The notes beneath the pieces were generated by a model that had not been told where the DNA came from, did not search any database, and worked only from the letters and a program-made list of their open reading frames with translations. Below, piece after piece: positions 1-32,457 of a stretch of 32,457 bases of DNA; position 1 is the first letter of the stretch, and every line of letters begins with the position of its first letter. Position numbers and translations under genes: made by a program. The stretch comes from Candidatus Stahliibacteriota bacterium (lineage in GTDB: Bacteria > Hydrothermota > Tepidihabitantia > SM23-42), in assembly GCA_030602565.1 (NCBI GenBank), contig JAUVZL010000032.1, forward strand, positions 1 to 32,457. The letters are read 5' to 3'.

Positions 1-157
1 ATTTAACCAGGCCCCTTATGAAGGAGCGTGATTTATCCAGGCCCCTTATGAAGGAGCGGGATTTATCCAGGCCCCTTATGAAGGAGCGGGATTTATCCAG
101 GCCCCTTATGAAGGAGCGGGATTTATCCACGCCCCTTATGAAGGAGCGGGATTTATC
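1..157. repeat. 30-bp tandem repeat array, five copies plus a partial
   Basis: Five head-to-tail units with an exact 30-base period start at 1, 31, 61, 91 and 121, followed by seven bases of a sixth. Units 2-4 are identical; units 1 and 5 differ at one to three positions. Each unit contains a near-palindrome, GCCCCTT-ATG-AAGGAGC, that can fold into a short hairpin. There is no variable spacer between copies, so this is not CRISPR. The array touches the window edge and may extend to the left. A single inverted copy lies at 27154-27186. Confidence 0.95.
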
Positions 158-164
158 AGGCAGC

Positions 165-244
165 CCAATTCAGCCCGTTAGATAACTGTCTCCGTCGAAA
201 CTCCGCACTATTAAAACCACCATGTATCTAACGGGGTAAATTGG
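165..244. repeat. Imperfect inverted repeat, 20-bp arms
   Basis: Arms at 165-184 and 225-244 are reverse complements apart from two mismatches, with a 40-base loop between them. Each arm contains the core CCCGTTAGATA or its complement. It sits directly after the tandem array and before the decayed sorting-module gene. It could be a small non-autonomous element or a decayed terminator. No T-run follows either arm, which speaks against a simple terminator. Confidence 0.6.
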
Positions 245-342
245 ACAACTACAATTATTAATACCCGGATTCCTACAGTTCCCATATCCATTACCCAAAA
301 TGAGAACTACTTCATGTTCTACGTAATAAAAGGAAAAAAGGG

Positions 343-1030
343 CTACTGCAATAATATTATCTTCTCTGTTTTTTCGTAACCTGAGGTTTCTAACCGCACA
401 AAATAAACACCAGCGGCTAAGTCTTTCGGCATTATCAGAAACTCATTCATGCCGATTTTTGCTTTACCATCAAATATCGTTTCAGCTAATGTAATCTCCT
501 TTCATTTTATGTTATGGCACTGAAAAGAAAAAAATGTCATAATTGTCTGAATCAAAGTCAATAAGAGTGGCAAACACAATTCCTGCAACAGATGAGGAAA
601 CTGCAATTTTTGGACTATCAACAGAATAAACTGTATTTGTATTTAATACCCTAGGTTCTTCCCAATCCTCACCTTGCTGCTTTGAAGTAAAATGTATCTT
701 ATTTTCATCACCCCAAATCAAATAGAGGATGTTATTATATGAAACCAAATCAGGTTCACTAAAAGGCACTGATGAAGTAGAACAAATACATACCGGTGTT
801 TGCCATTGAGAATTTTTAGACTTGTAAGTATAAAATATGCCGCGAGTTCTCCAAACAACATGAACTGTTCCTTCATTATCAACTGCAATTGAAGGGTCAC
901 TAGGCCACCTATAACGATAAAATACGATATCTTCAGGATCGGACCAGGAATCAGCAGTAGCATTGGTAGTATACACCACACTAGCGCCAGTATCAGATTT
1001 AAGCTCTGTCCAGATGACCACTTCAGGCTT
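343..1030 (-). pseudogene. Remnant of a secreted BNR/sialidase-like protein with a severed C-terminal sorting module
   Basis: On the minus strand an open frame ending at 512 encodes repeated blades such as PSIAVDNEGTVHVVW, DLVSYNNILYLIWG and SPKIAVSSSVAGIVFA, the pattern of BNR/sialidase-like beta-propeller proteins. In a different frame, 343-501 encodes the second half of a type A-like sorting module (GMNEFLI, AAGVYFVRLE, EKTEKIILL, stop). The two parts are out of frame and the first half of the module, with its usual PNPF strand, is missing. The upstream end runs into proS without a signal peptide, so the 5' part is lost too. I read this as one broken gene. An alternative is a short intact BNR protein (from about 1030 to 512) beside an unrelated relic. 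Confidence 0.6.
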
Positions 1031-1046
1031 GGAAGCACTCTGAGTA

Positions 1047-1075
1047 TTGACTTGACTAAAGATATGTGCTATATT
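1047..1075 (+). promoter_or_regulatory. proS promoter, predicted leaderless
   Basis: A -35 box TTGACT (1047-1052), a 17-bp spacer and a -10 box TATATT (1070-1075) match the sigma-70 consensus. The proS ATG is at 1083, seven bases after the -10 box, which is where transcription should begin. No Shine-Dalgarno sequence precedes the ATG. The promoter lies inside the relic of the opposite-strand BNR gene. Confidence 0.7.
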
Positions 1076-1082
1076 AAAAGTT

Positions 1083-2804
1083 ATGAAATTCAGCAAGTCA
1101 TTGATTAGTACATTACGCGAGGATCCCAAAGAAGCGGAAAGCAAAAGCCATCGTATTTTGCTGCGCGGCGGGTTTGTGAAACAACTTGCTTCAGGTGTTC
1201 ACATCTACCTACCGTTGGGCTGGCGTATACTGATGCGTATCGAGAAAATAATACGCGAAGAACTTGACCGCATCGGAGCTCAAGAAATGCTAATGCCGGC
1301 AATGTGTCCGAGGGAGGTCTGGGAGAAGTCAGGGCGCTGGTTCGAATATGGCGATGATATGTTCAAATTCAAAGACCGAAAAGGTCGGGATTATTGTCTT
1401 TGTCCGACTCACGAGGAGATAATAACGGAAATAGCCCGCAAGAGCATCCGTTCTTATCGAGACCTTCCCCAGATTTGGTATCAGATTCAGACCAAGTACC
1501 GGGATGAACTACGTCCGCGCTTTGGAGTAATCCGTTCTCGTCAGTTTATCATGAAAGATAGCTATAGCCTTGACCGCGACGAAGATGGGCTCAGTGAGAG
1601 TTTTGAGCTCCATAAGCAAGTCTACACGAAGATTTTCAGACGTTGTGGGCTCGATTTTGAAATTGTTGATGCGGCTGGTGGTTTAATGGGCACTGGTCAA
1701 TCAAACGAGTTTGTTGCTCGGGTTGATGGTGGTGAAGATACGATCGTGGCATGTACCGATTGTAATTATCGTGCTAATTTAGAAGCTGCTCAGGGCATTG
1801 GTAAAGCGCTTGATTTTGAGGATTGCCCTATTACTGAAGTCCATACCCCGGGGAAAAGAAGCGTTGACGAAGTCAGTGATTTCCTGAAAGTGGGAACTGA
1901 GAACCTCGTGAAAAGCATGTTCTACGCAGCGCCTGATAAAGAGCCTATTCTTATTTTGCTTCGTGGCGACTACGACATAAATGAAGGCGTGATCCAGAGT
2001 AGATTCGGGTTTTCTTACAAACCTGCTGATGTTGAAACGATCACCGAATATTTCGGTGCTGAACCGGGTTTCATTGGGCCAGTCGCTAAGGGCGACATTG
2101 CGATATACGCGGATGATTTGCTGAAAGGCGCTAAGGGTATGATAACCGGAGCTAATAAAAACGACTATCACATAAAAGGTTTGAATCTGGCGCGTGATGT
2201 TAAGGTGCGCGAATACTTTAATCTTCGGGTTGTAAAACAAGGTGATGCTTGTCCAAAGTGCCGCCATGAGCTTGAGTTGCATAATGCTTTGGAACTGGGA
2301 CATATTTTTAAGTTGGGAACCAGGTATTCTAAGCCGCTCGGTGCGACTTTCTTAAATGAAAAGGGTGAAGAGAAACCCATTATCATGGGAAGCTATGGGA
2401 TCGGGCTCGAACGCATTATGGCTTGTGTGTGTGAACAAAAAGGGGATGAACACGGTGCAGTGTGGCCGATATCCATTGCACCGAGTGAAGTATACATTAT
2501 TGTTTTGAATCCGTCAGATAAAGGTGTTGCAGGAGTTGCACAAGAGGTTATTCAGGCATTGACTAACAATGGATTTTCGGTTATTATAGACGACCGTGAT
2601 TTCTCAGCGGGGATCAAATTCAACGATTCGGAGTTGTTAGGTATTCCATTAAGGCTGACGATTGGTCCGAAAGGCATAAAGAACGATAGTTTTGATATTT
2701 ATCGGCGCGGGACCAAGGAAATAGTGAGGGTCGATAAAGGGTCGATACTGATGAAACTGCAAGAATTGAAGGACATTTTGTACCGGAGGTTGAATGAACG
2801 ATAA
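1083..2804 (+). CDS. proS: Prolyl-tRNA synthetase (bacterial type, with editing domain)
   Basis: This class II aminoacyl-tRNA synthetase charges tRNA-Pro with proline in the cytoplasm. Its 573 residues match the usual bacterial length. The CPTHEE segment (about residue 107) and motif 2, with RPRFGVIRSRQFIMKDSYS (about 144), lie in the catalytic core. The editing insertion that hydrolyses Ala-tRNA-Pro occupies roughly residues 225-400, with a recognisable LLRGDYDINE. Motif 3, GSYGIGLERIM, begins at about residue 436, followed by the anticodon-binding domain. The ATG at 1083 has no ribosome-binding site but sits at the expected transcription start of a strong promoter. The stop overlaps rimP by 11 bases, so proS opens the translation operon. 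Confidence 0.97.
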   Translation: MKFSKSLISTLREDPKEAESKSHRILLRGGFVKQLASGVHIYLPLGWRILMRIEKIIREELDRIGAQEMLMPAMCPREVWEKSGRWFEYGDDMFKFKDRKGRDYCLCPTHEEIITEIARKSIRSYRDLPQIWYQIQTKYRDELRPRFGVIRSRQFIMKDSYSLDRDEDGLSESFELHKQVYTKIFRRCGLDFEIVDAAGGLMGTGQSNEFVARVDGGEDTIVACTDCNYRANLEAAQGIGKALDFEDCPITEVHTPGKRSVDEVSDFLKVGTENLVKSMFYAAPDKEPILILLRGDYDINEGVIQSRFGFSYKPADVETITEYFGAEPGFIGPVAKGDIAIYADDLLKGAKGMITGANKNDYHIKGLNLARDVKVREYFNLRVVKQGDACPKCRHELELHNALELGHIFKLGTRYSKPLGATFLNEKGEEKPIIMGSYGIGLERIMACVCEQKGDEHGAVWPISIAPSEVYIIVLNPSDKGVAGVAQEVIQALTNNGFSVIIDDRDFSAGIKFNDSELLGIPLRLTIGPKGIKNDSFDIYRRGTKEIVRVDKGSILMKLQELKDILYRRLNER

Positions 2805-3255
2805 TTTTGAATTGCCGGTGGTAGTTGAATTAATCAAGCACATAGTGGATGAGGTCGACTTACGTTTATATGATTTGCATTTCAATGAAGTCACCAGGGT
2901 TTTTCGTGTATTCATCGACCGCGAGAATGGCACGGTAAGTATTGATGATTGCAAAAAGGTTAGTAAGCTAATTAACCGGGAGCTGGATCAGTCAGATATG
3001 GTTACTTTCGCGTACCGCCTTGAGGTTTCTTCGCCGGGTGTTGAAAGGCATTTGACAAGACCTGAACACTTTGCCTGGGCACAAGGTAAGATGGTGGAAA
3101 TAGATACTGGAGACCGTAAGATTAAAGGTTATCTTAGACGAACGAAGCAGGACGGTTTGGTTGTCGCGACCGATGGTGGAGAAAGTGTTGTGCTTTATTC
3201 ATCAGTTGTGAGAGCAAGGATTGTGGAGGACCTTGATTATGGCAAACGAAGATAA
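2794..3255 (+). CDS. rimP: Ribosome maturation factor RimP
   Basis: RimP helps assemble the 30S subunit. The 153-residue product has the usual length. The family's N-terminal domain is visible, with VFIDRENGTVSIDDCKKVS and then RLEVSSPGVERHLTRPEHF, the RimP signature, and a C-terminal SH3-like barrel (GYLRRTKQDGLVVATDGGE). The ATG at 2794 follows GGAGGT at 2785-2790 and overlaps the proS stop. The rimP-nusA-infB order is conserved across bacteria and supports the call. Confidence 0.95.
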   Translation: MNDNFELPVVVELIKHIVDEVDLRLYDLHFNEVTRVFRVFIDRENGTVSIDDCKKVSKLINRELDQSDMVTFAYRLEVSSPGVERHLTRPEHFAWAQGKMVEIDTGDRKIKGYLRRTKQDGLVVATDGGESVVLYSSVVRARIVEDLDYGKRR

Positions 3256-4663
3256 CTTGATTACTGAGGGCATGAAATCAATAGCCAGGGCAAGGGGTGT
3301 GAAGTTCGATTACGTGATTGAGTCGTTTACAGAAGCACTGAAGAATGGCGTGAAGAGGAAGTTCGGCAAGGGTGTTGAGTCAGAGGTGTCAGTAAATAAG
3401 TCGACCGGTGAAATCAGAATTTACACACTGAAAAAGGTTGTTGACAGTGTTCAGGATCCAGATAAGGAAATCGGGTTTGATGATGCGCGAAAAGAAAAAC
3501 CGACCATAGCGGTCGGCGACGACTTTCGCCAGCATATTCCAATTGCCGATTTAGGGAGGACGGCAATTGAATCGGTGAAGCAAACGCTTACTCAGCGGGT
3601 CAGTGAAGCAGAAAGAAATCGCATTATGACTGAGTATGACAAAAAGGTTGGAGAAATAGTCAAGGGTATTGTGAAAGTAGTAAGTCGCAATGAGATTCTG
3701 GTGGATCTAGGTCCAACCGAGGCGACAATACCTTCTTATGGGATAATGAGGAGCGAACACTACCGCTTGGATTCTCCGATTAGGGCAGTAGTCTCGCGCG
3801 TTGATCGTGCTCAATGGGGTCCAAAGATCATCCTTTCAAGAACTGATTCGAAATTCTTAGAGAGGCTGTTGTTCTACGAAATACCTGAGATAAAAGATGG
3901 TTTGATCCAGGTTATCAGGGTAGTTCGTGAGGCCGGCGTCCGCGCCAAAGTTGCAGTTCAAACACTTGATCTCAGGATTGATCCAATCGGCGCATGCGTT
4001 GGATATCGGGGCAGCCGCATCCAATCGATAGTGAAAGAGTTGTCCGGCGAACGTATAGACATCATACTGTGGAGTAAAGAGCCCAGTCTTCAGGTATCGA
4101 GAGGCCTTTCACCGGCAAAGATAAAGGAAGTTATTACCCTTGATGATAACCATGTATTGGCTGTTGTTGCTGACGAAGATTATTCAAAAGCAATCGGCAA
4201 GAATGGTGTTAATGTAGATCTGGCGTCGAGGCTATGTGCGGTTGAGATTGAAATCAAAAAGCTATCAGAGTACGAACAGGAACTAAAGGAAAAAGAGCTT
4301 GCTAAAATTAATATACAGGATGTTAAGGAACTCAAGCCGGCGATGCGCAAGATGATGAAAGAAAAAGGTTATTCAAATGTTCTCGCGGTATTGAACGCCC
4401 CGGTTGAAGAATTGAAGTTCCTTTTAAAACTCGACGACGAGGGTGTTGAGAATATTCTCGCAACACTGCACTCGGCTGAACAAATAGCCGCTCAAATAGA
4501 AGAACTCGAGGCAACCAAGGCGGCGAAAGCAAAGAGCGAGGCAGCAGAAGCAAAGACTGAGGCAGCAGAAGCAAAGACTGAGGAAAAGCAAGAAGAGAAT
4601 AGGCCTGAGGAAAAGAAAGTCGACCAAAAGGAGTCTGAGGATGTTAAAGAAAAAGGTTCATAA
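3239..4663 (+). CDS. nusA: Transcription termination/antitermination factor NusA
   Basis: NusA binds RNA polymerase and modulates pausing, termination and antitermination. I place the start at ATG 3239 (MANEDNLITEG), nine bases after GGAGG at 3225-3229, giving 474 residues; an upstream TTG at 3221 has no ribosome-binding site. Domains in order are the N-terminal polymerase-binding domain (1-125), S1 (about 134-200, VKGIVKVVSRNEILVDLGP), KH1 (about 215-280, GACVGYRGSRIQSI) and KH2 (about 300-345, AIGKNGVNVDLASRL). A helical segment (about 365-415) resembles the C-terminal repeats of some NusA proteins. The last 50 residues are a charged Glu/Lys/Ala tail. It overlaps rimP by 17 bases and infB by 23. 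Confidence 0.96.
   Translation: MANEDNLITEGMKSIARARGVKFDYVIESFTEALKNGVKRKFGKGVESEVSVNKSTGEIRIYTLKKVVDSVQDPDKEIGFDDARKEKPTIAVGDDFRQHIPIADLGRTAIESVKQTLTQRVSEAERNRIMTEYDKKVGEIVKGIVKVVSRNEILVDLGPTEATIPSYGIMRSEHYRLDSPIRAVVSRVDRAQWGPKIILSRTDSKFLERLLFYEIPEIKDGLIQVIRVVREAGVRAKVAVQTLDLRIDPIGACVGYRGSRIQSIVKELSGERIDIILWSKEPSLQVSRGLSPAKIKEVITLDDNHVLAVVADEDYSKAIGKNGVNVDLASRLCAVEIEIKKLSEYEQELKEKELAKINIQDVKELKPAMRKMMKEKGYSNVLAVLNAPVEELKFLLKLDDEGVENILATLHSAEQIAAQIEELEATKAAKAKSEAAEAKTEAAEAKTEEKQEENRPEEKKVDQKESEDVKEKGS
4538..4579 (+). repeat. Two 21-bp in-frame tandem repeats in the NusA tail
   Basis: Two identical 21-base units lie end to end at 4538-4558 and 4559-4579, each encoding EAAEAKT. They lengthen the charged NusA tail without breaking the frame. 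This is a likely replication-slippage site where tail length could vary between strains. Confidence 0.85.
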
Positions 4664-6728
4664 AGTAGCCAAAGATTTAGGTTTATCTAGCGCTGCATTG
4701 CTAAAGCTGTTGAAAGAACTGGACATAATAGTAAAAAGCCACATGTCAACTCTTTCTGAGGAAGAGATAAAAAAAGTCCGGCAGAAGATTTCAGAGGACA
4801 AAAAGAGAGTGAAGAAGGAATTTACTCGCCGCTACAAGAGACCAAAGGTTAAGATAATAAGGAAGAAGATCGATCCGGAAGCGATAAAAGAAAAAATAAA
4901 ATCGACCCTTGCCAAACTTGAGAAGAAAGAGATAAAAAAACACTACAAGCGTGAAATCCGGGTTAATGTTGAAGAAAAACCAAGTGAAAAAATCGTTGAA
5001 GTTGTCGACTTCATGACGGTGGCTGAATTTGCGCAGGCTTTGAAACTACCCACCAGCGATGTCATCAAGAAGTGTCTTGATTTGGGTTTAATGGTTAGTC
5101 TTAATCAGCGGCTTGATTTAGACACATTGACAGTTCTGAGTGATGAGTTTGGCTATGACGTGAAGGTTATGTCAATTGAAGACCAGATTGCGCCAGATGT
5201 TGAAGTGGAAGAACATGAAAGACCACCGGTTGTAACAATCATGGGTCACGTCGATCATGGTAAGACCACGCTCCTTGATGCCATCACCAAGTTGCGGATC
5301 GTAGAAGAGGAATACGGCAAGATCACCCAGCGCATGGCGGCTTATCAGATAGAATATCATGACAAGATCATTACCTTTCTGGATACACCGGGTCATGAAG
5401 CATTTACGGCGATGCGCGCGCGCGGTGCTCAAGTTACCGATATAGTCATCCTTGTGGTTGCCGCCGATGATGGTGTTATGCCGCAAACCGTTGAAGCAAT
5501 TGACCACGCACGTGCTGCAAATGTGCCGATAATCGTCTGCATCAATAAGATTGACTTACCCGGCGCGAACATCAACCGGGTGAAAACTCAACTCGCCAAG
5601 GCGAACGTTGTTATTGAAGATTTTGGGGGGAAATCAATTTGCGTTGAGACATCAGCTCTAAAAGGCGTCGGTATCTCAGATCTTCTGGATGCAGTGTTTG
5701 TTAAAGCTGAGGAGTTGAACCTGACCGCACCGTTTGATAAAAACGCCAAGGGGGTCGTTATTGAAGCGCGGCTCGACCGCGGTAAGGGTAACGTATCGAC
5801 AATCCTCGTCCAAGAAGGAAAGCTCAAAAAGGGTGATCCATTTGTCTGTGGCGCACATTTTGGTCGGGTTCGAGAAATATTTGATGAAAAAGTGAATAAA
5901 CTTACCGATGCTGGACCATCAACTCCGGTATTGGTTTTGGGATTCAGCGGTTTGCCTCAAGCTGGTGAAGTATTCTTTGTAGTAAATAATGAGCGGCAAG
6001 CTCGCGAGATTGCCGCTAAAAGGCAACTCGTGGAAAGAACGCGAAAACTCAAAGCAAAATCAAAAGTTACTTTGCTTGACCTTCAAGAAAAAATAAAGGC
6101 GGGAGAAACCAAAGAACTTAAACTCATTCTCAAAGCCGATGCCGCAGGTTCGGTGGAGGCTTTGGACGAGAAATTGAATGAGTTGAGCATGGAAGACGTT
6201 GGGGTCAAAGTTGTACACAAGGGCGTGGGTAAGATCAATGTATCAGATGTTTTGCTCGCTGAAGTCACTGGTGCGATATGCGTTGGGTTCCATGTTGGAC
6301 CGGATACGAATGCCTTTGATGCAGCAGAACGTGAGGGCGTTGAGATTCGGACTTACCGGTTGATCTATGAAGCACTTGACGACCTTAGATCTGCCATGTT
6401 AGGCATGTTGGAACCCATAATCACTGAAATTCTTATTGGCGAGGCTGAGGTCAGGGAGATATTTACCATTCCTAAATTCGGTTCGATCGCTGGTTGTTAT
6501 ATAAAAGACGGCAAGGTCCTGCGGGGTGCTGTCGCGCGTGTTAAGCGCGAGGGTAAAGAAATTCTGGTTTCAAAAGTTACCTCTCTCAAAAGATTCAAAG
6601 AAGATGTGAAGGAAGTATTGGCAGGATATGAATGCGGGATTGGTCTTGAACAAGGTAGTGATCTGCAACAGGGTGATACAATTCAACTCTACAAAGTAGA
6701 AGAAGCTACTGCCGAAGATGGTAAGTAA
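4641..6728 (+). CDS. infB: Translation initiation factor IF-2
   Basis: IF-2 is the GTPase that brings initiator fMet-tRNA to the 30S subunit and promotes subunit joining. The 695-residue product starts with an IF2_N-type helical module ([20 protein letters not shown]), then a lysine-rich linker and a second IF2_N-like segment ([20 protein letters not shown]). The G domain carries GHVDHGKT (about residue 202), DTPGHEAF (about 248) and NKID (about 302). Domains II-IV follow, including the C-terminal fMet-tRNA-binding barrel. The ATG at 4641 lies seven bases after AAGGAG (4628-4633), inside the nusA 3' end. The product is on the short side for the family because the N-terminal region is compact. 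Confidence 0.97.
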
Positions 6729-7011
6729 ATTATATGTGGGCCAATGTACACTTGATCTACACGTCCCCAACTGCCAGTCTCTAAAAGAAAAAAGAAGAGT
6801 CATAAAGAGCATAAAAGAAAGATTGAAAAACCGTTATAATGTATCGGTCTGCGAATTTGGAGACCTCTCTTTATGGCAGCGGACTCAGCTGGGTATTGTT
6901 ACTTGTGGTAATGAACGGACCATCGTGGACTCAACGATAAAGACGGTCATTAATTTCTTGGAGCGTGTTCATACCGTGACATTACTTGATGTCAAGCAGA
7001 GGGTTGTTTGA
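6718..7011 (+). CDS. DUF503 (YlxP-like) small protein
   Basis: A 97-residue protein with the DUF503 pattern: an N-terminal YVGQCTLDLHVPNCQSLKEKRR, then a helix and FGDLSLWQRTQLGIVTCG. This family (YlxP in Bacillus) is a small ferredoxin-like fold often encoded between infB and rbfA; its biochemical role is not settled. The start overlaps the infB end by 11 bases and its stop overlaps the rbfA ATG (TGATG at 7009-7013), so translation is probably coupled on both sides. Confidence 0.9.
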   Translation: MVSKLYVGQCTLDLHVPNCQSLKEKRRVIKSIKERLKNRYNVSVCEFGDLSLWQRTQLGIVTCGNERTIVDSTIKTVINFLERVHTVTLLDVKQRVV

Positions 7012-7349
7012 TGCGCAAAGAAAGGGTGGCGTCTGTTCTAGTCAGGGAGATATCAAACATCGTTCTCCATGAAATAAAAGATCCACGTCTTGGCTTCATA
7101 ACCATAACGAGTGTTGATGTTAGCCCTGATTTAAAATGCGCCAAAGTTTTTTTTTCATGCCTTGGCGACAAATCGCAGAGTCTCCATACATTAATCAGGG
7201 CAAAGGGTTTTATAAAGAGTGTTTTGGCACAGCGTATTAGAATAAGGTGTGTGCCTGATCTTGATTTTGAGGTAGATGATAGTTATGAACATGGTAGGGA
7301 AATAGATGAATTGTTTGAAGAGATTAGTCCAGATAATAAAAAAGAGTAG
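7011..7349 (+). CDS. rbfA: Ribosome-binding factor A
   Basis: RbfA is a KH-fold factor needed for late 30S maturation and 16S rRNA 5'-end processing. The ATG at 7011, in the TGATG overlap with the upstream gene, gives 112 residues beginning MRKERVASVLVREIS; a TTG at 7008 would add only one residue. The family hallmarks ISNIVLHEIKDPRLGFITIT and SPDLKCAKVFFS are clear, as is the C-terminal PDLDFEVDDSYEHGREIDEL. Its 3' end overlaps the next gene by 44 bases. Confidence 0.95.
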   Translation: MRKERVASVLVREISNIVLHEIKDPRLGFITITSVDVSPDLKCAKVFFSCLGDKSQSLHTLIRAKGFIKSVLAQRIRIRCVPDLDFEVDDSYEHGREIDELFEEISPDNKKE

Positions 7350-8280
7350 GCGAATCGTAGTTGCTACTCACATTGACCCTGATGCTGATGGTATATCAGC
7401 GGCGTTGAGTTGTGGTTATCTTGTGAAACACTACAAACAAAGGAGACCTAAGCTCTTTTGCCATTCTCGGATCCCGGGGAAATATGGTTTTGTTTTGGGC
7501 AACTGGATGTTTACAAAACAACTGCCTGTGTTTGACCTCCTGATCGCGGTTGACTCAGCAGGCATATCGAGGATATTCCCTGACCCTGACTATCTTGGAC
7601 CAGGGGTTTTGGAGTCCAAGTGCATCGTCAATATTGACCACCACAAAAGCAACGATGCATTTGGTGTGTTGAAGATAGTGAAAGAAGACGTTTCCTCGGC
7701 TTGTGAGATCATTTACACTATATTCAAGGATCTGGGCATCAAGATAAGGAAACCGCTCGCTGAGATATTCTATTGCGGTATATACAGCGAGACTGGAGGT
7801 TTTGTCTACCCGAATACCACCCAGGAATCTCTGACCATAGCTTCAGAACTGGTTGGTTTGGGAGTAGAACCAGGGTCGATATCTAAGAAACTTAATGCCA
7901 AGACATTGAACGGAACCCTGCTATTGAGTGAAGTTCTGAAAACCATAGATATAGAGAACTCAGTTGGCGTGATGCATCTTACCCGGAATATGCTCAAGAA
8001 ATGTAATGCAAAGATGGTTGATTCAGAACATTTCGTATCTTTTCTCCAAGCGATTCATAATGTTCGGGTTTCATTTTTCTTGCGCGAAGAGAAGAAAGGA
8101 ACGCGTGTTAGCTTACGGAGCGACGGCGTAATTGATGTTGACAAACTGGCGGCACGTTTTGGGGGAGGTGGTCATCGTCTTGCTGCTGGGGTTAGGGTAA
8201 AGATGTCAATACATGCAGCAAAGAAAGAACTATTGCTCGCCATACATCGAGAGATTAGAAAGCAACGTCGCAATAAGTAG
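7306..8280 (+). CDS. DHH/DHHA1 phosphoesterase, NrnA-like
   Basis: This is a bifunctional oligoribonuclease/pAp phosphatase-type protein of 324 residues. Members degrade short RNA oligonucleotides or pAp and some cleave cyclic dinucleotide products; the substrate cannot be told from sequence. The metal-binding DHH domain shows THIDPDADGISAAL (about residues 21-34), a later Asp motif LLIAVDSAG, and NIDHHKSND. The C-terminal DHHA1 domain has FGGGGHRLAAG near residue 285. I use ATG 7306, five bases after AGGGA, inside rbfA; a TTG at 7315 is the alternative. Position between rbfA and truB is typical for nrnA. Confidence 0.9.
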   Translation: MNCLKRLVQIIKKSRRIVVATHIDPDADGISAALSCGYLVKHYKQRRPKLFCHSRIPGKYGFVLGNWMFTKQLPVFDLLIAVDSAGISRIFPDPDYLGPGVLESKCIVNIDHHKSNDAFGVLKIVKEDVSSACEIIYTIFKDLGIKIRKPLAEIFYCGIYSETGGFVYPNTTQESLTIASELVGLGVEPGSISKKLNAKTLNGTLLLSEVLKTIDIENSVGVMHLTRNMLKKCNAKMVDSEHFVSFLQAIHNVRVSFFLREEKKGTRVSLRSDGVIDVDKLAARFGGGGHRLAAGVRVKMSIHAAKKELLLAIHREIRKQRRNK

Positions 8281-8305
8281 TAAATCGGCAATGTTGGTCT
8301 TTTCA

Positions 8306-8322
8306 AGTAAGCAGTAAGCAGT
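8306..8322. repeat. 7-bp tandem repeat (AGTAAGC) abutting truB, shared with 27050-27063
   Basis: Two and a half units of AGTAAGC run into the truB GTG start. The 14-base core TAAGCAGTAAGCAG recurs exactly at 27050-27063, in the spacer after xerD, beside another single unit at 27034-27040. This is the only intergenic gap (40 bases) inside the translation operon, and the repeat fills much of it. Confidence 0.7.
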
Positions 8323-8959
8323 GTCTGGGAAAATCCGACTAATCGATAAACCAGTGGGTTTTACTTCATTCCAGATCGTCAAAATTTTCAAACGACACCA
8401 CAAGAAAGTCGGGCATGCCGGGACGCTTGATCCCTTTGCCAGTGGTTTGCTCATTGTGCTAATCGGCAGTGCAACAAAGGACTTCGTGTCTTATCAGAAC
8501 TGCAGCAAGGAGTACACTGGTGAAATGGTGCTTGGTATGGTGACTGATACCTATGACATAGCGGGAAACATACTTGAACAGCGGTGCAGCGAGAGCGAGA
8601 AAAACTATGCAATCGATGGTCTGAACCAGATAGCACGTAGTTTTACTGGTGAGATCGAGCAGGTGCCGCCCAGGTTTTCTGCAATCAAACAGGGCGGTGT
8701 AAAATTATATGAGTTGAGCCGGCAGGGGGTAGTGGTTCAGCCAAAGAAACGCAAGGTTATGATAGTACGTTTTTCAATTACTCGGGCAGCGTATCCGATA
8801 CTCCATTTTTATGCACTTGTTGGTGCTGGTGTGTATGTCAGATCGCTCGTCTTTGAATACGGTAAGCGGTTAGGTTGTGGGGCGACACTTCTGTCATTGC
8901 GGAGAACAAGGATAGGTGAATACAGGGTCGAAGCCGCACAAAAGATAGGTGAAATATAG
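8321..8959 (+). CDS. truB: tRNA pseudouridine(55) synthase TruB, short form
   Basis: TruB converts U55 of the tRNA T-loop to pseudouridine. The 212-residue product starts at GTG 8321 (MSGKIRLIDKPVGFTSF), exactly where family members begin; an in-frame stop at 8315 excludes anything earlier. The catalytic motif HAGTLDPFASG places the active Asp at residue 37. KEYTGEMVLGMVTDTYDIAG, PPRFSAIKQGGVKLYE and GVYVRSLVFEYGKRLG are further family motifs. The protein ends shortly after RRTRIGEYRVEAAQ and so lacks the C-terminal PUA-like domain of longer homologues. No Shine-Dalgarno sequence is visible; a tandem repeat lies directly upstream. Confidence 0.94.
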   Translation: MSGKIRLIDKPVGFTSFQIVKIFKRHHKKVGHAGTLDPFASGLLIVLIGSATKDFVSYQNCSKEYTGEMVLGMVTDTYDIAGNILEQRCSESEKNYAIDGLNQIARSFTGEIEQVPPRFSAIKQGGVKLYELSRQGVVVQPKKRKVMIVRFSITRAAYPILHFYALVGAGVYVRSLVFEYGKRLGCGATLLSLRRTRIGEYRVEAAQKIGEI

Positions 8960-8962
8960 GTT

Positions 8963-9832
8963 GTGAAAATACTTCTTGACAAGAGGGATTTGATCACTAA
9001 GGACTCGGTATGTGCCATTGGTAGTTTTGATGGTATTCATCGAGGTCACCAAGAGATTGTCAGGCGGCTGAGGAAAAATGCCGGGACCGACAATAGGGTT
9101 GGCATAGTGACATTTCTTCCGCTGCCTTTTTTTGTTCTTACTTCCTCGCCCATTATTTACCTTACTGTGAAGACTGAAAAGGAGTGGTTATTCAAAACAT
9201 TAGGCATTGATTACATATATTATTTCATGTTTACCAAGCGTTTTGCGCAGTATTCCGCGGCTGATTTCGTCGACTTGATCGCGCGTCAGATAAATCCTTC
9301 AACAGTAGTCGTTGGTGACAATTTTCATTTTGGACATGGGCGGGGAGGATCAGCCACGTTGTTAAGACAATTTGCAAAAGACAAGTTCGCAGTTGAAATC
9401 ATGTCGCGGGTAAAAGATGAAGGAACGATATCAAGCACCCGAATCAGGGAGCTTCTTCTTCTCGGTCATATAAAGGCAGCAAATAGATTGTTGGGCAGAC
9501 CGTATACGCTCACCGGTAGGGTTGTTCGGGGAAAAGGAAAGGGCACTAAGCTCGGGTTTCCTACTATTAACATCAGGCTGCCTAAGGAGAAGTTACTGCC
9601 TTTGGATGGCGTATATAAAGCGCAGGTTACATTAAAGCACCGAGACTATCTGAGTGCCATGTTTTGCCGTAATGACCTGGTTGAAGTGCACATCATAGGT
9701 TTTTTAGGTGACCTTTATCGTAAGAAAGTGTCTGTGCAAATCTGCCGGCGGATCCGGGGTATAGAACGTTTCCCAGACGACGAGTCATTGAGAGATGCAA
9801 TTGCGAAGGATGTGAAGGCGGTGAGGGAATAG
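8963..9832 (+). CDS. ribF: Bifunctional riboflavin kinase/FMN adenylyltransferase RibF
   Basis: RibF makes FMN from riboflavin and then FAD. The 289-residue product has the nucleotidyltransferase module first (GSFDGIHRGH, about residues 21-30; VVGDNFHFGHGRGG; ISSTRIREL) and the flavokinase module second (GRPYTLTGRVVRGKGKGTKL, LGFPTIN, DGVY, VEVHI, LYRKKVSVQ). The start is GTG 8963, three bases after truB. The stretch between DGVY and VEVHI is shorter than usual: the NxGxxPT-type loop seen in many homologues is absent. It is the last gene of the operon; rpsO, a common next gene, is not here. Confidence 0.92.
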   Translation: MKILLDKRDLITKDSVCAIGSFDGIHRGHQEIVRRLRKNAGTDNRVGIVTFLPLPFFVLTSSPIIYLTVKTEKEWLFKTLGIDYIYYFMFTKRFAQYSAADFVDLIARQINPSTVVVGDNFHFGHGRGGSATLLRQFAKDKFAVEIMSRVKDEGTISSTRIRELLLLGHIKAANRLLGRPYTLTGRVVRGKGKGTKLGFPTINIRLPKEKLLPLDGVYKAQVTLKHRDYLSAMFCRNDLVEVHIIGFLGDLYRKKVSVQICRRIRGIERFPDDESLRDAIAKDVKAVRE

Positions 9833-9905
9833 CACAAAAGACATTCTTCTTTAAATTCCTTTAAAAGTATTACAGTAATAATTTTTTATAGGATGGTTAA
9901 ATGAA

Positions 9906-9954
9906 ACCCCCACCCTTGCCCTCCCCCTTGAAGGGGGAGGATAAAGGAGGGGGT
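9906..9954. repeat. Long hairpin repeat (CCCCCTT/AAGGGGG type) at the island edge
   Basis: Two 24-base arms, 9906-9929 and 9931-9954, are inverted copies with four mismatches around a central G at 9930. The inner part, CCTCCCCCTT-G-AAGGGGGAGG, is perfect. Such G/C-rich hairpins built on this core recur as REP- or MITE-like elements in many bacterial genomes (general knowledge). It lies in the gap after ribF, just before the accessory island and the Shine-Dalgarno sequence of the next small ORF. No T-run follows either arm, so a terminator role is doubtful. Confidence 0.8.
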
Positions 9955-9968
9955 GAAAGGAGGTTTTG

Positions 9969-10088
9969 ATGTCTACTCGACAAGATAGAAAAAGATTGAT
10001 AATGCAATCACACAATGGCTATTTTTGGTTGCTACTGAGAAGTGTTGCTTTTTCAGAAATTCTAATTATAATTTATTATGGTGAGTAA
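9969..10088 (+). CDS. Small ORF, 39 residues, basic then hydrophobic
   Basis: An ATG at 9969 follows an almost perfect ribosome-binding site, AAAGGAGGT, ending at 9964. The product begins MSTRQDRKRLIMQSHNG and continues with a hydrophobic stretch (FWLLLRSVAF, ILIIIYY), so it could be a single-span membrane peptide. Its last 11 bases overlap the next small ORF. I do not recognise a family. No promoter was found upstream of it, and the promoter for the next ORF lies within it, so it may be a relic or a chance frame. Confidence 0.3.
   Translation: MSTRQDRKRLIMQSHNGYFWLLLRSVAFSEILIIIYYGE
10045..10072 (+). promoter_or_regulatory. Promoter of the defence island
   Basis: TTGCTT (10045-10050) and TATAAT (10067-10072) are separated by 16 bp, the spacing seen at most other promoters in the window. 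The -10 box is perfect and the -35 weaker. An ATG lies five bases downstream at 10078, the same geometry as at mutL, murA and the oligopeptidase gene. It is the only good promoter seen ahead of the radC-res block. Confidence 0.55.
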
Positions 10089-10224
10089 TCACATCATAGA
10101 GATATATATCAAAAGTACTTCGGATACAACCCCAAAATGGGAGGATATCCGAAGTGGTGCGGATATGAACGAGTTGTGCGAAATTGGGTCTGAGGTAATA
10201 GGAAATGCAAGAATTAAGGGATAA
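10078..10224 (+). CDS. Small ORF, 48 residues, predicted leaderless, overlapping radC
   Basis: The frame from ATG 10078 to TAA 10222 encodes a 48-residue acidic product (MVSNHIIEIYIKSTSD, then WEDIRSGADMNELCEIGSEV). Its ATG lies five bases after a perfect TATAAT, so it would be translated from a leaderless message. It overlaps radC by 20 bases in another frame and contains the radC Shine-Dalgarno sequence. It could be a leader peptide that couples translation into radC, a small regulator, or the truncated start of a lost gene. No family is recognised. Confidence 0.4.
   Translation: MVSNHIIEIYIKSTSDTTPKWEDIRSGADMNELCEIGSEVIGNARIKG
10117..10155. promoter_or_regulatory. Perfect 10-bp inverted repeat ahead of radC
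   Basis: ACTTCGGATA (10117-10126) and TATCCGAAGT (10146-10155) are exact reverse complements. A nested CCC/GGG pair (10131-10133 and 10139-10141) could extend the fold. It lies about 40 bases downstream of the predicted transcription start and about 50 before radC, so it could act as an operator or as an RNA hairpin. It also lies inside the 48-residue ORF. Confidence 0.45.
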
Positions 10225-10936
10225 AGTGGAAGGTCACAGAAAGAGGTTACGAGAGAAATTCATAAGATCTGGCATTTCGGGATTTCATGATTATGAGATA
10301 GTTGAATTGCTTTTAACCCTTGGAACCCCTCGGAAAGACTGTAAACAACAGGCAAAAGAAGCTATAAGAAAATTCAAAACTCTTCGTGGTGTTCTTGAAG
10401 CACTGATGGAAGAGCTCCAGGAAATTAAAGGAATTGGACCTCATAATGCCTTTGGCATAAAACTTGTTCAAGAGGTAGCCAGAGAGTTTCTCAAAGAGAA
10501 AATTCTTGAAAAATCCATCTGTAAATCCTCAAAAGAAATTTTTGATTATCTTTATCACTCTATGCGTGATCTTAAAAAAGAAGTCTTTAAAGTCGTCTTT
10601 TTGGATGGCAAAAATCAGATTGTAGAGATTGAGGACCTCTTCGAAGGTACATTAAATACATCATCGGTTTATCCTCGTGAAGTCATAAAAAGTGCCATCA
10701 AAAATAATGCTGTCGGCCTCATCTTTGTTCATAATCACCCCTCAGGAAATCCAGAACCTTCTCAGAGCGATAGGGATATAACAGAAGATTTAGTTTTTGC
10801 AGGCAATCTTATGCAGATTAAGGTCTTGGATCATATTATTATAGGTGATAATAAATATTTCAGCTTTGCAGATGAGAGACTGATTGAAGAATATAATCTA
10901 AATTTTTTGAGCCTGAAGAGAGGGAATAAAATATGA
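10205..10936 (+). CDS. radC: RadC-family JAB/MPN domain protein
   Basis: The 243-residue product has a helical N-terminal region (GHRKRLREKFIRSGISGFHDYEIVE split over the UPF0758 N-domain), a helix-hairpin-helix-like stretch (LQEIKGIGPHNAFGIKL, about residues 75-95), and a C-terminal metalloprotease-like MPN domain. The zinc motif HNHPSGNPEPSQSD places ligands at His176, His178 and Asp189. RadC was once called a DNA repair protein, but its role is unclear and it is often found on mobile or defence islands. The start follows GAGGT (10192-10196). Its stop overlaps the methyltransferase start by four bases (ATGA), tying it to the restriction genes. Confidence 0.9.
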   Translation: MQELRDKVEGHRKRLREKFIRSGISGFHDYEIVELLLTLGTPRKDCKQQAKEAIRKFKTLRGVLEALMEELQEIKGIGPHNAFGIKLVQEVAREFLKEKILEKSICKSSKEIFDYLYHSMRDLKKEVFKVVFLDGKNQIVEIEDLFEGTLNTSSVYPREVIKSAIKNNAVGLIFVHNHPSGNPEPSQSDRDITEDLVFAGNLMQIKVLDHIIIGDNKYFSFADERLIEEYNLNFLSLKRGNKI

Positions 10937-12990
10937 GTAAATTAAAAAAAGATGAAATTGAATTTATTACTCAATATCTAAAGCAAAGTAAGCCCATTCC
11001 GGATAGTTATAGATATATTATTCCTTTTGAAACGAAGAAGGAATATGAATTAACTTATGAAGGCAAAGAACGGGAAGAAGATATACTTGCAGATACTATG
11101 GCAGTTCCTCTCCAACCTGTAAAGACATTTGGTAATGGAAATGGTGGTTGGACTAACAAACTGATATTTGGTGATAATCTTCAGGTTCTTAAAGCCTTAA
11201 TGGACGATCCAGAGGTTTATGACAAAAACACTGGAAGAGGTAAGGTAAGATTGATTTATATCGATCCCCCCTTCGCTACAAGACAGGAGTTCAGGGGGAG
11301 TCAGGATCAGAAGGCCTATCAGGACAAGATTGTAGGTGCACAGTTTTTGGAATTTTTGCGAAAAAGGCTTGTCTTTTTGAGAGAACTTTTGGCAGAAGAT
11401 GGAAGTATTTATGTGCATTTGGATCAAAAGAAAGGACATTATGTAAAAGTATTATTGGATGAAATTTTTGGTGAACATAGATTCCAAAACGAAATAGTTT
11501 GGAAGAAGACCACAGCACCTAAAGAGCAATCCACTGCTTTTGGATATATCCATGATACTATATTCCTCTATTCGAAGGGAGCAGGTTTTCATTTCAATTC
11601 CCAATATATTCCCCTGAGGGAAGAGTACATCAATAATACATATAAATATGTTGAAAAAGAGACTGGAAGGAGATATGGCTCTTTTGATTTAACACAAAGT
11701 GGTCCAGGCCCTATAAGGCGATTTGGGGACGATGTTCTTGAACCACCTCCGGGTAAACATTGGATTTGGTCTCAAGAAAGAATAGATAAGGCTATGGAAG
11801 AAGGGATAATAATATTCACTAAGAGGGGTACACCACGAGTCAAAAAATACTTAGATGAACGTAAGGGGGAGCCGATAAAAGACATTTGGACTGATATTCT
11901 TGCAATCCAGGCTGGAGCGAAAGAAGACACAGGTTTTCCCACTCAAAAACCAGAAGCCTTACTTGAGCGAATCATCAAGGCTTCCTCTAAATCTGGCGAC
12001 ATTATCCTCGACGCCTTTGCCGGCTCTGGTACAACTGGAGCAGTGGCAGAGAAACTTAGCAGAAGATGGATAATGATTGACTGTGGCAAACTTGCTGTTT
12101 ATACAATGCAAAAAAGATTACTCAATCTTCGGAAAGAGATCGGTAATAAAGGGAAACTCCTAAAGCCAAAACCTTTCACTCTCTATAACGCTGGTCTATA
12201 TGATTATAAGATGGTTAAAGACCTTCCTTGGGATAAATACAGGGAATTTGTGCTTAAGCTTTTCCAATGCCGAGATGAAAAGCATAGAATTGCTGGAGTA
12301 GAATTGGACGGCTACCTTGGGCGAGATTCTGTGTTGGTTTTTAACTATAAAAAACATAAGGATGTGATTTTGGACAGGGAATTTATCGATGACCTTCATA
12401 AAGTTCTTGGTAACAGGGTAGGTTATAAATTCTTTATTGTTGCTCCGGCAGCAAGCGTTACATTCTTTGAGGATTATATTGAAAAAGGAAAGACAAAATA
12501 TTTTGCTTTGAGAATTCCTTATTCCATAATTGATGAACTCCACCGTAAAGGATTCACTCATATTAAGCAACCGATCAGGGAAGCAGATGTTAACGATACC
12601 ATTGATGCGGTGGGATTTGATTTTATTCAAATTCCTAATGTCGAATGTGACTATTTTATTAAAAAATCTAAAGGACAAATAGAGCGAAACAAAAGCAATA
12701 AAGAAGCAGTAATCAAAATCAGAAAGTTTAAGAGTAACATTTTATCTAAGAAGCCTCTCAAATTCGAGAATAGAGAAACCCTTTCAATGGTAATGGTAGA
12801 TTATGATTATAAAGGTGAAGTGTTTGATTTTGATGATGTCTTTTATGCTGAGGATTTAAAAAATAATAAATGGGAAATCCGTTTTGATGTTGGTAAAATA
12901 GATAAGCAAATTATGCTTATCTATATAGATATTTTTGGGAATGAAAAGAGGGAAGCGAAAAAAAGAAAAGATTTTAGGAGGGCAAGATGA
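10933..12990 (+). CDS. Site-specific DNA (adenine-N6) methyltransferase, type III Mod-like
   Basis: The 685-residue product carries the catalytic motif IV as DPPF (residues 111-114, in RLIYIDPPFATRQEF) ahead of the AdoMet-binding motif I, FAGSGTT (from residue 362). This order defines the beta class to which type III Mod subunits belong. A variable region of about 200 residues between them is the likely target-recognition domain. An unassigned C-terminal extension of nearly 300 residues follows. The predicted role is methylation of one strand at a short asymmetric site, plus recognition for the Res partner. The ATG follows AGAGAGGGA at 10917-10925 by seven bases and overlaps radC; the 3' end overlaps the PHP-ATPase gene by four bases. 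Confidence 0.9.
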   Translation: MSKLKKDEIEFITQYLKQSKPIPDSYRYIIPFETKKEYELTYEGKEREEDILADTMAVPLQPVKTFGNGNGGWTNKLIFGDNLQVLKALMDDPEVYDKNTGRGKVRLIYIDPPFATRQEFRGSQDQKAYQDKIVGAQFLEFLRKRLVFLRELLAEDGSIYVHLDQKKGHYVKVLLDEIFGEHRFQNEIVWKKTTAPKEQSTAFGYIHDTIFLYSKGAGFHFNSQYIPLREEYINNTYKYVEKETGRRYGSFDLTQSGPGPIRRFGDDVLEPPPGKHWIWSQERIDKAMEEGIIIFTKRGTPRVKKYLDERKGEPIKDIWTDILAIQAGAKEDTGFPTQKPEALLERIIKASSKSGDIILDAFAGSGTTGAVAEKLSRRWIMIDCGKLAVYTMQKRLLNLRKEIGNKGKLLKPKPFTLYNAGLYDYKMVKDLPWDKYREFVLKLFQCRDEKHRIAGVELDGYLGRDSVLVFNYKKHKDVILDREFIDDLHKVLGNRVGYKFFIVAPAASVTFFEDYIEKGKTKYFALRIPYSIIDELHRKGFTHIKQPIREADVNDTIDAVGFDFIQIPNVECDYFIKKSKGQIERNKSNKEAVIKIRKFKSNILSKKPLKFENRETLSMVMVDYDYKGEVFDFDDVFYAEDLKNNKWEIRFDVGKIDKQIMLIYIDIFGNEKREAKKRKDFRRAR

Positions 12991-15761
12991 AAATAGAAGA
13001 AATTTTAAAGAAAGCTAACGGAGCAAATTTCTATCTTTCAGATTTACATATCCATACACCTGCTGATAAAAGTAAAAGATACGAAATGTCAAGCGAACAA
13101 AAGCAGTTACATGATGAAGATTGGTGTAGGCAATATACCAGAAGAATAATTGAAGAAGCTTACAAAAAGAAAATTGCAGTTATGGGGATTACTGACCATA
13201 ATTCTGCAGAATGGATTGATTATTTTAATGAAGAAGTGAAGAATATAAATCCTCCGAAGGGACAAAGGAGAATAGTTATTTTTCCTGGTTTTGAAGTAAA
13301 CACAAATACAGGAAGCGGGGTTCATATTATTTGTTTGTTTAATCCGGGCACATCTAAAGTAAAGTTGGTTGAATATCTATCAGCTCTTTTTGAAGCTGAA
13401 AAGAGATTTGATTCAAGAGGCTATCCAAAAGTTGCTAAAAAAGGTTGTAATGAAGTAATTGATTTTATCCAAGATAAAGGTGGTATTTGTATTGGAGCAC
13501 ATGCATTATCCGACAACGGAGTCCTTTCGGGTTATGCCGACCAGCCAAGAATGGCGACATTTACTAATCCTAAATTATTAGCTATTGAAATTCCTGGAGC
13601 ACGTTCTGAATTAACAGGGTTTGGAAAAAATGCAATTGATGGACTTGATTCTAATTACAAAAGAGAGAGAAAAATTGCAACTATAAATTCTTCTGATTCT
13701 AATTCCTTAGACAAGATTGGGGAGAAGACAACCTATATAAAAATGAGTTCCGTTACAGTAGAGGGTTTAAGAGAAGCTTTTCTTGATTGGGAATCACGCA
13801 TTCGTTTGAAAGAAGAACTTGGAAAAGCAAAATATGCGGTGATTATAGGGGCGAAATGGGAAGGAGGAGGGTGTTTTCTTGATAACCAGATGGTTCATTT
13901 TAATGGAAATTTGAATACCCTTATTGGAGGGAAAGGAACTGGGAAGTCAACAATTATCGAAACTCTACGATATGTATTTAATCAGCAACCTAAATCATCA
14001 AACGCTGAAAAAGCTTATCAAGAAATTATAAAGGATGTATTTAAAAGTGGGTCAAATTTGCAGGTAATAGTATATTCTCCACATCTTGATAGACACTATC
14101 TTATTGAGAGAAGTTATCCTGGCGAGCCATTAGTAAAAAGTATTGACGAAGAATTGCTTAAGCAAGAAAATATCATCAAAGAAAAGGAAATTGTTAAATT
14201 GCCTATTGAAAGTTTATTTGTTCCTGAAATTTATGGACAAAAAGAGATTTATGACATTTCTGGCGATAAGTCTTTCCAGTTAAAATTAGTAGATAGATTT
14301 TTGGATGAGAAATTTACGCAATTGGAGACAGAAGAAGGTAATTTATTAAAACAGCTAAAAACCGACAAAAGGGATCTCATTGGCACTCTGGAATCCTTAG
14401 ATAAAATTGAAGAGAATAATAAAGAATTGCTTGAGATAAGGGAGAAAAAACAAAAATATATTGAACGGGGTATCCAAGAAAGATTGCGGACCCAAAGAAA
14501 TTATGAAAAGGAAAAGTTCCTGTTGGAAAGAGCTATAAAAAAAATTAATGATTTGGAAGATGGTTTTGCAGAATTTTTTGACACAATAGATATAGATATT
14601 ACTTTTATATCAGATAAGTCTATTGAAGATTTACCTAACAAGAATATCCTAAAAAAAGGAAGAGAAGAATTGGAAACGATATTTGGTTTTTTGAAAAACA
14701 AAAGGATTGAAATAAAGAATGCTATAGCAGATACTAATAATAAGCTTGCTAAAATAAAAACAGAGTGGGAACCTTTATATAATAAACAGCAAAAGGAATA
14801 TCAAAAAATAATAGATAACTTGCAAAAAGAAGGCTTGCCTTTAGACCCAGAGGAATTTATGCAACTTGAACGAAGAGAAAACCTGCTTAAATCCATAGTA
14901 AGCGATAAAGACAAATACGATAAAACAAAGGAAAAGTTGGAAGCAAATAGGAGAAAACTGCTTGATCAGCTAAATAAAGTTCGTTTAGAGCAATTTAACA
15001 AACGAAAAGAAGTTGAAAAGATGATAAATGAGAAATTAAAAGGCATTTTAAAAATAGATGTTAAATATGCGGTCAATCGCGACGGCTTTATAGAAAAACT
15101 TTTGGGTTATAGTTCTCGTGAAAGCATAATTAGAAAGGATCCGATTAAAGAAATGGTTAAAAATGATAGGTTTAATGTGAGACTTTTTATTGAAACTCTA
15201 AGAAAAGGGGAGAAAGCACTTATTGATGATTTAGGCTTAACTTCGGGCACCGCTGCAAGTTTATATCGGGCAATTCCCGTGGAGGATTATTATGATATTG
15301 AGACATTAGCCTTTGACCAAGAAACCCTAATTAAGCTATATATTGGCCCTCCTGAAGTGCAAATTTCTAAACGGAGTGACGATATGTTTAAAGAAATTGA
15401 GCATTTATCTAAAGGGCAGAAATCTACGGCAATACTTACACTCGTACTTTTAAAATCGGACTATCCTCTTATTATAGACCAACCAGAAGATGATCTTGAT
15501 AACCGTTTTGTTGTTGATGATGTGGTAAAAAGACTTCGGGTCGAAAAAGAGAGGAGGCAATTTATAATTGCAACACATAATGCAAATATAACTATTTCAG
15601 CAGATTCTGAATTAATTTTAGCCTTAGATGCAGATGAAAAGAGAGGTTGGGAGCAGACATCAGGTTCTATTGATGACCAAGAGGTTAAGGAAGCAGTTGA
15701 GAGGATTATTGAGGGGGGTAAAGATGTTTTCCTTCTCAGAAAGGAAAAATATGGATTTTAG
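12987..15761 (+). CDS. PHP-domain SMC-like ATPase (TrlF/Ppl-like)
   Basis: The 924-residue protein begins with a PHP metal-hydrolase domain: DLHIHTPAD (Asp19, His21, His23), GITDHNS, FPGFEVNT, GAHAL and a late Asp in NSSDSNS. An ABC/SMC-type ATPase follows: Walker A GGKGTGKST (Lys320), a long charged coiled coil (about 430-690), signature LSKGQKST (807-814), Walker B LIIDQPEDDLD (Asp831) and an ATHNANI H-loop. This architecture is known from PHP-ATPases annotated as TrlF-family and from the single-gene anti-phage protein Ppl, going by memory of those families. The predicted role is ATP-gated nucleic-acid cleavage. SD AGGAGGG at 12976-12982; overlaps mod by four bases. Confidence 0.88.
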   Translation: MKIEEILKKANGANFYLSDLHIHTPADKSKRYEMSSEQKQLHDEDWCRQYTRRIIEEAYKKKIAVMGITDHNSAEWIDYFNEEVKNINPPKGQRRIVIFPGFEVNTNTGSGVHIICLFNPGTSKVKLVEYLSALFEAEKRFDSRGYPKVAKKGCNEVIDFIQDKGGICIGAHALSDNGVLSGYADQPRMATFTNPKLLAIEIPGARSELTGFGKNAIDGLDSNYKRERKIATINSSDSNSLDKIGEKTTYIKMSSVTVEGLREAFLDWESRIRLKEELGKAKYAVIIGAKWEGGGCFLDNQMVHFNGNLNTLIGGKGTGKSTIIETLRYVFNQQPKSSNAEKAYQEIIKDVFKSGSNLQVIVYSPHLDRHYLIERSYPGEPLVKSIDEELLKQENIIKEKEIVKLPIESLFVPEIYGQKEIYDISGDKSFQLKLVDRFLDEKFTQLETEEGNLLKQLKTDKRDLIGTLESLDKIEENNKELLEIREKKQKYIERGIQERLRTQRNYEKEKFLLERAIKKINDLEDGFAEFFDTIDIDITFISDKSIEDLPNKNILKKGREELETIFGFLKNKRIEIKNAIADTNNKLAKIKTEWEPLYNKQQKEYQKIIDNLQKEGLPLDPEEFMQLERRENLLKSIVSDKDKYDKTKEKLEANRRKLLDQLNKVRLEQFNKRKEVEKMINEKLKGILKIDVKYAVNRDGFIEKLLGYSSRESIIRKDPIKEMVKNDRFNVRLFIETLRKGEKALIDDLGLTSGTAASLYRAIPVEDYYDIETLAFDQETLIKLYIGPPEVQISKRSDDMFKEIEHLSKGQKSTAILTLVLLKSDYPLIIDQPEDDLDNRFVVDDVVKRLRVEKERRQFIIATHNANITISADSELILALDADEKRGWEQTSGSIDDQEVKEAVERIIEGGKDVFLLRKEKYGF

Positions 15762-15770
15762 GGGGCGATA

Positions 15771-16934
15771 ATGAATAAGATTGAATTATTAGAAATAGTC
15801 AAAAAGGGCGAGGATTCTTTTACAGAATTTAAGGAAGAAGGTATTCATTCTGATAAACTGGCAGCAGAGATAGTTGCTTTTGCAAATACAGAAGGAGGGA
15901 ATCTAATAATTGGTGTCTCTGATGAGGGAGAAATAGTTGGTGTTACAGAGATAGATAAAGAGATGCAACGAATAGATGATATATGTGTTAATAATTGTGA
16001 GCCAACCATTGATTCAACCACTGAGAAGATAATCATAGATGATAAAAAAGTTCTTGTTGTTAGGATATCCAAAGGCCCTCAAAGGCCTTATAGAACCAAT
16101 AAAGGAGTTTACTATATAAGAACCAGTAGCGGGAGAAGACAGCCGAGTAGAGAGCAACTTATGCGACTATTTGAAGCAGCCAAAACTATATATTACGATG
16201 AGCTGCCTGTTCCTAATACATCTCCTGAAGACATAGACCTTGAATATTTTGAGGAATTTCTAAAGAAATCCCTTAGGGGAAAGATTGAAGATTTTGGAAT
16301 AAAGACTGAGGATCTTTTAAAAAATATGAAGATATTAACACCCTATGAAAGTGATATGGTAACTACTACCGGGGGGTTACTATTCTTCGGAAAACATCCA
16401 GAATATCATTTACCCTACTGTAAAGTGACGATTGTGAGATTTCCGGGTAATGACATTGGCGAGAAATTTGAGAAAAAGGATATAGAAGGAAGAATTACTG
16501 ATCAGATTGAGAGAACAGACATAATATTAAAAGATTATTTAAGGTCTGAAACCAAAATAGAGGGGTTTAAAAAAGAAGAACCCCGTTATGAAATTCCCTT
16601 TGAATCCTTAAGAGAAGCGGTAATAAATGCTGTTGCTCATCGAAATTACCAATTACCCTCACAGATTAGAATATTCATTTTTGATAATAGAATAGAAGTA
16701 AAAAGCCCAGGGAAACTTCCTAATACAGTAACTATTGAGAATATTAAATTAGGGTTCCCTCTTCATCGAAATCCCCTTATAGTTTCCTTCCTCGCTAAAG
16801 AGCATAGAATGACAGAAATTGGGACTGGCATTCCCAGAATGATTAGGCTTCTAAAAGAACATACCGGCAGAGAGCCTGATTTTGAAGAGAGGGATCAAGA
16901 ATTTGTTGTAAGAATCTGGAGACCGGATTTATGA
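15771..16934 (+). CDS. AlbA_2 (Schlafen-type) / HATPase_c_4 protein
   Basis: The 387-residue product has an N-terminal Schlafen AlbA_2 domain (about residues 8-125: GEDSFTEFKEEG, AAEIVAFANTEGGNLIIGVS, GVYYIRTSSGRRQPSREQL). A C-terminal region (about 275-385: LREAVINAVAHRNY, IEVKSPGKLPNTVT, GTGIPRMIRLL) matches the HATPase_c_4/RecG-like module of proteins often labelled putative transcriptional regulator or ATP-dependent helicase, although no helicase motifs are present. It probably binds nucleic acid and ATP. It begins nine bases after the PHP-ATPase stop, behind a G-rich ribosome-binding site, and overlaps res by four bases (ATGA). It could regulate the locus or act as an effector. Confidence 0.88.
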   Translation: MNKIELLEIVKKGEDSFTEFKEEGIHSDKLAAEIVAFANTEGGNLIIGVSDEGEIVGVTEIDKEMQRIDDICVNNCEPTIDSTTEKIIIDDKKVLVVRISKGPQRPYRTNKGVYYIRTSSGRRQPSREQLMRLFEAAKTIYYDELPVPNTSPEDIDLEYFEEFLKKSLRGKIEDFGIKTEDLLKNMKILTPYESDMVTTTGGLLFFGKHPEYHLPYCKVTIVRFPGNDIGEKFEKKDIEGRITDQIERTDIILKDYLRSETKIEGFKKEEPRYEIPFESLREAVINAVAHRNYQLPSQIRIFIFDNRIEVKSPGKLPNTVTIENIKLGFPLHRNPLIVSFLAKEHRMTEIGTGIPRMIRLLKEHTGREPDFEERDQEFVVRIWRPDL

Positions 16935-19429
16935 CAGTAGATAAAAGGGTATTCAAAAATCAGGATCTTGTTCTTAAGGTCTCTCCAAATATTGACCCTG
17001 AAAAGTTTGATATAAATAAATATGAGGCATTTCTTGATGCCCTATGTGGAGAGAGGGAATATCAGAAAGAGACTATAAGGGTTATCTTGCGGTATCTCAT
17101 GGGAGGTCAGTATAATAACCTTAAGGAATTAGCAGAGGAGAATTACCACCAGAATCCAGTTTTACAGGAAAGATATGGATCTTTAGAAGATTTCTATAAA
17201 CATTTGCAGCTACCAGACAAACTTTCCTGCACAATAGACTTAGCTACTGCTACCGGTAAGAGCTATGTCCTTTATGGAATTGCTCGAATTATGCTTGCCG
17301 AGGGGGTCGTAGATCAAGTATTAGTTCTTTGTCCCTCCAATACCATTGAAACCGGTCTTACAGAAAAATTCCGCTCAAAATCAGCCAATGGAATCCTAAA
17401 GGATTTGCTACCAGATTCTGCAAAGATTCTAAACCCAAGAATCATTAATGCCACCCAGACCATAAGAAAAGGAGATATTTGCATAGAGAATATCCATGCC
17501 ATTTATAAGCGAACCAAATCTGCCATAGAAGATAGTCTCGTAGGTAAAGGTGAAAGAACGCTGGTATTGAATGATGAAGTTCACCACATGGCTAATCCTC
17601 CTGCTCGTGATGAAGCAATAAAGAAATGGAAAGAATTTTTGCTAAGTCCTAAATACAATTTCAGATACATAGTTGGGGATTCAGGCACGTGCTATGTTGG
17701 CAATGATTATTTTGCAGATGTGATTTATCGTTTCTCTTTAAGAGATTCCATAGAAAATAGGTTCATAAAAACGATTGATTATGTTGCTGAGGATATTTCT
17801 CATTCAAAGGAGGAAAAGTTCCAGAAAATTTACGATAACCACATCCAGAATAAAACGATGAAATACCGTTTGATTAAACCTCTTACTATTTTAGTTACGA
17901 AAGACATTAGTGCTTGTAAGAGACTAAGAGAGGATTTAATTGAGTTTGTTGCTGAAAAGGAGAATATAAATAAAGAGACGGCAGAGAGTAAAGTTTTGAT
18001 TGTAACTTCTGCTAATGAGCACAAAGATAATATACCAAAGTTAAAAGATGTAGATGATAAGGATAATCCAGTTGAGTGGATTACATCTGTAAGCATGCTG
18101 TCAGAAGGTTGGGATGTACAAAATGTGTGCCAGATTGTTCCGCATGAGGAGAGGGCATTTAATTCTAAACTACTTATAGCACAAGTGCTCGGAAGAGGTT
18201 TGAGAATACCGCCAGAGTATAAAGGAGAACAACCTGTTGTAACTGTATTCAATCACGATAAATGGTCAAGTAGCATCAAACATCTTGTCAACGAAGTTCT
18301 TGAAATAGAGAAAAGGATCCATAGCTATGTTATACCCAAAGACAGGAATTACAATTTCCAGATTCAGAATATAGATTACAAAAAAACCGAAGAGATTGTA
18401 GAGATTCCAAAGATTACTGAGTATAATTTCAGTAAAGGATTTATTTCTTTGAGCAGTGAAGATCAGACGCGAAGAATAGAAGAAGAAACTACTTACGAAC
18501 GTGTTGTAACAGAAAAAAGACGAGAAAAGATCACTGTCATAGAATTTAGAATGTATTCTACCGAAGAGCTTGCTCAAGTTATCCACAATAGGTATAGAAG
18601 TTGGGATATGGATGAAGGTACTAATTATGCACAGAAGTACCCTTTTGATAAGATATTGGCAATCATAAAAAACTCTCTCAGAGATAAGGAAAATTTAGTT
18701 AATGAGATGGGTCGGCAAAAGATATTGAACTCCTTCGGAGTGGTAAGAAGGAAGAAGACCAAAAGTCTGAGGTATAAAATCGAGGCCGAGAACCTTTTTT
18801 CAAAAAATACAGCAACGATTGATAAAAATTCATTGGGGGTCGGCTCACTAAGAAGGGATGGCAGCATTTTCTATGACGATTTCTCTTTAAAGAACGGAGA
18901 AGATGACGATAGAGAGCTGTTAAAAGAATTATTGGATGATGAAACCCTTCCACGGTATGCATTACAGAAGATCGAGAATACCTTCAATTTCAAGACACCT
19001 TTAAATATCGTTCTTGCCTCATTCAAACCAGAAAGGGATTTCATTAAGAAATTGGTCGGCGAAGAAAATGCCAAGAAAATAGATGCATGGATAAAATCTC
19101 TTGATGTGGGATTCTACAGCGTGGACTATTCTTGGAGAAAAGGAGAGCATCCAAAACAGGGAAGTTTCAACCCGGACTTCTTTATAAAAATTGGAAGAGA
19201 TATATTAGTAGTGGAGATAAAGATGGATGCTGATATATCCAATGAAAATAGAGCAAAACTTAGATATGCGAGAGAGCATTTCAACCGGGTAAATAAGCTA
19301 CAGTCTGAATACAAGTATTATTTTAAATTCCTTTCTCCCTCAAGTTACGATCTTTTCTTTCAAGGTCTGAGAGAAGGGAAATGCAAAACATTCAAGTCAA
19401 AGATTGAGGCTGAATTAGATGAGACATGA
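16931..19429 (+). CDS. Type III restriction enzyme Res-like helicase/nuclease
   Basis: The 832-residue product joins a superfamily 2 translocase to a C-terminal nuclease. Motif I is LATATGKS (Lys110), motif II is DEVHH (Asp215, Glu216), and late helicase motifs appear in SMLSEGWDVQNV and LIAQVLGRGLRIP. Near the C-terminus a PD-(D/E)xK nuclease is visible: PDFFIK (Asp749) and VVEIK (Glu762, Lys764). This is the domain order of type III Res subunits, which cut DNA when partnered with Mod. Here the two are separated by two unrelated genes rather than adjacent. It is somewhat shorter than the common Res length of roughly 900-1000 residues. Start ATG 16931 is coupled to the upstream stop. Confidence 0.9.
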   Translation: MTVDKRVFKNQDLVLKVSPNIDPEKFDINKYEAFLDALCGEREYQKETIRVILRYLMGGQYNNLKELAEENYHQNPVLQERYGSLEDFYKHLQLPDKLSCTIDLATATGKSYVLYGIARIMLAEGVVDQVLVLCPSNTIETGLTEKFRSKSANGILKDLLPDSAKILNPRIINATQTIRKGDICIENIHAIYKRTKSAIEDSLVGKGERTLVLNDEVHHMANPPARDEAIKKWKEFLLSPKYNFRYIVGDSGTCYVGNDYFADVIYRFSLRDSIENRFIKTIDYVAEDISHSKEEKFQKIYDNHIQNKTMKYRLIKPLTILVTKDISACKRLREDLIEFVAEKENINKETAESKVLIVTSANEHKDNIPKLKDVDDKDNPVEWITSVSMLSEGWDVQNVCQIVPHEERAFNSKLLIAQVLGRGLRIPPEYKGEQPVVTVFNHDKWSSSIKHLVNEVLEIEKRIHSYVIPKDRNYNFQIQNIDYKKTEEIVEIPKITEYNFSKGFISLSSEDQTRRIEEETTYERVVTEKRREKITVIEFRMYSTEELAQVIHNRYRSWDMDEGTNYAQKYPFDKILAIIKNSLRDKENLVNEMGRQKILNSFGVVRRKKTKSLRYKIEAENLFSKNTATIDKNSLGVGSLRRDGSIFYDDFSLKNGEDDDRELLKELLDDETLPRYALQKIENTFNFKTPLNIVLASFKPERDFIKKLVGEENAKKIDAWIKSLDVGFYSVDYSWRKGEHPKQGSFNPDFFIKIGRDILVVEIKMDADISNENRAKLRYAREHFNRVNKLQSEYKYYFKFLSPSSYDLFFQGLREGKCKTFKSKIEAELDET

Positions 19430-19449
19430 TAAGAATCAGGCAGAACTTC

Positions 19450-19529
19450 GCACAACAGCGGATAAAAGGGAAATCAAAGATTTCCCAAAATTGCCTTCGG
19501 CAACTTCTTTTATCCGCAAAGCGTTAGGC
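19450..19529. repeat. attC-like folded site after res
   Basis: An 11-bp perfect inverted repeat, GCGGATAAAAG (19458-19468) and CTTTTATCCGC (19507-19517), encloses two further hairpins: GGGAAATC-AAA-GATTTCCC (19468-19486) and TTGCC-TTC-GGCAA (19491-19503). Outside it on the right, after a five-base spacer, lies GTTAGGC (19523-19529), which fits the integron recombination core GTTRRRY. On the left, GCACAAC (19450-19456) resembles the RYYYAAC partner but misses at one position and sits one base from the stem. The 80-base span is within the usual attC size range. No integron integrase is in the window. An alternative is a stable RNA fold or terminator-like element at the end of the res operon. 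Confidence 0.4.
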
Positions 19530-19580
19530 GAAAGGCCAGTTTTTTCTTTAATCTCTCACATGAAATGATTGAACACAAAA

Positions 19581-19862
19581 ATGAATCAGAATAGACTAGA
19601 ATATCTCTTTAACTTGTATAAATTACATAAAAACCGATTTGACCACTTAGTAGAGTTTCTAAGGAAAAATAAAAATTTTGTAGAGGGGTTTGATTATAGG
19701 TCAACTATCTCTTTGATCCAGGTACTTAAATATGCCAAAGATAAGATATATTTTTTATTGGGTCTTCTCCTTACCGAGTGGGTGGAAATTGATGAAAGAG
19801 CACGGGGAAAACATGTTTACAGACCAAGTAAAAAAGGGGTGATATTACTGTCAGTCAAATAA
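19581..19862 (+). CDS. Small ORF, 93 residues, possible winged-helix protein
   Basis: I start at ATG 19581; a TTG four codons earlier is possible. The product is basic, with helical stretches (NRLEYLFNLYKLHKNRFDHL, LIQVLKYAKDKIYFLLGLLL) and an ending, EWVEIDERARGKHVYRPSKK followed by GVILL, that looks like the wing and last strand of a winged-helix DNA-binding domain. No ribosome-binding site or promoter is clear. It follows the attC-like site by about 50 bases, the layout of a cassette gene. The family is not recognised and its expression is uncertain. Confidence 0.5.
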   Translation: MNQNRLEYLFNLYKLHKNRFDHLVEFLRKNKNFVEGFDYRSTISLIQVLKYAKDKIYFLLGLLLTEWVEIDERARGKHVYRPSKKGVILLSVK

Positions 19863-19872
19863 CTCCATGAGC

Positions 19873-19954
19873 TGCCGGCACCTGCCACGACCTGCCGGCG
19901 GACAGCCGAGCCGGCTATATGACTTGCCGGCACCTGCCACGACCTGCCGGCGGA
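19873..19954. repeat. Two exact 30-bp GC-rich direct repeats
   Basis: Identical 30-base copies lie at 19873-19902 and 19925-19954, 52 bases apart start to start. Each begins TGCCGGCACCTGCC and ends GACCTGCCGGCGGA, so the outer GCCGGC blocks can pair. They are strikingly GC-rich beside the AT-rich island and sit between the small ORF and mutL. With only two copies there is no basis for a CRISPR call. Together with the REP-like hairpin at 20052-20065 they fill most of the 288-base gap before mutL. Confidence 0.85.
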
Positions 19955-20051
19955 TTAGTTGAAGTAAGATGTTTTAGTTTACGACGGCACAGAAAGAAGT
20001 TTGGTCATAAGTTATTCACATTCGACAAAATCATTGCTCCAGATTGATCAC

Positions 20052-20065
20052 GGGCGTAAACGCCC
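20052..20065 (-). repeat. REP-like hairpin ahead of mutL
   Basis: GGGCGT-AA-ACGCCC is a perfect 6-bp stem. Read on the minus strand it appears as GTAGGGCGTTTACGCCCG. That shares the pattern GTAG, stem, TTTA loop, stem with the element at 21874-21889. It probably belongs to a dispersed extragenic hairpin family. Confidence 0.5.
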
Positions 20066-20117
20066 TACTCCGGTATGGTCGCTGAACTTTCCAGAAAGCT
20101 TTAAACTTTCTGCCTTC

Positions 20118-20145
20118 TTGACTTATGTCTATTCTTCCATAGAAT
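20118..20145 (+). promoter_or_regulatory. mutL promoter, predicted leaderless
   Basis: TTGACT (20118-20123) and TAGAAT (20140-20145) with a 16-bp spacer; the mutL ATG follows five bases later at 20151. No Shine-Dalgarno sequence is present in front of that ATG. The position fixes the mutL start, because upstream in-frame starts would lie before the promoter. Confidence 0.6.
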
Positions 20146-20150
20146 TGGCT

Positions 20151-21800
20151 ATGGCAAGGATTGAAATTCTGCATCCTGAGGTCAGAAGCAAAATTGCCGC
20201 AGGTGAAGTCATTGCCCGTCCACATTCCGTAGTCAAAGAGCTTATTGAGAATTCCATAGATGCTTATGCACGACGTATTGATATCGTACTCAATGATGGT
20301 GGTAAGCAAGACATTCTGGTAAATGATGATGGCTGCGGTATGAGTCGCGATGATGCGGTACTTGCAATAGAAAGGTATGCAACAAGCAAGCTAAAGACCG
20401 TCGCGGATATTGAGCACATTACCACATATGGATTCCGAGGTGAAGCCCTGGCAAGTATCGCTCAGATATCACAATTCGAGTTGGAAACATCAGATAATAC
20501 TGGAGGTACGAAAATCATCGTGGCTGGAGGTGAGTTAAAGGATATCATCGATTCACACCGTCCTCAGGGCACCAGAGTGAAAGTGTCCAATATCTTCTTT
20601 AACCTACCTGCACGCCTAAAGTTTTTGAAATCAAGTCAGTGGGAGAAACGTCTCATCTTGGATGTCGTAAAGAGCTATGCACTCATTAACCCTTCGATAT
20701 ATTTTGGCCTAGCAGAATCGGATCGTAAGGTGCTGGATTTTGTCGCCACAGATTCTTTTGAAAAGCGTATAAAGATGTTTTTTCCCAATCGCGTTGTTGA
20801 AGCTTTAATACATCTCGACATCAAAATAGGTGCTGTACGATTTATTGGATTCTTAACCCGTCCTGATTTCTTTGCCCGACACCACATGAACTACCTTTAT
20901 GTTAATGCGCGACCGGTGAGATATGCAAGGCTTTACCGAACCATTGTTAATGCCTATCAGAATCCCAAAAGTCCACCTGGATTTGTATTGAACATCGAGA
21001 TCCCACCCAGCATGGTAGATGTCAACATACATCCGACTAAGCAAGAAGTTAGGTTCAGAGATGAACACTACGTCCTTGATTTGCTTAGCCAAGCGATAAA
21101 AACCAAAGTGTTCACAAAGGTAGGACAGGTTGGTTTTAGAACTTCGCCACCTGTGTCAGCCACGCGAGATGAGAGGAGGACCGATACAAAGTTTGTCCAG
21201 GAGACGGTTTTGCCTTATTCGTCAGAGCGCGTCGCTGAACTGTTGAGTGATAGAGAATCGAATGAGTTCTGGCAGCTGCACGATACCTATATTCTATCCC
21301 AAACGAAATCAGGTTTGATTATTGTAGACCAGCACGTCGCACACGAACGCATAATCTATGAGTCAATAACTAAAGGTAAAGGTGGTTCCCAGCGATTATT
21401 GTTTCCGATTACCCTTGAGCTTATGCCTGAAGAGTATCGCGCTTACCAAAAAACCAAATTGTTACTAAAGGAACTCGGCATTGAATTCAAGGAGTTTTCC
21501 GCACATACGATTGTGATCGACAGTCTTCCAGCTGATGCCCATGTGAACCGGGATGACTTGGTTGATTTGTTCAAGGAACTGGATGCTTTGGGCAATTTGA
21601 TTAAACAGCGTAATGAGGTTGCTAAGGTGGTGGCCTGCAAAAGCGCGATAAAGGCTGGGCAGCGACTCTCGATTAATGAAATGCGTAGCCTGATCGATCG
21701 CTTGTTCGCCTGTGAAAACCCATATACTTGTCCACATGGTAGACCGATCGTAATAAAATTTTCGCTCGACGAACTTGGTAATAGGTTTGGGAGAGCATAA
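20151..21800 (+). CDS. mutL: DNA mismatch repair endonuclease MutL
   Basis: MutL links MutS mismatch recognition to strand incision. I start at ATG 20151 (MARIEILHPEVRSKIAAGEV), where homology begins and just after the promoter; the frame is open further upstream but that part is not MutL-like. This gives 549 residues. The GHKL ATPase domain has ENSIDA, DDGCGM, RYATSKL and YGFRGEALASIA, and the transducer domain has VNARPVR and NIHPTKQEVRF. The C-terminal domain carries DQHVAHERIIYE (from Asp393), the endonuclease metal motif with Val for the usual Ala, plus ACKSAIKAG and CPHGRP (527-532). These imply an active nicking MutL that does not depend on MutH. Confidence 0.95.
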   Translation: MARIEILHPEVRSKIAAGEVIARPHSVVKELIENSIDAYARRIDIVLNDGGKQDILVNDDGCGMSRDDAVLAIERYATSKLKTVADIEHITTYGFRGEALASIAQISQFELETSDNTGGTKIIVAGGELKDIIDSHRPQGTRVKVSNIFFNLPARLKFLKSSQWEKRLILDVVKSYALINPSIYFGLAESDRKVLDFVATDSFEKRIKMFFPNRVVEALIHLDIKIGAVRFIGFLTRPDFFARHHMNYLYVNARPVRYARLYRTIVNAYQNPKSPPGFVLNIEIPPSMVDVNIHPTKQEVRFRDEHYVLDLLSQAIKTKVFTKVGQVGFRTSPPVSATRDERRTDTKFVQETVLPYSSERVAELLSDRESNEFWQLHDTYILSQTKSGLIIVDQHVAHERIIYESITKGKGGSQRLLFPITLELMPEEYRAYQKTKLLLKELGIEFKEFSAHTIVIDSLPADAHVNRDDLVDLFKELDALGNLIKQRNEVAKVVACKSAIKAGQRLSINEMRSLIDRLFACENPYTCPHGRPIVIKFSLDELGNRFGRA

Positions 21801-21873
21801 TTTGTTTTATACCACAGCGAAGCGAAGTTCTAGGGAGAGATATCTTTGTCTCGATCATCAAAGAATTGTAGTG

Positions 21874-21889
21874 GCAGAGTTTACTCTGC
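21874..21889 (+). repeat. REP-like hairpin between mutL and murA
   Basis: GCAGAGT-TT-ACTCTGC is a perfect 7-bp stem preceded by TTGTAGTG. The same head and TTTA loop recur, inverted, at 20052-20065. The rest of the 185-base mutL-murA gap shows nothing beyond the murA promoter. Confidence 0.5.
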
Positions 21890-21952
21890 ATAAAGGAACG
21901 AGCCCATCAAGACGCTGGACGGATTTTACGTAATGACAATCCGCTGCCGACA

Positions 21953-21980
21953 TTGACAATAATGCTTATTTCGTTATAAT
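21953..21980 (+). promoter_or_regulatory. murA promoter, predicted leaderless
   Basis: A perfect consensus pair, TTGACA (21953-21958) and TATAAT (21975-21980), spaced by 16 bp. The murA ATG is at 21986, five bases past the -10 box, so transcription should start on or next to the start codon. There is no Shine-Dalgarno sequence. Confidence 0.8.
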
Positions 21981-21985
21981 TTTCT

Positions 21986-23248
21986 ATGCAGCGTTTTGTT
22001 ATCGAAGGCGGCAAAAGATTATCTGGTAGAGTCAGCATTTCCGGCGCCAAAAATTCTGCTCTGCCGATAATTGCCGCATCACTGCTTACCGCAAATAGAG
22101 TTGTCCTGAACAACATCCCGGATCTGGTCGACGTCAGAATGATGATAGAACTCATTGAGTATCTGGGAGCAAAAGTCGAGTTTGCACACCATACCATCAA
22201 GATCCATACTCCCAAGCTCAAGCGAATTGATGCACCCTATGATATTGTGCGGAAAATGCGCGCGTCTTACTATGTCCTCGGTGCATTGTTAGTGCGGGCA
22301 AGAAGAGCCAAGGTCTCTTTGCCAGGGGGATGTGCGATTGGTCCGCGGCCAGTTGATTTACATATAAAAGGACTGAGGGCTCTGGGCGTAGATATCGATA
22401 TCGAGGACGGTTTTATTAATGCCCAGGCGCGCAGGTTAGTTGGGCACGACGTCAATCTCCAGGGACCAAAAGGAACTTCAGTTGGCGCAACTATTAACGT
22501 GATGATCGCAGCAGCCGGAGCACAAGGGGAAACAGTGATCAATTCTGCTGCTTGCGAACCTGAAATAGTTGATGTGGCAGATTTCCTTAATGCTATGGGC
22601 TTTGATATTTCCGGTCAGGGTACGCATACAATTATTATCAGGGGGCAAGCCTCGACTCGGGATGTAGAATATGGAATCATACCTGATCGTATCGAAGCTG
22701 GGACCTTCGCAGTTGCCGCGGCATTGACAAGAGGTCGGATAACCATAGAAAACTGCCGCCCTGATCATCTGACCATTATTCTTGCTAAACTTGAAGAGAT
22801 CGGTGGAAAGATGACGAGAGGAGAAAAAACTGTGGATGTACGTGGTTATGGACGAAAGCAGGCGATTAACATCTATGTTGCACCATACCCTGGTTTTCCC
22901 ACTGATATGCAGGCGCAGTTTATGGCCTTACTTTCGATAACCCCAGGTACCAGTACGATAAAAGAGACGATTTTCGAGAATCGCTTTATGCAGGCAGTGG
23001 AATTGATGCGTATGGGCGCAGACATCTTGATTGAGGGAGATACTGCGGTCGTAAATGGTGTTAGAAAACTATCTGGTACCTACCTCATGGCTTCGGATTT
23101 GAGGGCATCTGCATCTTTGGTGCTTGCTGGATTAGTGGCGAAAGGGAAAACAATAGTGCGTAGAATCTACCATTTAGATCGTGGCTATGAGAAGTTTGAA
23201 ATCAAGTTACGCGGCTTAGGTGCATGTATAAAAAGGCAGCGTGAATGA
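21986..23248 (+). CDS. murA: UDP-N-acetylglucosamine 1-carboxyvinyltransferase
   Basis: MurA makes the first committed step of peptidoglycan synthesis, transferring enolpyruvate from PEP to UDP-GlcNAc in the cytoplasm. The 420-residue product has the usual length and motifs: the N-terminal SGAKNSALPIIAASLL, RKMRASYYVLGALL, and the active-site loop LPGGCAIGPRPVDLH with catalytic Cys116, the equivalent of the E. coli Cys115 targeted by fosfomycin. PDRIEAGTF and GFPTDMQAQFMALLS are also present. It opens an operon; its end overlaps ispG by four bases (ATGA). Its presence indicates that the cell builds a peptidoglycan wall. Confidence 0.97.
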   Translation: MQRFVIEGGKRLSGRVSISGAKNSALPIIAASLLTANRVVLNNIPDLVDVRMMIELIEYLGAKVEFAHHTIKIHTPKLKRIDAPYDIVRKMRASYYVLGALLVRARRAKVSLPGGCAIGPRPVDLHIKGLRALGVDIDIEDGFINAQARRLVGHDVNLQGPKGTSVGATINVMIAAAGAQGETVINSAACEPEIVDVADFLNAMGFDISGQGTHTIIIRGQASTRDVEYGIIPDRIEAGTFAVAAALTRGRITIENCRPDHLTIILAKLEEIGGKMTRGEKTVDVRGYGRKQAINIYVAPYPGFPTDMQAQFMALLSITPGTSTIKETIFENRFMQAVELMRMGADILIEGDTAVVNGVRKLSGTYLMASDLRASASLVLAGLVAKGKTIVRRIYHLDRGYEKFEIKLRGLGACIKRQRE

Positions 23249-24303
23249 AGGGAATAAAGCGGGTTGTTAAAATTGGCGCGGTAGAACTTGGTGGAAATAA
23301 TCCAGTAGTGGTCCAGTCGATGACCAAAACCAAAACTCGTGATGTCAGGGCAACCGTGAATCAGATTAGACGTCTTGAAAGGGCAGGCTGTGAGCTGGTT
23401 AGATTAGCAGTTGTCGACAGGAAAGACGGGGCAGTTTTGAGCCGGATAAAAAAATCTGTGGGCATCCCAATAATTGCCGATATCCATTTCGATTATCGTT
23501 TGGCTTTACAGGCGATCGATGCTGGGGTTGATAAAATAAGGATTAACCCTGGCAATATTGGCGAGCCCTGGAAAGTAACTGAGGTAATCAAAAAGGCAAA
23601 AGATACCAATACCCCTATCAGAATAGGGGTTAATTCTGGTTCTTTACCAAGAAAAATCTTAAAGAAACATAAACACCCGACATCGGCAGCGATCGTGGAG
23701 ACTGTAGATGATGCACTTACGATTTTCAGGAAAAACAACTTCAGAGATATTGTGATATCGGCAAAGGGGGCAGATGTTAAAACCACTATTGCGGTCTATA
23801 AGAAGCTTAATGAGAAGTTCGACTATCCGCTTCATATTGGTCTTACTGAGGCGGGGTTACCATTTCGAGGGGGGATGAGAAGCGCGGTTGGTCTTGGTAT
23901 TCTCTTGAATCAGGGGATTGGTGATACAATACGTGTTTCTCTGACCGCGGATCCAGTCATGGAAGTCGTTGCCGCATACGAGATACTTGATTCGCTTGGT
24001 TTACGTCGACACAATCCAGTCCTAATAAGCTGTCCAACCTGCGGACGTTGTGACGTAAAACTTGCGAAGATCGCACATACTGTTGAACAGCGTTTAAAAC
24101 ATTATAAGACATTCATGAAAGTTGCCGTGATGGGTTGTGTTGTTAATGGCCCGGGTGAGGCTCGAGAGGCAGATTTTGGTATTGCTTGTGGAAAGAAAAT
24201 AGGTTTAATATTTGCGAAGGGAAAAGAAATAAAACGTGTGAAAGAAGAATGCATTGTTAGTGAATTGTTCGAGGTGATTGATGAGAACATTGATAATAGA
24301 TAA
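23245..24303 (+). CDS. ispG: 4-hydroxy-3-methylbut-2-enyl diphosphate synthase IspG
   Basis: IspG (GcpE) converts MEcPP to HMBPP in the non-mevalonate isoprenoid pathway, using a [4Fe-4S] cluster. The 352-residue product has a TIM-barrel domain (NPVVVQSMTKTKTRDV, IADIHFDYRLALQAIDAG, IRINPGNIG, RIGVNSGSL) and a C-terminal cluster domain. Ligands visible are Cys263 and Cys266 in SCPTCGRC, Cys298 in GCVVNGPGEA and Glu305. The isoprenoid product feeds undecaprenyl phosphate, which fits the murA neighbour. Translation is coupled to murA, and the end overlaps the next gene by 23 bases. Confidence 0.96.
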   Translation: MKGIKRVVKIGAVELGGNNPVVVQSMTKTKTRDVRATVNQIRRLERAGCELVRLAVVDRKDGAVLSRIKKSVGIPIIADIHFDYRLALQAIDAGVDKIRINPGNIGEPWKVTEVIKKAKDTNTPIRIGVNSGSLPRKILKKHKHPTSAAIVETVDDALTIFRKNNFRDIVISAKGADVKTTIAVYKKLNEKFDYPLHIGLTEAGLPFRGGMRSAVGLGILLNQGIGDTIRVSLTADPVMEVVAAYEILDSLGLRRHNPVLISCPTCGRCDVKLAKIAHTVEQRLKHYKTFMKVAVMGCVVNGPGEAREADFGIACGKKIGLIFAKGKEIKRVKEECIVSELFEVIDENIDNR

Positions 24304-24886
24304 TTACTTGCCTAACTCTCCTCAGCTAGAGAAGTTGTATGAGGTGATATGCAATGCGACGGTGCATACTGTTGAGGTGAAAGAATCTTCGACAATAAGC
24401 GTCAGCGAAGACTTCAAGTATTTTGATGTTTTTGTTCTCTCTGGTTCACAACACAAACTGGCAGAAAGCGGAGTATTTGAAGCCTACACAAATGAGGCGG
24501 ATTTTTTAAGAAGGACAGAGAAACCAGTTTTGGGCATTTGTTTTGGACATCAATTATTGTGTATGGCCTACGGTGAAGAAATAAGTACATATGATGAACC
24601 TTTGGAAGGTTTTTATATGGTGCATCATGTTGCTGATGATGAGCTATTTGAAGGTTTAGGTGAAAGGTTTTTAGTAACTCAATCACATCAGGAGTACATT
24701 AAAGAGGTGCCTTACGATTTCAATAAGCTTGCTGAATCACCCAATTGTCCGGTTGAGATGATTAAGCACAATGTGCTGCCAAAATATGGTTTACAATGTC
24801 ATCCTGAGCGGTTTGATGATAAACACCCAGCAGGCATTGCATTACTGGAAAATTTCTTCAAACTTGCTTCGTGGTACACAAAATAA
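24281..24886 (+). CDS. Stand-alone class I glutamine amidotransferase domain protein
   Basis: ATG 24281 follows GAGGTG (24271-24276) and gives 201 residues; a TTG one codon upstream is less likely. The triad of class I amidotransferases is visible: nucleophile Cys87 in LGICFGHQLLC, and His174 and Glu176 in QCHPERF. VLSGSQHKL corresponds to the oxyanion-region strand. The fold most resembles the amidotransferase domain of GMP synthase or anthranilate synthase, but no synthetase partner is encoded here, so the substrate is unknown. It overlaps the ispG end by 23 bases and lies 30 bases before the M24 peptidase. Confidence 0.85.
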   Translation: MRTLIIDNYLPNSPQLEKLYEVICNATVHTVEVKESSTISVSEDFKYFDVFVLSGSQHKLAESGVFEAYTNEADFLRRTEKPVLGICFGHQLLCMAYGEEISTYDEPLEGFYMVHHVADDELFEGLGERFLVTQSHQEYIKEVPYDFNKLAESPNCPVEMIKHNVLPKYGLQCHPERFDDKHPAGIALLENFFKLASWYTK

Positions 24887-24916
24887 TCATTTGTGTGGTT
24901 ATGGTAAAGGAATGAA

Positions 24917-26137
24917 ATGAAAAACGAAATCGATAAGTTAATGAAAAGAATGAAGGTTAGTGCAATTTATGCAGAGGGCATGTCCAGCAGCTCGCCGACT
25001 ATGTACTATCTCCTGAATGGTGTGAACCTCTATGGTCATTACGTCAAGAAACAGGGCAAGCGAGCTTATGTTATCCATTACCCAATCGAACGTGAAGTTG
25101 CCCGGGAGATTGGTCATAAATTGATCAGTTCAACACGGTATGGTTTAAGAAAAATCTACGAAAAATACCCGGACCGAATAAAAGCAAAGGCATACTTCAT
25201 TAAAGCTATTCTTGATGACCTGAAGGTTAAAGGAAATGTCGCTTTTTATGGTGAAAGCCAGATGGGTGCTGCATACAATTTTCTAAAACAGCTGACCAAG
25301 CTCGACAAAAGGGTCAAAGTCTGCTATGAAGCCAGCAAGAGTCTGATTACAATCGCACGCGAGACCAAGGATAGTGAAGAGGTAAAGCGCATAAAGTCCA
25401 TAGGGCAACGTGTCGTTCGTGCATTTAACGACATGGTGAAGACTGTGCAGCAGATGAAAGTCAAAAAGAATACCGTGATGAAGGATAGAAAGAGAAAACT
25501 GTTGATCGGTGACTTAAGAGCAATGTTGAGAAAACACTTATTTGAAGGTAATTTAATCAATTCAGATGGGATGATCGTTGCTCAGGGCAGGGATGCTGGT
25601 GTTCCACATAACTCAGGTAATGACCGCAGCGCAGTGAAGCTCGGTCAGACCATAGTATTTGATATTTTCCCCCGGGAAATAGAGGGTGGTTACTTTTTCG
25701 ATTTCACACGGACAATATGTTTTGGTCATGCATCGAAAGAGATCAAGGAGGTTTATGCAACAGTGAAAGACGCTCAAGACTATGTGATGGACATGCTCAA
25801 AGTTGGCAAGCGGAATATCGACATCGAGCGGTCATTATGCAAGTTTTTTGAGAAACGTGGTCATCCTACGCTGTTGAACTCACCCAAAACCCAAGTTGGC
25901 TATTGCCACACCCTTGGGCACGGAGTTGGACTTGATATCCACGAAAGCCCTTCGTTTGGTTATGTGAAGACGAATAAAGATCGAATCAAACCCGGTCACG
26001 TATTTACCGTTGAACCAGGTCTGTACTACCCTGATAAGGGGTATGGTGTGCGACTTGAAGATGTTGTTTACGTGGACAGAAGAGGTAAGATAGTAAATTT
26101 GACGAGATGTGTCAGAAGGCTCGTTGCTGAAATTTGA
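24917..26137 (+). CDS. M24 family metallopeptidase, Xaa-Pro aminopeptidase-like
   Basis: The 406-residue product has a creatinase-type N-terminal domain and a C-terminal pita-bread metallopeptidase domain. The five expected metal ligands are seen in order: Asp in VFDIFPRE, Asp in FFDFTRTI, His in CHTLGHGVGLDIHES, Glu in TVEPGLYY and Glu in GVRLEDVVYV. Such enzymes release an N-terminal residue in front of proline, or cleave X-Pro dipeptides; which of these cannot be decided here. The ATG follows AAAGGAATGAA. Its stop overlaps the recombinase start (TTGA). Confidence 0.88.
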   Translation: MKNEIDKLMKRMKVSAIYAEGMSSSSPTMYYLLNGVNLYGHYVKKQGKRAYVIHYPIEREVAREIGHKLISSTRYGLRKIYEKYPDRIKAKAYFIKAILDDLKVKGNVAFYGESQMGAAYNFLKQLTKLDKRVKVCYEASKSLITIARETKDSEEVKRIKSIGQRVVRAFNDMVKTVQQMKVKKNTVMKDRKRKLLIGDLRAMLRKHLFEGNLINSDGMIVAQGRDAGVPHNSGNDRSAVKLGQTIVFDIFPREIEGGYFFDFTRTICFGHASKEIKEVYATVKDAQDYVMDMLKVGKRNIDIERSLCKFFEKRGHPTLLNSPKTQVGYCHTLGHGVGLDIHESPSFGYVKTNKDRIKPGHVFTVEPGLYYPDKGYGVRLEDVVYVDRRGKIVNLTRCVRRLVAEI

Positions 26138-27024
26138 AGCAAGTTAGCGGGATAATCAAAAATTTTGAAAATTTCCTGATTTCTGAAGGTGATGAACTAA
26201 ACACAATACAGGCCTACGTATACGATGTAACACAGTTAGAGAATTTTCTAAAAACACAGCACAAAAAACTTGCCTCAGTCAGTATCAAGGATTTGCGCAA
26301 CTATGTACATGCTGCTTATGATACTGGCTTGTTGCCGATTTCACTGAATCGAAAGATATCCAGTATTAAATCCTTTTACCGCTTTCTCGTCTTCGCCAAG
26401 ACGATTGAAGTTAATCCGTCAACTGATCTGGAACTAATGAAGGTTGGCAGGAAGCTGCCAGTAACCTTATCAATTGCTGAGATTACAGCAATCATTGAAG
26501 CGGCCAAAGAAAAAACACCGCTGGGTTTACGCGACCGAGCATGCCTGGAGATTCTTTATGGCGCTGGTTTAAGGATATCAGAGCTCCTCGATATGAAACT
26601 CGCTGACCTGGACTTGGCTAATCATTTGCTCATTGTGGTCGGCAAAGGCAACAAACAGCGGATAGTACCTTTTGGCAAGAAAGCTGCGAGGTCAATTGAT
26701 GAGTATCTGCTTCAGGGACGACCTGTGCTCGCGCGTGACCGAGCGGTATATTTTCTTGTTCTAAATGTCAGGGGGAAAAGGATGTCACGTATGGGCTTTC
26801 TCAAGGTTTTGCGCAAATACCGGATTAAGGCTGGGATTAGTAAGCGGGTAACACCCCATATGTTTCGACATTCTTTTGCAACGCATCTTTTGGAGGCAGG
26901 AGCTGACCTGCGTGCAGTACAGGAACTGCTGGGACATGCTGACATTTCAACAACCCAGATTTACACACACGTTGATAGGGAATACCTGAAAGAGATTTAC
27001 AGAGAACACCATCCAAGAGCATAG
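26134..27024 (+). CDS. xerD: Tyrosine recombinase XerC/XerD
   Basis: This 296-residue tyrosine recombinase probably resolves chromosome dimers at dif. The N-terminal SAM-like core-binding domain (FENFLISEGDELNTIQAYVYD) precedes the catalytic domain. Catalytic residues visible are Arg147 in GAGLRISELL, Lys in VVGKGNKQRIVPFG, the H-x-x-R box in TPHMFRHSFATHLLEAGADL, His in LLGHADISTTQ and the nucleophile Tyr277 in IYTHVD. The start is TTG 26134, overlapping the peptidase stop. Its length and position inside a housekeeping operon favour XerC/D over a mobile-element integrase; the C versus D assignment is uncertain. Confidence 0.9.
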   Translation: MKQVSGIIKNFENFLISEGDELNTIQAYVYDVTQLENFLKTQHKKLASVSIKDLRNYVHAAYDTGLLPISLNRKISSIKSFYRFLVFAKTIEVNPSTDLELMKVGRKLPVTLSIAEITAIIEAAKEKTPLGLRDRACLEILYGAGLRISELLDMKLADLDLANHLLIVVGKGNKQRIVPFGKKAARSIDEYLLQGRPVLARDRAVYFLVLNVRGKRMSRMGFLKVLRKYRIKAGISKRVTPHMFRHSFATHLLEAGADLRAVQELLGHADISTTQIYTHVDREYLKEIYREHHPRA

Positions 27025-27033
27025 GGAACAGAT

Positions 27034-27063
27034 AGTAAGCACTAGGAACTAAGCAGTAAGCAG
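27034..27063. repeat. AGTAAGC repeats in the xerD-tRNA gap
   Basis: A unit of AGTAAGC at 27034-27040 is followed by TAAGCAGTAAGCAG at 27050-27063, the same 14-base core seen just before truB. Immediately downstream, around 27080-27105, the motif CGGAGAA/CGGAGTAA recurs three times. This gap (27025-27316) shows no coding sequence. Confidence 0.6.
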
Positions 27064-27145
27064 CAAGACATGATTGGGAGAAGCGGAGAATCGGAGTAAC
27101 GGAGAAGGTAGTTATCCGATGTATCGAATACGACAGCAAATTAAT

Positions 27146-27190
27146 CCCCGATGAATCCCGCTCCTTCATAAGGGGCGTGGATGAATCGGG
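27146..27190 (-). repeat. Inverted single copy of the 30-bp array unit within a larger hairpin
   Basis: Bases 27154-27186 are the reverse complement of the unit tandemly repeated at 1-157, closest to its fifth copy. Here it is embedded in longer flanking arms: CCCGATGAATCC on the left and GGATGAATCGGG on the right, which pair with two mismatches. Read on the minus strand it is preceded by TGTAGTAGTCGCCC, the head seen at other REP-like hairpins in the window. Confidence 0.8.
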
Positions 27191-27276
27191 CGACTACTAC
27201 AGTTAAAATATAGATCTGTAGTTGTTTGATTTATCAAACAAACCATATAAACTGGACAAACCAGATAAAGATAAGG

Positions 27277-27304
27277 TTGACTTCTCATACATTTGATGTA
27301 TAAT
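27277..27304 (+). promoter_or_regulatory. Promoter of the tRNA pair
   Basis: TTGACT (27277-27282), a 16-bp spacer and a perfect TATAAT (27299-27304). Transcription would begin near 27310, a few bases before the tRNA-Gly 5' end at 27317, leaving a very short leader for RNase P to remove. Confidence 0.8.
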
Positions 27305-27316
27305 GTTTTAAAATTC

Positions 27317-27388
27317 GCGGGAGTAGCTCAGTGGTAGAGCGTCACCTTGCCAAGGTGAACGTCGCGAGTTCAAATCTCGTCTCCCGCT
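27317..27388 (+). tRNA. tRNA-Gly (anticodon GCC)
   Basis: A full cloverleaf can be drawn. The acceptor stem pairs GCGGGAG with CTCCCGC, the D arm is GCTC-AGTGGTA-GAGC, the anticodon stem is TCACC/GGTGA around the loop TTGCCAA, and the T arm is GCGAG-TTCAAAT-CTCGT. The anticodon GCC reads GGC and GGU. The discriminator base is T and no 3' CCA is encoded, so it must be added by the CCA-adding enzyme. Confidence 0.96.
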
Positions 27389-27390
27389 TT

Positions 27391-27481
27391 GTCTCACCTT
27401 TGGTGAGACAGCTAATGGCTTATGGCATATTGCTAATGCTATTAGCTATTTGCCATAAACTGCGATTGGCAAGCCAATCGC
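27391..27481 (+). repeat. Series of perfect hairpins filling the tRNA-Gly/tRNA-Cys spacer
   Basis: Three structures lie end to end. First is GTCTCACC-TTT-GGTGAGAC (27391-27409). Second is TTATGGCA (27420-27427) paired with TGCCATAA (27451-27458), enclosing GCTAAT-GCT-ATTAGC. Third is GCGATTGGC-AA-GCCAATCGC (27462-27481). The first starts two bases after tRNA-Gly and the last ends two bases before tRNA-Cys. None is followed by a T-run, so they are not standard terminators. They may be processing signals or REP-like insertions. Confidence 0.75.
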
Positions 27482-27483
27482 AC

Positions 27484-27556
27484 GGCGGTATAGCCAAGTA
27501 GCTAAGGCGGCGGTCTGCAAAATCGCTATTCGCCGGTGCAAATCCGGCTGCCGCCT
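27484..27556 (+). tRNA. tRNA-Cys (anticodon GCA)
   Basis: The acceptor stem pairs GGCGGTA with TGCCGCC, the anticodon stem is GCGGT/ATCGC (one G-T pair) around CTGCAAA, and the T arm is GCCGG-TGCAAAT-CCGGC. The anticodon GCA is that of cysteine. The T-loop has TGCAAAT rather than the usual TTC-type start. No CCA is encoded. A run of Ts interrupted by one G follows at once and, with the acceptor stem, may end transcription. Confidence 0.93.
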
Positions 27557-27586
27557 TTTTTGTTTTTCTACTCATTGACGAAGTCG

Positions 27587-27614
27587 TTGACATCAACTCA
27601 ATAAGGACTATAAT
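27587..27614 (+). promoter_or_regulatory. Promoter with a minimal leader
   Basis: Perfect TTGACA (27587-27592) and TATAAT (27609-27614), 16-bp spacer. Transcription should start near 27620, so the leader would be about 12 bases and consist almost entirely of the Shine-Dalgarno sequence AAAGGAGGT (27621-27629) before ATG 27632. Confidence 0.8.
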
Positions 27615-27631
27615 CTATCAAAAGGAGGTTT

Positions 27632-29434
27632 ATGGTACTAATACTAATACTTCTACAGATAACCGGTTCTGGTATGAATTATGAAGCCCCGCCGACTGTG
27701 CTCGGTACGGGTGGACCGGATGCATATGGGTATCGCTGGATTGACAGCGATACAACTGGGGGACCAACCTACAGTTGGGTAGATATTTCAGGCATTGGCA
27801 CTGAGATAACTGGTTTGGCTGATGATAACGTCGTTGGTCCATTCTCTATTGGTTTTGATTTTCCATACTACTGGTATACAGTCAATAGCTTTTTTGTCGG
27901 TTCTAATGGTTATATTGCCTTTGGTGATAACACGCTGGAAGCAGCACCATTTCCTCACATCCCGGTTACGGCAAAACCAAACAATATGCTCGCAGCGTTC
28001 ATGTCTGACCTTGATTTTACTGTGGGTAGCCCTCATTGTTATTATTGGGTCAATGGTGCCCAGGACACATTTATCATTGCCTACCATGATGTGCGATTCT
28101 GGAATGTTGGTTCTGCTAATAACACGTTTGAGATTATTCTGACTCGAGCAGATAGTGCAATTACCTTCCAGTATCTAGACCAGACAGGTACACCTTCTGG
28201 CGGTTGGGCACAGGGTCTTGCTGTTGGTATTGAAAACATTGCTGGTAATGTTGGTCTCGAATACAACTATTCTCAAACACCCTCTCAGAATGTCATACAC
28301 AATGATCTTGCGGTTTATTTCTATCCGCCCGATTCAAGCACCTATGAAGTCCATGATATCTCAGTAATGAAGCAGATGAATGATATCTCTGGAGCATTCT
28401 TCGTTTATAATGACAGTCCAGTTGACTTCTGGGCACTCATCAAGAATACCGGTAACCAGACTGAGAGTGGTTTTGATGTTTATTGCGAAGTGAGAGATGC
28501 TACTAACCAAGTGGTACTATCAGATACCATTACCATCGCAACACTTCCTTCTGGCGCGACTGACTCGCTGATATTTTCACCGACCTGGTCCACAACCAAT
28601 AACGGTGCATACTCGATGAAAGTAAAATCTCTATTGAGTGGCGATATGGTTCCACCCAATGATTCAATATATTCACAATTCAGAGTCGTTACCTATCCTG
28701 CAGAACTACAATATGATATCGGATATGCCCATACTGGTTATGCCTGGAACGGCCCTAATTCAGGATACGGCGCCAAGTTCGTACCGCCGAGATATCCGTG
28801 TAAGATCAATACGGCGCGCTTCGATGTTAATTCAATTGTCTCTCAGCCAAATGTCACAGTGCAGATTCTGGATGACGATGGACCAAACGGTGACCCCGGT
28901 ACAGTTATCTATGAGACTGTGGTGCAGATCACTGATATTGGCTGGGTTGACATTGATGTTTCAGGACAGAATATCCTGTTCTTCAATGGTGCCTTTTATA
29001 TCGGTTGCATTAGTGACCAGGCTTCTGATCCGTTTTTCGGCATGGATACACTTTTCCCGTCAGGACGTCAGACCTGGGAATACACTGGTTCCTGGGCTCC
29101 ATACCGCGATAAGGAAACGGATGATGTGTTGATTCGTGCTGTGGTCGAATTGGGTACAGGAATTGAAGAGACTGAATTGATCTCAACACATAGTGTCGTT
29201 AATATCGTTGCTTCACCTAATCCTTTCAATAAATTGACGGCGATTACCGTACCCATGAACTGTCGCAGACTCGTTGTTTATGATGCGAGCGGTCGATTAA
29301 TGACTGAGTTAAAGGCAGAACAAGGCTTAGCACATTGGAATGGTTGTGATAACACGGGTCGAGAACTACATCAGGGAACTTACTTTGCAGTTACTGAGAA
29401 TGCAGATATTATCAAGCTGATTCTTGTGAAATAA
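27632..29434 (+). CDS. Secreted beta-rich protein with C-terminal type A-like sorting module
   Basis: The 600-residue product opens with a short hydrophobic stretch (MVLILILLQITGSG) that may be a minimal signal peptide, although it lacks the usual basic residues. The body is rich in Gly, Thr, Asn, Tyr and Trp; an N-terminal region (FSIGFDFPYYW, VGSNGYIAFG, AAFMSDLDF) resembles extracellular propeller or nidogen-like modules. A CARDB-like Ig segment follows at about 250-350 (VDFWALIKNTGNQTESG). The last 80 residues form a sorting module: ASPNPFNKLTAITV, RLVVYDASGRLM, WNGCDNTGREL, GTYFAV and a final ILVK. It is probably exported and then anchored or released by a type IX-like system. Function unknown; transcribed alone with its own promoter and terminator. 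Confidence 0.85.
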   Translation: MVLILILLQITGSGMNYEAPPTVLGTGGPDAYGYRWIDSDTTGGPTYSWVDISGIGTEITGLADDNVVGPFSIGFDFPYYWYTVNSFFVGSNGYIAFGDNTLEAAPFPHIPVTAKPNNMLAAFMSDLDFTVGSPHCYYWVNGAQDTFIIAYHDVRFWNVGSANNTFEIILTRADSAITFQYLDQTGTPSGGWAQGLAVGIENIAGNVGLEYNYSQTPSQNVIHNDLAVYFYPPDSSTYEVHDISVMKQMNDISGAFFVYNDSPVDFWALIKNTGNQTESGFDVYCEVRDATNQVVLSDTITIATLPSGATDSLIFSPTWSTTNNGAYSMKVKSLLSGDMVPPNDSIYSQFRVVTYPAELQYDIGYAHTGYAWNGPNSGYGAKFVPPRYPCKINTARFDVNSIVSQPNVTVQILDDDGPNGDPGTVIYETVVQITDIGWVDIDVSGQNILFFNGAFYIGCISDQASDPFFGMDTLFPSGRQTWEYTGSWAPYRDKETDDVLIRAVVELGTGIEETELISTHSVVNIVASPNPFNKLTAITVPMNCRRLVVYDASGRLMTELKAEQGLAHWNGCDNTGRELHQGTYFAVTENADIIKLILVK

Positions 29435-29455
29435 ACCATTGCAAATCATGTCTGG

Positions 29456-29490
29456 GGGGTCAGGTTTTAACGAATCTGACCCCTTTTTTT
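29456..29490 (+). terminator. Intrinsic terminator
   Basis: GGGGTCAG (29456-29463) pairs with CTGACCCC (29476-29483); three more pairs, one of them G-T, extend the stem inward around a six-base loop. Seven Ts follow at 29484-29490. It ends the secreted-protein transcript 22 bases after its stop and abuts the next promoter. Confidence 0.92.
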
Positions 29491-29491
29491 G

Positions 29492-29519
29492 TTGACATTT
29501 TATTAATTCGTAGTATAAT
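29492..29519 (+). promoter_or_regulatory. Promoter of the DUF5684 gene
   Basis: Perfect TTGACA (29492-29497) and TATAAT (29514-29519) with a 16-bp spacer, starting one base after the T-run of the preceding terminator. Bases 29508-29522 (CGTAGTATAATTACG) are nearly palindromic across the -10 box, and related CGTAGTA/CGCAGTAG motifs follow up to about 29546, so a repressor site is possible. Confidence 0.75.
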
Positions 29520-29580
29520 TACGCAGTAGTTATAGCGTAGTAATATAGAACCTTAGATACTATGAAAGGAGGTGAAAAGG

Positions 29581-29946
29581 ATGGAAGGTAATTACCAGCA
29601 AATGGAACCCGCTGCCGCGGCTATCGGGATTGTTTACTTCATTTTTATCGTTGTATTCTATATCTATTTTGCCATCTGTTTGATGAAAATCGCCAAGAAG
29701 ACCAATACGGAAAATGGTTGGTTTGCATGGATCCCTATACTCAACGTTTTTCTCATGCTTATGATTGCTAAAAAACCCTTGTGGTGGTTCATTCTGATGT
29801 TTATTCCGATCGTGAACATAATAATCAGCATTATAGTCTGGATGGCAGTAGCTGAAGCACGCGGCAAGCCAAGTTGGATTGGCATATTGATGATAGTACC
29901 TTTCGTGAATATCATTATACCTGGCTATTTAGCATTTTCGCAGTAG
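29581..29946 (+). CDS. DUF5684-like multi-pass membrane protein
   Basis: I start at ATG 29581 because the Shine-Dalgarno sequence AAAGGAGGTG (29565-29574) lies seven bases upstream; a GTG at 29572 would fall inside it. The 121-residue product has about three or four membrane segments (AAAIGIVYFIFIVVFYIYFA, LNVFLMLMIA, WWFILMFIPIVNIIISIIVW, IGILMIVPFVNIIIPGYLA). Between them are the repeated motif ENGWFAWIPILN and the variant KPSWIGILMIVPFVN. This repeated proline-asparagine pattern is typical of DUF5684 proteins, whose function is unknown. It is transcribed alone and convergent with the peptidase gene. Confidence 0.8.
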   Translation: MEGNYQQMEPAAAAIGIVYFIFIVVFYIYFAICLMKIAKKTNTENGWFAWIPILNVFLMLMIAKKPLWWFILMFIPIVNIIISIIVWMAVAEARGKPSWIGILMIVPFVNIIIPGYLAFSQ

Positions 29947-29990
29947 GCTAATCAGGGAAAGAAGATATAACGGACTTTTTTATTTTGTGA

Positions 29991-30025
29991 TTAAAGGAGA
30001 GGTTGTTAAACCACCTCTCCTTTAA
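29991..30025 (+). terminator. Hairpin between convergent genes
   Basis: TTAAAGGAGAGGT (29991-30003) and ACCTCTCCTTTAA (30013-30025) form a perfect 13-bp stem with a nine-base loop. On the plus strand a short TCTTTT follows. The right arm contains the TAA stop codon of the minus-strand oligopeptidase gene (30022-30024), so both convergent transcripts would pass through this fold. Confidence 0.7.
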
Positions 30026-32175
30026 TCTTTTATGCCAAGCATATCCAAAATAAAGGCGTACTCAAAAGCGATATCCTTGAGAAAATCATAGCGTCCTGAT
30101 GCACCGAGGTGTCCAGTACCCATATTTGTTTTCAGTAACAGTAAATTTTCATCAGTTTTCAACGCCCTCAGTTTTGCTGCCCATTTTGCAGCTTCCCAAT
30201 ACATAACCCTTGGATCATTCAACCCCGCGGTTATAAACATATTGGGATAGTCTTGTGCAGTGACATTATCATAAGGCGAATAAGACATCATATAATCGTA
30301 ATACTCTTTCTTGTTCGGGTTGCCCCATTCTTCATATTCAAGTATTGTCAGGGGAAGCGTTGGGTCGAGCATGGTGTTTATTAAATCGACAAAGGGTACA
30401 TCGGCTACGATAATGTTGAACAGATCGGGTCTCATGTTCGCAACCGCGCCGACGAGCAAACCACCGGCACTTCCGCCTAAAATGACAAGTTTTTCCTTGG
30501 TTGTATAGTTTTGCTCGATCAGGTACTCTGCACAAGCGATAAAATCAGTGAAGGTATTTATCTTGTTGAGCATTTTCCCTTGTTCGTACCAATATCTACC
30601 CATTTCACCACCTCCCCGGATATGGGCGATAGCGTAGATAATGTCGCGATTTAGCAGACTCAGGCGATTAGAGGAAAAATACGGGTCAAAACTGCCGCCG
30701 TATGCACCATAGCCAGTTAGGACCAAGGGGTTTTTACCATCTTTGACCATGCCCTTTTTGTAGACCATTGATATTGGTATCTGTGTGCTGTCCGGAGCAC
30801 GCGCAAAGATACGTCGTGATTCGTATGTATCTGGATTGTATCCGCCGAGGACTTCGTATTGTTTTTTCAGATCTCGTTCTTGCGTTTTCATATTATAGTC
30901 GAATACTGATTTTGGAGTGACCAGGGACATGTATGTAAAGCGTAACAATTCAGAGGCATAATCTTTGTTCTTGCCGAACCAGAATGTATAGGTTGGTTCG
31001 GGAAAATCAACGTAATGAGTCGTACTATCTGCGACATTTATGATACGGATTTGTTCCAGACCGTTTTCTCTTTCAGTTACCGCAATGAATTTTTTAAAGA
31101 CGTCAAATCCTTCTATTTTGACTGAATCACAATGGGGGATGACATCAGTCCAATTCAACTTTGCAGGGTTATTTTCAGGCGTTTGAACAAGTTTGAAGTT
31201 CTTGGCTTTTTCATTGGTTAATATGAAAAAGCTGTTCTCGTGGTGTTTAACATAATACTCGATATCTTGTTTCCTGGGGTAGAAGATGGTGAAATTACCA
31301 TCTGGCGTTGACGTATCTAAGTAATAGACCTCAGTTGTCGTATGGCTGCCAAGGTCCATGAATAGATATTTGCCACTTTTGGAACGTGATACGCCCAACC
31401 AAAAAAGGTCATCTGGTTCATGATAGACCAGAATATCCTCAGTAGGATTATTTCCCAGGACATGTCGGTGCAGCTTATATGATCGTTTAGCATTGTCGAT
31501 TGTGGTGTAGAACAAATTCCTGTTGTCACTTGCCCAGGCAATTGAGTATCCGGTATTGGATATCTGTTCGCTGTACAGTTCACCGGTCTTGAGGTCTTTG
31601 ATAAACAGGGTAAACCGCTCTGAACCTGAAGTATCTACTGAGTAAGCCAGGAGATTGTGATCTGGACTGATCTTGAGGGCTCCGATCTCCAAGTAGTCGT
31701 AGTTTTCAGCAAGGGTATTCTGGTTCAACAAAATCTCTTCTTTGGTATCTAAGCTACCCTTTTTACGGCAGTAAATGGGATATTGCTTGCCTTGTTCTGT
31801 TCGTTTGTAGTAGTAGTAATCATCAACTTTCTCAGGTACGGACAAATCAGTCTCTTTGATTCGGCTGAGCATTTCTTCATATAACTTCTGCTGAAACGCC
31901 TCGGTGTGTTTCATTTTTGCTGCAGTATATGCATTTTCTGCCTTGAGATATTCACGAACTTCTGGATCATTCCTTTGTTTGAGCCAGAAATAATTATCGA
32001 CGAGTATGTCGCCATGGATGGTGTCGATCTTTGGAACGGCTTTGGCTACCGGTGGTACTATATTTCCTGTACCCTGATATTCGTCTGCATAAGCGAATGA
32101 GAGGCATGCGATAATTGCCGCTCCTATCAGGTGAGCGATTGCCTTGTGTTTTTTGAATGATCTAACTATTTTCAT
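30022..32175 (-). CDS. ptrB: Exported oligopeptidase B (S9A prolyl oligopeptidase family)
   Basis: A 717-residue serine peptidase with a signal peptide: a basic start (MKIVRSFKKHK), a hydrophobic core (LIGAAIIACLSF) and a likely cleavage after AYA. The N-terminal seven-bladed propeller domain (about 80-430) gates an alpha/beta-hydrolase domain. The catalytic Ser (about residue 569) is in GGSAGGLL, the Asp in LNDPRV and the His in GHLGASGR. AHIRGGGEMGRYWYEQGK and NTFTDFIACAEYLI are oligopeptidase B hallmarks. These enzymes cut short peptides, often after Arg or Lys; export suggests peptide scavenging outside the cytoplasm. The ATG follows the -10 box by five bases, with no ribosome-binding site. 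Confidence 0.92.
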   Translation of the reverse strand: MKIVRSFKKHKAIAHLIGAAIIACLSFAYADEYQGTGNIVPPVAKAVPKIDTIHGDILVDNYFWLKQRNDPEVREYLKAENAYTAAKMKHTEAFQQKLYEEMLSRIKETDLSVPEKVDDYYYYKRTEQGKQYPIYCRKKGSLDTKEEILLNQNTLAENYDYLEIGALKISPDHNLLAYSVDTSGSERFTLFIKDLKTGELYSEQISNTGYSIAWASDNRNLFYTTIDNAKRSYKLHRHVLGNNPTEDILVYHEPDDLFWLGVSRSKSGKYLFMDLGSHTTTEVYYLDTSTPDGNFTIFYPRKQDIEYYVKHHENSFFILTNEKAKNFKLVQTPENNPAKLNWTDVIPHCDSVKIEGFDVFKKFIAVTERENGLEQIRIINVADSTTHYVDFPEPTYTFWFGKNKDYASELLRFTYMSLVTPKSVFDYNMKTQERDLKKQYEVLGGYNPDTYESRRIFARAPDSTQIPISMVYKKGMVKDGKNPLVLTGYGAYGGSFDPYFSSNRLSLLNRDIIYAIAHIRGGGEMGRYWYEQGKMLNKINTFTDFIACAEYLIEQNYTTKEKLVILGGSAGGLLVGAVANMRPDLFNIIVADVPFVDLINTMLDPTLPLTILEYEEWGNPNKKEYYDYMMSYSPYDNVTAQDYPNMFITAGLNDPRVMYWEAAKWAAKLRALKTDENLLLLKTNMGTGHLGASGRYDFLKDIAFEYAFILDMLGIKD

Positions 32176-32180
32176 GAGTC

Positions 32181-32209
32181 ATTGTAGTCATTCTGTCCGG
32201 TGATGTCAA
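32181..32209 (-). promoter_or_regulatory. Oligopeptidase promoter, predicted leaderless
   Basis: On the minus strand, TTGACA (complement of 32204-32209), a 17-bp spacer and TACAAT (complement of 32181-32186). The start codon occupies 32175-32173, five bases past the -10 box. Confidence 0.7.
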
Positions 32210-32212
32210 GAT

Positions 32213-32255
32213 ATCCAAAAAAAATATCCCCTCCCGTTTAAGGAGGGGATATTTT
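32213..32255 (-). terminator. Intrinsic terminator of the right-edge minus-strand gene
   Basis: A 14-bp perfect stem, AAAATATCCCCTCC (32221-32234) with GGAGGGGATATTTT (32242-32255), has a seven-base loop. On the minus strand it is followed by a run of Ts (complement of the A-run up to about 32217). It ends the transcript of the gene whose stop is at 32274, just before the oligopeptidase promoter. Confidence 0.9.
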
Positions 32256-32273
32256 CTGAACGAAAGATATGTG

Positions 32274-32457
32274 CTATTTCAAGACAAGCAGTTTGCTCGC
32301 AGATGTATGATCGCCAGCAACAAGTTTTAGGAAGTAAACACCACTTGGAACCGAAACACCATGGTTATCGAGTCCATTCCAGGAAACTTGATGTATTCCG
32401 CTTTCTGTGAAATGGTCCACCAGAGTCCTGACAAGTTGACCAGAGACATCATAGACA
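32274..32457 (-). CDS. 3' end of a secreted protein: C-terminal sorting module (partial)
   Basis: The frame runs off the right edge; about 60 residues are visible. They read VYDVSGQLVRTLVD, then HQVSWNGLDNHGVSVPSGVY, FLKLVAG and a final KLLVLK. This is the second part of the same kind of FlgD/type A-like sorting module seen in the 27632-29434 protein. The cargo part lies outside the window, so its function cannot be told. A strong terminator follows. Confidence 0.85.
   Translation of the reverse strand, partial: VYDVSGQLVRTLVDHFTESGIHQVSWNGLDNHGVSVPSGVYFLKLVAGDHTSASKLLVLK

What the first reader, a model, noticed from the sequence alone, without database searches (positions are those of the whole stretch)
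19450..19862. attC-like recombination site followed by a small cassette-like ORF
Seen: an 11-bp perfect outer stem with two inner hairpins, then a five-base spacer and GTTAGGC, a match to the integron core GTTRRRY. The left partner GCACAAC is imperfect. A promoterless 93-residue ORF follows. Inference: the right edge of the island may have been built by integron-type cassette capture.
Basis: partly seen in the sequence, partly recalled or inferred. Interest (0 to 1): 0.5.

Follow-up and report, generated by a model that had tools for sequence, protein, structure and literature searches.

The report
Integron cassette carrying whole defence operon
The site is a real gene-cassette recombination site, and it closes one unusually large cassette that appears to have moved a five-gene antiviral defence operon as a unit, in a bacterial phylum whose integrons seem to use an integrase lacking the part thought essential for cassette capture.

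Summary
Window 19448-19533 is an attC-type site; a covariance model finds the family elsewhere in this genome and in 63 of 147 genomes of its phylum, this one included (WOR-3/Caldifarciminota). G10173 is the best of 605 GTT positions in the window. The island 10174-19523 is best read as one 9,350-bp cassette: radC, mod, trlF-type ATPase, Schlafen/AlbA, res, without internal attC. The DNA before it (10103-10182) is an attI-like site: a model built only from 18 sites directly behind integrase genes in other genomes hits it at E 8e-12, the best hit in this genome. Those integrases are linked to attI and attC sites in bacteria and archaea but lack the roughly 40-residue IntI-specific insertion. 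Two other genera carry type III R-M operons ending at an attC. No homologue of these integrases was found in this genome, so the insertion was presumably made in trans or before their loss. Recombination is inferred, not shown.

The parts
10103..10182 (+). attI-like site: half-site X (ACTTCGGATA), central CCCCAAAATGGG palindrome, inverted copy X', second X (TGCGGATAT), then GAACGA, crossover G10173|T10174
   Evidence: R3, built from 18 integrase-adjacent sites without this one: 70.3 bits, E 7.7e-12 over the whole genome, best hit in G000; layout read
10174..19523 (+). inferred single gene cassette, 9,350 bp, from the head (TTGTGCGAAATT) to the G of the attC R' box
   Evidence: tail reverse complement GTTGTGCGAAGTTC matches own head GTTGTGCGAAATTG at 9 of 11 scored positions, next head 6 of 11; best of 605 GTT positions in the window, next best 7; no internal attC by unfiltered model, 9500-20300, and no second attI at E <= 0.05 in the window
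10205..10936 (+). radC-like gene (JAB domain), starts 31 bases after the cassette's first base
   Evidence: Pfam RadC 1e-46
10933..12990 (+). mod: N6/N4 DNA methyltransferase
   Evidence: Pfam PF01555 4e-48; PADLOC type II/III methyltransferases
12987..15761 (+). TrlF-family PHP/SMC-like ATPase
   Evidence: NCBIfam NF045780 473 bits, cut-off 350
15771..16934 (+). Schlafen/AlbA_2 domain protein
   Evidence: Pfam PF04326 8.6e-28
16931..19429 (+). res: type III restriction subunit-like protein; stop codon ends 20 bases before the attC R'' box
   Evidence: Pfam ResIII 1.2e-11; PADLOC REase_III 9.2e-12
19448..19533 (+). attC: R'' GCACAAC 19450-19456, L'' 19458-19468, two-armed top, L' 19507-19517, R' GTTAGGC 19523-19529
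   Evidence: 84.7 bits with R1 (it is a seed of that model), 69.7 bits with R2 (also in its training set); fold z -5.6
19524..19862 (+). head of the next cassette (TTAGGCGAAA) and ORF 19569-19862 of unknown family; its own attC is missing
   Evidence: no Pfam, NCBIfam or PADLOC hit at 0.001; no tail matching its head better than 9 of 14 between 19560 and 20160

Best explanation
Window 19448-19533 is the attC of a single 9.35-kb gene cassette that carries a five-gene R-M-like defence operon. The cassette sits at an attI-like site (crossover between G10173 and T10174). An integrase cuts one strand of the folded attC of a cassette circle and joins it to attI between G and TT. The new cassette is thereby placed next to attI, pushing the older one (the 97-aa ORF, head TTAGGC) downstream. 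In this lineage the integrase is most likely the XerA-like recombinase that lies directly upstream of such attI sites in relatives and has no IntI-specific (I2) insertion; no homologue was found in this genome, so it acted in trans or was lost. SHOWN by sequence: the attC family and its covariation, the head/tail match, the attI family and its linkage to the integrase, and the missing insertion. INFERRED: the recombination itself, strand choice, in-trans action, the order of insertion, and the defence function.
For: attC family. Head/tail rule: in 26 attC-to-attC cassettes the tail matches its own head (mean 7.42 of 11) better than the next head (4.88) or shuffled heads (5.31; 0 of 5000 as high); in 17 attI-to-attC cassettes 6.88 against 4.59 and 4.88 (0 of 5000); the window, left out of both means, scores 9 own and 6 next. 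attI; in 29 of 79 named loci with a located integrase end an R3 hit starts within -80 to +120 bases of it, 18 of them not used to build R3. attC downstream on the integrase's strand: 55 of 64 hits, in 29 of 80 loci. Tight packing: three of the four gene junctions overlap and the fourth is a 9-base gap; the first start is 31 bases after the cassette's first base and the last stop ends 20 bases before R''. Similar layouts: G010, mod-AAA-Res between two attCs, 7,120 bp; G011, mod-AAA-Res between an R3 attI and an attC, 7,243 bp.
Against: No recombination assay. No homologue of the platform integrase at E <= 1e-60 in this genome or in its genus, and no TIGR02249 match at E <= 1e-30 in them. No clean empty site: between window 9760 and 20115, G003 (MutL 97% identical) has about 530 bases that do not align with the window except for short repeat-like matches, so the ends could not be mapped by comparison. 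The head/tail rule has exceptions: the own head is no better than the next one in 7 of 26 attC pairs (14-position count) and in 4 of 17 attI pairs, one of these a 6.3-kb stretch. The two supporting giant cassettes fit only moderately (L108 10 of 14, with three core bases wrong; L117 6 of 11). Cassette 2 has no attC. The attC label clusters only weakly on the integrase tree (44 of 500 shuffles as low). In 50 of 79 named loci R3 finds no attI beside the integrase.
Confidence: 0.8

Rival explanations
1. A small ordinary cassette stood here, and the R-M operon was inserted inside it later by another route (transposition or homologous recombination), so the cassette was never 9.35 kb when it moved.
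For: 9.35 kb exceeds all 26 attC-to-attC cassettes measured (median about 1.2 kb, largest 7.1 kb) and the 1,860-bp longest cassette in a mobile-integron feature database (PMC3087341, passages).
Against: Only 31 bases lie between the cassette's first base and the first start codon and 20 between the last stop and R'', and the genes overlap or nearly abut: little cassette DNA is left that is not operon. R-M operons end at attCs in two other genera.
Confidence: 0.15
2. A classical integron: a canonical IntI with the I2 domain, now lost or missed in the assembly, inserted the cassette, and the XerA-like integrases beside attI in relatives are not the enzyme.
For: Clusters of attCs without integrase are common (PMC9668308, section 7; PMC8618304, passage). 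This assembly is 96% complete in 104 contigs.
Against: 0 of 61 genomes have a match over the NCBIfam integron-integrase cut-off. The same attI type lies directly behind, or overlaps the stop of, the XerA-like integrase in 11 of 12 WOR-3 loci (7 of these were used to build the model) and in named bacteria and archaea.
Confidence: 0.2
3. A terminator-like or REP-like repeat with a chance match to integron core boxes.
For: Strong hairpin shortly after a stop codon.
Against: Conserved boxes, spacers and covariation in 47 sites, own-head matching and linkage to attI and integrase.
Confidence: 0.02

Closest known systems
Integrons with IntI (bacterial, and archaeal as in Ghaly et al. 2022, PMC9668308)
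   Same: attC hairpins with R and L boxes, crossover G|TTRRRY, attI next to the integrase gene, co-oriented cassettes, arrays without integrase
   Different: linked integrases lack the IntI-specific insertion; the single extra base in the L helix of a class 1 attC is absent in most sites; spacers mostly 1 and 5 nt; attI-like sites at about 12 places in this genome; a cassette holding a whole operon
XerA-type recombinases (NCBIfam NF040815, 'site-specific tyrosine recombinase/integron integrase')
   Same: the five WOR-3 integrases scanned all score over this family's cut-off (232-248 bits, cut-off 220); so does, just, the window's own XerD (221.9), so the model is not specific
   Different: XerA itself is recalled as a chromosome-dimer resolvase; here the gene is followed by attI and attC cassettes, and six of the seven aligned have an N-terminal extension
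CALIN (cluster of attC sites lacking integrase)
   Same: the C18 array of this genome: several attCs on one strand, no integrase match on that contig
   Different: the window has a single attC but also an attI-like site
Type III restriction-modification systems
   Same: mod plus res pair, with extra ATPase genes
   Different: the window's Mod has no hit to PF12564, the type III methylase domain found in the Mods of the two other giant cassettes, and scores best against a type II methyltransferase profile

Membership tests
Integron | attC sites: imperfect palindromes with RYYYAAC/GTTRRRY ends that fold as single strands | tested here: met
   window R'' GCACAAC has A at the third position (RYYYAAC, recalled, expects Y), as in other members of the family
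Integron | IntI integrase with the IntI-specific (I2) domain | tested here: not met
   residues from the KGxKxR motif to HxLRH: 64-71 in the 87 of 92 loci where the script could measure it, 108 in IntI1 (counted from two residues earlier); against 2A3V about 42 residues are missing; TIGR02249 218-228 bits, cut-off 265, in five scanned. The window's own genome has none of these integrases at 1e-60
Integron | attI beside the integrase gene | tested here: met
   met in relatives; in the window the attI-like site stands without an integrase
Integron | extrahelical base in the L helix of attC | tested here: not met
   one extra 5' base in the class 1 control, in 3 of 47 sites here; 42 of 47 symmetric. 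Caveat: sites were collected with a model that had no bulge there
Integron | integrase-mediated recombination of attC with attI | not testable with these tools
   needs an assay
CALIN | two or more attCs in a row without integrase | tested here: not met
   the window has one attC; contig C18 of the same genome does meet it
Type III R-M | Mod and Res subunits encoded together | tested here: met
   by profile only, the Mod matching type II profiles best; enzyme activity not testable here

The most novel reading that the evidence does not exclude
A widespread integron lineage, in bacteria and archaea, whose integrases lack the I2 domain and whose attC sites lack the L-helix extrahelical base that I2 reads. 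It uses dispersed attI sites and moves whole restriction-modification operons as single cassettes of 7-9 kb. It would be a living stand-in for the integron before I2.
Probability: 0.55. Interest if true: 0.92.

Novelty: new variant of a known kind. Interest (0 to 1): 0.82.

Why it matters
The papers seen here treat the I2 domain as necessary for cassette capture and as not found in any other protein (PMC7790495, passages), and as half of a 'chicken-egg paradox' with attC extrahelical bases (PMC4792948, Discussion part 1). A natural system in which both seem to be missing makes that question testable at the bench. It would also show that a cassette can carry a complete multi-gene defence system. 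Detection that requires the IntI-specific domain, as described for the archaeal survey (PMC9668308, passages), would miss these integrases and report only attC clusters.

Tried and rejected
RF01849 was searched first in the belief that it was attC; it is alpha_tmRNA, so says nothing about attC. TIGR02249 at E 1e-3 hits all 14 control genomes and so is no evidence of IntI by itself; the hits in G000 include the window's XerD (named) and a Xer-like protein on C67 that I labelled XerC without scanning it. The TIGR02249 hit in G005 sits beside an ORF that looks like an IS91-type transposase (not scanned) and was set aside. attG insertion (a chromosomal site) was considered for the left edge and dropped once the attI family appeared; the attG paper I had in mind is not held. 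A decayed integrase left of the attI was sought by tblastn in window 9601-10300 and not found (best E 0.97). An empty-site comparison gave no clean junction. The second mod-res pair of this genome (C62) and the G037 res homologue have no attC hit in the stretches read. A pattern search for the attI end was too loose: 127 of 147 genomes matched and reversed-pattern controls also hit; it was replaced by model R3. A short degenerate palindrome on C18 (L011 2792-2824) was left out of the seed alignment. The window row was off by one and was redone. For one search I gave 53 of the 57 hits, dropping the four weakest (E 0.08 to 0.19). For one search I hand-picked 18 attI-to-attC pairs, leaving out attI hits with no attC after them; one of the attCs used was weak (L095 2542, E 0.12). 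The tables were typed and hold 79 of the 80 loci (no integrase end was found for L221). The first count of unpaired bases ran into the inner arms and was replaced.

Full report
WHAT IS THERE. As single-stranded DNA it is far more stable than shuffles (z -5.6, 0 of 200).

It is an attC. A DNA search of the same genome found a 75%-identical relative on contig C18; reading around it and around a weaker match on C50 gave three more sites with the same boxes and the same linker between two arms. A covariance model of these four (R1) found 12 matches at E <= 1 in the genome: the four seeds, then C82 (E 4e-9), C67, C18 (three more), C40, C50 and C12 (E 0.66). In 61 genomes (own plus 60 relatives), 17 have a match at E <= 0.001. 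On 47 aligned sites the two helices covary: 0 of 500 shuffles are as high on cells paired, cells with double changes and covariation score, 1 of 500 on further pair types, 22 of 500 on pairs with a double change; slid controls fall to 23-45% paired. The alignment was fitted to the model, which favours the structure. A wider model (R2) finds the family in 63 of 147 genomes of the phylum, own included.

WHOSE attC IS IT? In a cassette the R'' box should pair with the cassette's own head, not with the head of the cassette that happens to follow. I tested this in arrays: for 26 cassettes between successive attCs, the tail matches its own head at 7.42 of 11 positions on average, the next head at 4.88, shuffled heads at 5.31 (0 of 5000 shuffles as high). 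In 7 of the 26 the own head is no better than the next. Many pairs share one mismatch at the eleventh base. The window's tail reads GTTGTGCGAAGTTC (reverse complement). The following head is GTTAGGCGAAAGGC (6 of 11). A better head, GTTGTGCGAAATTG (9 of 11, with that same mismatch), lies at 10173, just before the radC start codon at 10205; it is the best of 605 GTT positions in the window, the next scoring 7. So the attC closes a cassette that begins at 10174 and is 9,350 bp long. It holds radC, mod, a TrlF-family ATPase, a Schlafen/AlbA protein and res, three of the four junctions overlapping. The unfiltered R2 model finds no other attC between 9500 and 20300 (second-best score 12.2 bits, the opposite strand of the same site).

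THE LEFT EDGE. R1 and R2 find no attC there. But the bases before 10173 resemble those before a similar operon in G011 and those after an integrase gene in G024. A search with the G024 integrase found homologues at E <= 1e-60 in 12 of 147 phylum genomes, none in the window's genome or genus. Reading downstream of these genes shows the layout X - palindrome - X' - X - GAACGA|GTT in most. Model R3 was built from 18 integrase-adjacent sites, 7 from WOR-3 loci and 11 from named genomes, with the window and G011 left out. It hits 11 of the 12 WOR-3 loci at or just after the integrase stop (placed against the reading-frame ends); 4 of the 11 were not used to build it (L151, L152, L157, L159), L159 is weak (E 0.00018) and overlaps the stop, and L156 has no hit. 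It scores the window's left edge at 70.3 bits, E 7.7e-12, the best hit in G000, and G011's at 65.5 bits. G000 has 14 R3 hits at E <= 0.01, at about 12 places after merging overlapping hits on both strands; 15 of 40 genomes have at least one. The head/tail rule also holds on average for 17 attI-to-attC cassettes (6.88 against 4.59 and 4.88; 0 of 5000), with 4 of 17 no better than the next head.

THE INTEGRASE. Five WOR-3 members scanned score over the cut-off of NF040815 (XerA-like, 'site-specific tyrosine recombinase/integron integrase'); the window's XerD also just passes it, so the model is not specific. TIGR02249 (integron integrase) gives 218-228 bits, below its cut-off of 265, split in two stretches. 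Against solved structures the best match is IntI4, 2A3V, where about 42 residues of IntI4 have no counterpart. The motif distance is 64-71 residues in 87 loci measured of 92, and 108 in IntI1 fetched as control. Many are metagenome bins, so single short contigs may be misplaced. R3 finds an attI within -80 to +120 bases of the integrase end in 29 of 79 loci, 18 of them not used to build it; three further plus-strand hits lie elsewhere (L163 second hit, L179, L183), and 50 of 79 have none there. R2 finds 64 attC hits at E <= 0.05 in 29 of the 80 loci; 55 lie downstream of the integrase on its strand, 3 upstream on that strand, 6 on the other strand (all in L181). Weak hits (E about 0.004 and above) dominate in Paenibacillaceae and Bacteroidota and need their own model. 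Fifteen loci have both an adjacent attI and a downstream attC. On a tree of 84 proteins, a clade of 22 holds 16 attC-linked members from several phyla and both domains (support 94/94, not starred), but over the whole tree the label clusters only weakly (44 of 500 shuffles as low), and IntI1 is on a long branch.

NAME OF THE HOST. L164, 'candidate division WOR-3 bacterium isolate Kmv43', carries an integrase identical to that of G017, a genome listed in the window's family; they are probably the same contig. The phylum is therefore WOR-3, now Caldifarciminota.

OTHER LARGE CASSETTES. In G010 a mod-AAA-Res operon lies between two attCs (7,120 bp), behind a ClpP-like cassette and a weaker attI (42.8 bits). 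In G011 a mod-AAA-Res operon lies between attI and attC (7,243 bp). Both Mods have the type III methylase domain PF12564. Their head/tail matches are moderate, so these two are supporting, not proving. A 5.7-kb stretch in L106 and a 6.3-kb one in L103 do not obey the rule.

attC DETAIL. The 5' spacer between R'' and L'' is 1 nt in 42 of 47 sites and the 3' spacer 5 nt in 40 of 47. The L helix has no asymmetric bulge in 42 of 47, and one extra 5' base in 3; a class 1 attC analysed nearly the same way (a 5' arm of 15 instead of 12 bases) has one. The sites were collected with a bulge-free model, so this is a lean, not a proof; unpaired bases further in could serve instead. PMC3053210 (passages) describes two extrahelical bases, T12'' and G20'', that IntI contacts, the second through the I2 helix.

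LITERATURE. Seen: PMC4792948 Discussion part 1 and passages; PMC7790495 passages; PMC9668308 abstract, outline, section 7 and passages; PMC2426708, PMC3053210, PMC8618304, PMC12444791, PMC3856429, PMC3087341 and PMC9024848 passages only. Searches listed no paper that, from title and start of abstract, describes I2-less integrases with attC arrays, integrons in WOR-3 (no paper holds both words), or a multi-gene R-M cassette of this size; several of the lists were cut at 20. The library holds only open-licence papers and no preprints, so earlier work may exist. That XerA is a chromosome-dimer resolvase is recalled.

VERDICT. The attC is real (about 0.95). The one-cassette reading of the island is well supported (about 0.8). 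The I2-less integrase as the working enzyme is the likeliest but unproven step (about 0.6).

Noticed in passing
G000 contig C82, L029:6618-7789 (-): A 175-aa catalytic-domain-only tyrosine recombinase lies directly before an attI-like site (7180-7268), a DnaJ zinc-finger-like ORF and an attC (6618-6712): a possible small integrase in the window's own genome.
   Followed up: partly
G000 contig C67, L095 (6225, 3540, 2329, 658, all -): Four attI-like sites in a row on one strand within about 6 kb, mixed with attC hits (one strong, one weak): attI sites seem to be repeated inside arrays.
   Followed up: no
G000 contig C62, L092:1939-6519: A second mod-res pair in the same genome (res 45% identical), next to an ORF that looks like a KAP-type P-loop NTPase (not scanned), without attC hits.
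   Followed up: partly
window 19867-19954: Two near-identical 36-base GC-rich repeats 52 bases apart, just where the attC of the second cassette would be expected; not found in eight other stretches of this genome at 25 of 31 matches.
   Followed up: partly
L172:9046-9175: By eye two attI-like units in tandem behind the integrase of a Spirochaetes MAG; R3 reports one hit on each strand there.
   Followed up: no
L094:2614-2970 and relatives: Six of the seven aligned integrases carry an N-terminal extension (consensus GHRWHPExKYW) without a Pfam hit in the one scanned.
   Followed up: no
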